From positions 2,640,637-2,704,636 of the forward strand of contig NW_022985162.1 in the NCBI RefSeq assembly GCF_010093535.1: 64,000 bases of DNA, read 5' to 3'. Shown here piece by piece: positions 1-64,000 of the stretch; the first letter of the stretch is position 1, and each line of letters opens with the position of its first letter. This stretch comes from Lindgomyces ingoldianus (lineage: Eukaryota > Ascomycota > Dothideomycetes > Pleosporales > Lindgomycetaceae). A model generated the notes under the pieces. It saw nothing but the letters and a program-made list of their open reading frames with translations, had not been told where the DNA came from and did no database searches. The position numbers and the translations under genes are program-made.

Positions 1-2307
1 AGTCTTTCGACTGCTCATTTGAGACTCCAATGGCTTACAAGATGGCTAAGCCCAATCCATCTGCATTCATGTCGACTGGTCTGCTATCAAAAAAGAACCG
101 CAATGCGGATGAAACTGCATCAGGCTCATTCGGGGCATATGTCATGCCTGATACCCCATCGAAGCGGATGTCTTTTCCTCCCGTCACTGCCACTCCCTCG
201 TTTAGTCGTAGTGTATTCGGAAACCCGTCGCAGCCACATCCTGAATTTGGAACGCCGAGCACTCCATTCAGCATCCATGCGTCCAAGACTTCGATAGAGA
301 CATTTGGTAAAGGTGTCAGCATCTTCGGTAGCTCTAACACCCTTGAGCGTCGTGGTAGCTTTGCCAGCATTGATGGAGACGAAAATCTCAGCTATTCACC
401 TTCCGGGAATCACATGACAGACAGTCAGTCGAGCAATGATGATATGCCACCTACTCCAACCAAGCCACACGATAGCTCTAGTCGACGCTCCAAGGAGAGT
501 AGTTTGAGGCGTAAGACTTTCGGTCGGGGCCGCGCATCTCTTGATGCAGACACATTCAATCCTCCAGACGGTCCAGAAACTACGAGTATTGACATTCCCG
601 AGGCTGCTCAAGCACAAAATGGTAAGTTTATTTCAACCTTGATCCTTCCGAGACTGCCAGACAAGGGGGCTTCATCATCAGATGACGGACCGGCGTCTTC
701 AGCTCGTAATAGATCTCACTCTGCCCTTGCCCTTTCCTTCGCTCGAAGTCGGCTTTTACGACAGTCCAAGAAAAGGGCACGTCCAGCGCCACTTTCGGTT
801 CGAGTCTTTAGTTCTTCTTTACATTCCGTCAACTCCGTGAACGCCGCTAAGACATGTCCATTTTCAACAGTCAGCCCAGTGGGTGCATCTGGGTCTTCTA
901 ACCAATGTTCACCCCATACTCCACTGGAGTCATTTGTACCGCCAGACCCGAGCAAGTTGTCCATCTCGGGCCAGAATCGCCGAGGTTCGTTGTCATTCAA
1001 CAGCAGCACGAACAGTAACTTGTCGATTCCGCCTGCCACGCCAACGGCCCCACGTGATCACACCATATTCTTCGGAACAGGCCAACCAGCAGTTGTGCCT
1101 ATCGCAGGACTCACTAAGAACGATGTGGACACAGCATTGACCTCACGGTTCCATTCAGTCACCATGTGCGGCAATGGCGAGTTCTCCCAAGTATATCGTG
1201 TTGAGGATCCTGTCGACAAGCGACTCTCGCTTATGTCCCCTCCTGCAAGCAAGGTCTGGGCGGTTAAGAAGACAAAGAAGCCATACGCCGGGCTCCACGA
1301 TCGCGAAAAGAAGATGCGGGAGGTACATGTTCTCCGAGCACTTCGTGATCATGAGCACATTGTCTCATTCACAAACCATTGGGAGTTTAAGAACCACCTC
1401 TATATTCAAACCGAATTCTGCGAGAATGGAAATTTGAAGGACTTTCTCGCTCAGACTGGATATAAGGGTCGTCTCGATGATTTCAGGATCTGGAAGATCC
1501 TTCTCGAATTGTCATTGGTGAGCAAAGCCGCTGATTTCATTTGAAAGAGTACTAACGTAATCGCAGGGCGTCAAGCATATTCATGACAATGGTTTTATTC
1601 ATCTCGATTTAAAACCAGCCAATGTCCTTATTGATTGGGAAGGTGTCCTCAAGATCGGTGACTTCGGCTTGGCTAGCACATGGCCCGCTCCTCCGCACAT
1701 TGATGGCGAAGGCGATCGCCACTATCTAGGTCCTGAGTTACTGTCAGGCCGCTTTGACAAACCTGCAGATGTCTACGCGCTTGGAATGATTATGTGCGAA
1801 ATCGCTGCCAATATCGTACTCCCCGAGAATGGCACTTCATGGCAGCGACTCCGCTCGGGCGATTTCACCGAGATACCCAGTCTGACTTGGAGTTCAGAGA
1901 GCAGCCTCCATCGAGATGCCAATGGCGACCCAATCAACGACCCAGAGAGCTTGAACGGGTCAGCTGAGACTCTATGTGTCTCCGATGCTGAGGATGACCC
2001 ACTGAAGTTTCTACGTCTTCCTTCTGTCCCACATCACCCAGAGGAGCTGGTCAAGGCTCCAAACTTCATGGTCGACCCCGAGGACAACGAGGCCCTGGAT
2101 AGAATTGTTCAGTGGATGATGAACCCCCACCCAGACCAGCGCCCTGCTATCGATCAGGTGTATCACAGTGGAGGTTGCCAGTGGGTTGAACGTAGGAGGC
2201 GCGCTGGTGCCACTGTGTACGAAGGAAACTGGGGCCCTGCCGATGACGTTCTGGACTTCACCGAACATCACGAGATGGGGGTGGCAGATATGATGGACAC
2301 CAGCTGA
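1..2307 (+). CDS. wee1: Wee1-type cell-cycle kinase, 5'-truncated by window edge
   Basis: Wee1 kinases phosphorylate the inhibitory tyrosine of Cdk1 and delay mitotic entry. The reading frame is open from base 3 and the sequence starts with AG, so the visible piece probably begins at an exon edge with the true start upstream; the ATG at 30 is only the first internal one. Exon 1 runs to 1517, a 49-nt intron (GTGAGC...TCGCAG, with ACTAAC inside) spans 1518-1566, and exon 2 ends at TGA 2305-2307. The long Ser/Thr-rich N-terminal half precedes a C-terminal kinase domain with a GNGEFSQV glycine loop, VWAVKK lysine, HLDLKPAN catalytic loop (Leu-Asp as in the Wee1 group rather than Arg-Asp), IGDFGLAS, and a Wee1-like ADVYALGMIMCEIAAN segment followed by LPENGTSWQRLRSGD. 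Domain order and motifs make the family call firm; the exact 5' structure is unknown. Confidence 0.93.
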
Positions 2308-4425
2308 ATGACTTAGGTTGGGATCTGGATTTCTCGCCATCTTGATCTCTGATCTGGATAGGCTTGACTTGCGGCATGGCTCGGCGCTTCGACTCATCAT
2401 CTACATCTTCGGTTCTTTTCTTGGACAACGACATCTGTATTCAGCATCCGGTGTTAGGCTACGTTGACGGTATGCTCTTTTGAGTGCGAAGTCGATTCGT
2501 AGTCGATATTTTCTCGACATGGTTTACGACCTCGATATTACCCGCATATACACTTGTTGCTCGACTGTTGGTGTTCACCGGCGTTTTAACCCAAAAGAAT
2601 CACAAAAGCATCTTCATTCGACAAATCCGCGGATTTCGTCACTTACGACTTTACGACCTGGAGTTTATGGCCCCTTATTCCACCCGTTTTGGAACTTGTT
2701 TTGGAAGCTACATGCATATGCATATTCCCTCCCTATCGATATGGACTTCGATGCCGCTCCTTTTGCGCTGAAATGCGCTTGTGAGTTGCGGGAGGGTTTG
2801 GCGTTCTTTGTGATTTTGTTGTGCTAGGCAGGGAAGGATCTTATGACGTATGACTCGCTTAGCCTCCTATATCATTGGAGGAATGAATGGGTATGGGAGG
2901 CTTGGGAGGAGGTATTAGTTCTTCGAATTCCTCAGACTGCCTGTTCTGAGTGGTGCGTGTTGATGGAGGTAGTGAAGTGTCTAGTATTTGAACCTGAATA
3001 AATATGTTATGAATATCATTGCGAGGCTCTTTGCAATTGTGACTGGCGCTTCATGAGAAAATGTGCTGTATCTTATCACTAAACGCAGAATATGACATAA
3101 CAGAGGAGGAGTACAGTATAAGGCTGAAATTAGCACCTAAATTTTGGAGAAGTTTGGCTGACTAAATCTGGCTGCAAACTGTTCCGTGCTCTGTGTAAAT
3201 AATTTTGCTCTACAGCTTTGCTTCTAATCCATGGGAGGTACGCTAGGAATGGCATGTGAAGAAACTCTTCTTTTGAAAGGGTGTATAGGCCCTTTCATCG
3301 AGGCTTCTCGACTATAATTCTCGCTACTGTGGCGTAAAATTGACGGCGCATCAATTCATGCGGAAGACTATAGTCTTTTTGCAAAGATGTGCGCAACCGA
3401 AATATGTTATCCTTACACTTTGGAGTCTGGAACACTGAAAACAGAGGATGACAATGCTGGGAGGCAATATAAACCTGCTCAGTTTCGCAGAAAGGTTGAA
3501 CTGTGCAACTCGACTACGTTTTCTCCTACAAAAAATATCTCATGACACGAAAAGAATGTATCTGAACTAAAACCAATGGAGGTACTTTTTTCTCCTCCAT
3601 ACGAGTCCAAGACTAGCTGCTTGAATGCGTTGAACCCAGAAGCAATGGCTTTAAGTTGTGCGCGCGTCCAAGAACCCGCTGCAATCCGGCTCATACCCTT
3701 TTCTTATTTTTGAAGGCTTAACTTGGTTATATATACGTGGATACCTCTGCAAGATTCCCACGCCAATTCCTTCGTAGCTTCTACTCTCTACGTCCACTAA
3801 ATGCAAGGCTTTTTTCAGGTTGTGCTTGCTTGGAAACAACAGAGTTAACTCAATTAAACCTTTCATTATAACTGCTTCCAATTTTATTAATACTCTGTAC
3901 AAGACTGGAAATAAATAACTGGATTATAGTCCTGGCCGCCAGCTTGTGTTCATCATCAGAATGGAACGACCGGCCGGATATGCCCAGGCATCGAGAAGTG
4001 AATTATGAAGGAGTAGAAGTAGAGTCTGTATACATGCTTGTAATTTGCAGTTATTAGCTTGCACGCGTATCGTAAGCAGAAGCGCAATTTCCCACGAGTC
4101 CTTTGATGTATATAAACACCTCCCTTCATTGTGTTTTGCGGTCTTCACAGGATCCCTCCCACTTCTTGAAAAACGTGCCACAACTATCGTATTTGGAAGT
4201 GGAAATTTGATAAGTTGCCACTGAATACAGTTCGGCATGGAGACCTATAATGACGCCTGCATCTCGTTTAGTGTCCAAAAATGGCAAGCGTATTGCGGAT
4301 GCTTGGGCTCGGTTAGACTAGAATTTTATGGGGAGATTGCCAATGCCTAGGAAGGTAGACCATATTCTGAATCCTCTTCCGGTTCTGGATGAAAGGCTTT
4401 AGAGACTGGTATTCAAATCTCCTGA
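2308..4425. other. wee1 3' flank and intergenic DNA
   Basis: No convincing gene. Open frames at 2480-2827 have no recognisable motif and sit in the probable 3' UTR of wee1. From about 3000 the DNA becomes AT-rich and stop-rich on both strands up to the hAT element. Confidence 0.6.
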
Positions 4426-4433
4426 GTGATGTG

Positions 4434-5280
4434 CAGGGCTTCCAACGGGCCGTACTACGGTCCGTACAAAGTGAACCGTAACGGTCACGTGTTTAGTACA
4501 AACGTACTGAGTTCGTGAGCCGTACCGTACGTTTAATGATGCCCTAGGTACAGTACGTAATACAGATTGTATTACCCTTTAGGAAGTTTGTATAGGGGTT
4601 CTAAAAAGGTAGGAGGGCTCTAATTCGCTAAGAGTTTTGCAAGGACGCTTAAATCTCTTTTTAAAGGGTTTAAAAATGCCTCTTAAGGACTATTTTCTAT
4701 TATAGAGTTATCTATCTACGCCTCTTACTGCCTTACAGGCCTTATCTAGTTAATTAGATCCCTTTGTTATTAGTCTTATAGGTTGCAGAAGTTAAAAGCC
4801 CTCTACACTGCGTCTCCTGCCTTATCCCGCGATAGTACACAGGCTGTGGCTAAAGATTAATTGCAGTAGTCCCTAGAGGACTGCAATCACATTGCGAGGC
4901 AATTGTACACTGTTAAAGGTGTAGGCTTATGGCGCAGATATAACGCCCCTAGAGGAGCAGGGCAAGGTAATCCGCCTCTAGCTCTACTGTTAGTGTTATA
5001 AGTAAACATATCTACTCTTGTTACTAGAGAGAAATAGCTATTTTATAGTTAATTAGACCTTAATCTTGCGTCTCTAGAGACTTATAGTCTTAGTTATTTT
5101 AACTAGAGTACAGCGTACTTTAATTAAATTGTACTACTTGTACAGATTACGTGAGCTGTAACAGTTACAATACGTACACCTACCTCTCCTCCTCCCTGTC
5201 GTACGAACGTACACAAAATCTCACCCGTACAGCCTCAAAATCGCCCAATCGTACAGTACTACGCCTCGTTGGAAGCCCTG
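4434..5280. mobile_element. Non-autonomous hAT element (847 bp deletion derivative)
   Basis: Bounded by inverted ends CAGGGCTTCCAACG / CGTTGGAAGCCCTG and flanked by a perfect 8-bp direct duplication GTGATGTG (4426-4433 and 5281-5288), the hallmark length of hAT insertions. Both ends match the 3,072-bp hAT at 49853-52924. The left part aligns to about 50600 of that copy and the right part resumes near 52660, so this copy lacks the transposase region. It encodes nothing. Many differences from the long copy are TG-to-TA or CA-to-TA. Subterminal regions are rich in CGTAC/GTACG words. Confidence 0.92.
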
Positions 5281-5418
5281 GTGATGTGCTGATTCAAGAT
5301 CTAACACGGAGATGAAAATAATGTGTGCAGAAATTTGAAATATCGATTTAAAGTCGAGCATTTTGGCTTAAGGCTTGTCTTGTGATGTGACTTTGCTTTG
5401 TCCACACGACCTTCAAAC

Positions 5419-5822
5419 TCATCCATGAGTCCACTCTGGCGTACAAGCATCGGTTGCAGCCCCGGTACATTTACAGCACGACCAACAAACCTGCATCTCA
5501 TCAGCATAATCCACTCTCTAACCAATTCCCGAGCCCACTCATCCCCAAAGCCAGACCAAGCCCGCCAACTTACACTATCATCATTGGCCTTCCAAGCATA
5601 CTACTCCACATTAGCTATTCATCCCCTCAGCACCGCAAAGAGGAGTATACATACCCATCCTTTTTGGCAAATCGGAGGGTCGAATGCACATATTTTATCG
5701 CATATTCTGGCGGGCTCGGAGGTCTGTGTGGGTTGGAGGAAGGTGGATTTTGGACTTGTGGGTATAGTGGGAGAGGCAGAGACAAGGGTGAGGAGGATGG
5801 CGATGATAAACTGGGATTTCAT
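5419..5822 (-). CDS. Small secreted cysteine-rich protein (effector-like), 2 exons
   Basis: Not a family I recognise. Exon 1 (5655-5822) starts at an ATG and encodes a hydrophobic signal peptide (MKSQFIIAILLTLVSAS), a Ser/Thr/Pro-rich linker, then CDKIC and a third Cys. A 164-nt intron (GTATGT at 5654 to CAG at 5491) joins in frame to exon 2 (5419-5490), which holds a dense CWSCCKC cluster plus one further Cys before TGA. The predicted protein is about 79 residues with 8 cysteines after the signal peptide, an even number compatible with four disulfides. Without the intron the frame ends at 5619 and loses the second cluster, so the splice model rests on exon 2 being in frame and cysteine-rich. 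Length, secretion signal and cysteine density fit fungal apoplastic effector candidates or other small secreted proteins; function is unknown. Confidence 0.62.
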
Positions 5823-6222
5823 ATTTGATGGAGAAGAGAGTTGAGTTGTGTCAAGAGGAGGGTCATTGAATGAAGGCGAGAAGTAGAGGGATAGAGCTAG
5901 GTAGGAATGCCAGTGTGGTTATGGGATTAATATACTCCCTTCATCCCTTCGGTGTAACCTGAGTTTCTGAGCATTATTACGCCAACTTGTGATCCTGACC
6001 TTTGTGTACAGCAATCCACACTCTATGGGATGCAAAGAACGGCGTATACGAGACCTACGGTGGATTTAGATTGATCTATATTAATACGAGAATTCTCCGG
6101 GTAACGTGTTCTCACCCAGAGTACTGGGATCGACTGGAGTAGGCACTATTTTGGAGAATCATAATCTAGTACAAGCGGAGCAGTAGTTGGTAGAAGCGTG
6201 AGTAATATGTTTGTACGGGATT
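5823..6222. other. Intergenic, upstream of the small secreted protein gene
   Basis: 400 bp between the start of the secreted-protein gene and the stop of the cyclase gene, both on the minus strand. It should hold the promoter of the former and the 3' end of the latter. I see no repeat or RNA gene. Confidence 0.5.
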
Positions 6223-7437
6223 CTAGAATATCGCAACCGCATTCGGTGGGCTTGCAACACCGCCTGGAACCTATCCGATAGGTCAGCTATGACGTTCGAA
6301 TTCTTGAAGATTTCAATCTCACCTTCAGCGGGACGCTGGACACGAAACAAGTTGATCTGTCCAGCTCCTTTGCTTTTGTCGTTAGATCTTCAAGGTCCCA
6401 CATTTCGCCAATCATGACGCCTACATCAGTCAGCTTCACACCCCGTCAGAGATTTGCGTACTCACCCCAACCAGCCAAACACCACTGATGCACAAGCCCA
6501 CCACCCTGCATCTCATCCTCCCAACTCTCGCCCTTCCAAATCCCACCCCGCTCATTATGTTTCCCGACCAAAGGGCTCATTTCGAAACTCGGGGCATCTG
6601 ACGCCACGGCCAAGAACCCAGATTCCCAGATCCATTGCAAGACTTCTTTCGTACTCTCCACGCCCATAAACTGTGGCGGTCTCAGCGCTAGATCTTTGCG
6701 CTGCTGCATCCCGAGCTTCATATATGCGGCCGTAAACCCCGTTCTCAAGAGTAGAATGTCGCCGTCCCTTGTTTTCACACCGGTGTCCTTCAACATGGCC
6801 TTTAAATGGCTTGCTGGAATCGACTGCGCGGATAGCGCATCCATTTTGATATCATTCTTTGTACAATACGCCGGGTAATCCAAAACCACACCTCTGGCTG
6901 TAATTCCTCCCTTTGCGGCAATCCGATCGATACCAATGATCTGACTTGTTTCAATGTCCTTCTGACTCCTGCCTCCGTAATACAATCCCGCTTTCTGATA
7001 CCCATAGTGCCGGAATCTGTGAAAATATAGCCAGAGTGAGTATTGACTCTCTCGCTTGGAAGGGAGTGTTCGACGCTGTACAAGCAAGAGATCAAGCATA
7101 TCACTTACCCATCCCACTGACTCGAGCTCTGCGTATTAATATGCAGTTCGTCGTCATTCACAATCCTTTTAGTACCATCAGGGCAGGATCTGTTAATCAT
7201 CTTCCACCCGAATTCAGGACGGCCGAATGAGGGGAAAGTTGGGAAGTTCAGGTGCCAATCAAGCGAAACGCGGTCGCCAGTTTGGATCTCTTCGGCAGCG
7301 GATTTAACGGTCGAGGGCGTAATCATGTTGAGCGCGCCAAGTTCATCGTTTGGTCCATAGAGACCCCATGCATTTCCTGGTGGGCCATTTCTGTCGAGAG
7401 GGAGGGAGGAAAATGGAGGTCTTTGGGGTGGAGACAT
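6223..7437 (-). CDS. Cyclase-family / kynurenine-formamidase-like protein (PF04199 type), 4 exons
   Basis: Members of this fold are metal-dependent amidohydrolases or dehydratases; the fungal branch is mostly uncharacterised, often annotated as putative cyclase. The ATG at 7437 (MSPPQRPPFSSLPLDRNG) is chosen because the frame farther upstream opens only with TTG. Exons 7109-7437, 6466-7016, 6323-6420 and 6223-6270 join in phase to give 341 residues; introns are 92, 45 and 52 nt. Family landmarks in order: GPPGNAWGLYGPNDELGALN near the N-terminus, HINTQSSSQWDG, YYGG, LLLRTGF, the SDAPSFE region, LAGWG, IGEMWDLEDL, and a C-terminal VPGGVASPPNAVAIL. The bacterial HxGTHxDxP metal motif appears here as HINTQSSSQWD, as is usual in the fungal branch. 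Substrate cannot be told from sequence. Confidence 0.88.
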
Positions 7438-7876
7438 GTTGATGGATTGACGTGACAGTTGAATTGGTAGATGTGAGAGAGTAAGAAGCCAATATACGAG
7501 GTATATCAAGGGCAGGCACGAGATAAGATCTTGCCGGATTTATTGTTTGCAGTTGCTGTATCCAGAAACTAACGATGATGTAAAGCGGGGTTGAAGCGGG
7601 GGGCTGTCTTCCTCTCCTTTCATGAGAACCGTCCTTGCGATCGGCACCTATGCTGGAATCAAGCTCTTTCGGAAATAAACGCAGAGTTCCGCAATTCGCC
7701 ATACTTGAGATATACATTTCTGAATATCACCGGAAATCTAATCCGACTTAAAGCCACAGGATTGACAGGCCTCAGAGCCTTGGAACCCCAGCAGGGTCGA
7801 CGGCATCATCTCCGTTCCATTAATTCTGCTTCTATGTAGAAGAGTGCTATATACAGTTCCAGATGGATTCAAGCCA
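7438..7876. other. Intergenic between cyclase gene and TBC gene
   Basis: About 440 bp; cyclase promoter and 3' end of the TBC gene, both minus strand. Frames crossing it have no motif. Confidence 0.5.
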
Positions 7877-9618
7877 TTATGTGTTCGGCCCCATACCAAC
7901 ACCTAAGCCTCCTTTTGAGCCTGTGTTCTTTAGATGAGCGCTGCTCCCTCTAAACAGACTCTGCCAGATATATGCTTCACTTAGAAGCAGTTCGATATCC
8001 TTTTCGGTCCATTGTCTAGTTGGTAAGGCTTGCAGAAACATCATGATTTCCTGGAAGTCCATTTTCTGCAGCTGCTCTGACCATTTAACGAGGAAGGCGG
8101 CGCAGACGTAGAGATGGAATGTCGAGAAGCCGTCGTCTTCTGACTGGGCGGCTGTTAGCCATATCCTGGTTCAAACGGGGGTAAAGCAGGCAAGATATTT
8201 GTGAAAGTCGGCGTCCATGGGGAATATATGGAGACTTATATGTGAGAATGGCTCACCAAATATGTATCCCACATGCGGATAGTGTTTTTGACGGATATCT
8301 CGCGCATCAGGAGGCAATTCATCCATCTAAAGCTGAATTGAATGAACTCAACACCCTCATTCTGGAGATGCTTTGCTAGATTTGAATCTATCCGGGTGGT
8401 GAGATCTCGCAGACTTCCGACTTGTCTTTGTATCCCTGGCTGCTGTGAGATGTAATTGTCTTGAATGCCATCTAGTAACTTTGTAAGACACCAAAATGTG
8501 TCTGCCTCCACCGCATCGAGCACCTGCTTTGGTAACTGTCCAGGGTCCATACCAGATTCAATGTCTGGATCTGAGATATAGGCACCAAGAAAGACCTGCC
8601 AGAAGGGGCTGACAAGATCATTGATGCCCTGGACGTACCCCGATGCTGGATGCCGTATCGCCCACACGTATAATATTCTTTCGAGGGATCTTTGAGTGGC
8701 TTCGTAGCTATAAAGCTCTAGGTGTGGATTTGTCCGGGGAACGTCAATGCTGATCTGATGCCAGATAGCCTCATCCAGACCTCGCCCCCGGCCTCGGTTT
8801 GTGGGTGGGACAGACGATGAACTCGCAACTCCAGACGCGACAGCACCAGCGCTACCGGAAGCACCTCGTTCGAAGGCTTGCCGTACACCTTCCAAGTATT
8901 CCTTTCTTTTTCGTTCTAGCGTGGTAACTCGTCGCTCACTGCTGGTTGGAAGATATCCGAGCAGGACCTGCCATGTCATTGCGCGGACTTCCGATGGAAT
9001 GCCTGACCATGCGGAGTCACGTAGTTCGGATAAGGAAATAGTGCTTGTCTGCAGTATCCGTTTGAACTTATTGATCCTTGTGATACGGGCGGAATGGGCT
9101 TCTATATCTTTCGCAGAAGAATTGGGCGGCAACGAAGCGTGGGATATCAAATGTAACGAATTCGCTGGATCTCGAAGGATCTCCTGATACTGTGGTCGCA
9201 GGATCTTTCCTTCTGACTTTTTGGTAGTGGGGTAATTGGGGATACCCCGCTCCTCAGCAATGTCTCCGGCGTCTATTGCCCGCCATGCGGTTGACCCCAA
9301 ACTACTACGACTGGTTGTCCCCCCAGGATCTTTCCCCTTATTTGGTGCCTTCCGCCTGTCTTTCCTCCGCATACTCGCTATACTTGGGAGCCCGAACTCA
9401 TCCTCGTCATCGTCGAGCAGGATGTCGCCACCTTCATCCTCGTTGTCATCCCAGTCGTGGTTTGTGTCGCGCAGAAAGGAGGTATAGCTGGCTCGAGGAG
9501 GGGGGGATGTGGTGCTTCCTACTCGTCCTGGGGGGGCGTTTGACTCGTGAGTGTGGCCGGCCGAAGGCGGGGTTCTGGGGCGAGAGTTGGCTCCGGAGAC
9601 TGATCTGGCAGATTCCAT
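7877..9618 (-). CDS. gyp1: Gyp1-like TBC-domain Rab GTPase-activating protein, 2 exons
   Basis: TBC proteins stimulate GTP hydrolysis by Rab GTPases through an Arg/Gln two-finger mechanism; Gyp1 acts on Ypt1 at the Golgi. Start is the ATG at 9618 (MESARSVSGANSRPRT); the frame farther upstream opens with TTG. Exon 1 (8257-9618) carries a disordered acidic/Ser-rich N-terminus, then LSELRDSAWSGIP and VRAMTWQVLLGYLP, the IDVPRTNP motif with the arginine finger, YVQGINDL with the glutamine finger, and FRWMNCLLMREI leading into MWDTYL. A 113-nt intron (8144-8256) joins to exon 2 (7877-8143): DGFSTFHLYVCAAFLVKW, the ELLLSEAYIWQSLF segment and a Gly-rich tail. A basic insertion between the first two TBC motifs fits the TBC1D22/Gyp1 subgroup. 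Confidence 0.9.
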
Positions 9619-10459
9619 CAGCGTCAGGAGGCGAAATTTGCAAAAGTTCTGCCTACAAGGAGCCAAGATTCAGCATGTCTGCATGCGAGTAGGAAGCGCC
9701 AATGATCTTTTTGCTTTCGTATGGCTTTGGGGTATTTGAGCTCGTCCGCCAAAAGGGAGATGCCGACCTAAAGTCCTAATATGAATATATGTATATGTAC
9801 GGTTCAAAGGCCTAACATACGAAGAGCGGTCTGGTATATGTAAAGCGAGTTGTTAGCTGTGCCGCTTGCTGTGATGATTGTCGAGGGAGTTGCTACGAAC
9901 CAACCTGCACCATTTCCTGGGCCTTGCTTGTTAGCGCTAGAGAACTGGTGAAAGCTAAGGGACAAAGCCACGTACCTGCTGCTGTTTCTTGGAGGCCATT
10001 GTGTATAGAGAGTCAAGTGCAAGGCCGCCAGAAGTCATCCGTGGCTCCAAGCTGGCATCACCTGCACGTTACTCGGCGGCTGCCGTCAAGCTCTCGTTGC
10101 GGCGATTGCTAAGGCCGAGGGGCTCTGCGCTAAGCCGTATTTTCACTAGCGCGCCGTTCTGGCCAAGCTCTCCTCTTTCTTTGGTCAGACTCTGCCTCCG
10201 CGACAACGAACCCTCTCATCCTCGCCCTTCACCTCCCATCATCGACAAGAGAAGCCATCGTCGGGCCTGTCTCAGCGGCTAGTCGCGACTCTTTGGTCTA
10301 TTTTCCCTCATTCTCCCTCGCCATAAACTACCTGAGCTTCTCCTAAGTTACCCTCGCGTCTGCACGAGCTCCATTGGCCTCGCGTTCGCAGCGGCACAAC
10401 TGCTCTACGCAGCCTCTCTTTCTTTCACTTCCCAATTACCCAAACTGGATAATAGCAAG
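9619..10459. promoter_or_regulatory. Divergent upstream region of gyp1 (-) and hrp1 (+)
   Basis: 841 bp separate the two divergent starts. The hrp1-proximal half is pyrimidine-rich (CTCTTT/CCTC runs around 10160-10440), typical of fungal 5' UTR/promoter DNA. A mini-ORF on the minus strand (ATG near 9999) was considered and not kept as a gene. Confidence 0.45.
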
Positions 10460-13400
10460 ATGACCGACCCAGAAGAGCTCGACGAGGACCTCTTCGCCGA
10501 CCTGTAAGCCCGACGCGCGCAACACTCCAGAGCGACAGCTGGAAACCCTGTCAGCGTAACACTCTGCTAATCCCAAGCGTAGTTACGAGGGCGATGAGGC
10601 TCCCTCCAAACCTACCCAATCCGCACCTGTCGCAAAGTCAGAATTGCCTGAACCAGCAAAGGCCGCCGAGGAACCAGCGCCGAGCACTGCTTCTAACGGC
10701 GTGGGTGGTGGTGACAATAGTGCGATGAAGCAGGAGGCAGCTTCCGAGGGTGGCGATTACGATATGAACGGAGGCGGCTGGAATGCCAATGCCAGTCAGT
10801 CATATGATCATGCACCAGCCGATGATGATGACAACTATGGCCCGATCAACGTCAAAGAGGATGGGTGAGTGAAAAACTACTTGTGTTGCAATGCCATGAA
10901 TGTTCCCCCGCACCTTAATTGTAGTCACGATAGAGCAGCGCAGCAGGAGGCGAATGTGGCAGCTCTCTTTCGTTACATCCAATATTCGGATCCTCGCATT
11001 TCTCCCGGACAAGTTTGGCCTGGAACCTGAATCTTGTCGCTGTTTCACCGGCAATCAACGAGAATGAAGCCTCAGCCATAGTCACAAGTGCCGGAAGCTC
11101 GCGTGGTGGTGCGTCTTGTGCAGATAGCAGCCGGATCGGAAGGATCCTCGTATGCACCTGGTAGTGTGGAGGCTGATGTTAGAACGATCAAGATCACTAT
11201 GGTGCGAATGTTGACAGTGGCTGTCTTGGAAGTTGTTCAGAACTTGGGTCACTGTGAGAGGGACCACGTGCATCTACCAAGGTATGGGCAGGCATGAGCG
11301 AAGCATTCCAAGTACATAACAGCCAGCGGTGCGTTGACATGCTTGGATGGATCAGGAACTTGAGTAGCCGACAGCTCTACTATACTCATCGTCCAACATC
11401 ACGACAGACGCGCAAGGGATGTCGCAGCTTGCCGTCACTAGTGGCAGCGCTTCATGTCGATATATACCTAGGTACTTCATAGCGCGTACCATCACGCAAG
11501 CTGAGGATAGTCCACCGAGATAGCGGACGTCCTGACATTTCAGGCGTCCACTCTCAAATCCATAGCAAAACACAGACGCTTCAACCGAACCATACTGTGC
11601 CTTTCCCGAGGCTACTTGCTCTTCGAATGGTGGAAAGGACTTTGAGTTTTGGAATATCAACAACCGGTCTCGGACTTGTAACTCGCGACGCGAGTTCCAT
11701 GAAATGGAGGCGCATGCGCTTAGCCGCACGCTCTCATTCGCTTGCGGTTGCCTGTCACGGCCGGCAGCTGTCATTTTCAAGTCAACAACACGACAACTCC
11801 CGCATTGCGCCACGGAGTCCTCTTCTTTCTTCCTGACGCAACTGGGATTTTATTTCTTCGACAAAGCAATGATCGAGGATTCCCACAGGCCTTTTTCCCT
11901 TATCTGGAATTCGATAGACTGGATCTGGATGATTCGAAAGAGAGCCCGCAACAAGCTATAGCGGTCTCAAGATGCTAACCCTACTCATATACCCCCCTCG
12001 CATGCTTCCCTTGGTCTCTTTTTCAGGCTTGCATCTAGTTGTTCGTAGGTGCTTCATGTTACAGTTTGCTAACCCGACCTTGCGCAAAATACAGGAAGAT
12101 GTTCATTGGAGGTCTAAACTGGGAGACTACAGAACGTAAGTAGCTTTGAATGCACAAGCGATGCATATGCGCCCCCCTCTACTCCTTCCATTCTGTTCAC
12201 TCTTGCCTCGCATCGATATGCTGACCATTTGCATAGAATCTCTCAAAGACTATTTCTCGCAATTCGGCGAAGTTAGCGAGTGTACCGTCATGCGCGACAG
12301 CGCCACTGGCCGCTCTCGTGGCTTCGGTTTCCTCACATTCAAGGATCCTAAATGCGTCAACACTGTTATGGTCAAGGAGCACTATCTGGATGGAAAGATT
12401 GTGAGCATTCATAAATCCTTGACTTATGAGAAGATTACTAATACCCTCAAGATCGACCCCAAGCGAGCTATTCCACGAGAAGAGCAAGAGCGAACGAGCA
12501 AGATCTTCGTGGGTGGTGTAAGTCAGGAAGCAACTGAAGAAGACTTTAAGAACTTCTTCAAGCAATTTGGTCGTGTTGTAGATGCCACGCTCATGATGGA
12601 CAAAGATACTGGCCGACCCCGCGGATTTGGATTTGTAACTTTCGATGGCGATGCTGCTGTTGACGCTACCTTGCAGGGGCCTCTTCAAATTCTTGGCAAG
12701 CCCATCGAAGTCAAGCGTGCTCAACCGCGTGGAAACATGCGAGATGGCGAAGAGGAGAAGAAATTCGGTGGTCGGGGAGGTGGAAAGTTTGGTGGTCGAA
12801 ACGACAGCAGTGCTGGATTCGAAAACCAACAGAACCAGAACCAGAATCAGCAGGGTGGGGGCAACAACCAGATGACACCTGCTATGATGGCGCAGTATTG
12901 GCAGCGTATGCAACAGTACTTTCAGCAGATGCAACACCAAATTGTCGCTGCTCAGAGCCAAGGCATGCCGAATCCGATGGCCCAAATTGGAGGTCAAATG
13001 GGAGGTCAAATGAATCCTGCCATGATGCAGCAAATGATGGCAATGCAACAAGGTGGCATGAACCGGCCTCAAAGCGGAAGTCCCCATCCCCAGGCTCAGA
13101 TGGGTGGTCAGATGGGAGGGCAGATGAACCCGGCAATGATGCAGCAGATGCAGCAGATGCAGCAGATGCAGATGCAGCAACAACAGGCTGGAGCGGGGTT
13201 CGGAGGAAATCAGGCTATGGCGGCGGCAGCAAACCGACCTGCCTACACTGCGCAAGAGCAACTTGCATTTGAGCAGCAAAAGTACGAACAGCAACAAGCT
13301 CGCCGCATGCAGCAAGCCGCAGGCTATGGCGGGCAAGGCGGTCCCACAAGCTGGGAAGGCATGTATGATGACATCCCTCAGCCTGTCATGCCCCCTCAGG

Positions 13401-13639
13401 GACCTTCTGGCGGTCGCGTGCCCAACCAGAACTTTGGTCATGGACACGGACGCGGAGGCCAACACAATCGGGGTCGTCAAGGGTCTTCACAACCACCAAC
13501 GCAACCAAGCAATGCTCCTCCCAACGCACCGACTGGACCAAAGAATCCGAACAAGCCTGGTATCAACTATCGAGGTGGTGGTCGGAACTCCAACAACTAT
13601 CGTCACAACCCGTATGGACAACATGGACGTGGTGGTTAG
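10460..13639 (+). CDS. hrp1: Hrp1/Nab4-like hnRNP with two RRMs, 5 exons, one 1.23-kb intron
   Basis: Hrp1 is the CF IB subunit of yeast mRNA cleavage/polyadenylation; it binds UA-rich elements and shuttles between nucleus and cytoplasm. Exons 10460-10503, 10583-10864, 12095-12135, 12237-12400 and 12452-13639 join in phase to 572 residues. Order: acidic N-terminus with LDEDLFADLYEGDE, a disordered linker, RRM1 (KMFIGGLNWETTEQSLKDYF; RGFGFLTF), the linker DGKIIDPKRAIPREEQ, RRM2 (KIFVGGVSQEATEEDFKNFF; RGFGFVTF), then a Gln/Met/Gly/Asn-rich tail with MQQMQQ repeats (around 13138-13190) and RGG-like ends. The 12401-12451 intron is 51 nt, a multiple of three with no stop; it is called an intron because removing it restores the conserved GKIIDPKRAIPR linker. 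The 10865-12094 intron is unusually long for these fungi. Confidence 0.92.
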
Positions 13640-13876
13640 TATTTCAATCCTGGAGCGTGCTTTTCCTACCCATTTCCCTTTTCGGTGCGATTGTTTTGGC
13701 ATTCGGAATCGATACTTAATTCTGTCCTAGGTTCAAGTAGGTGGGATGCTGCGGCGGCTGCCGAACATGATGCATCCATCTCTCAGATGCTGTCTGACAG
13801 TTATTAAGAATTCGAAACCTTTCCAAGATGGTCGAAAACTGCTCTCTTAATTCGAGTGCGGCTTCTGTAGCAGATT
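13640..13876. other. hrp1 3' flank
   Basis: Short 3' region of hrp1. A weak alternative 3' intron (GT near 13636 to TAG before 13731) would change only the last residues, so the stop at 13639 was preferred. Confidence 0.35.
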
Positions 13877-14023
13877 TTAAAGGGCGGCTTCTTCACGGGC
13901 TTCGGCGTTCATGGCATCTGCCTCACGATAAGGAGAGAGCGTGAGGGCCATTTCATACCTTTCATGTACTCCCCCTTTGCACTCGATGTCCCACATATAG
14001 AGCTTTCTCGTCGCTTCGGTCAT
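13877..14023 (-). CDS. Possible 48-residue protein, unknown
   Basis: An ATG at 14023 opens a frame reading MTEATRKLYMWDIECKGGVH and ending in Ala/Glu-rich sequence at 13877. Its composition (aromatic, charged, no low complexity) looks more like protein than like a random frame, but it is short, I know no family, and it may be the last exon of a longer gene whose upstream exons I could not find. It is convergent with hrp1. Confidence 0.3.
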   Translation of the reverse strand: MTEATRKLYMWDIECKGGVHERYEMALTLSPYREADAMNAEAREEAAL

Positions 14024-14845
14024 GGAAACTCCTCTTCTGGGGTGGCGGTTACTTCTTTGGTGGGGACATATGGTACTTGCTGGCGGCTCCTCTAATGTAC
14101 AATAATGCAACACAATCATACTCTTCAGTCAGTGAAAGTTGATGAAAGTTCTCATGACGTAAATGTATCAATGATTGTACGGCTTGTTGTGTCTCGGAGC
14201 AGCAAATGCCAAGTGAACCTAGCCACCGTTTATGAGAATCTAGCGGAATTGAAGTCGCAAGTTATTGATGTTCTATGTGACAGAGATCTCTTTTAGAGAA
14301 TAACTCGGTTGTTTGTGCAGTGGTGCAGTTGAAGATGAGCGAGCCATCTGAATTGAGCGATGTGGTTGGCCCGCTTCACCGCATCACGCTTGCTTAGAAA
14401 TCTGCGGCCTGAGTCAGCCACGTCTCTTGGCGGTTCAACCAAAGCCGACTGACAAGCACCTCCTCCTTTCATCCACACCCTCTTTCACTACATCATCCCG
14501 CGACTCGTAGTCCGACTCGCCACCTTTATCTTTGTTCTCGACACCTCGAGTTGACTTTCCCACTTCACAACCAACTCCGTTCCCTCAGCTTCCGACGCGC
14601 AACACCCTTGCCACACGTGCGCATCGTGCCAGCTTTCTCTTTCTCTTTCCCCTGCAGCAACAGGACAGGTCGCCTTTGCATCTCTACATAGCAATAGAAC
14701 TGTTGCGCTTCACTCTCTTCATCACTCACGCCTTCGTCCTACCTTCTGCGCCTTTGCCTCACTGGTTTGTCGCTTTGAGTGTCTGCCTGAGTGAGAGAGC
14801 CGTTCAACTTCGCACTTGTCGGACCCGGGTGGTCGACTTGCAACT
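14024..14845. other. Upstream region of mpe1
   Basis: About 820 bp. The final 350 bp are pyrimidine-rich (repeated CTCTTTCTCTTTCCCC-like tracts around 14630-14660), typical of a fungal promoter/5' UTR. A frame runs through 14532-14936 out of phase with mpe1 and is not believed. Confidence 0.5.
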
Positions 14846-16801
14846 ATGGCGTCTTCCGTATTTTACAAGTTCAAGAACTCAAAGGAGCCCGAACGCATCG
14901 TGTTCGATGGCACTGGCATCTCGGTATTTGAGTTGAAGCGAGAAATCATCACGGCCTCTGGTCTCGGCGACGGCACTGACTTCGACCTCCACATTTATCC
15001 TGAGGACTCGCCCAAGGAAGAGTATGACGATGACACCACGATAATTTCGAGATCGAGCACTGTCATCGCAGTCCGTCGGCCGGCCGCTCGAGGCCATGGC
15101 CGAGCTGCCCGCTACGTCTCCGGTCGCGCCCCCGTCCGAGCTATCAAGAAAGCCGACACCACCAAACCCATCACAACAGCGACCGCTGGTATAGGACTGT
15201 CAGAGGCAGATGCAGAGGCTGCTTTCCTGGCAGAGTCGGCACAGGCTTGGGACCAGCAGAAAGAGGCTTTGTCACACGCAAAACCTGTATATCACAAGAA
15301 GAAGCCCGTGAATATCCCAACACATGATCCGCCGCCTGGATACATTTGCTATCGATGTCAGAAGAAGGGTCACTGGATCCAAGCTTGCCCCACTAACGAC
15401 GACCCGGATTTCAAACCTGTGCCTCGCGCCAAGCGCACTACCGGAATTCCTCGGTCGTTCCTGCAGACTATTGCTAAACCGACTGAGGACGAATTGGAGG
15501 ATAGTCGTGGGATTATGTTGAATTCGGAAGGAGAGTATGTGAAGGTACTGCAGGATGAGAGGACATGGAAGAAGTTTCAGGAGAAGGCCAACGCATCCAA
15601 GGCTCAGGCTGCGAACGTTGATGCCGTCAATAAGGAGATTCGGGAGCGCGGACTTGAGTGTTCTATCGACAAGCGCTTGTTCGTGGATCCGGTGCAGACC
15701 CCGTGTTGTAGCACGACATATTGCCATGACTGCATTGAGAATGCACTGGCAGATGGGGATTTGGTTTGTCCAAACTGTTCAACGGAGGGAGTTCTCATTG
15801 ATGATCTCACTGCTGATGAGGGCATGGTGGAGAAGATCAGGGCCTTTGAGGCCGAGAAGGCCAAGGAGAAGGTGGAGAAGGAACAGCAGGCAAAGGATGA
15901 TGCGAAAGCGGCTGCGAAACCCTCTTCTCCCTCTAACAATGAATCTGTTTCTGTGCCTCACTTTACTGATGAGACGGCAAAGGCTAGTGAGAGCAATCAA
16001 GCTGGTTCTAAGTCGCCGAAGCAAGCTTCAAGTAGCGTTCCAGTCTCTACCTCAGATGTCAAGTCCCCACTCACATTCGCAGCAGCAACCATGTCCACAG
16101 GCAAGGCTTCCGCGTCAGGTGCCGGTGGAAACAATTCGGATACTGACACCTCTTCGGTATCCAAGAAACGGAAGAGTCCTCCCAGCGAGATCAAGCCTCC
16201 AACAGCTCCTAAGGCCATGCGAGCACAGAAGGAGCAGGCTGCTAAAGCAGAACACGATCAAATGTCTGCCCTTGAGAAACAATTTTTCCAAAACATGGCC
16301 GAGCTAAAGGATATGCCAACATTGGTGCCTCCCGTCTCAATGGGCATGAGCATGGGGATGCCCATGAATCCGATGATGGGTATGACGGTGCCACCAAACA
16401 TGCAAGCTATGAATGCCATGAACGGCATGAACGGCTACAACATGAACAACTGGAATGGTTATCCCAATCAAGGCTATCAGAATATGTACGGTAACAATAT
16501 GGGCTACGGGAACATGAATGGTGGCTACAACAACAATAATATGGGTTACGGTGGCATGAACGGGAACATGGGAGGATACGGTGGTGGCTGGAATCAGAAT
16601 CAGAGTCAGAATCAATATGCTGGCAACATGGGCTACCAACAAAACATGCCCAACAATGCAGCCCCATTCCCGAATCAACAGCGAACCGTCTTCTCTGAAC
16701 AACCAAACGAGAAGGATGCGTATGAACGCAAGCCTCTCAACCCCCAGCGTAGCCAGAATCGGAATCGGAGGCAGCGTCCCACAGATTACCACTACGTCTG
16801 A
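14846..16801 (+). CDS. mpe1: Mpe1-like CPF subunit (DWNN, CCHC zinc knuckle, RING), single exon
   Basis: Mpe1 (RBBP6 in animals) is a subunit of the cleavage and polyadenylation factor and helps recognise the poly(A) signal and activate cleavage. The ATG at 14846 (MASSVFYKFKNSKEPERI) is used; the frame farther 5' opens only with TTG. 651 residues, no intron. Order: N-terminal ubiquitin-like DWNN domain (about 1-80, ending IISRSSTVIAVRRPA), a basic linker, a zinc knuckle CYRCQKKGHWIQACP (around residue 170), a RING-type domain (CSIDKRLFVDPVQTPCC, YCHDCIENAL, CPNC; about 270-320), a Lys/Glu coiled region, a Ser-rich linker, and a Met/Asn/Gly/Tyr-rich low-complexity tail from about residue 495. 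This is the full expected architecture. It sits 1.2 kb downstream of hrp1, another 3'-end processing factor, on the same strand. Confidence 0.95.
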   Translation: MASSVFYKFKNSKEPERIVFDGTGISVFELKREIITASGLGDGTDFDLHIYPEDSPKEEYDDDTTIISRSSTVIAVRRPAARGHGRAARYVSGRAPVRAIKKADTTKPITTATAGIGLSEADAEAAFLAESAQAWDQQKEALSHAKPVYHKKKPVNIPTHDPPPGYICYRCQKKGHWIQACPTNDDPDFKPVPRAKRTTGIPRSFLQTIAKPTEDELEDSRGIMLNSEGEYVKVLQDERTWKKFQEKANASKAQAANVDAVNKEIRERGLECSIDKRLFVDPVQTPCCSTTYCHDCIENALADGDLVCPNCSTEGVLIDDLTADEGMVEKIRAFEAEKAKEKVEKEQQAKDDAKAAAKPSSPSNNESVSVPHFTDETAKASESNQAGSKSPKQASSSVPVSTSDVKSPLTFAAATMSTGKASASGAGGNNSDTDTSSVSKKRKSPPSEIKPPTAPKAMRAQKEQAAKAEHDQMSALEKQFFQNMAELKDMPTLVPPVSMGMSMGMPMNPMMGMTVPPNMQAMNAMNGMNGYNMNNWNGYPNQGYQNMYGNNMGYGNMNGGYNNNNMGYGGMNGNMGGYGGGWNQNQSQNQYAGNMGYQQNMPNNAAPFPNQQRTVFSEQPNEKDAYERKPLNPQRSQNRNRRQRPTDYHYV

Positions 16802-16857
16802 GCGGCTTGCAGGAGAAACGGTACATGCACTATCTTATTAAGAAAATGCTTCACGGC

Positions 16858-16881
16858 TTACGGTTACGATTACGGTTACGG
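16858..16881. repeat. TTACGG short tandem repeat
   Basis: Four head-to-tail hexamers, TTACGG TTACGA TTACGG TTACGG, about 55 bp after the mpe1 stop, so probably in the 3' UTR. It resembles but is not the TTAGGG telomere repeat. Confidence 0.7.
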
Positions 16882-19800
16882 TTCTGGTGGTACTTTACTC
16901 TTTCTTCTCTTCGGAGTCTTTTTTGTTTTTCTGCGAATGGATACCGGTTTCGGCTAATAACATGGAAAACCCTTGCATGCATCGGGACACTGCATTGGAT
17001 CGACACACCCCACACACTTTCGCTTCGCCCCACTTCTCTATATGATATACAATCCAGCATTTACGCCTACATCTTCGACTACTCGATCCAAACCGGCGGC
17101 CTCTGTCTACAACCATTTGCGTACACACTGCACTCACTGCTCTTTGAGTGGAACTTTCTGGATTATGGCTGGTGGGTGGATGGGCAGCGATGGCGTTTGG
17201 CGTTTCTAAGGCCCCGGCAACGGATAAGAATAAATGAAAGAACAGACAGGACAATTGCTCTGGCCGGCTAGAGCTGGTGGGCTTATGGTTTTTAGGGGGG
17301 TTAATGGAAATTGTGGGTGGACGTGATCTTGCTTCGTAAGGCGGCGTCTTGTGTAGAACACAGCCTGTAGTCCAATACAAAACTTTCAATCACATAGGAG
17401 GTTTATGTGGACTCTCAGTGTGGTAGTGATGAATCGTTCCACCGATGCTGCTTTATGACCCACTCCATCTCATTCCCTAAATGTGCGTGGAACGAAGCAG
17501 AGGTAATTTGAAACAAAATATTTAACTCAATAACTTTCTCCCCCGGTTTTGGCATCAGCTTAAATAAATAAACTCTACTCCAGTTACGCTCCCTGTTCTG
17601 TATTAGCATGCTGTAATTGGTCTAGATCGAACATACAGAAGTTGCCAAAGATGGTTCTACGATGGCAATGATGATGACCATGAATACTTAGTAAGACTTC
17701 ATGTCTCTTTTTACAATCGCTCCTCCTCTTTCTTTCTACCAGACACGGTATGAAGTCTACTACCATCGTTTTAACGCAACAGGTTCTTTCCATTTGCTTG
17801 TCTTTGTGAGTGCAACGAAACCAATCACGGTCCTCATTCAGTACTGCATATCTCGATTTTCAACTTGGCTTAGGGGTAATCATGTTGATCTTACGATTGG
17901 GCCCTTTGCCCTGGATTGAGCTGGTATATTCGCTTTGAAGAGATGCAAGGTGTCCGCGTTCCTTGCCAGCACCAAGTATTCAAGTATCACGAGCTTGATG
18001 TACACCTCTTTTTTCAAGGCTAGAGTTCTCAAGTTCTCCAAGCCTCACCCAGGGTTTTTGTGCCAGATTGAGCCTCAATCCAAGTCCCAGTCATGGCCTT
18101 TTCCTTCAACTTTTCCGTGCTCTAATAGTGCTAGAAGTCCGCCGAATGCACTTGAGAGTATCCTCTGTTAATTTTGGGAGATTCAGTTGATCGACATTTA
18201 TAGGTGCTAATGTCGCTTATGAAGACCAACAGGCAGAGCCAGGAGATGCATGATAAACATCCTCCGATTTAAAGTTCGACTCAGACTCCAGACATCACAT
18301 CATTTGCCACTATTTCTCGACAGAAACCAGAGGGAAACATTTCCGCCCATATACAAACAGGTTATGGCTGGCCAATTTTAAAGCGCAAAGTCGTGCTACA
18401 TCAAACCTTCAGCCTATTTTTTTTTTTTTTTTTGAATATGTTGCGCTGGCGGAAGGAAAACAACATTACTCAGTTCTGTGAAATAGCAGGTTTTCAGGGT
18501 GCTATCACGTTCCATGTCAGATAGGTTACAGCGATGCAGAAAATGTAGGCGAGACCGTTCACCCCTACATTTATAGTTGATAGAGTTCTAATATACAAAA
18601 CAAAACAGGAAGCGACATATCTTTGCCGCCTTTCGTTTTCTCCCAAGTTTAAAGGATGAGAGAAAAGTGTATCCGGAGTCCTAGGAGGTCTGCCTTACGG
18701 ATATCTCAAGCGTGAGAATTGAGTAGGATTTAGATATTGAATCAGGCTCCTGGCACACTGGTCAGAATCCAAATGTTTATTGTTTAAATGAGAAGGAGTC
18801 GATCTGGGACTCATGCATTTGTTCACTTGCGGTTTGGAAACGGCCCGGAAAAGTCCATAGAAAGTTTCCTTGCACCATTTTGTTTGACGAACAGGATAAC
18901 CAATTGATTGCAATCACTTAGTTGTAGAGAAGCAGAGAGGTTGCTTCCATGTGCATAGCTTGTGAGATGACTTTGATCGATCCAAAAGCTAGTCATGGTA
19001 TGAGAGGCCCGGCATTTTCTAAATGACGTGCCGACAAGGGTCGATTCCAGACATGTTGTGGAGTCTTGAGCTTTTGAGAGATGTGGGACAATGCATAGTG
19101 CTTTCCTCTCTTTATTTAGAATCCACAAGAAGGATATGAAGGATTCTCTTAACTAGGTGCTAGGTGCTGTCCTGAGCAATTTGATGAATCAATTCCAGGG
19201 GTTGAGGTTGCTGAGGGAATAGTAAATGCTGTTAGAGCTGGCGTAAGTTGTATATGTAAGCTCCGAGGACCCATGGATAAGTATTTCTGAATGGTATTCA
19301 AAATCAGATATGCCTTTAGCTGCAGGGCTTTTTTTATTCATCTTGGGTAGCACATAGACGAAGTACCAGAGCCAATTAAACTTTGCAGCCCATGTCCCAG
19401 ATATGGAAAGTCGAATTCCATGTGAATTCCCTGAGATTTTTGAAGTCTCGAAAGCATAGACTCATTTTTAATTTTTTTTTGCAACTATTTTAGCGAGAAA
19501 CTCGAGGTTGGGACTTTCATCATTACTGAAGATATTTTTCTTTTTTTGGGACAGCTGAGCTGCCCCCCACATGTAAGAATCGGAAGTCCTTTTTGTAATC
19601 GATGACGAGCTCTGAGTTCGCTAAATCTCAGACCCTCTAAGGCTGAGAATGTCCCTGACTCGAGTCTCGATGGTGACAGAGGACCACTGCTCCATCTTTT
19701 CTAACATGGAGAATGACATGGAAATTTAGGGCAGGAATGTACTCTCCTCAGACCCCTCCTTACATGGAAAAAGGACTTTATACACAGAATCGACCCTGGT

Positions 19801-22800
19801 TATATTCCGTGTTGTGTGATATTATGCTGTGGAACACACTAGTGACATGGCTCTCTCGATGTAGTCTACAACACGCATAGGCGCCAGCAATAATCTCCAT
19901 ATATGATAGCCTCGAAAAGAGAAGCCAAAAGAACGCTATCTCCAACGTCATAATTCGTACTGGAACGTGGACTCCTGTGGTCGGGACGTCGATCGAACCT
20001 ATCTCGATTTCTGAAGACAGGTGCCGATGAAGTTTAAGGGTTACGCCCGCCTTTTCCATACAAAATCTACTACAAGTCTTTCTCTAGGAATAGCGTTCAC
20101 CGACTCCGCACACGTCCATAAATGCTCTGTACTCGTGTTTTGAAGAAGCCAAATGCAGCGCATATTCCGTTGCACAGCTCGCTTTGAAGTTGCAAGTTGG
20201 TGAGCGGCATGATCTACTTGATCAGGCAAATTGAAAGCTTCGAAGAGAGTACCATAATGATTGCGAGTAATTCTGACCTGTCCAGTCTCCCATAGGGATC
20301 TTCGTGGGTCCATTGATCTTAGCGAGATGACAGGTACTTATTTCTCAAAATGTATTCCGCTATATTGAATTTTTGACAAAGGCCAGAAGACATGAATCGT
20401 TCTTGAGGTAATTTTTAGAAGCTAGTGAGGGAATAAGGAATGAGTTTCCTCGAAATTGGACGCTTCGATGCCGACGGTAGATATGAGTGGTGGTATCTTG
20501 AATTTTAGATCCGACCCAGCCATTGGGGCGTACGGGAAACAATCTGTTTCCTCGTATGTCGAATTATAAATGAAGCCTCCTTGACGGATAATAGCGCTCA
20601 ATTCCTTTTTTTCGGCGTATGATCAATCCGGTACCATGCCATGAGGCATCGATGGGCTTGATTTGGTGGGCAGGAGTGGAAGGCGCATTCCCTTCGCATG
20701 ATGAGTGTATTTCTCTGTCCTTCATGAAAGAACTACGATGATATATCTAAAAGGAATGGTGGAGAAGATATGGAGTCGGGTTTCAAGATCGGGAGACGGC
20801 TTCTCTCACACACCAGACTCGTGGTGTACATATGGAGTTCCATGCCACCGTAGGCGCAACTTTCTCGTCAACTGACGCATGTGCATAGGAATAAACATAC
20901 GAGCGAGCATAAAAAGTAAGTTATGTTACTTTAAGGCCTTACCCGAACTTTGCCTTGTTGCACTCTATAGTTCAACCTGCAACGGTCTCTTTATCCACAG
21001 ACTCTAACCCCGCCACTAAAGTTGTAAGATAATCCCTCGAGATATCGAGCGCTCTATAATCAAAATACTGAATATTCCATGCTTTTCTTATCGACCTCGG
21101 ACACTCCACTAGACTTCTACATCCTGTTAACGTTCTTAGTAACCCTAGCTACAGACTTTGTAGATAGACCTTAATCTAATTATAACCCGTGTTAGGTAAT
21201 AAAATGCTATACATACTTGTTGCAGTCTACCTAGCATGGCGACCATTGTGCACATATTGACCCTGGGGAGACATGAGAAAGAGGACTTACATCTTACTTT
21301 TCCGCTCCTTGGCAACCATGGACGAGATCACTAGTTTGTCTCTCATTGGTATGTGGGTAAAGATCTAACGTTAATAATTTTGTTGAGCTAACTTCTCCAT
21401 AGGCCCTTCTAAAATCCACTAACTTGTTCTTTCCCGAATGATTTGTTTCCCAGCGCTGATTTCTACAGCTTAGAAACAGGGCTCTAGCTATAGGTTTCCA
21501 AGGACCACTCAGGGCCTGTTTCTCTAAGGCGTGGTTGCCAAATACACACGTTTGGCTCCCCATGATAGGGATCCCATAATGAGGCGGCTTCGGATCTACT
21601 TGCATAAGGTGGTAAGATTGACCAGCGGGAAGAAAGAGCGGTTGAGAAAGAGCGCACATTATCATGAAGAACTGTATATGGCTAATAAAGGACATGGCAG
21701 AACAGCCGCGAAAGAACCGACAAGACTTTACCGCAAGGTTGCCAAACCAAAGCCCACTGCATCATTCACTATACCATCCGCCCTTAAGTTCTGCGGGATT
21801 GCCGAACAGAGTTACACAGACCCGAACTGGAGGTAACTTCTTGAGTATGGAAATAGATTTCCTAATCATGTCCCTGAACACATATTCAGTTCTGGAATCG
21901 AAAAAATGCGCCCCGCTCACAGCAACGGAAAGGTGGCACTCCACTAGAATAAGGCGGAGTGAATTAGCGATATCATGCTGGTGTTTCTCCACTGTTCATT
22001 TGACAAACTAAAGCCCATGTAGGGTGCGTGGATCTTGATTCTCAAGCTGAACATTTGAGATTTGTCATATCGGGGTGCATCAAACAACTTAGTGCGAGAA
22101 GTGGAGGTTCATTCAACGTTCGCTACCAAGATATGAGTGAACAAGTGGGCTTATTCTTTTCCCTAACCTCATTTAAAAAGCGTGGCAGTGGTTGAGATTT
22201 GTACTGTAAGTGGTGCGTCAATTCAAGCATTGCCATTCTGATAGAATACTGCTCAAAGAGCGCAGAAGAAAGCATATAGTCATCCAATATTCCTTTGGAG
22301 TGAGCTTGGGAAAGTTTCAGGCAGTTATACATTTCCCTCAGGCTCTTCCACTTCTCCATTTTCACTATTACTTGGTAGGCATGAAATGTTTGGTGCACCG
22401 TTGTCCTCAGATTGCCAAAGTTCACTCACGTGCCGCCCGTTGACCTGCCCTTCGTCCAGCGGCGACTTCATTTCGTTGAACGTGTGGTAAAGTGAAGTAT
22501 ATGGACTTGCTACTAAGAATAGTCCAACAGCCACCCGATGTACCCCAGATCTTGGGAAGATGTTTATTTCCCTCACGTGATTCGGGGCCCCCGAAATTTA
22601 TTGGGCAGCGTCTCCATCCATGGATCATATGAACGGAAGCGAAATCCGATCTTCAAACGGTCAAAATGATCCGGGCGTTGTATCGATCCATATCCTGGAA
22701 CAAGGAGTAGAAGAGCGAGATGAAGAACACGACGGAAAAGAGGCTACATTCACGAACGATCACGCATTTAGAAGGACGGCGAGAAACCAGACCGGTCTTC

Positions 22801-23216
22801 CATCATCTTCCATCAATTGATGTATATTACCCTGTCGCTATTTTTAGCCCCCAACCTCGCTGCAACGAAAATCGCTAACCGTGCTCCGGGGAATGCTGGC
22901 CGTTTAATCTGGCTAAATACGTCCGTGCCCTGCTCTGGCCTATACATACAACTTTGTCTTATTACTGTCGAAATTTAACGTCACGGTGTGATACTGTGGC
23001 AACTAGAGATTTGCAATCCATGGGCTTCGTTCTAGAGGAGAAAGAGCGTGCGCCCTGGCATAGCTTGTGGTATATAAGTTGGCGCCGCGACCTTGAGATC
23101 AACACGTCACTATCGAAGCAATCAGATCCATAACAAGCCCATCTACAAGCTCCCCTTAATCCGTTCGAGCGCCCTACCATACTCATTCCCTGATTATATC
23201 GAAGATCCCTATCGTC
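16882..23216. other. Gene-poor stretch (6.3 kb)
   Basis: I find no intact gene. A T-run sits at 18418-18432. Minus-strand frames at 18823-19128, 19778-20313, 21294-21695, 21762-21992 and 22123-22425 have protein-like composition in places (for example the 22123-22425 frame, with MEKWKSLREMYNCLKLSQ) but are broken by stops, do not chain with credible splice sites, and match no family I know. They may be relics of one or two decayed minus-strand genes. The 20900-21250 part is AT-rich. No tRNA or rRNA was seen. Confidence 0.5.
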
Positions 23217-23855
23217 ATGCGTTCCTCAGCATCTACCCTGCTTCTAGCAGCTGCAGCGCCCGTCTTCGTTGCCGCCGTATGCCCCGATCCAGTACCTCAG
23301 ATTTCCTCTCTTTCGTGGTCAGGCTCTGGTTGCCCCAGCACCTCTGCCTCATCAGTGAAGAACTATGGACCGATGGAATTTGGCGAAGTCAAGACCTTCA
23401 CCTTCAACCAACTCGATTCCGACAACACCGAGAACTGCGAAATCCACCTTCAAGCCGCTCAAGCTCCATCAGGATGGCAGGTTGCTGTCAGAGATGTAGC
23501 ATATTCGGGCGACGTGATGTTGAAGCCAAATTCGCAGCTAGACTACTTCACGCAAGTCTATTGGAGTGAGAAGGCTGATGATACGGTGAGTTTTGATACG
23601 TTTCAGGAGATATAGAGCAGCGAAGCTAATATTGCAAAATAGGGCATCGCCAAGGGAACTATTACAAATGCGGATACCGATGTCTACAACAGGGCTGTCA
23701 CAATTCGATCAACGGTTCCAGAGAAGTGGTCGAAATGTATTTCTGGCAGTGGTCCAGGAATTTTGAACGTCAACTTCAGGCCAGTGATCAATGGGGACGC
23801 GGGGCGCTTCAGCTTCAAGAATGCGACATGGCATCTCGACTGGAGGAAGTGTTAG
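23217..23855 (+). CDS. DUF4360-type secreted protein, 2 exons
   Basis: The ATG at 23217 opens a signal peptide (MRSSASTLLLAAAAPVFVAA) followed by CPDPVPQISSLSWSGSGCPS. Exon 1 ends at 23585; a 57-nt intron (GTGAGT...AAATAG, 23586-23642) joins in phase to exon 2, ending TAG at 23855; 193 residues in all. The SGSGCPS start, a NCEIHL strand followed by PSGWQVAVRDVAYSG, and a C-terminal NGDAGRF...WHLDWRKC fit the DUF4360 family of small secreted ascomycete and bacterial proteins, whose function is unknown. It is the only intact gene seen between 17 and 30 kb. Confidence 0.82.
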
Positions 23856-24767
23856 AGAAGGGGACTGTGGGCTTGTTTTGGATCTAATAAGAAGAGAAAA
23901 GGAGTATTGTATAAAGATGTGTGGGAATGAGAGAACCGAAAGGTTCGGAACTGTACATACAACCTTCCAAAAATTACAACTTCTCAAGACAACTTCGGAA
24001 TTGTATTGATCATTCATGTGTCTAAAGCATATCCTCATAGAGATTCAAGCGTTTGGGGTTGTCAAACATGGCTATCTACTCGGTCAAGTTAGATGCTGTC
24101 TTCCTACACCTGTGATGGTCTGTCTCCGCACAATACCTGCTTTCCCGTCAACACTGAGAGAAAAAGCTGACAATATAGTATCTTTACTTGCTCACCTGTA
24201 CGCAAAATGTACACCATTACATACCCAATAATTTTATACCCTCTTCATCAACACCGGCCTTCTTTTCATTGTAATCATCATCTCTTTATGTATATCGCTT
24301 TCGCCAGGTGATGAGATATGCCCATGTATTATATCTTAAACACAAATATATCACGAATCTTGATGATTTAAAAGGCTTCCCCTCCACGTTGTCCTGCGTT
24401 GGCAATCTTCAAGCGATCTCTACAAGGATGTAAAGCCGATGGTCTTGACTAGGATGTCGGATTTCTTCTCCTCTCTTGGTTTCAATCGAGCTCGTTCTAC
24501 AAAGAACATGAGCATGAGAGATGCCAACATAGAGTGCACAGCATCTTACGTATCTCGGGATACTTAATGTATGGCTGCATCACGCAAGCGCCTAGCATGA
24601 ATTTTCTTTGTGAAAACAAGCAGTACTCGGCCCAGAGCCCATAGTTCGTTTGTAGTGATGAATAATCTTAGTATTGTGAGCGATATGAATCCCATGTGTC
24701 AGATTTCTCAACTGCTTCTTTTTCGGAACATGGTACTTCCCTCTGCGCGATGACCTAACTGTCAATA
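23856..24767. other. Intergenic
   Basis: DUF4360 gene 3' flank and then AT-rich, stop-rich DNA; nothing recognised. Confidence 0.5.
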
Positions 24768-25310
24768 TCAACTGTCCTGAATTGCGGCTATATCCTCTTT
24801 CTTAATCATGAAACTCCCTGGTAACTTCCCAACTTGCACACCCGTCCTTGCCGACATCGGTATTGGCAGCATAGGGCCTTACACCTTGTTCATAGCCGTG
24901 TAATTATCCATCGGTGTGAGGGAGACGGTAATTTCAAGAACGTAGCCCCATGAAGTACCAGCTTCCTTGAGGACAGCAGTGATGCTAGTTAGAACTTGAG
25001 GCTGCAAAAGATTAGACTCGTGACAGGAGATACAAGAGAGAGGCAGAACATGCTGTCTTATAACATAGAACATAACTAAGAGATAGTTTGCCTGCTAAAC
25101 CCCTTGCTGAGATGAGGCAGAAACTTCATAGGATAGTAATTTTTTTCCTCAACTACTCAGGTTATGTTCCACATCAGGTGACAAGATACAGTATGCGCTT
25201 CTAACTTACGGCCTAATTCCACCTTCGACGATACTTCCGTTCGAAGAAGGCACTGTGCTAGCGGTATAGACGATATCCTTCGTTGTGAGAACTCCGGAAG
25301 CTAGATCAGA
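24768..25310 (-). pseudogene. RidA/YjgF/Mmf1-family relic with in-frame stop
   Basis: RidA proteins are small trimeric enamine/imine deaminases. Reading the minus strand, an upstream block (about 25210-25305) gives LTTKDIVYTASTVPSSNGSI, matching the family's N-terminal core. After about 235 nt bounded by GTAAGT and TTTTGCAG, a second block from 25001 gives QVLTSITAVLKEAGTSWGYV and DNYTAMNKV, the family signature. At 24879-24881 the next codon is TAA where the family has Tyr (NKVY); beyond it the same frame continues GPMLPIPMSARTGVQVGKLP and IKKEDIAAIQ, the family C-terminus, to TGA at 24768. One nonsense change, the long gap between blocks and no clear N-terminal start argue for a pseudogene. 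The alternative, that the TAA lies in an intron, is weaker because the frame continues unbroken on both sides. Confidence 0.7.
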
Positions 25311-25833
25311 TCAGAAGATATGGTGACACACGGAAGTAAGATCACACATAAGATAGGGCCTTGATTTCTAAGATACGTGAAAGTAGGCTGAGTAAAATTC
25401 TTCTGGTAGGGTATGACAAGAGCTGTGCTGGCGAAAGCAAGGATAATGATGATGAGAATATTAACATAGACCTTCTTCACTGTTGTGCTTTCGTTAGTTG
25501 GCATCGTACTTTCTGCCCCCTCCCAATCAAACTCCACCCACTTTAAAGGCCCTTTCAAAAACGATTCAAGCGAATCGTTACAGTTGTAGCGTTGTATATT
25601 GTTGTTACGTAGACGTTTTAGTAGAGATGCTATAGCGCTTGCATATAAAACATGTTATTACTTTTAAGCTTTTGTATTATACTATTAAATTTTTTTTAAA
25701 AAAAAAACAACTTTATAACGTACCTAACAGGTTGGCCGGCCACACAGGTTGGCCGGCCACTTTTGCTAAGCCCCCACTAAAACTACCCTATTCTCTCGCA
25801 AAACAGCCCACTTTAGCCCTATATAAAGTAATA
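25311..25833. other. Intergenic with repeat fragments, up to the assembly gap
   Basis: A minus-strand frame (ATG at 25504) has a hydrophobic stretch but no family. From about 25640 the DNA is AT-rich, then carries the GGCCGGCC tandem and ends at the N run. Confidence 0.4.
25727..25760. repeat. 17-bp perfect tandem duplication with GGCCGGCC palindrome
   Basis: The unit ACAGGTTGGCCGGCCAC occurs twice head to tail (25727-25743, 25744-25760). Each copy contains the 8-bp palindrome GGCCGGCC. It lies about 75 bp left of the assembly gap; it may be a terminal motif of another repeat. Confidence 0.8.
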
Positions 25834-25843
25834 NNNNNNNNNN
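25834..25843. other. Assembly gap (10 N)
   Basis: Ten N bases, probably a placeholder for a gap of unknown size. The gap falls exactly where the left palindrome arm should continue into the rest of its LTR, so sequence is missing here. Confidence 0.97.
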
Positions 25844-26021
25844 TACCTCTGCCTCCGACCCTAAGGTTTACTCTCGTTACCCCCCTATCCTGCATTCCCT
25901 CTCTGTGACCTGTGTTTCCTGCTCGATACCTCTCACACTTTCCTGCTTCATCGCAAATGCGTCTTCTATCTATGTAATTGAGATCTTATCGGTATCATTG
26001 TTGTACACAAGGTTGTCGACA
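25844..26021 (+). repeat. Truncated LTR copy in the left arm
   Basis: Mirror copy of the 29470-29724 LTR. The promoter-proximal 77 bp are missing because the sequence starts at the gap; the end GGTTGTCGACA at 26021 is present. Confidence 0.6.
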
Positions 26022-26380
26022 TTATGACCTAAAGCCAGCTTCATGATGTTTAATAGAACGTAGTACTGTTCCTACTGTTACTAATAGTAGCAACTCTTAG
26101 CAGTTAGAACAAAAGTGAATTAACATCTGTTACAGCACGGTTAATAAGGCTATAGTTGCTGTAATAGCTGCCTGTACTAATTTATTTCTTAGCGTTTTAG
26201 TAACGCGTTCGCAGAGGACGTTTTCACGCGTAGTAGTACAAGGGCTGCTGTGAAACAGGAGGCACGGCTGGCAAATAAGCTGTAGCAGTGCATTAACACT
26301 GCTTAATCTAACTTTTTTTATTCCAGCTAAAGAGAATATAATCTACTGTAGAATTAGGCATAAGTAGTGTACATAGCTAG

Positions 26381-26556
26381 TGTCACAGTTATGTTACAGC
26401 TATCCAACCCCTGAGTACCCTGGGTTTGGCACGGGGTATATAGGCTCCTTGGCCTCCGTACCTCTGCCTCCGACCCTAAGGTTTACTCTCTCGTTACCCC
26501 CCTATCCTGCATTCCCTCTCTCTGTGCCTCGTGCTTCTTGCTCTATACCTCTCACA
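26381..26556 (+). repeat. Second LTR-related block inside the left arm
   Basis: Starts TGTCACAGTTATGTTACAGC, has the same GGCACGGGGTATATAGG promoter-like block and CCTCTGCCTCCGACC run as the outer LTR, then diverges after CTCACA. Flanked by an inverted repeat GCATAAGTAGTGTAC (26358-26372) / GTACACTACTTATGC (26695-26709). Suggests an older nested or recombined related LTR. Mirrored at 28935-29110. Confidence 0.6.
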
Positions 26557-27694
26557 GTTAGTACCTGTAGGGAACTCTAACACAATGCATCTAAACAATA
26601 GTAAGATAGTAAGGCTAGCGCAACTTTCTCTGCACACATTCTATAACTAATTAGACTAGACTAGCATGCATAGCTCTTACAGAACACTAATAATGTACAC
26701 TACTTATGCTTAATACGATAGTATAGAGATCTACTTAGTAGCATTAAATTAGATCCTTGCGGAGCAAAGGTGAGGTAGTGGTGTATGGGAGGGAGGTGGA
26801 GTAAAGAGGGAGTAAGATGACCGATGTGTTTATACTATCGTGAATGGAGAATAATCTTCACACGCTTCTGATTAGGAAGGATATCAAGTATATTGCTATA
26901 CCTAGGACTGTGTCACGTGTTGAAGAATAACCACGACCTTCCACCAGAAGTGGGAAGTCGAGACTATATACCTAAGGATGGTCACAGACTTCCTTAGGGT
27001 GGTGGCAACCTAAACCTGCGACCACTCTTCTGATCCCTAGTATGCGCTATACCTGTCCTGAAGCATCACGTGATATGACCTCTGCGGGCCGTGCCCTCAC
27101 CGGCATCGGTCTGTCCTTCCTCCCTGGCCCAGCCAGCGGTCGTAACACTAGCATCTTATAAATAATGTAAGTGTCACGATCGGCATGCTCAAGCTACAAG
27201 CAAGAGGGGGTGTAACCTAAATAGATTGAAGGAGCAGAAGAGCTGCTTCGCCAGTTTAAAGATATAACTCTTGTCAAGGTGCTAAGCGCAGTGGCAAAAG
27301 GGGAACTGATACCACAAACATGTGATGCGGGCACGCGCCGTCACAGTAAGACTTTTATAACTTTTTAAGCTTTTTTTTTTAATAATAACTCCCTCTAAAG
27401 CTTTAGCACCCTTAACCTTATATAATACAGTGGTGTACGCTAGCTGTAAGGCCGGATGTCCCAGAACGGGAGTGTATGGCCTCAGCTGACCTGTTTGGAG
27501 GTCACATGACCTGTGCTTCATACATAAGCACGAATCCTGACAAGCGAGGCTTGGCAGCAATTCGTCTCTCCTACAATACACTCCTATCTCTCCAAGACCT
27601 TGCTCTCAGTGCTATCCGTGCTATCTACTATCCCATCTTTACATTCAAATCGCTCACAAGCCAGTATACCGCTCGAGAGCAACATTCCCACGCA

Positions 27695-27907
27695 ATGGTG
27701 TCGACGCGATCGGATGCAACCGGCACTCTGGGACCGCCTGAGGAGCCGATTGACACAGCTGCTCCTGGTAATACCCAACCAAGGTTAACACCATCGCGTG
27801 GGAGGGTTGCTCTCGAGCGGTATACTGGCTTGTGTGAGCAATTTGAATGTAAAGGTGGGATAGTAGATAGCACGGATAGCACTGAGAGCAAGGTCTTGGA
27901 GAGATAG
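27695..27907 (+). pseudogene. Possible retrotransposon gag start across the palindrome centre
   Basis: An ATG at 27695 reads MVSTRSDATGTLGPPEEPID through the unique spacer and then antisense into the right arm. Such a short Ser/Thr/Pro-rich start resembles gag N-termini of fungal LTR elements. A mirror ATG exists on the minus strand at 27794. Both read into the opposite arm, so neither is a real gag gene; the structure fits two element 5' ends joined head to head. Confidence 0.3.
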
Positions 27908-28934
27908 GAGTGTATTGTAGGAGAGACGAATTGCTGCCAAGCCTCGCTTGTCAGGATTCGTGCTTATGTATGAAGCACAGGTCATGTGACCTCCAAACAG
28001 GTCAGCTGAGGCCATACACTCCCGTTCTGGGACATCCGGCCTTACAGCTAGCGTACACCACTGTATTATATAAGGTTAAGGGTGCTAAAGCTTTAGAGGG
28101 AGTTATTATTAAAAAAAAAAGCTTAAAAAGTTATAAAAGTCTTACTGTGACGGCGCGTGCCCGCATCACATGTTTGTGGTATCAGTTCCCCTTTTGCCAC
28201 TGCGCTTAGCACCTTGACAAGAGTTATATCTTTAAACTGGCGAAGCAGCTCTTCTGCTCCTTCAATCTATTTAGGTTACACCCCCTCTTGCTTGTAGCTT
28301 GAGCATGCCGATCGTGACACTTACATTATTTATAAGATGCTAGTGTTACGACCGCTGGCTGGGCCAGGGAGGAAGGACAGACCGATGCCGGTGAGGGCAC
28401 GGCCCGCAGAGGTCATATCACGTGATGCTTCAGGACAGGTATAGCGCATACTAGGGATCAGAAGAGTGGTCGCAGGTTTAGGTTGCCACCACCCTAAGGA
28501 AGTCTGTGACCATCCTTAGGTATATAGTCTCGACTTCCCACTTCTGGTGGAAGGTCGTGGTTATTCTTCAACACGTGACACAGTCCTAGGTATAGCAATA
28601 TACTTGATATCCTTCCTAATCAGAAGCGTGTGAAGATTATTCTCCATTCACGATAGTATAAACACATCGGTCATCTTACTCCCTCTTTACTCCACCTCCC
28701 TCCCATACACCACTACCTCACCTTTGCTCCGCAAGGATCTAATTTAATGCTACTAAGTAGATCTCTATACTATCGTATTAAGCATAAGTAGTGTACATTA
28801 TTAGTGTTCTGTAAGAGCTATGCATGCTAGTCTAGTCTAATTAGTTATAGAATGTGTGCAGAGAAAGTTGCGCTAGCCTTACTATCTTACTATTGTTTAG
28901 ATGCATTGTGTTAGAGTTCCCTACAGGTACTAAC

Positions 28935-29110
28935 TGTGAGAGGTATAGAGCAAGAAGCACGAGGCACAGAGAGAGGGAATGCAGGATAGGGGGGTAACGA
29001 GAGAGTAAACCTTAGGGTCGGAGGCAGAGGTACGGAGGCCAAGGAGCCTATATACCCCGTGCCAAACCCAGGGTACTCAGGGGTTGGATAGCTGTAACAT
29101 AACTGTGACA
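28935..29110 (-). repeat. Second LTR-related block inside the right arm
   Basis: Exact mirror of 26381-26556 in the right palindrome arm. Confidence 0.6.
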
Positions 29111-29469
29111 CTAGCTATGTACACTACTTATGCCTAATTCTACAGTAGATTATATTCTCTTTAGCTGGAATAAAAAAAGTTAGATTAAGCAGTGTTAATG
29201 CACTGCTACAGCTTATTTGCCAGCCGTGCCTCCTGTTTCACAGCAGCCCTTGTACTACTACGCGTGAAAACGTCCTCTGCGAACGCGTTACTAAAACGCT
29301 AAGAAATAAATTAGTACAGGCAGCTATTACAGCAACTATAGCCTTATTAACCGTGCTGTAACAGATGTTAATTCACTTTTGTTCTAACTGCTAAGAGTTG
29401 CTACTATTAGTAACAGTAGGAACAGTACTACGTTCTATTAAACATCATGAAGCTGGCTTTAGGTCATAA

Positions 29470-29724
29470 TGTCGACAACCTTGTGTACAACAATGATACC
29501 GATAAGATCTCAATTACATAGATAGAAGACGCATTTGCGATGAAGCAGGAAAGTGTGAGAGGTATCGAGCAGGAAACACAGGTCACAGAGAGGGAATGCA
29601 GGATAGGGGGGTAACGAGAGTAAACCTTAGGGTCGGAGGCAGAGGTACGGAGGCCGAGGAGCCTATATACCCCGTGCCAAGCCCTTAGGGTACTCAGGGT
29701 TGGATAGATGTAACAACTGTGACA
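29470..29724 (-). repeat. LTR (255 bp) at the outer end of the right arm
   Basis: Read on the minus strand it begins TGTCACAGTTGTTACATC, has a TATATAGG box, and ends GGTTGTCGACA, i.e. TG...CA ends like an LTR, followed by TTATGACCTAAAGCC as a possible primer-binding region. No flanking duplication can be tested because the partner end lies in the gap. Confidence 0.6.
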
Positions 29725-30319
29725 GAAAGTGGAGAATATGACTATGTTGTAATCGCATTGCCATTTTCCAAAGTCGGACTCACGGATGCCAAAGTACTCA
29801 TCTCTCCTAAGCCAAGCCATATCAACAATGTGCTATCAAAAGTCTTGCAAATTCGCACTATATTACAAGACGGGATTCTGAGAGAAGTTGGACTCTCCCA
29901 TTATCAGCGGTTGTGGTGCAAGTCATATTCCGGGGATCCGGCCAGTATGCTATCCAGCATATGCGATCAACTCGTCATGGCCAGGCGTAGTACTCGCATC
30001 GTATTCCAGTGGCACTCCGGGCTAATCTCTGATTGCCGCTAGCAATTCACCGGCTGCTGTGATCGACAATGCTGGGAAGTCGATAAGCATCATGCCGGCA
30101 CCTAGGCAGCTCTAAACTTAAGTTAAGAGGGCCTCTACCTTCCAGCATACTATGAAACCGAGTTCAAGACCATATTCGTGGGAAAGCGCAGGAACTACAC
30201 CCACACATGGATCTTCTCAGCGCTAGACTCCGCAGTGGCAGTTGCTTTTGGACATGGGGTTAGTAAATGAAGCGAAGGAGGTGGTTGAACGAGGGATGGG
30301 GAGATGTATTCATTTGTGA
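29725..30319 (+). pseudogene. Flavin amine oxidase C-terminal relic
   Basis: Directly after the LTR, a frame reads GEYDYVVIALPFSKVGLTDA and then breaks. Further pieces in shifted frames give a VLASYSSGTPG-like segment, EGLYLPAYYETEFKTIFVGK, THTWIFSALDSAV, and LVNEAKEVVERGMGRCIHL before TGA at 30317. The order and the WIFSALDSAV motif recall the C-terminal FAD-binding part of fungal flavin-containing amine oxidases. The N-terminal FAD motif is absent and several frameshifts/stops are present. It looks like the 3' half of a decayed gene whose 5' part was removed by the repeat. Confidence 0.6.
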
Positions 30320-30909
30320 ATGGATAAGCAAGGCGAGTAGAAGTAGCGACAATTCACGAGGAAAATGGCGTCCTGATAATTGAACGAAAAATGTATCCTG
30401 TGTAAACATGTCGTTTTGCAATATGCCTAAACCTGAGCCCAATTAATTTCGGCATAGGCTGATAACCTGTGAGTAGTTTCTTTAAATCCATCAAGAGATC
30501 AAATTGATCAAACCATCTCCTATGCTATTATATAGTAAGGGGCGAATACACAGTAGATGCCACCCATCTATATCCAGCGAGAGAGTAGTTTGTGGTCACG
30601 AGGATAGCATCCCGAAATCGGATCTTCTGGTTATCTCTGCTCCCATGATACTTCTCACCATCACCACATCACATAAACTGATGTATGAGCACATGAGGCA
30701 TTTAAGAATCTTTGAGGAGGAAGTGTATACGACGCAGTGAATGACAAATTTTACGACGTCGAGACATAAAACCTCTCCTTAACGCCAAACATGCGCTCCC
30801 CCTTAAGGAAATGATGAAAAACCCACCTCCTAGCGTTCAGAGTCTAAATTGGGGTATAAAAACATATTAGAGGAAAGAAAAGCAACATCACTCCTTACCA
30901 CTCCTTTTT
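30320..30909. other. Intergenic
   Basis: About 590 bp between the amine-oxidase relic and the 3' end of the GPI-protein gene. No feature seen. Confidence 0.5.
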
Positions 30910-33294
30910 TCATCGAAATATAATAATCCCACCTGTTACCAAACACAACGCCAACACAACAAGTTGCCACCTCTCGAATCCCGTCCCCAAACCCCTCACA
31001 CCTCCTGAATTCCCAGGAGGATCGCTCTGTCTCGCCTGCCCTCCACCCTCAGTAATCGATGCATTCGGAGTTCCGCCACCAGCTCCTGTCGTTCGACTCG
31101 CTTCTGCTGCTTGGCTCTGGCTACTTGCCACACTCGCGCTACTCGCACTAGAGATAAACGAAGCCTCTTTACTCTGTAGGATCTCGGAGGCGGGCTTAAA
31201 CCCTGAATTTGCTGCTAAGCAAGCTGTTGGCAGTGGGAAATTTGTTTCGAAAACGTTGACAGAGGTCTCAAATGGGATACCATCAAAGATGTTAGGGACT
31301 CTGAAGGCGGCGCCAACGCCGATGGCGAGGTTGATAGAGGCTTCAACTAGAACAAGAGGACCGATTTCGGATACCAGGCTAGGGATGACGGAAGCCGGGA
31401 GAAATGATGAGTTCGATGTTAGACTGGGAGATGTTTGATTTGTCCAATGCGGAGATGTGCTGTTCGCGGGGTTGGTTGAGTTGTTGGAAGGGAGGGCATT
31501 GCACTCCGAATCTGCGCCATCTTTCTTCGTAGAGAATTTGGCTTCGAGACTCGGTAGGTCCATGAATACGGAGACTTGACTTTCGATGAAGCCGTCTATA
31601 AATTCGAAGCCGACAGGGATGATAGGGCGGAAGCCGAGGCCGAGAGTGAGCTCGACATCAGAGATGTTTGCTGTGAAAGGTAGGGCGGAGATTTCGGCAC
31701 CATCGAAACCGGCTTTACTTGCATTGCCGAGGTCAGGGAAGGGGATGTTGATTTTGGAGTTGGTAGGTACCTTTGCTGCAGCGTTAGCAAGTCTCGTTTC
31801 GATACTTTCGAATCTAGTATTATCATATAACGTGGGATATTTCAGGGGTTAGCTTAGGGCAGAATTTAGCATCCTGTTGACGTTGTCCCTAATTCCAAGA
31901 GTTTCAACAGACAGGCTCCATCGTGGTCATGTTCCATGCTATGTGATAATGTAGCCCAGGTGGATGGAAATGCACTCACCCATAGATCGAAGCCATACGT
32001 AGCTTCGATACCACCCGACACCTCATACGAAGCCTGAATCGTCGCGTTGAAAGACACACCCGCTTTCCCCAGCTTCGGGATAGAAAATCCCACAATCGGG
32101 AGGTCGAACAGTGAGAGAGCAAACTGCCCGCTCACTTTTGGCTTACTGAACAATTCAATATGGGCAGTCAAGCCGTTCGCTTCTAGCTCTATAAACCCAC
32201 TATGAAACGCTTGTAGTGCTAAACCCTCTGGATTGCCAAGGGCTGTTGGGATGAAACCGGAATTTACGTCGAAGTTACCCTGCGTGAGGAGTATATAGCC
32301 GGTTGTGGTACAGTTTTTGCAGCCTACTTCGACAGGAAGAGTTGGGATGCCGACCAGATCTTCAAGCCCACTTAGAAAACTGGGGGCGCTGAAGGTAGAA
32401 TTCAAAGTTTGGAAGGCGAGGTTAAAGGACGCGGAGTTTACGTCATCCGGGATGTTGGTTGGGACCGGGGGAGCGGCAGTTATATTCGTGGCGGCGAAAG
32501 AGACGGGTGTTTCTGCTATAACTGAGAGAGGGCCTGAAGCAGTTGTTTGGGCTGGCACGGTCGTAGTTGGAGCAGAGACTTGTCTTCGCCTGCGTACCTT
32601 CTGGAAATCCGAATGCCGCCGGAGGAGATGGCCCTCAGTGGTGTATCCAAAATCAATGTTGAACCTTGTGAAGGCTCGCTTCCACGACGATTCTACGATC
32701 GAGAGCTCGAGGGAAAACTCGTCTGCGGAGACGGCGACGTTACGAACCCTACGGAAGTTAATATGATATCAGAATCCTGAGAGTATCCAGTGATCTTACT
32801 CGAAGACGGATCGTTCTCCCTCCTGGTTACAACTCGCATGTGAAGTAATAATCAGTCCTCCGTTGTCTCCAGAACAAGCATGTCTAGCGTCCCTAGCCGA
32901 AACAGTATCGACAAAATCTAGTCTCATTTTGCCGTCTTCACACTTCACATCTTGTAGGTGGTGCTCAAAGTCTTCCAAATTGAAAACAGGAGCTTCGGAG
33001 CTTACTCGAACCTGAGATGCGAATATTGAATCGCTCTGCCAACCGTTCTCCTCTGATCAATGTAAGCTAAGGTCGGCATAGAGTTAGGATTTAGCACTCA
33101 CTTTCGATATACGCCAACTCAGCATCATATCTCTTCTCAATTCTCATGCTGCGTCGGAATAAATCGGACCGTTTGGTAGCCGCCCGTAGCACTCGGTCTG
33201 GAGGTGGAGGAGCGGCATATTTTGCTAATACTTCGGTACTCAGGTATCCAGCTAAGAGGAGAATATAGACTTTTGGGAGTTGGAAGAAACCCAT
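30910..33294 (-). CDS. Secreted, probably GPI-anchored glycoprotein (DUF7029/DUF7223-like), 4 exons
   Basis: Exons 33102-33294, 32800-33052, 31980-32748 and 30910-31770 join in phase to 691 residues; introns are 49, 51 and 209 nt. The protein opens with a signal peptide (MGFFQLPKVYILLLAGYLST), then a module with NLEDFEHHLQDVKCEDGKMR, GLIITSHASCNQEGERSVFE and VRNVAVSADEFSLELSI, resembling the N-terminal DUF7029 of fungal cell-surface proteins. A Thr/Pro-rich linker leads to a beta-rich C-terminal module (LPVEVGCKNCTTTGYI, the LTLGLGFRPIIPVGFEF segment) like DUF7223. Many Asn-X-Ser/Thr sites, a Ser/Ala/Gly-rich stalk and a hydrophobic C-terminus (WQLVVLALCLVTGGIIIF) fit GPI anchoring. The long third intron was set by restoring GFDLW-VPTNSKINIPF; a frame through its first part is open but ends at a stop. 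DUF names are from memory of the family pattern. Confidence 0.8.
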
Positions 33295-35653
33295 GCTGAA
33301 TGGCTACCGGAGGCTATGCGAAAGAGAAGAAGATAGGAATCAGGACTAAGAATAAGGGCCTGCTTCAACGAACCCTCGAACGAAAGCCGACAATACTCTC
33401 TTAGAGCATGACAAAATATCGTAGGTATGCAGAAAGAAAGAGGCAGACAAAGTCCCACAAAGAGAAAACAGACTTAAAGAAGGACTATATCTCACAAGAC
33501 CTAGAGTGTCAGTAACTGGGGCCGACATCTGCTAGATAAACAATCTCATCACCCTGCAGACGGTACAGGCAAATGGCTCACTCCTCCGCCCGCGGACTAC
33601 CAACACCGCATCCACGTCTCTCTACCCTTGACCACCAAGAAATCACACGACGTTTACATTGGCCCGTTGGTTGCCTTAGTCCTTCCTCTCCAAATCTCGT
33701 CTCACAATCCCAGACCATCTAGCATCTCGCACAGTGGGGGCTAACATGTTGTGTAAAATCGAGGCTCAGCAATACTTACTGGATTGCTATAGGAGGAAAA
33801 TAGAGAAGGACCGGATCTTTTCTTTGTGGAGAAGAGGGTGAAACGTATAGAGCCGCGAACGTACATTACCGCCGCAGGATACGAAGGGCGTGCAGGGTAC
33901 GTGCGAGGTACGGACTCCTGGCGCTAGTACCGGAAGGAGACTAGCGGGAGGGACGTTGTTAGCGGGATCAGCCTTGCGGTGCATGAAGGAACACCTTCGA
34001 CTGATATTTTTAGGCCTGCTGTGCAATGCAAAGGGTTAAGATGTATCGGTTGTGAGCGAACCATTTGTTACAAAGAGCAATGTTTTGAACAGAAAACAAT
34101 CGCTGAGAGTACTGCACGGGTTCTTTCCAGCACTTGGAAAGTTCGGGCTTCCGACGACGGACTTCGCCACCAGGCCTCCTCTTGTTCAATCTCCAACCAA
34201 CCTCCAAAGGCAAGCCCCGGCCCCGGGGTTCTCCCGAATTCTCACGCAAGACGCCACTCCCACTCCTCCATCGAGAGCAAAGTCGCACCTGGCAACAGTC
34301 GCGCGCTTGCAGTCCTTCATCCTCTCCCTCATCCACCGAAAGCCTCGCCGCAAGCATACATAAGCCCTCCCGCCCCGCCCCGCCATTCCGCGACACCTGT
34401 CCTTGTGTTTTCTGCAAGGAGGCGGCGAAGCATCTATTCGATACTCAAGTATTCTGACAATTCTAGCAACAGGCGCCTGCCGCCACATGCATTCATCAAC
34501 GCGCTCTCCAAGTGGTTGACGTACTATCAACAATTGCTTCTTATAGGCTGCACTCTTATGAACACCTGCTTCGATAGATACTGTTTCTTGTTACCTAGCG
34601 TGGAACATAATAAGGTATTGTAGGACATAATTTTGTACTTCACTAACGCTCTCTAATAATCTGGCAAGAAGTGTGACAGAAAAAGTTACCCTATCTATGT
34701 CCTATGTTATGTAGTAACATTCTCTACAACTGATCGAATATTCAAACTACTCGAACTTTCAGCTCGTAGTTGCCTTTTCGCACGATATTTTCACTATTCC
34801 TCTTGTCTTGGGTCCTCCATGGGAAGCGGCAATGCTGCTCCCTCCGCTACTATTAACAAGAATACCAATATTTCTCTACGAACAAACACATGTTAAATCA
34901 CATCCACATGTCTTGTCTGCGCCGCACACGACAATATGCGTAGCACAGCCATTCTCTCCTTAGCCCCCTTCCCAAGACCAAGAGTCCACTATACCTTTAT
35001 CCCCAACTTGTCTTCATAACGATCGCCGTAGCCCCTGCTTGCCCGGAGTCAAGGACCCGGAGCTCTAGGCTACGTTTCAGATCACGTTTTTCGCACGAAG
35101 AGAGTTCGATGAAGGGGCTGAAATCCTCCGCCAAGAACTGATGCTAATTAACTAGGATGGGATCGATCGCATCGGGTCGGAGTGCATGCCCATGCTCGGA
35201 GAATTTTGTGAGATGCCGATATTAGATAGGATTTTGGAGGTGTGAAGCCGGATGGGTGTAGTGGGTTGATAGAATTACGCTGCCTGTGGAGTTGGGAGTT
35301 GCTCTAAAGTTGGTGGACAGCGAGACTATAGAGAGTGCAGTTATCAAACTGCTGTCATATTATGGTACATGGTGGTCTGATCAATTGGTTTTCACAATAG
35401 AAAGCAAAAAAAAATGTGGGGGATATCTTGACATGGGGATACTCAAAAGTCCAACTCCAAAAAATATGTCGAAAACTTCCAACGCCTGGACGATGCCAAC
35501 CTAATCCATTCCAGTGCATTGCCTGCACCAAGGCTGTCTTCCAAACGGCACAGGTAGAAGTACATAAGCATAAAAGCGGCTTGAGAAATCAAAACCAATA
35601 GCTACCCATTACGCCACCCACCCGGGACTCTCGCATTCGGAGAAAGACTACCG
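33295..35653. other. Intergenic (2.4 kb)
   Basis: Frames at 33979-34623 and on the opposite strand overlap one another and have Pro/Ser/Arg-rich translations typical of non-coding GC-rich DNA. No motif, intron structure or RNA gene found. It should hold the promoter of the GPI-protein gene near 33300-33500. Confidence 0.5.
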
Positions 35654-37299
35654 CTACTGAAAGCCCATTTTCAGAATATGCGGTTTGCGTTTTTCAAGAT
35701 CAAGAATAGCTTGACCGAACATTCCATTCGCCCATGAGAACCTGGAACTTCAATTAGCACGGCCTAGCGCCTCACTCTTCTTTTGTAGTCCTTGATTTAA
35801 GATGTTGGGAAGGAAGCAGAGGGGAAGAAAAGGAAAATAAAGACTCACCACTGCCTCGTCCAATCCCCATCCCTATGGCTATGCACACTCTCATGCATCA
35901 ACCCAAACCCATCCGTACTCCCCACCAAATCCCTCAAATTCCGCACAATCTCGTCATCGCTATCGCTCGTCAAAATCGTCATAATACTAGCCATTGGCCA
36001 CGCACGTCCCGGAAGCGTATGCGGACTGCCAATCCCCGTGATCGCAGGACCCCAGGAGAAGTACGGATTATCTCTCGATAATAACCTTTTGCGTGTGTTT
36101 TGGTAGACTTTATCGTTGCGCGGAAGATATCCGAGGAATGGCGCGGAGAGTAGGGAGGGGATGTTAGGGTCATCCATCATGTTCGCACTGCCGTAGCCGT
36201 CGACTTCATACGCGAAAATATCGCCATATTTAGCGTCCCGGACAACGCCGTACTTATCAATACCCGTGCGGATCCCCGTTGACATTGTGCGCATCCAGTC
36301 AGTCAAATTCCCACCCGCGGGCTCGACCTTGGCCATGATGGCCGCGGAGGTATTGAGTGCGTGGCTGAACATCATGTTAGATGGGATGAGATATTGATAC
36401 GTACACGCGTCGTCGCTAGGGCGGTGGAATGAGCGGATGAGACCAATGTTGCCTCTATGCGGCGAGCCGTTGCAATCGTTGATTGGGGTTCCACCGTATG
36501 GTGCGCAATATGTGTATGGTGTGTGTAGCCAGGTCCCGTCATCGGCATAGCTGTCCATCGTCATACTCTGCGCGGTTTCGAGAACCTTTGAAACTGCAGC
36601 TGTCCAGTTGAATTTCCCGAAGAAAGCGTAGTCCTGCGTAGCGTTTACGTAGTCGTTGCTGAGCTGGAGAAACGAGGCTAGGGAATCAAGTTCCCAATTA
36701 CATGAGAAGACCTTGAAGTAGTCGTAGGCAGGGGAGATGGAGTCGCTGTTTATACTACTCTTCGTTGGGATCCCACTTTCATCCGGCGCTTGGAAGGCGT
36801 TACAAAATGGGGCAGTCAGGATATATCTTGCTTGAAGATTAATCGCGCCACGAAACACACTAGCCAGCGAGTCTCTCGATTCATTTGCACGGAGAACGGG
36901 TAGATAGGCTTGGAGTTGGTTCGCCGAATCTCGCAACCACATCGCCTCAATATCACCTGTGACCACAAACGTTAATTCCTCCTCTTCTCCATCAGTCCGA
37001 TTCGCAAGGCCCCGCCATCCAATCGTCGTGTCCAGGGTGCTTGGCCAAGAATTTTCGAAAACACGGAAGAGGTCCGGATCCACAATTTCCTTCTTCAACC
37101 GCGCGATCGTGTCCTCAACTTCCTGGGATGGAAAAGTCCGACATGATTGAATCGGCCTTGCAAATGAGAGATTCCAGCGGCCGGTGGAGAAAGGGCCATG
37201 TTTCTGATATGCGTAGGACGAGTAGAATGGACATTGCGCATCGGCGAGTGCCCCTGATAATGCCAAGATGGCGAGGTTTGAGAGGCGCAGCAACATCAT
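35654..37299 (-). CDS. GH125 (DUF1237) exo-alpha-mannosidase, secreted, 2 exons
   Basis: GH125 enzymes remove terminal alpha-1,6-linked mannose, e.g. from N-glycans or fungal mannan. Start is the ATG at 37299 ([20 protein letters not shown], a signal peptide); the frame just upstream opens with GTG. Exon 1 (35849-37299) covers [20 protein letters not shown], the [20 protein letters not shown] block typical of GH125, [32 protein letters not shown], the [20 protein letters not shown] region, [32 protein letters not shown], and [20 protein letters not shown] 107-nt intron (35742-35848) joins in phase to exon 2: [15 protein letters not shown] to the stop at 35654. 512 residues, the usual size. 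Intact. Confidence 0.93.
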
Positions 37300-37788
37300 A
37301 GTGGCTAGTGGGGGCACTGGAGGTGCTCGTTACTTCATGCTGGAAGACCCAAAGTGAATGATTGAATGACCATACTCCAGAAATCAGGGACCGACGTGGA
37401 AAGAAAGGTGAAAGGTCAGTCCGAGGAATGTGGAGTTTGAGGTTCGTGAACAGGTGGCGCGGAGCCAAGAATTGGCGCTTTCTGTGTCACGTTCACGGCG
37501 GATGGCGAATCAAGAAGGCGTAATTCACCAGGGTGAATTGTGACTCGCCGAAACCTATAGGCACGAAGGATGCAGTGACAAGCAACATGGAAATAGAACT
37601 CTTAACTACACACACCAACAAGAATTGAAGATGGTGGTTCGAGCAATGCATTGGAGTCCGCTGATCTTCCCACATCTAAATAGATTAATCGCCAAGCCTC
37701 AAACGAGCCGTGCCGACATTAGTGAACACCACAATCATGCATGTCTATCAATCCCAAGATATTTATCGTGACTCTCTATCGTTTTCAA
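37300..37788. other. Intergenic, promoter of the GH125 gene and 3' end of COG4
   Basis: 489 bp; no motif recognised. Small frames on both strands are not believed. Confidence 0.5.
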
Positions 37789-40196
37789 TCATCCTTTCAC
37801 AATAGCCCTTACTCTCCTTCTCTCCTCCGCATCCAGTACCCAAGGAATACCTAATTCACCACCGGCCTCTTCATTGACGACATCGTCCCATTCATCATCC
37901 TCCATATTCATGATCAGCGTCATCTGCGTGCATTTTGTGAACGCATCACGGAGTCCGTATTTTCCACCTGCGACTGCTGCGTTGATAATTCCAGCAATGT
38001 CTCGCTCAAGTCTACCTGCGCCCAATTCGTTAACCCTTCCGTAGTAACTCTTGATTCGCTTTTCAAGTGTGGTTGCGAGATAGTTCATTGCGACCGTGAG
38101 AAGACGATCAAAGTTTGCGGGAGTTAGGATGCGTTTGATAGGACGAATCAAAGCACCCCAGCTCCGATCGAAGCGAGATTTCACTAGGTCTGTGTCATCG
38201 CCCTCGGCTTCTTCGTCCTGGGCGCCAGAATCATCTGATGGGGCGTAGTCGATGTCGCGAAAAGCATCTGCCAGAATTGGGCGAACACGAGGTTTCAGAA
38301 CTTGATGGAAGGTTTCTCGGATGAGGTCACGAAGCAGCTCGGTGCTCTTGGAAGAGAAAGAATGTTCCATGGATTTCAAGATATTCTCGACAAAGACTGC
38401 ATCATGGCCAAAGGGGAAGAGATCGTGGAGCGAAGAAGGGGAGGGGCCGTCCTGACTAGTGGCGGTTTGGGGTTGCCCGCCTATTCGGGTCATTATGCGC
38501 TTGATGTAGTCGTTTGCCACGTCCAGGTTGTTGATCTGGACGAGGAATGCAATTACTTTATCCTCTGGAGGTAGTGCACCTTGGATGATAGGCTTAAGAT
38601 AACACTCATCTCTCATCTTTCGTTGGATCATCCCTATGAAGTCGGAGCTTAACACACGTCCAACATCAGGGACAACACTAGCCACAACAGCGCGCTGAGA
38701 TGTCGCCAATGACCTTTGAAGGATCTGATTAACGATGTACATGACATCGTCTACTGCTGAAGAAATGAAAGGAGGGTTTGCACCGAGCGGTTTAGCTGGA
38801 TTGAGATTCAGGTCGGATGGTGATTCGTCCAGCTGAAAGGCCTTTTCTACAGAACGTCGGAAGAAGAAGGTTGTCATGATGTTGAAGGGCTCGACCAGAT
38901 GGGACGAGACCTTCTTGTGGAGGTTGCTGGTAGCTAAGAAATGAGGCATGACCAAGCCATGGTCAATACCAGTAGCATCTTCACGCTCTTGTGGCTAGCT
39001 TGGTGAGCAGGTGCTGTAAATGAATTCATGAGAAGACCTACAGCGCACTTGGAGGAGAGGAACCGCGAGTACAAGGCCCAACGTCCAAGCATCAGTGAGC
39101 TCTCTCCAAGTAATCCATCCACTTCCTTCATGTTGACGCCCTCATCCTCACTTGATCGCGCGGCATTGGCGGGCGAATTCGAGCGTGGGGTGCCTATTGC
39201 AGGCTTCGAAGCAAAGCTCTGAACTAGGAAAGAAAAGGCATATGATTTGATGTCGGTCAGTTTTCGATTGATCAATCGTTCATCCTGCCAGGTGTCGAGA
39301 ATGATGCCGCCTTGAACATCGGCTTCAATCTGGAGACGTTCAATGACCTTGGCCATCATGCCAGGGCCATAGTGTTGCTCGACGAGAGGCTCATGGCCAT
39401 CGACAATCTGGGCTATGTGCTCGAATAGTTTTGTGATTGTGTTGGTATAAAAGAAGCCTTCCTTCCTCTGGCCGGGGGGGGGAGAATTGAAGTTTGCCCG
39501 GGCTCTTGCCGCCACGCCCTGGCAGACATATCGACCATAGGCATCAAGGCCTGTATCAGCCCGCCCAATTAAGGGGAAGAGCTTGAAGAATCTTGTTACT
39601 CTCGATCCATCTCCTTCCTTTGCGGCCTTCTCAAACTCGCGCAGGAACAGGCCGCACAAAGACTCTGCCGCAGCATCCAGCGTCACGCGGGGAGGGTCAG
39701 GGACCTCCACCGTTGGCACAATCTCTTCCGCAAAGCTCCCATCTATGACGTCGTCGGGGATCTTGGAGGCTCGACTGAGATAGGCAGCCGCGGTTTCCCA
39801 ATCCTGCGGGGCACCCATTGAGCCATCTACGCCAAGCACGCAGGCCTTCAGTTCGGCCACCTGCTCCACCACCTCGAGGGTGGCCTTGACGTTAGATTGC
39901 TCATAGTCCAGCCGCTTGACGGCGCTCGAAATTCGATGTGCGGTGGATGCAGCATCTGAAAGCATGCCATTGCTGATGGACCGGGTGTTGACGACGTGGG
40001 AGCCGAGGTGGGCGCGGAGCAGATCGAGCCGGCCGAGGTCACGGGACAGGTCCTTCTGCGATGCGATCAGGTCGTCCAGTCGCTGGGTGACGGTGGTCTC
40101 TTGATGGTGCAGGAGGGCCAGGGTGGCGTGGATGTCAGCCACAGAGGCGGCGGCATACATGGGATACGCAAGTTCAGGGTGGCCATTTCGCATCAT
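37789..40196 (-). CDS. cog4: Conserved oligomeric Golgi complex subunit 4 (COG4), 2 exons
   Basis: COG4 belongs to lobe A of the COG tethering complex, which returns Golgi glycosyltransferases by retrograde vesicle tethering. The ATG at 40196 (MMRNGHPELAYPMYAAASVA) is the first in frame close to the conserved start. Exon 1 (39042-40196) has the N-terminal coiled-coil (ATLALLHHQETTVTQRLDDL, then the DLGRLDLLRAHLGSHV segment), a GMMAKVIERLQIEADVQGGI block and SLMLGRWALYSRFL. A 56-nt intron (38986-39041) restores SSKCA-REDATGIDHGLVMPHF, which matches the family better than either open frame alone. Exon 2 (37789-38985) has DVMYIVNQILQRSLATSQR, YYGRVNELGAGRLERDI, the GKYGLRDAFTKCTQM segment and EWDDVVNEEAGGELGIPWVL. 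783 residues, normal length. Confidence 0.92.
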
Positions 40197-41104
40197 ATTG
40201 ACATGACGGCATGAGGGGGGGGGGAGAAGCGCTGGGAAGCTGGATCGCGCGCAAAGGGAGGAGTATTTTTGGGGCGCTGATCGGCGACGGTGATATGTGG
40301 GCTTGTGTCGCGAGCTGCCAGCGGCTGGGGGAGTTGATTTGGTGACGTCGCTCCGGTGCTGCAGGGGCACCTCAGCCCAAACCATGAAAATGGCTGGCAA
40401 AACCCTCCTCCAACCACCAGGTCCAGTGTCTTTGCACACTTGAACAGCGCATTGTCGCACAAGCGACGCTACATCCCATCGCGCCCTGATTCTTCGTTTT
40501 TCTCTGCAAAATACTCCAAAGTCTTCGTTCAGACATTGAGACGTTCAGACGGGGAGACCTCACCAAAACATCTGCTTTTGGTGCACCGCCTCCCTCCCCC
40601 CCCCCCCACAGGCCTAGATTGCGCTCAAACGACGCACGCTGATTACGAGTCGACAGTACCACTCCTGCACACCAACGACGAGGGCGGAGAACAAAGCAAT
40701 CTGACGGCCCCTCGAGCTCCCCAAATCCAATTGCCTCAATTGAACTGTCGCAGGCAGTCGCATTCTCAGTCGCAGGCTCGAGCGCGGTGTCACTGTGGAG
40801 CCCTTGCCCAAAACAAACTGCCTCTTCCATCCACCACGGCAGGGGCACTCGTTCTCATTTCCGCCACAGCGAGCATATCTTTCCGCAGCTGAAACCTTTT
40901 GTCGGCCCATGAAACCTTTTGTTAGCCCACCCCCATGCCTCTACCACAATTGCCGACCTCTTCAAAGTTTTAATTCCTCTGTCAGTCGTTGAGGTCGAGT
41001 CTCGAGTTGGCTGGTTGCTCTCCACGGCGACGCTGCGAATCCTCCGTCGTCTTTCGCAGCAACCCCACATCCGCACCGTGGGTCCACGTTGCGCGCCTCC
41101 CACC
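40197..41104. promoter_or_regulatory. Divergent upstream region of cog4 (-) and the NIPA gene (+)
   Basis: 908 bp between divergent starts. Contains a run of C (40599-40609) and a shorter G run near 40217-40226, and a 12-bp direct repeat TGAAACCTTTTG at 40890-40901 and 40910-40921, 20 bp apart, upstream of the NIPA start. Long frames here are shadows without motifs. Confidence 0.45.
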
Positions 41105-43268
41105 ATGGACTCCGCTGGCAACCTCATCCTCGTCGCCCACGATGTCTATGCCCGGAGCGGCGGCGTGAGCTCTGACGCCTCCAAACGACCTCCCATATAC
41201 AAAATCGTCGGACTAATACTAGCAATCTCCTCTGGCCTATTCATTGGAGTCTCCTTCGTTCTGAAGAAGCTTGGCTTGCTCAAGGCCAATGTCAAGTACA
41301 ATGAAGAGGCCGGTGAGGGCTACGGCTACCTCAAGAATGTCTGGTGGTGGTCTGGCATGACCCTGATGATCATCGGAGAAATCTGCAACTTCGTCGCCTA
41401 CGCATTCGTTGACGCTATTCTCGTTACTCCGCTAGGGGCTTTGTCAGTCGTCGTTACCACAATTCTATCTGCCATATTTCTCAAAGAGCGGCTGAGTTTC
41501 GTGGGGAAGGTTGGATGCTTCAATTGCATAATTGGATCCGTCGTCATCGTTATCAACGCGCCGTCACAGTCGGCCGTTGCCGATATTCAGGACATGAAGA
41601 AGCTGGTCATCGCCCCTGGATTCCTCAGCTACGCAGGAGTTATCATCGTTGGATGTGTTGTTATTGCTCTCTGGTTAGGACCCAAGTACGGCAAGAGGTC
41701 CATGATGGTCTATCTCAGCATTTGCAGTCTCATTGGAGGACTGAGCGTTGTGGCTACCCAAGGTCTCGGTGCTGCAATTGTGGCTCAGATTGGAGGAAAG
41801 TCGCAGTTCAAGGAGTGGTTCCTGTATGTTCTGCTCGTATTCGTGATCTCGACATTAGTTACCGAGATCATCTATCTCAATGTAAGTCTTCTTCGTAATC
41901 CTTGCCTCAGCATCCCTAACACTTGTTCAGAAAGCTCTGAATCTCTTCAACGCCGCCCTCGTCACCCCTACCTATTATGTCTTCTTTACCTCGTCCACTA
42001 TCGTCACCTCCGCCATCCTTTTCCAGGGCTTCAAGGGCACTGCTGCAACCATCTCCACCGTCATTATGGGCTTCCTGCAAATCTGCACTGGAGTAGTCTT
42101 ACTGCAGCTCTCCAAATCAGCCAAAGATGTTCCTGACGCCGCTGTGTTCAAGGGCGATCTCGACCAGGTTCGAACCGTTGCCGAGCAAGAAGAGCCGGAG
42201 TATGAGCCAAGAGCAGATACAATTCGTGGTGGCGGTGCGATCCTGCGGTCGCTCTCCAAGGCGAGGACCGAGAAGCAAGCCATGGAGGCAAAGAGGCTTC
42301 ACGAAGAGCAGATGGAGCCCATTGGAGAAAATGAACAGGTCGAGTGGGACGGCCTGCGTAGGCGGAAAACTGTCGTGGAACCCGGTCAAACACAAACTCT
42401 CATTCGACATAAGACGATCCATCCACCCCTAGGAATGACGCACTTCCCTACTTCAGATGACGAGTCAGACAACGAATCCGACATCCACCCCGGCTTCTTC
42501 CGGCGCCTGCGATCGAGAGGGAAATCAAGGGATGGCCACCACCCCGTGCAACCATCCCCAATTGGACTCAGTTCTCTTCCCCCGCAACCAGGATCCACCG
42601 ATGGAGCCGCAGACTCAAATTCAGAGAAAGAACACATATACGGCCTACCCCCCGGCCTACAGAAAGAACTGCAAGCAGACACCTCATACAAACCCCACGA
42701 AACAACTATCCAATTCGCACCCATTGCTTCCCCACCAAACCAAGATGGCCAGAAATCCCGCGATTCGCTCCATCCGCCAAAACCTCCACCTCATACGGCG
42801 AAGCGTCAATTTTCATTCCAGAATGTATTTCATCGCCACCGCTCGGGGTCCACGGGTGAAGGCGAGACCAGTGGAGTGAGGCCAACGAGCAGACATAGTC
42901 GCAAAACGAGTCGAGATAAGAGCACCCTCGCGACCGAAGAGGAGCGGCTTGGCCTTGTAAAAGGAGATTCACAAAACCTTCTTTCGATACCGCGGCGAGA
43001 ACACAGCCCCGCCGCGTACTCCGACATAGACGAAGATTGGCAGATAGCAAGTCGAGACACCTCACCTGCACGCGGGAATTTGAGTCCCAGAGGTGGAGGC
43101 TTGGTTACCGTGCCTAGTGGATCTAGTCTTCCGGATTTCGCATTCGAGGGGAGGGGCCAGAGGACGGCGAGGAGGGTCGAGACGGAGGAGAGTGATAGTG
43201 GAAGCGGAAGGGAATATGACAAGGATGTTGAGAAGGGAGGGGATGGGGGTTCGGGCGCTTTTATCTAA
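41105..43268 (+). CDS. NIPA-family (DUF803) Mg2+ transporter with long cytosolic tail, 2 exons
   Basis: NIPA proteins are multi-pass membrane proteins implicated in Mg2+ transport; fungal members are uncharacterised. The ATG at 41105 lies in CACCATGG. Exon 1 41105-41881, a 49-nt intron (41882-41930, GTAAGT...TTCAG), exon 2 41931-43268; 704 residues. The first about 350 residues hold roughly nine hydrophobic segments with family landmarks: SSGLFIGVSFVLKKLGL, YLKNVWWWSGMTLMIIGEIC, FVDAILVTPLGALSVVV, LKERLSFVGKVGCFNCIIGS, VVATQGLGAAI, and KALNLFNAALVTPTYYVFFT after the intron. The remaining 350 residues are hydrophilic, Ser/Pro/Arg/Glu-rich and probably cytosolic and phosphorylated. The intron lies inside the membrane domain between two conserved helices. 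Confidence 0.92.
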
Positions 43269-44353
43269 GCGAGACTTGGTTCTGGATGCGATGCCTGAGC
43301 TGGGCTAGGCGTAAGTCTCCTTGTCACTTTCCTATGGGTGTCTGGCAAGTTCACGTCTGTCCATACTTTACGCTGCTTCTCTATCTGTCGGCCCTGGCTT
43401 GGATACATCAGGCGCCGATTTTTGGTCTTGTTTGCATACATGCATTTTTGGACGAGGCTGGAGCCCTGGGTCCTGAACTTGGATAGAGCATTGTGTATGA
43501 GTTTTTGCGAGGATCCTGTCTTGTATATTACATGATACCGACGTTTATGATCGCTAGCGGTGTTTTAGTATTGGGAGATGGATTTGGATATACCAAAGAG
43601 AAATTGGATTGGATAGCGATCCGAGGCGCTCGGATATGGTGAGGAGGGGATAGGAAAGGAGTAGGGTGTTAGAGTGGGAGCATACATCTTGCATCGTTAT
43701 ACTAGTGATGACATTGACACATATCCGTTGTCATGAATGCATATAATGATTTTTCTGTCCACCTTTATGGAAAACTCCCTTGAGCTCCACTTTCTGTCTG
43801 TCGTGTTTGAAGTACTCGACCCTGAGATTCTTTTTTTGTTAAAAGTCTGCATTCTATTAATTGCTAATTTCAGCAAGAACTAACAGGGATTAAACCTTCC
43901 CTGACCATGTTCCGCCTTGGGTGCAAATATGCTATGGGCACATAGACCATCCCGTACATTATCCCCCCTTTTGTCAGGTAGGCAGTTAGTAGGTTAGGGT
44001 ATATAAATCACGCCAACCCTCGCACTCTTCCTTCCTCCATACTGTCTTAGAGGAATACATCTCCTCTGTAATGGTCCACTCGGTAAATTGATTGGTTTTA
44101 TGAGCGTAGAGCCTCAAAATTGGGTACGCAAGTGACCCTAGGCTGTCCAGCGGGCGTGGAAAAAATCCCAAACTGTTACTAAGGATGGAAGACCTGTGAC
44201 TAGACTCTCAAATGGAAATACTCTGTGAGCCCCATACGTTGGCGCCTGGGGACTGGGCTAGATGTCCAATCCTCCTGTATTCTACTCTACCGCCGCCAGG
44301 AACAAAAATAGCTACAATATGGTGGTCATAGAATCGCTTGCCTGCGACACCAG

Positions 44354-44387
44354 CCCTCTCTCAACCCTCTCTCAACCCTCTCTCGGC
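44354..44387. repeat. 12-bp tandem triplicate (CCCTCTCTCAA type)
   Basis: CCCTCTCTCAA occurs twice and a third time as CCCTCTCTCGG, head to tail, forming a short minisatellite in intergenic DNA. Confidence 0.6.
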
Positions 44388-44829
44388 CTCCCCACACAAA
44401 CCCTTTGGGTGCTACGTACACTCTCCACTTAAAATTGAAAACATGAGTGGGGGAACAAGCTAGTTGTGGGCACTTCGTTTGGGGTGTCTTAAAACAAACT
44501 AGCCGTAGCAAAATAATACAACTAGTCCTCTAATAACGCTTTAGAAACCACTTCGTGAGAGATAATTTAAGTATTCTAAAAATAACGCTACCACCAACTA
44601 TGATGAGTGCTCTAAAAAAGCTGTTGAATTCGTGGATATGAGGCCAACCTGCCGTCCAATGCTTGCTTAGCTCCAATCCTCCACCAAAAAGAAGATGGTG
44701 AAGTAAGCAGCGAAGGGAGCCCCAGACCAAGAGCTCATCTTGGCCTAGGCCTTCTAAACAGGTTGGGAATCACATAAAATGGTAAAACTGAATCATTATA
44801 AGAGTTGAGTTGGGAACTTCTCAATCTCT

Positions 44830-45360
44830 CAGGCGTCACCTGAAATGCTTGCTTGCGCCCAAAAGACATACTCAATCGGCAAGAGAGCTGGGATGGGGTC
44901 TGCTAAAAATGTCGGTCTACGTCGGCAACGGTGAGATCCTGGTGCGGACTAAAAGGCTAGTACTCGGCTCCTACGCAATCCTAGTTTAAGTCCTCTCAAA
45001 AGACTGAGAATAACCAGAATACTTGCTTGACTCCTGGTTTGGGCTAAGAATATAAACGACCTCCTATCATAAGATTCTGCTCTGGGTCTTAAAAATTTTC
45101 TAACCCTGCTAGACACGATTTGACCTCGGAGCCGAATAAAAACAATAGTATTCACCAAATAAGGACGTAACCCGAGGCCTACACAAAGTTCGCACCTAAA
45201 CTTGGAATTCTTTCTTGGTCCCTGGTTTAGACTAAAAACTGTCGAGAATCCCCGTTATGAAACCTAGTTCGAGTCTTCTATAATAGTCAGCTCGTACTTG
45301 AAATCCCTGCTTGGCTTCTAGACTACAGTGGAAACATGAACTACTCTCCCCATGAGCCTT
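44830..45360. repeat. Degenerate ~93-bp tandem repeat, about 5-6 units
   Basis: Blocks starting near 44841, 44934, 45018, 45206 and 45299 (with a weaker one near 45111) align by eye around CTTGCTTGACTCCTGG, the GACTAAAA stretch and a CCTAGTTYRAGTC motif about 50 bp later. Units are highly diverged. The CCTAGTTCGAGTC part loosely resembles a tRNA T-arm, but I could not fold a tRNA. Confidence 0.45.
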
Positions 45361-46570
45361 TTATCTATATCAGACAGTGAATAGTCTTGGCCATTTCGTT
45401 GGAGTTTTCAAAATTGGGGCGAAGCTAGGTGGGAGTTAGAATGCGCAGAGAATAGCTACTGAGTATTATTTCTTGTTCTCGTTATCTATTTATTTGTAGG
45501 CTCTGGCGCAGTTACAGAATGTTAACATCAGAAGTGGCCACTGCCTGAAACAACGATTCTGACTGCCCGCTTCCCTGGAAGACCATACACATGTCCCGGG
45601 GAAGAGGAACTCCGCTGAAGCATTATGAAGCCTGAAAGAAATGGGGAAATCTACTCGCCATCAGCCCTCTACATCTAGTCTTCATAGAGAGGATAGTAAA
45701 GTCGTGCATATAGCATATACTGCGTGTACATTCGTTTGTTTTGTTCAGCTCATAGACCTGCAAAGAAAAGACCCATACAGGTAATAAAGAGTGCCGGAAC
45801 TAGAGCGATTTAAAAAAGGATTATGTTCTGGATGAAAATAATGGAAATTACATGAGGGTGGGACGGCAAACTCAGCATTGCTGTATTGCCGTTAGAAAAA
45901 CCCAACACCGCCATTCCGCCATATCATGTTCAGGGATCACCCACCATCAACACTCCAACGTCAATATATAAGTCTTGCTCACTAATTCTCATAATAATGT
46001 TGACATATTTGATTAGACACCAAGATTGCACTAGACCTTCTCGACACCTTTCAACGGCTTGAGTGGGCTGCGTACTTTAGGTAATAGCTTCGTGTTGGAC
46101 GTCAATAAATGTAGGAACTCCATCCGGAAGCGCCTCAGTCTACTCTTACACTCTCTTTCCACTGCCAGGCATTTCACTTCAACAGAATTCCATTTGCCTT
46201 CTGCTAGGGCGACACCTTGCAACAATTGCAAATAAAACTAGAAAAGCTGCCTGCAACACTAGACGCAGGTTTTTCTGATGGCATGATCAAATCTGTATCA
46301 GTTTGCTTAATTTGTGCAGCTGTTAATCCCACTCTCGGTACCATTCGTCATTCCCCGCGTAAAATTTCTACTGGCTCACTAGCTCAGGTGCCGATCCCTT
46401 TAACTATGGAAGAAACAACATTCGGAAAACAGCACGCTTCTTCCCTGTTCTCTCTAAGAGACTTATGACCATTTCATCTTTAAATGGCTCCTGAAAATGC
46501 CCATAACACATGATACCACAGCACAAAGTTGGGGGGGTCCTAATGCGGGAAGCCTTGCGAGGAGAATTTG

Positions 46571-46611
46571 GAGGTTACACGTCAGCAGGCCAACGCTAAA
46601 GGTGGGGCAGC
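46571..46611 (+). repeat. MULE left terminal inverted repeat
   Basis: 41 bp; shares the core GGCCAACGCTAAAGGT with the right end. Differs from it at repeat positions 10, 11, 17, 34 and 39. Confidence 0.88.
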
Positions 46612-46721
46612 TACACGCTAATGCATACTAACGTCTTGGCAGGATTTTGTTGGCCTGATGAAATCTCTGCTGGACTGGTCTCTTCAAATCCTCTTCCGTT
46701 CCTACTACTTACTTACTAGCC

Positions 46722-49700
46722 ATGCAAAACCTAGATTTTAACTTGCTACAACAGACTGCTCAGCCCCAAAATCAAGATGAGCAAGATTGGGTAGGAGTGG
46801 AGGACGAAGAAGGTAGTGAGGTTGATGATGAGGTATAAACATGTTCACAATAGGTTAACAAGACGTTGGTAACATGCTATTAGCAAAATCAGGAGCTCAC
46901 AATTCTTACGTCGTCTGCCGCAGCACCTCTACGTACAGCTAGAATCCAGCAAGCTCAAGTCCTTCCTGAGTATCCGCAAACACTACCTAGAGGGTATACA
47001 TATTGTGTTAGTACAGATAAGAGGGATATTAAGGAGGTGCTTCAAGAAGCATTAGCAGTGAGCAATATATTCCTAACATGTTCTAAACATCTTTTGCTGA
47101 CCTTCAGTTTCAATACTGCCGCAAGAATAAAGCGAAGAAGAAAGGCACTACTTGCCTCTACCTCGGCGGCCAGGCTTTGCGGTGGAAATACCAATGCACT
47201 GGGGCAAAGTATTGTCAATACCTTGAAAACAGCTTACGAACACGTTCACATTGTCATGCAAGCGCACAACTCTGGGAGGAGCTTCGTCAATATCGACGAA
47301 CTCCTCTTAGAGAAGAGACTAATAAGAAGAAGAGACACTCTCTAGGTCTGTATCTGTCAGTTCAACATCGGTTTAGTATAGGAGTTGCTTGTGAGACTCA
47401 CACAGTACGGTGCAGCCCAATTTTACGCCAAACAAGCTTCCCTGTAAGCAATACGTTCATAACGTGTTTGTAACGTGATAGTAATTAGTTTAGAGCGTGT
47501 CCGGAGTTCAATATTGGTATATTAGCTGCTCAGAATGGCGGCAGCAGACGCAACGCACTGAGGACCATTTCTTTAGAAGGATTACAGAGAAGCATGATCA
47601 TGAACACCTTCAGAAGCTGTTTAGAGAGGGTTTTGAACATGTCCCAGAGACTACAGAAACTTGCTGTACTGTTGAACCAAATACGTCGCGATTACCAAAG
47701 TGTGGCAAGTTATCCCCTCTTAAACTTATTCTTAATACTATACTAATTCGTTCTAAAGACGTTAACCACCCGCAAGGCCACGCCCACTTCCTACAGTGGA
47801 CGTGTCCTGTTGAGTTTGATATCATCATCCCATTACATTTAGAACGTATTCCGTTCTTCCTCTTCTGCTCTCATGGCGAGCATACGCATCTACCTCCTCC
47901 TCCCCATCGCCCCCCTGAAGAAATTATACAAGGAATTACCAAATTAATCCAGAGAGAGAGGGATCCAACAGTTACACAAGGTAAGTATGTCTTAAGGTGT
48001 TTGTAACATGTTGTTAACTTGTTAAAGCCCAGTTTCTCAGTTCCCCTGCCCTTAAGGAGTTCTGCCGTCAAAATAACGCTGTCTCTCTCATCCAAATCCA
48101 TCAATCTTTTGCTAATATGGATCGGATCACACGGATCCTTTGGAGAGAGCGCCTGGCTATGTTCCCTGCAGGGCAGCATGTACAGGGTGTTATTGTAGAG
48201 CATATGACAAAGCACCAGAACCCTGAGCGTGTTGGTAACCTAATCAGAACGTGATTAGAACGCTTTCAGAACGCAACACTTACTTCTTCTAGGCCTATAT
48301 CCGAGAAATTTTTGTTGAGGATGGTAGGACTATGATTATATGTTTTTTTACAGAGCAAGCTGAGGTCTTTGCCTCCCTAAAGACATTCCAATGTGATATG
48401 TCATTCAAGAGGACCTTTAAGAACGGGTTTCGTGAGATTACCTTTGCATTCTTTAACGAATCACATGGCAAGCGTATGATAACATGTTCTAAACGCTTTC
48501 TATACTTAATACTAACCTGTTTTAGTTTTTACTCTTGCGCGCATCTTTGTCAATAGCGACAGTCCACAGATGTATATGCGGTGCTTTCAGAGACTATTTA
48601 CATTACTTTCTGAACGTACTGGGAAGAATCTTAACTGCTGGCGACACCTCCATAATGAGGGGTTTGATGGAATGACAGTTGATATGGACTGGAAGCGGAT
48701 GGAAGGTATAATACATTTATCAACATAATATGAACGCGTTCCTAACGTGTTACTAAGGCTTTGGATTGTACCTAACAGAACTGGATACAAGTCGACGTCC
48801 CTGGGACTGGCAGCTACAGAATTGTATTCGGTTCTGTGTTGTACACTTTAAGCGGAGTATTACCCAAGCAACACCAGGCTCAGAACGCCATCAGGACAGT
48901 GTCTGCACCCGTATGCAAGCTCTTCTTACTTGTGAGAGCATGGAAGACTATCATACGCTTGGTAATCTGCTTCGAGGTAAATAAAGACTTTGAGAACATA
49001 TTGACATTACGTTGCTAATTTCTTTAGCTCAAGAGAGCGCACCTATTGCTAACTGGGCAGCTCACAAGTTGATCCCTGTTATAGCAGCTGGTTTAAACCA
49101 ACATTGCTCATTAATTCCAAAAGATGTTTGGAATACAATGTCACCAAATTCAAACGCAGCAGAACAGGCTGCAGAGAAGTCATACTCCTACGGGAAAGGG
49201 CTTCCAGTACTTTCTGCAGTCCTCAGGTTTGTGAACGTTACATATTATGATAGAAATATGTTCTAAACATCTTCAGTGGAATGAAGCTTGACCAGAGAGA
49301 TATCGACCAACTAGGAGCAAGAGAGGACGACGTACGGCACGTCTCAAAATCTACATCAATAACAAACCGCTATATTGCAAGCTTAGGAAGAGAGAGTAAG
49401 ATAACATCCTCATAACGTCTTCACAACGTGTTAGTAATAGCTTATTTACTCTAATGTGTAGAACGAAAGCGTGAAATGGAGCTTGAAGATATACGTACAA
49501 GCAGCTCCAGCAGAGCCTCATCTCTAGTCCCTACAAACGAGTTACTAAGGCGTTCAAACTCATCTGGTACTATACGGGGCCGTTCAAGGTCGACAGCATC
49601 ACGATCACGATCACGATCACACTCGCCATCAGTAGCTCAGTGTCCAAGGAACTCAAGGTATGTTCACAACCTGTTATGAATCTATTCTGGCCTAATTAGT

Positions 49701-49900
49701 CTAGTCCTGTCACTGCTACTAGTCAGGGCCTTAAGCGTCAAGCTATTGAAAATAATCAAGAGCTTCAACTTCAGCGGGAGAAGCTTGAGCTTCGTGAGAA
49801 GGCAGCAGAAATTGAGAGAAAGGAACTTGCAAATATGAGGGAAAGGTTAGACCAGGGCTTCCAACGGGCCGTACTACGGTCCGTACAAAGTGAACCGTAA
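46722..49900 (+). CDS. MULE transposase, 12 exons, last exon interrupted by hAT
   Basis: Exons 46722-46832, 46884-47057, 47108-47443, 47494-47980, 48028-48230, 48293-48473, 48526-48705, 48758-48976, 49028-49226, 49277-49395, 49462-49657 and 49705 onward join in phase. Before the hAT insertion the gene ended at TAA 52963-52965 and coded for 861 residues. Now the frame runs into the hAT end and stops at 49900, swapping the last 11 residues for 15 others. Domains: acidic N-terminus; a Cys/His-rich FLYWCH-like region (YQCTGAKYCQYL ... SHCHA); then a MULE-type DDE core with a first Asp in TFQCDMSFKRTFKNGFREIT, LARIFVNSDSPQMYMRCFQR, VDMDW, and a CxxxH-like FCVVHFKRSI; a Ser/Arg-rich linker and a Glu/Lys/Arg coiled-coil C-terminus (about 800-850). 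Introns are 47-66 nt and made of the 11-bp monomers. Family by core motifs and 9-bp TSD; catalytic residues are inferred. Confidence 0.8.
46838..46878. repeat. 11-bp monomer array in transposase intron 1
   Basis: Four consecutive monomers at exactly 11-bp spacing: AACATGTT (46838), AATAGGTT (46849), AAGACGTT (46860), AACATGCT (46871). They fill most of the 51-nt intron 46833-46883. Confidence 0.85.
47450..47490. repeat. 11-bp monomer array in transposase intron 3
   Basis: AATACGTT (47450), AACGTGTT (47461), AACGTGAT (47472), AATTAGTT (47483), each 11 bp apart, inside intron 47444-47493. Confidence 0.85.
48248..48277. repeat. 11-bp monomer array in transposase intron 5
   Basis: AACGTGAT (48248), AACGCTTT (48259), AACGCAAC (48270), each 11 bp apart, inside intron 48231-48292. 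Confidence 0.8.
48722..48762. repeat. 11-bp monomer array in transposase intron 7
   Basis: AACATAAT (48722), AACGCGTT (48733), AACGTGTT (48744), AAGGCTTT (48755), each 11 bp apart; the last overlaps the acceptor of intron 48706-48757. Confidence 0.85.
49403..49432. repeat. 11-bp monomer array in transposase intron 10
   Basis: AACATCCT (49403), AACGTCTT (49414), AACGTGTT (49425), each 11 bp apart, inside intron 49396-49461. Confidence 0.85.
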
Positions 49901-52900
49901 CGGTCACGTGTTCAGTACGAACGTACTGAGTTCGTGAGCCGCACCGTACGGTTAATGATGCCCTAGGTACGGTACGTAGTACGGATCGTATTACCCTTTT
50001 GGGAAGTTTTTATAGCGATTCTGGAGGAGTAGGAGGACTCTGGTGAGCAGGAGGTCTGCGGGGAGAGCTTCTAGAGCTCTGATTGGCTGAAAGTTTTGTG
50101 AGGGCGCTTAAATCTCTTTCTAAGGGGTTTGATCTATCCATCTGCGGTCTGTTGTCTTAAAAATGCCTATTACAGACTATTTTCTATTGCAGAGTTATCC
50201 ATCTACGCGTCTTGCCGCCTTACAGGCCTTATCTAGTTGATTAGATCCCTCTGTTGTCTATTTTGCGCAGTCTTGTAGGCTGTAGAAGTTGAAAGCCCTC
50301 TACACCGCGTCTTCTGCCTTATCCCGCGATAGTACACTGTCTGTGGCTGAAGATTAATTGCAGCAGTTCCTAGAGGACTGCAATTGTAACGCTGGTGTTG
50401 AGTTTGCAATTAATTGGAATAATATATGGCTATTGGACTTAAAACAGGCGTTGCCCTTAGCGCAATTAGGTTACTGAGTAAAGAACAAGACTACCTTGCG
50501 AGGTAATTGTACGCTGTTAAAGGTGTGGGCTTATGGCGCGGATATAACGCTCCTAGAGGAGCAGGGCAAGGTAATCTGCCTCTGGCTCTGCTGTTGGTGT
50601 CATGAGCAGGGCTCTTAAGGCGCTGCAAAGGTGGTGGATGGCTATAACTATATTGTTTGGCACCTACTAAGGGAGCATAAGGTTAACGTTGATGGAGAGC
50701 TCTTACTTGATGGCGTACGGCTACCGCAGCACCCATGGGAGGCAGCTAGAGGAGCAGCAGGCTTGTCGCGGGGGTTATCTTATACACTATGGCAGGAGGG
50801 TCCTCTGCGCAGTGCCCTAGTTGACTAGGTTATAGTGCAGGATTAGTTGTTTAAAAAGGCTATTTTATTAGAGACCTGTAGTCTTATTAGCTAGAATTGC
50901 ATAGATCTTCTTGCTGCCCTACCACATTCCGCCACCACGCTCTCTAAGGATATCCACGCTGCACTTGTGCAGCGAAAGAAGGAGATTTAAACAATACTAA
51001 TTACTGCGCTGTTAAAAATTGCGCTAAGCGTAGATATGTGGTGTTCTGGAAACCACCTTTCCTTCCTCGCAGTAGTGGCTCACTTTGTTGGTATGCGCGC
51101 ACGGGCCACTATTGTGAGAACTCTGTAACTGACGACAGCTAGATGCCTCACACGCTTAGCGAGACCTCTTAATTGGCTTTAAAAACCTATACAGTGACTA
51201 TACTGGCAGTGCGCAAGCCTCTGAGATAGCTGCTATTATTAACAAGTATGATATTACGTTAAAATTTAGCTGCTTTGTTAGGGATAACGCGTTAAATAAC
51301 GACAATAAGCTTATCTAGAGCCTTAATGAGGAGCTTAACCTGCTGTACGAGCTTGATGGACAGCACTGAATCTGCTGCGCTGCCTATATAATCTAGGTAG
51401 TTGTCAAAGCTATTATATACAGCAAAGGTGTTATAAAATTTGAGCAGGAGCTTGCTAGAGCTGCTCTACGCGATTAATTTGAGCTATATAGAAAGTGTGG
51501 AGTTGTTAGACAACTCTATAACTTTGTAAACGGCGTGCTGGCATCACATAAGCGCATGAGGCTTTTTAAGACTCTCTAAATTAACATTGCAGAGAAGGAC
51601 TTAATTTGGTAGTTTAGCACGCTTAATCTAGTGCGTGATGGCGGAGTACGCTGGCACTTAGTTTACCTTATGCTATTACGCTGTTATGAGCTTAGAGAGG
51701 CTATTAGTTGCTTCTAACAGCAATGGAGAGGCTCTTCTAATGCTGATGAGGAGACTTGATGAGCTGGCTTTGATGCCCTAGCAGATCTTATTACTGAAGA
51801 TGATTAGGATGAGATTAAGCGCCTTAAGGACTTTTTAGAGAAGTTTTATTAGATAACAAAGAGACTTAAGGGCTAGGGCTTATCTGGCTTACTATGGAGG
51901 ACTATAACAGAGCTTTAGTGCCTCTAAATCTACCTTAATTGAATGAGAGTAATTACTGCTGACAAGCTAAGTGACTTGTACCTTAAAAACGCTGTTAAGT
52001 TTGGCTATTAAAAGCTTACTACTTACTGGGGTAAACTAATTCTTAATCTGCTAGTCTTGTACTACGCAGTTGCTACTATCCTTAACCCTTAATTGCGCTT
52101 ACTTTAGTTTTAAGATTACTGGCGGCATTATAAGAGCTGGGTGGATAAGGTAACTAGGTTGATGGAGACGATCTTTAACTAGTATTTAGATGCTGAGGAT
52201 AAGCATAAGGTTAAGGATGAGCTATTATCTCCTAGGCGTTGTAAGCTGCCAGGTGGCGACTATTATGACAACAATTATAAGGCTTGCCTCTCTGTTAACC
52301 TCTCTCTTATGATGAATTAGCGCTTACATAAGCGTAAGAAGGTGTTAAATGAGCTGCAGCTTTACTATGACTCTATAAGAGCTGATTACTACAAAGATTA
52401 CCCCTTACTACGCGGAGAACCCCTACAATAGTGGCTTACTAGAGGCAAAACAGCCTATCCTATCCTCTTTAAGATTGCCCTTGATTTCCTTACTATCCCA
52501 GCTACTAGTTGCGAGTGTGAGAGGTGTTTTAGCGCGGCTGGTTGTACGGTAACTGACGATTGAGGCTTACTAAAAAGTGCGATGATTGAGGCTATTCAAC
52601 TCCAGAAGAACTGGCTACGGCACAAGGTAGTGAGCAGCGAGCTTTTAGACCTCTCTGCTTTTGTTACTAGGGAGAATTAGTTATTTTATGGTTAATTAGA
52701 CCTTAATCTTGCGTCTCTAGAGACCTATAATCTTAGCTGTTTTGACTAGAGTACGGCGTACTTTAATTGAATTGTACTACTTGTACAGATCACGTGAGCC
52801 GTAACAGTTACGATACGTACACCTACCTCTCCTCCTCCCTGCCGTACGAACGTACCCAAAATCTCACCCGTACAGGCCTCAAAATCGCCCAATCGTACAG

Positions 52901-52924
52901 TACTACGCCTCGTTGGAAGCCCTG
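49853..52924. mobile_element. hAT transposon (3,072 bp) nested in the MULE transposase gene
   Basis: Ends CAGGGCTTCCAACG / CGTTGGAAGCCCTG, flanked by a perfect 8-bp duplication GGTTAGAC (49845-49852 and 52925-52932), which restores the MULE transposase frame when one copy and the element are removed. Subterminal 200 bp at both ends are dense in CGTAC/GTACG. The interior carries a broken hAT transposase. Same family as the 847-bp element at 4434-5280. Confidence 0.93.
50631..52680 (+). pseudogene. Degenerate hAT transposase
   Basis: The frame is full of stops, mostly TAG and TAA. Recognisable is the C-terminal hAT dimerisation block at about 52453-52545, reading YPILFKIALDFLTIPATSCE and then CERCFSAAG. 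Upstream, pieces such as RGLSYTLWQEGP (ending 50828) and IWSLNEELNLLYELDGQH-like sequence near 51310-51370 belong to the same gene but need stop readthrough. Many TAG codons sit where CAG or TGG is plausible, consistent with C-to-T or G-to-A damage. The element cannot make its own transposase. Confidence 0.75.
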
Positions 52925-53036
52925 GGTTAGACCTAGAGGAGAGAAAGGCCAAGTTAAGATTGTAATATAAACATGTTATGGATATGTTACAATTATGTTG
53001 CCCTTTAGAGAAAGAAATTGAACTGATGCTATTGCG

Positions 53037-53077
53037 AACTTGTTAACAACACGTTAAAAATACGTTAAAAACGCCTT
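53037..53077. repeat. 11-bp monomer array between the two convergent genes
   Basis: AACTTGTT (53037), AACACGTT (53048), AATACGTT (53059), AACGCCTT (53070), each 11 bp apart, in the 375-bp space between the two stop codons. Another run starts at 52970 (AACATGTT, GATATGTT, ATTATGTT, also 11 bp apart). This shows the motif is not restricted to introns. Confidence 0.85.
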
Positions 53078-53339
53078 CGGATACTCACGTTACCGCAGAG
53101 ATGTGGGTCCATAAAATGACTTCATTACGTTGAGATCATGTTCTAAAGAGCATGTGGTGAGGTTGTACAGTTCCAACCTCAAGGACATAAGTTGTTACTT
53201 CCATTTGATTAAGGGAAGACCTATTCCTAGCACCTCGAGAACACCTTCCGAACACCTCGAGAACAGAAATGAACTGGGCATCTAATCATCATGATATGCC
53301 TCTAACATGTTCAGAATTGAATTCGGACCATATGTGAAC

Positions 53340-54337
53340 TTATTCCTCATCATCCTCGCCCTCTGAGTCATCCCAGCCTTTGAACCACTTAGTGCTCCGA
53401 CAGGCATCGTCCCATTTGCATTCTAAACGTGTTAAGAACAGGTTAGAAAAATACAAGGAAAAGTAAATTACCTTTTAGGTTTCCCTTGCCCTTGATAGCA
53501 GCAAGGCTATTGCAAACCTTACAAGGAAATTCCCCACCTGCCTTCTTGATCATATTTCCAGCCGCAGTAAAGTTAACCTGAACATATCCTTAACAGGTTA
53601 TTAATAGCTTAGTAGGGTAGAAACCTACATCTCCAGATTTCTGACCCTTCTTGCTGTTTGTCTCCCTGTAGAGAGGAAGCTCAAACCGATCAGAACCTGT
53701 TGGGATCTCCTTCGGATCAGGTTGGACTCGAGATGTGCGACGACGAGGTACCAGCGGAGGCTCAGGCACGTTCGGAACAGGTTCAGAACGCTTTCTGTCG
53801 GCGATATCGTTATGCGTCTTCATGAGTGCTGAAAAGAACACTAGTATGCTGTTAGGAACGTGTTGTGAATGGCTTCTCAAGAGCTTACCACGAGCGGCAC
53901 TGATCTTTGCCATAGAAGGGTTCCCAGTCTTATCTGCTGCCTTTACTTCGACCTCTGGATGGTACTTCTTGATGTGATTGACCAGTGCGCCTCGCGTTTG
54001 GAACATATTCTGAACCCGTTAGCAAATTGTTTAGAAGAGAAATCAACATGTTTACAACAGGTTGAGGACAGAATGTCACTCACCCCGCACAGCTCATCGC
54101 CCACCTTCACCCTGCAATATATCTCCCCAAGGTAGACGTTAATAGTACCATCTTCGTCCTGAACGCGTTAGAAACCCGTTGCGATTAGATTGAGATGTGT
54201 ACCGCAGGGAAAGGCTTAGCGCCAAAGGGCAAGCAACCGAGGCGGCTGTACGCCTTGTAGGCTTCCTGGAACACGTTCAGATGAGTTATACAACGTAATT
54301 AGGGGTTACTTACGCTCATTAGAAGTTGTTTAGACAT
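53340..54337 (-). CDS. MULE accessory protein with zinc-finger-like motifs, 7 exons
   Basis: No family recognised. The ATG at 54337 (MSKQLLMS) lies about 110 bp inside the right terminal repeat. Seven exons join in phase to 223 residues, ending TAA at 53340. A CRVKVGDELCGNMFQTRGAL segment followed by HIKKYH gives Cys-x7-Cys and His-x4-His, a C2H2/BED-like finger around residues 45-75. The middle is basic and Pro/Arg-rich (RRRTSR). Near the C-terminus FPCKVCNSL and ECKWDDACRS give Cys-x2-Cys and Cys-x5-Cys, a possible second zinc site, followed by an acidic tail. Convergent arrangement with the transposase and DNA-binding-like motifs suggest a helper for end binding or regulation, formally like mudrB of maize MuDR, but no sequence similarity is claimed. 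Introns end in …GTTCAG, …GTTCCAG, …CTTTTCAG or …GTTTAG, most at 11-bp monomer borders. Confidence 0.68.
54045..54180. repeat. 11-bp monomer pairs in accessory-gene introns
   Basis: Exact pairs AACATGTT/AACAGGTT (54045, 54056) and AACGCGTT/AACCCGTT (54162, 54173), both 11 bp start to start. The latter pair spans the acceptor side of an accessory-gene intron. Confidence 0.8.
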
Positions 54338-54445
54338 GTTCGCAATGTGTTGTCGAGAGGTAGTGAGAGGTCGGAGGGATTTTGGTTTGTGTGTGGCCGG
54401 GCGAGGTTTCCGATGGACGGCTGACCTTTAACGATGCTTGGCATG

Positions 54446-54486
54446 GCCGCCCTACCTTTAGCGTTGGCCAGCTGAGTTGTAACCTC
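54446..54486 (-). repeat. MULE right terminal inverted repeat
   Basis: Reverse complement begins GAGGTTACAACTCAGCTGGC and aligns ungapped to the left repeat, 36/41 identical. Confidence 0.88.
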
Positions 54487-54677
54487 GAGGATTTGCAGCC
54501 CTATACCTGAGACCTCAAACTTTCCTACCCCGCAGCTAGCATCAAAAATCAAGACGCTTTCCTTACCCACTTGTTCCCGGCAGTTTATTCTCCTTGACCT
54601 GAAAGTCGTGCTCCGTCCACAGATAACAAATTAATTGGGAACCAGCTTGCACCATCGGATCCTCCAGCATCACAAAC

Positions 54678-55631
54678 ATGGCACAATTCGGTTTCCTTAC
54701 ATACCTACGCCTAAAATTGACCGTCACCCTGATTCGAATGATAGCTCGCGTAATCGCTTTCTCCTCTAGACGGCGCGACAAGGCTATCGCAGATGAGATA
54801 GATGTCCAACGACGACGCGTGGCAATACCGTCACGGGACAGAGGACGCTTCATCGACGCAGACTTCTACTACCCACCTGGACACTCAGCATCCTCGCTGG
54901 CCACGTCCAAAAAACCAGTTCTAGTCAATTGGCACGGGAGCGGATTCATAATCCCAATGCTAGGCAGCGACATGTTATTCTGCAGCCGCATGGCGCGTGA
55001 TATGGGAATCATCGTGATAGACGCAGACTACCGCAAAGCGCCCGAGACCCCGTTTCCCGCTGCGATCCAAGACGTGGAGGATACGTTGATATGGATCGCG
55101 GCGCAACCAGGGCGGTTCGATTTATCTCGCATTGCCGTCTCTGGCTTCAGCGCGGGTGCGAATCTCGCACTCGTTGCGGCATCAGCGGTGAAGAAGACGC
55201 TGCTCGACCTCACGGTTCCCGTTGTGATTGCTATATACCCAGTCACGGATTTCACGATTGCGCCTGATGCTAGAGCGGTGCCGAAGCCAAAGAGTCCATT
55301 ACCGCCTTTCATGTTCCGCTTGTTTAATGATTGCTACACTCCCGACGTAGTCTCAAGAAAGGATCCACGCGTGTCGCCGTCCAAGGCTGACACGGCGGAT
55401 TTTCCGCCAACTGTGGCTATTTTGACGTGTGAGGGCGACACATTAATGCCCGAGGCGAGAGACTTGGCGAATCGGCTAGATGATGGGAAAAGGAAGGTCG
55501 TCAATCTCACTCTTGAGGATGCTCATCATGGCTTCGATAAGGGTTGTAAGAAGGGGACCCATGATTGGGATCTGCGCGAGGAGGCATATGGATTGAGTGT
55601 TAAGACGCTGAGGGAAGCGCTAGGGTTGTGA
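54678..55631 (+). CDS. Alpha/beta-hydrolase fold-3 (HSL-like) esterase, single exon
   Basis: 317 residues from ATG 54678, no intron. The family contains carboxylesterases and lipases of the hormone-sensitive-lipase group. Landmarks: an N-terminal hydrophobic/amphipathic stretch (LTYLRLKLTVTLIRMIARVI) that may be a membrane anchor; the oxyanion block NWHGSGFIIP (HGSG in place of the usual HGGG); DADYRKAPETPFPAAIQDVE; the nucleophile elbow SGFSAGANLAL with GFSAG; the acid in CEGDTLMPEA; and the histidine in DAHHGFDKG. All catalytic positions are present and length is typical. It starts 183 bp right of the MULE target site. The substrate is unknown. Confidence 0.9.
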   Translation: MAQFGFLTYLRLKLTVTLIRMIARVIAFSSRRRDKAIADEIDVQRRRVAIPSRDRGRFIDADFYYPPGHSASSLATSKKPVLVNWHGSGFIIPMLGSDMLFCSRMARDMGIIVIDADYRKAPETPFPAAIQDVEDTLIWIAAQPGRFDLSRIAVSGFSAGANLALVAASAVKKTLLDLTVPVVIAIYPVTDFTIAPDARAVPKPKSPLPPFMFRLFNDCYTPDVVSRKDPRVSPSKADTADFPPTVAILTCEGDTLMPEARDLANRLDDGKRKVVNLTLEDAHHGFDKGCKKGTHDWDLREEAYGLSVKTLREALGL

Positions 55632-58600
55632 TGATGCTGTGAAATGCACCGATGATTCTAAGCACACCCCATGCGGAGAATGGAATCTTGGTTCCCCGAA
55701 GATATTATTAAATTTATCTTGCAGGTCCATGTGCACCTCAATGCACCGCGAGGAGTAACGGGCTCGTTCTGAGACAAAGACCTAGTAATCCGACATAGCG
55801 TTCTTTTGGAGCAATCGAGCAGTTCGGTAAAAAAAAGAGAAGCAAAACCTGAAAGGAGAATAGCTATTAACTGCCCATACCTCGAAGGCCGAGGGGTTGC
55901 AAGCTGGGAAGGTGGGCTGAGACCTGTTGGACAGGTCACTGCTAAGCATGATTGAAAGCAACAACCACCTTCCTGGCTTAAAAATCGGGAAAGTAGAGTG
56001 CAAGTTCTGTCCCACAGAAACAATAAACAATGGCGGGCCATCTCATTTCCCTGCAGGTGAGTTCTTCATCTTGTCTCTTTAACGGCGCTCTGGGGGGTTT
56101 TTTTTTCTAAAAAAGTTTTTTTGTCATGAATTTAAAGCTGTTCTCAATCAGCCATTTAAGAAATTTCTCTCAAGACTGTGTTTTCCCCGTGGGTCCTCAC
56201 TAATGGTAGTGTTTACCTCCGATAGGTCGTGGTCAACCGCACTCCCTCTCTCTGGATGTAGCCTGACCCCCTTGTCTCTGGCTGTCAAGATCTCTGCCTA
56301 TTTGACGAGAAACCTGGTGGCAGAGGTCGTCTCCTGAGAGCTCTTTTGGGTATGTTCTCTCCCCCTTTAATTTATTGGCCTTTAGGCTCTATAAATGGAA
56401 CGGCTCGAGTTCTTGCTGATTATTGCTTCAAAAGCGCTCCACATCCTACACAATATGGGATTGGAATCGTCACCAACTCACTCACTCCTTGCCCGATTCA
56501 TATCAATTGCTGAATTCCTCTCTAGATACGGTCTAGAAAGGAGCTAATCGATTCAGAGAAGGAGGAACCCGTGGTGCCAATGGACCTTGAAAATGCCTTT
56601 ATACTCCGTCGGCAGGTATGTAAGTTTCATCTGTTCGACGAAGCAATCATGAGCTGTCAAATCTTTGATCCGTGGACTATCCTGCAGAGACTGCCTGAGC
56701 CCCATCCATAAGAGTTGAACTGGGTTGGGGATCAAATCCAAAAGATATACTCCTCAAGGGTCTCGCCTTGTCCTGGCAGGAAGGCTTCCCACCAATATGG
56801 GCCGTATTGTAAGGTTTGATCCCCTGGAAGTCTTCTACATCTCATATTCCCTAACCGCTTTTCAGTCTACCATTCTAACTGGCGAAACGAGCCATCCAGC
56901 TATTGTCTGAGAACAAATCGGCCCTGGTATTAAGTAGAGTACCACCGTATGTTGTGTTAGCTCAAGCACTTCTTTAACCGCAAGCCCCCCGTCGCAGAAT
57001 GAAACTACCTAGAAACATACATGATGCTTTCCGAATCCCTTGAAGTGGTCTTCGCGAGAATAGCTGTGTTTATTTTACTGAATCTGTCGTTGCTATTTTA
57101 TATTTCTTATCACGTCACAATACTTTGCTAAGTCGTTGTTTGCCCACGTATCATAAGGTACTGTTGGACCACGACCTTCCAACTTCATCCGTCTAGCAAT
57201 GTCACTCAAGACGAACCTCGACTTGTAGTACAGAGGATCAGTCGGGAGTCGGTTGCCGCCGGGCCTTAGTTGACCGAGGAGATCTTTTATAATTTGAGAT
57301 CGCGTGCATCAAGAACCCTGAGATTCTAACCATATTTCTTTTCAGAGGCCTTGCGCTATACACTTACAACCACGCAAAGGTCTCACGTGGTGTTCACTAC
57401 GGACGAAGATTTACTTATTGAATGTATCTGGGGGAAAGCAACACCTCCTGCTACACTACCTGCAGGGGAGAGTTAGTCACCATGGCAAAGCCCGCAAGAA
57501 TTGGCGTGTAGGCAGGAAGATCAGCATACCTGATTGGGCCTCGGAGGAGAATGTGGAGACGGCTTTGGGTTGGATTTCTTGGAGGGTGATCTTCAGAGGG
57601 CAGTTGTAGGTGTATGTTCTATGGAATCATCATGTGAGGACGGATGGGGAGGGAGAGCAAGGGGGTGGGTGGAGCATGGCAATGACGTTTCTTATTTCCA
57701 ATTGCATTTCACTAGGCCATTTCAAGTGATACTTTCCTCATGATGACGAAATCCGGTCCTCAAATAGTCGCTGCATGATAGCAAAGGACCAAACACATGA
57801 TAGATAGCACTGGCGCCGTTAGAAAGAGGTCGACAGATCATAAGGGCACAGTGAGTTTCCTGGTCGGGTAGATCCTAGTAGAGCTGTGCATGAGGAGGAT
57901 GTTGACTGTCTACATGAATTGGGGAAAAAGTGGAGAGGTCTGGGTCAAATTCCCATTCTACGGCAAGGGGGCTTGAGTGAGTATTAAGCAACGACTAGCA
58001 AGGTCCCCGCAACTCCGTATTTAAACAAGCGGGCCAACCGATGAAGAGATAGAAGGAATTGTGCTCACGAGGACCCACCCTCAAGATAGCACTTGTGACG
58101 CGAAGAACTTCGTCACAGAGGCGGGAAACCTGATGTGCATGTGTTCACCATGACGACATAGCACACAAATATGCTTACCAACTTAACGGATACTTACTCC
58201 GAGGAGGACAATGGCATTGGTCATCAAGAGAGTTCGAGTTATTTGCTCGATGGGATCTATGTGTGCTAGCAAGAGAAGTGCTAGAGCTAGAACAACAGTG
58301 AGGCTACCTTTCTTTGCCAGACGTGGGGAAGCCGTGATGTGAGCATGGAACCGTGGTATTAATTCCCCTCTTCTACTTCTGTAATCCAGGATATCGGCCC
58401 CGAGAAGAACAGCATCCACACAAGCAAACTAATCGATTCGCCTCGGCTCCGTATATCAACGGAGAACTTTGAGTGCATAAACCACGAAAACGGAGCGGAA
58501 TTCAAAAGTGCGAACTCGAGTAGATTCGAAACTCCAGAGAGCATCGCCTCATCCTTAGAGCATAAACTCTAGACCATGCATAGTCAAGGACTTGGAGTGG

Positions 58601-60976
58601 TAGGGGTAAGGGCTAAGAACGGAAACTTCATGTTTTCGAGGGAGTACATTGAGTACGACACTGAGACACCGAGTAAGACCGAAGATCCTAATGAAAGAAC
58701 TCTATATGCGCCAATGATTGTACATTTACATGAGGCACGCATAACTCTTAAACCTTATGAGACTGAACACGTCATTCTCGTGTTTCTGCTTCAACACCAA
58801 ATGCCTGACATGTCTGAGCTGACAGTGCGCTGCCGCCCGAAGTTCTTCACCGGGCAGTCTGATTGTCCAATATGAGTGGAAGAATGGGAACCTCCGGACG
58901 CTAGCGGGCGGTTGCGTGCTCCCGTCTCTCTTTACGCTGAGAGGCTAGCCGGCCTTGTCAGAGAATGAGACTGGGGGCTTCTTGACGTGCAGGAGCAGAG
59001 TGGAGAAATGAAAAGTCAAACAGTGGAGTAGAGACGCGGAGAAGATGGAGTAGATGACTGCCAAGAGAGTGGAGAGAGACTGGGAAAGAGTGTCCTCGGG
59101 CGTGGCCGCCACGCAACAACTATCGCTATTGAACACGCCAAAATGGGTCACCTAGTTGTAAATTGAGACGAATTTTGAGGTCTTGTGTAATGCATCTTTC
59201 ATTTCTTTCATCAGTTGACTGACCCTGAGACTTCTCTTCAGTGACAATGCTTTGGACGGGAGAGAGAACGGCCTCCTGCACCCCGCAAAAGCATCAACGG
59301 AATCTTTCAGACACGTCAGCTCGCGACACCGCTCGATCTCATCAGATAACATTCTCACCTTCGTCAAGGTGAATAGCAGGATGTCGCATGTCGTCAAACT
59401 AGTCTCAACAACAAGGAAGATCGCCAGCACTCATCCCCGTCACATCCTAGTACGTTGAGCTCGCTTGATGTCGATAGATCAGCCACGCTGCATTCGCACG
59501 TGAAAGAAATTTCACGCAAGTGTGGTGTGAAGAGTCAGAGGTCCATCCGCAGATATCTCGATCTCGCCATACGGCACTGAAGCATCGGGGATGTAACCTC
59601 AGCAGTCCTCGGATAATTCTTCGCCATGCCGAGGCGTGCATTCGGCAGCATTTGACAGCTGAGGACCATGAAGAAAAACATGGAATTTTCTCAGCCGCAA
59701 TCCAGGTGTTGAAAGTTTGCTTGATGAATCAGCCCGCAATAATCCAAGGTTTGATTCACGAGCCGCGCGACGCCACGGCCGCGGGAGCGAGATGCCGGCA
59801 GGGGTGGGCCAGAATCGGGTCTCTGGCATCTGCTTTCACATGCATGCGTCATACCCAAAACTGACTCTCATCTCTCAACAACGACGACCGTTGACGCACA
59901 TGCATGCCCCGTCTTGCTCTCCATTGTTTTACTCGTCGCCCACAGAACGTGGGCGCAACGCCGATATCGAGACTGGTAGGCCCCTGCCACGATAAGGACA
60001 ATTTGCAGCCAATTGGACTCGACGCCTCCACGCTGGAAGCCTGGAGAGCAGACGCCATGCATACCCCTCCTTGGTATTTTATCGCATTCATCAGGAATAA
60101 AGATGCTGTACCGCCGCCGGGTGTCCGAACAGGGGGTTAAGGCAGGGCGATGGTAATTTTGATTGATTTAGCAATGGGCATTAGCTTCGTAATGGCCATC
60201 TCCATGTTGTACGTAACACGGCACTCAACACGGCTCTGTAAACGCTCCCGCCGAGAAACGGAAACAGAAGTTTGCCTTTGCAGTGCTCGCAAAGAGGGCT
60301 CCTGGAACCATGTACCCTGGCAGGTGAGTGCCTCCGTGGTGCTTAGATTGGTGCGGCTGTTGGGTCCAAAAGCTTCCGACTTGTCAACAAGGCACCGGGC
60401 CAGTTCGTGCAGTTAACATGCATGATAATTGGGTCTTCGCCTGCAGATTTTCGAACTGTTCGCGGATGAGACGCGATGCTCGCCAACGGGATAGCCTTAT
60501 CGTGACGTTCGACTGCGCGAGTGGTCCAAGCTCCTTTCACATGCTGGGGCGCCTGGAATGATTTCCCTCCCGCAATATCACCCAACTTTTTGCCCACTAA
60601 TTGATTAGTCTATATTCATCTGAGACCTTTAATCTACCCTCTCCTCTTCCTCCCATTACTTCCAAGCCTCCTTCCAGATCCTCCTTCCCTCTTTCCCAGC
60701 TCTGCGTCTCTTGCGAACTAGGAAATCACCCTGTATGTTATCGATAACGGGTCTTTCACATGCCATTCACCATTAACACAAATACAGCGCCGCGCCCAGA
60801 CAGCGCAGCCACAGACGCACCGTCATCACTTCCCGTGCACCAAAAACAAGGTGTGTGTGGATCGCACCTGACCGTTACTCTGCATTGCCTTTCCCCCAAC
60901 GCCCTGCCTTTCCTCGTGCCTCCAGCGGCCTGTCTGACCACCCATACAACCAGACACGACATACTTCGACACCCCA
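55632..60976. other. Gene-poor stretch (5.3 kb)
   Basis: No intact gene recognised. A 99-residue frame at 58576-58875 (+, MHSQGLGVVGVRAKNG) starts with ATG but has no motif. A minus-strand frame at 58183-58419 has a hydrophobic segment (LTVVLALALLLLAHI) and may be a relic. 57418-57740 has two short frames with protein-like composition. 60600-60975 is pyrimidine-rich and is probably the CAP20 promoter/5' UTR. Confidence 0.45.
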
Positions 60977-61633
60977 ATGCCGCACGCTGAACAGGACACT
61001 GCTCCGACAACCAACGGCGAAATGAGCAGCTCACCAATGACTAACGGCGAGAAGCCGCATTCCAAGGTCTTGTCGGTACGTACCTTGCAGAGCCCGCCCC
61101 ACCACCCCTCCACCCTAAACTTTAACTAACGGCCCGTCTAGCATCTCCAATCCTACCCCGTCGTCCACGACTCAGTCGAATTCTACAAAACACACCCGTA
61201 TGGTGCAAAATCGCTGTCCCTGGTCCACAACACCTACGCCCGCTTCATCGCGCCGCTGCACCCATACCTGCAAACACCGTACTCGTACCTCTCCCCGTAC
61301 CTAACCCGAGCCGACGAGCTCGGCGACACAGGGCTCTCCAAAGTTGAGGACAAGTTCCCCATCGTGAAGGAAGACACATCCAAGCTGAAGGAGACGGTGC
61401 AGAGCTATGCGTTCTTGCCGCTGAAGCTTGCCGGACAGGGGAAGGCCTATCTGCTCAGTACGTGGAATGACGAGTACAGCAAGACGAGAGGCGAGAAGGG
61501 ACTTCTGAAGAGCGCGAAGGCGATTGTGAGCACTGAGTTGAAGATCGGACATGATGGATACACGCTGGTGATGCAGTATTTGAGCAAGGGGAAGCAGGAG
61601 GCGAGCAAGAAGGCTGATGAGGTCAAGCAGTAG
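60977..61633 (+). CDS. cap20: CAP20/perilipin-like lipid-droplet protein, 2 exons
   Basis: Fungal CAP20/MPL1 proteins coat lipid droplets; in Colletotrichum and Metarhizium homologues affect lipid content, appressorium turgor and virulence. Exon 1 60977-61075 (MPHAEQDTAPTTNGEMSSSP...), a 66-nt intron (61076-61141, GTACGT...CTAG with ACTAAC), exon 2 61142-61633; 196 residues. Exon 2 shows the family pattern: LQSYPVVHDSVEFYKTHPYG, SLVHNTYARFIAPLHPYLQT, YLSPYLTRADELGDTGLSKV with repeated Pro/Tyr turns, DKFPIVKEDTSKLKETV, and a C-terminal amphipathic Lys-rich helix. No signal peptide or transmembrane segment. Function is from family knowledge. Confidence 0.88.
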
Positions 61634-61659
61634 AGTGAGTAGAGTAGATGGTGGAGGCC

Positions 61660-61712
61660 GGTGTGTGTGTGTGTGTTGTGTGTGCGTGTGTGTGCGTGCG
61701 CGCGCGTGTGTA
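61660..61712. repeat. GT/GC dinucleotide microsatellite
   Basis: About 50 bp of alternating purine-pyrimidine (GTGTGT..., then GCGCGCGTGTGT), starting 27 bp after the CAP20 stop, so probably in its 3' UTR. Alternating GT/GC can adopt Z-DNA. Confidence 0.85.
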
Positions 61713-62350
61713 CACCATCCGGAATGGTGTGGAGGGTTGAGTGGTGGGAATGGGATATCCATGGGCCCTCGCATACCTATGATACCTTTCAGCTTCTTCT
61801 TTGGGCAACAGATTTCAGTCTCGAGTGATCATCTCATATCAATCATGGGTGTGGTCGTCTTTCTTCTTTCTTAGCGTCTGTATTACGAACCTAGGGATAG
61901 ATTTGATATGTAATGTCACAATAATGCTGTATTTCCTATGCTTTTTTCCGCTGCACGGACTAATGCTGTGTCGTTTGTGATTCGGACGTCAGCTAGTGGA
62001 GGAGGCGACTTCATCGCAATCGGCTTCGCCCATCCTTTAGTCGGAAAAATTCGGATATCAACCTCTAGCCATGCTATTAGTGAAGGATATCAAGTCAGAC
62101 GAGAAACACGAGATTAAGGTTTACACGTGAACGACATTCAGTCGGGAGAAAACGCAAGACTAAGATTTGATGGTTGTGGTATTGGCGCCTAAAAAGTCTT
62201 TTGATGCTTCATTTATCAACCCGAAGTACATGCTCGGATGCAAGGGCGATTTTGCCTCTCCACCCTGTAATATCCACCGTCATGCTTGTGTAGGGTCTCC
62301 ACCCGGGTCAAACATTCCAGCCTACGCCCAGCCATGATAGAAAGGAAAGC
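61713..62350. other. Intergenic between convergent cap20 and rpl27
   Basis: About 640 bp of 3' flank for both genes; no feature recognised. Confidence 0.5.
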
Positions 62351-63026
62351 CTAGAATCGCAAGGGAGTAAAGAACCACCTGTTCTTTCCCGACTGGTATC
62401 GCTCCTCAAAAGCCTTCTTCACCGTCTTCTTGGCCTCCTCTCGCTGCGAAACCTCCTTGAATGTGTCGGCCGAAACGACGCCCTTCAGGTTCTCGAGTTC
62501 GAGCGTGTACCGGGTGGGCATAAGGTGGGTGTCTGTCCACTATCAGAACTCATCCGATCCTTCCGTGTTGCTGTCACGTACAGTTGACCTGCTTGACGAA
62601 AGGCTTGACCTTGGACTTCTTCGTCTGCTTCGCTTTCGACATGCGGCGGGTGACTTGTGACGGGTAGCGCTCAATGCCGGCGACGAGAGCGTGGGGAAAG
62701 GGGTGTGATTTAGTTCCATTGTCGAGCGGCTGGATGATGACGCATTTCTTGCCCGCATACCGGCCCCGGGTGATGATCTATTCGCATTGTGAGCGGGTGT
62801 GAAGGGGTTGGATTCGAATGGTTTCAAACGTACGACAACGCGTCCGACCTTAAGGCTGTAGAAGAATCAAAGTTAGCAAGGTCCGAATAGAGTTTCATGG
62901 GTGTTCTGGGGAGTAAATAGTTGCAGAGTGAGTGGACAGCCTAGACTGCCGTAATCGCTCGAAGTCTCTCGATCGTATTGCTGGTAAACCATCTGTCAGA
63001 GAATCTTGGTGCACTCACAACTTCAT
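62351..63026 (-). CDS. rpl27: 60S ribosomal protein eL27, 4 exons
   Basis: Component of the large ribosomal subunit. Exon 1 is only 8 nt (63019-63026, ATGAAGTT), then a 163-nt intron (62856-63018), exon 2 of 22 nt (62834-62855), a 56-nt intron, exon 3 62582-62777, a 49-nt intron (62533-62581) and exon 4 62351-62532, ending TAG. The joined 135-residue protein starts [24 protein letters not shown] and continues [40 protein letters not shown], and ends [12 protein letters not shown], the conserved eL27 C-terminus. Size matches the family (136 in yeast). Early short exons and a longer first intron are common in fungal ribosomal-protein genes. Confidence 0.95.
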
Positions 63027-63209
63027 CGTGGCTGTTTCTCACGGCAGTGGGTGGATTGGTGATGTCGTTCTTAGTCGGGGTTGGATCACAAAATGTCGAT
63101 GTGGGCGAGGTCGGCAGAACATCGGCGCTAAAATATAAGCGAGCTTGGCAAAGGGAAACTTTCTTGAGATTTCCCCCGCAAGAGTGCTCGGAGAACATCC
63201 AATTCCATA
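63027..63209. promoter_or_regulatory. Shared divergent promoter of rpl27 and sof1
   Basis: 183 bp separate the ATGs of a ribosomal-protein gene and a ribosome-biogenesis gene. It is rich in GGTCGG/GTCGATG-like words with a TAAAATATAAG AT-rich patch near 63127-63138. No known ribosomal-protein box can be assigned with confidence. Confidence 0.6.
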
Positions 63210-64000
63210 ATGAAGATCAAGGCACTCAGCAGGTCGGCTGCCTCAGCGCAGGCCCCGGGGTCAAATGTTGCACGCCTACCCAGAAACTTAGATCCAGACC
63301 TTCATCCGTTTGAGCGAGCGCGAGAGTATACCAGAGCTCTCAATGCAACAAAAATCGAGCGCATGTTCGCGCAGCCATTCCTCGGGAGTTTCGAGCCCGG
63401 CCATGTAGATGGGGTGTATTCCTTTGCCAAAGATCCCGAATCGTAAGATTGAGTCAATATAAAAGCACGAGTCTGCGGCTAATATTTCACCCAGACTCGA
63501 GCATCTTGCCTCTGGCAGTGGCGACGGCGTGGTAAAGGTGTGGGACCTCACGAGCCGAGAGGAGAAATGGCAGAGCCAGGCGCACGACACCATCGTCAAG
63601 GGCATGTGTTGGACCAGGGACAAGCGGCTGATTACCTGCGGAAGCGACCGAACCGTTAAAATGTTCGATCCCTACACTACGCCTTCCAAGAGCCCGCCCA
63701 CATCGACGTGGCTAGGCCAGCATGCTTTCACATCAGTCTCCCATCATCGCTTAATCCCCTCCTTTGCTGCTGCAAGCAGCAACATCGCCATCTACGACAC
63801 CTCTCGCGCCTCTGGAACGCCTGTCCAAACCCTATCGTGGCCTACCACCATCGAGACCATTAATGCGGTCGCTTTCAACCAGACAGAAACCTCAATACTG
63901 GCCTCATGCGCTACCGACCGTGCTGTCATACTCTACGACCTCCGCACAAGTTCTCCGCTTCATCGAAATGTCCTCACATTTGCCTCCAATGCCATCTCTT
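63210..64000 (+). CDS. sof1: Sof1/DCAF13-like WD40 ribosome-biogenesis factor, 3'-truncated by window edge
   Basis: Sof1 is an SSU-processome protein needed for 18S rRNA maturation. ATG at 63210 (MKIKALSRSAASAQAPGSNV), exon 1 to 63442, a 52-nt intron (63443-63494, GTAAGA...CCCAG), exon 2 continues past the window. The N-terminal Sof1 signature DPDLHPFERAREYTRALNAT is present, followed by KIERMFAQPFLGSFEPGHVD, then WD repeats (LASGSGDGVVKVWDL, KRLITCGSDRTVKMFDP, and ILASCATDRAVILYDL). About 245 residues are visible of an expected roughly 440. Confidence 0.95.

Follow-up and report, generated by a model that had tools for sequence, protein, structure and literature searches.

Helically phased palindromes in a fungal transposon group: candidate docking sites for a dimeric DNA-binding protein

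One DNA transposon of the fungus Lindgomyces ingoldianus is crowded with a short palindrome, which raises the question of how these sites are arranged and what they may serve. The window, i.e. the whole stretch of 64,000 nucleotides that was analysed, carries an element whose span a preliminary description gave as 46833-54295; the flanking GAGAATTTG/GAGGATTTG corrects this to 46571-54486. Its terminal repeats form an inverted pair (87.8% over 41 bp; blastn of the element against itself), and 4,844 bp remain when the nested hAT is left out. The putative transposase gene, T, was modelled by alignment with the relative L038 and database proteins. The main features are as follows.

46571-54486: element, flanked by GAGAATTTG/GAGGATTTG
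46571-46611, plus strand: left terminal inverted repeat, starting GAGGTTACACG
54446-54486, minus strand: right terminal inverted repeat
46562-46570: left target site duplication GAGAATTTG; right copy GAGGATTTG at 54487-54495, 8 of 9 positions alike
49853-52924: nested hAT with 8-bp duplication GGTTAGAC, free of arrays
46722-53021, plus strand: putative transposase gene T, split by the nested hAT; 13 modelled introns of 47-66 bp
53340-54337, minus strand: gene Z for an accessory zinc-finger protein of 227 aa, with 6 introns of 44-74 bp

The pattern noticed in the preliminary description is real, and larger than was described. Outside the hAT, the element contains 30 exact AACNNGTT sites (28 by the earlier hand count) against a mean of 1.52 in dinucleotide shuffles (largest 8 of 2,000). 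Among the 4,096 words of this 3+2+3 form it is the most frequent, the runner-up reaching 15 and the mean 1.2. The whole window holds 45 against 13.8 (largest of 100 shuffles 26), and the nested hAT (1 site against 0.74 expected) and the flanks (14 sites in 56 kb against 12.0 expected) stay at chance, in keeping with the earlier claim that both lack such density. As 22 of the 30 sites lie in modelled introns and three between the genes, 25 are non-coding, the number first reported; five fall in coding exons (exon and spacer assigned by inspection). All six of the exact 11-bp pairs first reported were found again (48005/48016, 48733/48744, 53037/53048, 53426/53437, 54045/54056 and 54162/54173), and 11 bp is the sole distance seen more than once among exact sites less than 60 bp apart. 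Moreover, the identity autocorrelation of the element has its peaks at lags 11 and 22 (z 4.6 and 3.0, respectively), whereas the top lags of the flanks are multiples of 3. The arrays in the modelled introns and between the genes are listed below.

46833-46883, plus strand: T intron 1, array (46838 and units in register)
47058-47107, plus strand: T intron 2, array (47075)
47444-47493, plus strand: T intron 3, array (47450, 47461 and units in register)
47705-47758, plus strand: T intron 4 (GC-AG), only near-match units
47981-48027, plus strand: T intron 5, array (48005, 48016)
48231-48292, plus strand: T intron 6, only near-match units
48474-48525, plus strand: T intron 7, array (48481, 48514)
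48706-48757, plus strand: T intron 8, array (48733, 48744)
48977-49027, plus strand: T intron 9, single near-match unit
49227-49276, plus strand: T intron 10, only near-match units, from 49255
49396-49461, plus strand: T intron 11, array (49414, 49425)
49658-49704, plus strand: T intron 12, unit 49668
52962-53008, plus strand: T intron 13, unit 52970
54266-54313, minus strand: Z intron 1, unit 54270
54159-54202, minus strand: Z intron 2, array (54162, 54173)
54010-54083, minus strand: Z intron 3, array (54013, 54045, 54056)
53841-53888, minus strand: Z intron 4, unit 53857
53578-53628, minus strand: Z intron 5, unit 53592
53423-53471, minus strand: Z intron 6, array (53426, 53437)
53037-53077, no strand: four-unit intergenic array, 3' of the T stop codon
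53224-53265, no strand: degenerate 11/22-bp repeat, spacer between T and Z
53304-53311, no strand: lone unit, spacer between T and Z

The same unit recurs across 49 modelled introns from five genes of three families in this one genome; deposited proteins agree with nine modelled introns (six in P0003, three in P0007). For Z of L038 the deposited model is BDR25DRAFT_80037. An exact unit is present in 43 of the 49 introns, with 61 exact units in total, and 46 introns are individually periodic relative to shuffles. Multiples of 11 account for 83 of the 88 unit-to-unit distances, namely 11 (51), 22 (25) and 33 (7), with 5 others. The unit consensus is AACRYGTT, and the 11-bp palindromic monomer first proposed, concentrated in introns and spacer, holds when rewritten with its spacing as AACRYGTTNNN. 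The two half-sites, AAC and GTT, are about equally conserved, and this holds for upstream as well as for last units. Of the 85 exact sites, 64 have RY at the centre and 1 has YR. Genome-wide, 34 phased pairs were found against 5 for the reversed control pattern; of the 34, 27 belong to this element group when the rows are sorted against element matches. RIP-mutated copies exist as well.

The three families have intron positions in common at a transposase identity of 36-44%, hence the introns are old. Introns at common positions show a similarity of 0.67-0.68, against 0.68 for unrelated introns, and 38 of 39 retain the unit with at most one mismatch. Additionally, the Z proteins of families A and C retain two zinc motifs at about 30% identity. 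Derivation of the introns from minisatellite or introner insertions of the monomer, the first of which had been suggested earlier, would account for introns filled by phased units, but is highly improbable: neighbouring units are no more alike than units of other introns, with no tandem-duplication signal (permutation p 0.27-0.45; 50 adjacent pairs, free positions compared with other introns), and the introns at common positions are dissimilar despite the three diverged families sharing those positions. Introners, by the definition given in PMC9860276, are recognised by a similarity that extends close to the splice site at either end. The present introns resemble them in carrying related sequence across many introns; unlike introners so defined, only the phased motif is in common, within one transposon group, and introns at the same or different positions are equally dissimilar.

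The earlier wording that introns are built from the monomer fits the introns, but arrays also occur between genes and in exons. Coding exons contain 14 exact sites against 3.9 under synonymous shuffling, and 10 phased pairs against 0.93 (largest 4 of 1,000). Phased pairs occur in four of five exons of at least 230 nt, compared with 5 of 48 shorter ones (p 0.002). In the window, the exonic pairs are located as follows; by inspection, the residues of L038 and L047 that match the first of them are encoded by a phased pair too.

47228-47246, plus strand: exonic phased pair, longest T exon
47603-47621, plus strand: exonic phased pair, near-match units
49536-49554, plus strand: exonic phased pair
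53694-53712, minus strand: exonic phased pair, longest Z exon; another exact exonic unit at 53776

These exonic and intergenic arrays bear on an RNA-level role, in which the units would be splicing signals helping to define many tiny introns. Nearly every intron has an array, the last unit often adjoins the 3' splice site, the AAC half can act as a branch site (15 of 48 last units contain CTAAC), and such a role would also explain the constancy of the motif between families. It is nonetheless quite improbable, as upstream units are conserved like the last, GTT is held about as well as AAC, and arrays lie between genes and, above the synonymous null, in exons. Furthermore, none of 40 intron-like stretches of the flanks, chosen by a crude pattern, carries the motif.

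Short palindromes at an 11-base period, which persist in very diverged relatives within the same genome, suggest that the element carries a row of sites at which a DNA-binding protein docks. Among the roles proposed earlier, dispersed sites for a dimeric protein agree best with the dyad AACRYGTT and with a spacing of 11 bp, about one DNA turn, which places groups of two to four sites on one helix face. With slightly less than an even chance, we favour sites for a sequence-specific dimeric protein, probably encoded by the element, giving anti-silencing of the VANC type. The site groups are spaced at about 200 bp throughout the element, mostly in short introns, where sequence would be free to change, and also in long exons and the spacer. 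The first candidate ligand would be Z, bound as dimers side by side, and the second the transposase. Such a protein coat might mark the element as self and hold its chromatin open against host silencing, as VANC proteins do on VANDAL elements. A fuller version is more doubtful: the tiny, evenly placed introns would be landing pads, each offering two to four sites to one dimeric protein, with synonymous-site arrays filling the gaps in long exons, so that a periodic coat shields the whole element from silencing or marks it as self; selection would have held the code while the other intron sequence turned over fully.

If the transposase were the ligand, the arrays would be internal binding sites spread over the whole element. 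In Ac/Ds and Spm, many short subterminal sites near the ends are bound by the element's transposase. Here the sites run throughout the element, well beyond its ends, and in families A and B the terminal repeats, the expected transposase targets, have no AACNNGTT; this reading is thus rather unlikely.

A host ligand that the element exploits, be it a transcription factor or a chromatin protein, seems less likely still. One motif in three families despite a diverged Z would suit a host ligand, and the genome has one Grainyhead/CP2 gene, CP2 being the sole family looked for. According to PMC3348937, proteins of this family bind palindromic AACCGGTT-type sites as homodimers, with a similar specificity in Neurospora, and AACAGGTT is listed near one Neurospora target; in PMC8087693, AACATGTT is named a putative site of human GRHL1. 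Sites of the element group include AACATGTT-type and AACAGGTT-type forms, AACAGGTT/AACCTGTT making up 11 of the 85 exact sites. However, AACCGGTT occurs in none of the 85, the prevailing RY centre is the reverse of the Grainyhead optimum, and host flanks show no motif excess. The Grainyhead/CP2 site is accordingly disfavoured.

Phased bending, another role suggested earlier, is disfavoured as well: judged from the unit itself, successive AA and TT steps lie 6 and 5 bp apart in turn, and their intrinsic bends would be expected to offset one another. Engagement of RIP homology pairing, with the arrays as target or decoy, is hardly credible. The pairing is described as sensing triplets at 11 or 12 bp and integrating homology over several hundred bp (PMC4858203); the period matches and mutated copies are present, but each array spans 30-45 bp, and recognition would damage the element.

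The label MULE, given in the preliminary description, rests on the 9-bp duplications and is unproven. A target site duplication in the MULE range of 9-11 bp with terminal inverted repeats is present in the group: read in the flanks, the 9-bp duplications are 8/9 in the window copy and exact in the sister copy on C60, in L040 and in L041, while a search for element ends at L038 found none. The Pfam side does not support the label, as none of seven A2 proteins (T of L038 and six database homologues) matches PF10551, the MULE transposase, at E up to 10, and ORF pieces of the window T match no transposase family. The genome has three PF10551 matches, all located elsewhere than these elements. A comparison with one host MULE ORF by hhalign gave a probability of 0.1 from a shallow profile, and an AlphaFold2 model of P0001, made to judge an RNase H-like DDE fold, was unusable (mean pLDDT 43). 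As these are described (PMC6446971, PMC5014426), the Mutator-like elements Mutyl of Yarrowia and Hop of Fusarium also have a 9-bp target duplication; Mutyl has a second antisense gene, and its sub-group is listed with a C2H2 finger. Unlike Mutyl and Hop as described there, the present elements are intron-rich, carry phased arrays and have a transposase that gives no Pfam MULE match.

The closest parallel for the arrays is found in Arabidopsis, where, as described in PMC5735166, VANC21 binds short motifs that crowd the Mutator-like element VANDAL21 in its introns and in its intergenic and terminal parts. Like the VANDAL21/VANC21 and VANDAL6/VANC6 pairs in that account, the present group encodes accessory proteins and has a short motif that is dense in one DNA transposon group, chiefly in introns and spacers, and rarely dense elsewhere. 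Unlike the VANDAL/VANC motifs, which originate and drift apart by tandem duplication and differ from one related family to another, the same motif occurs here in three families with no duplication signal. If the proposed reading is true, fungi would have their own parallel to VANC/VANDAL anti-silencing, its code stricter and helically phased, and the binding protein could be sought with a defined array. Moreover, the intron richness of some transposons would become a directly testable question, and this would be a case in which selection for protein binding, acting on the DNA itself, maintains the spliceosomal introns of a selfish gene and its synonymous sites too.

The window element, a family A transposon with a putative transposase gene (T) and an accessory zinc-finger gene (Z), carries many copies of an 8-bp palindromic unit, AACRYGTT, which lies within an 11-bp monomer. 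Its borders and those of the hAT nested in it are as follows.

46571-54486: window element, delimited on the basis of inverted repeats and duplications
49853-52924: nested hAT, inside the window element

The preliminary description had claimed a strong excess of the motif within this element and its absence from the surroundings, and computation bears out both. The 4,844 bp of the element minus the hAT contain 30 exact AACNNGTT sites, far above the mean of 1.52 and the maximum of 8 from 2,000 dinucleotide shuffles, and AACNNGTT ranks first among the 4,096 words in the element. By comparison, counts are near expectation in the nested hAT (1 observed vs 0.74) and in the 56 kb of flanking sequence (14 vs 12.0). 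When one mismatch is permitted, the element holds 79 units, pairs of which are 11 bp apart in 28 cases, 22 bp in 14 and 33 bp in 8, each of the other distances below 70 bp occurring at most three times. Moreover, all six exact 11-bp pairs that had been located by eye are in place.

Three copies in the genome were read as genes, namely the window element (family A), L038 (family C) and L047 (family B). The window element has 13 introns in T, which is broken by the nested hAT, and 6 in Z. L038 encodes a transposase of 853 aa (14 introns) and a zinc-finger protein of 279 aa (3 introns), both without internal stops, and the L047 transposase model comprises 898 aa and 13 introns. The modelled introns (n=49, mean 50.7 nt) contain 61 exact units, with at least one in 43 of the 49. 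In 46 of the 49, the fit to an 11-bp register is better than in the intron's own shuffles at p<0.05, and matching to the best register averages 0.75 vs 0.44 in shuffles. With up to one mismatch, intron units are separated by 11 bp in 51 cases, by 22 bp in 25, by 33 bp in 7 and by other distances in 5. Base frequencies in upstream units (A.80 A.78 C.64 R Y G.58 T.78 T.87) are similar to those of the last unit of the intron (A.88 A.76 C.71, then G.57 T.80 T.84). At the centre of all 85 exact sites in the three elements, RY occurs 64 times, YR once and CG never.

The intron borders were placed by hand, which could favour arrays, so the models need independent checks. One is provided by the deposited protein P0007, which has the same sequence as our three-intron Z model of L038. 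Likewise, P0003 agrees with the L038 T model over 6 introns and differs solely at its final residues, by read-through into the next intron. The remaining 40 introns are based on reading frame and homology. Additionally, the homologue P0001 is uninterrupted over its 656 aa, on a contig of 2,688 bases, and we infer that a spliced transcript would have this form. Two other homologues, P0010 and P0002 (Amniculicola and Lentithecium), apparently read into introns; their extra peptides NNMF and TETCLE could encode AACNNGTT-like DNA, a hint, short of proof, that the motif may occur in other species.

Internal exons of T have mean lengths of 183-202 nt (CV 0.22-0.25), and in each of the three genes their spacing is more even than random placement (0/20,000). 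Arrays of all kinds taken together are also spaced more regularly than by chance in L038, where the CV is 0.37 vs 0.70 (0/5,000), and in L047, where it is 0.35 vs 0.70 (p 0.001). For the left half of the window element, array evenness is not significant (CV 0.54 vs 0.67, p 0.19).

Lindgomyces ingoldianus is a member of the Pleosporales from freshwater habitats. The 68-Mb assembly of this species, to which the window belongs, has 34 matches to the pattern AACNNGTTNNNAACNNGTT vs 5 for a reversed control pattern. After the rows were sorted by us against sequence matches, 27 of the 34 were assigned to the transposon group: 6 to the window element, 9 to L038, 11 to the family B copies L040, L041, L042 and L043, and 1 to L044, a partial relative of L038. 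The 7 left over are roughly as many as the control pattern gives. Another family A copy, L022 on C60, matches the two ends of the window element at 97-99% identity and is flanked by an exact 9-bp duplication, CACACCCAC. Beyond its sense-strand Z gene, L038 has a remnant of a second, antisense zinc-finger-like gene (L038:8050-8960, minus strand), which also shows phased units at intron-like gaps. Outside the transposon group, an A+T-rich repeat (L045:4883-5009) includes six AACNNGTT sites within about 120 bp, several of them in the form AACTAGTT.

Strong RIP-type mutation is seen in the family B copies L040, L041 and L042 relative to L047. In these copies CpA and CpG changed at a rate of 0.48-0.60 vs 0.16-0.25 for AAC-context cytosines outside the motif; RIP in this fungus thus seems to depend on which bases precede the cytosine. 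Furthermore, an 847-bp element at window 4434-5280 shares its end sequence with the nested hAT and has an apparent 8-bp duplication, GTGATGTG; it is a short and probably non-autonomous relative. The nested hAT end has at least 17 further matches elsewhere in the genome.

The initial assignment to the MULEs agrees with the 9-bp duplications, whereas a Pfam match was not found; we call the window element a Mutator-like element of unproven superfamily. The window element group differs from VANDAL members in that its neighbouring units give no signal of tandem duplication and its motif is not family-specific. In published work on VANDAL21, the VANC21 target, YAGTATTAY, is described as dense in introns and in intergenic and terminal non-coding parts (PMC5735166), and the effect of VANC21 as spreading across the element (PMC5735166; PMC10398659). 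The motif layout of VANDAL21 is like that of the window element group, in which the units would be putative binding sites.
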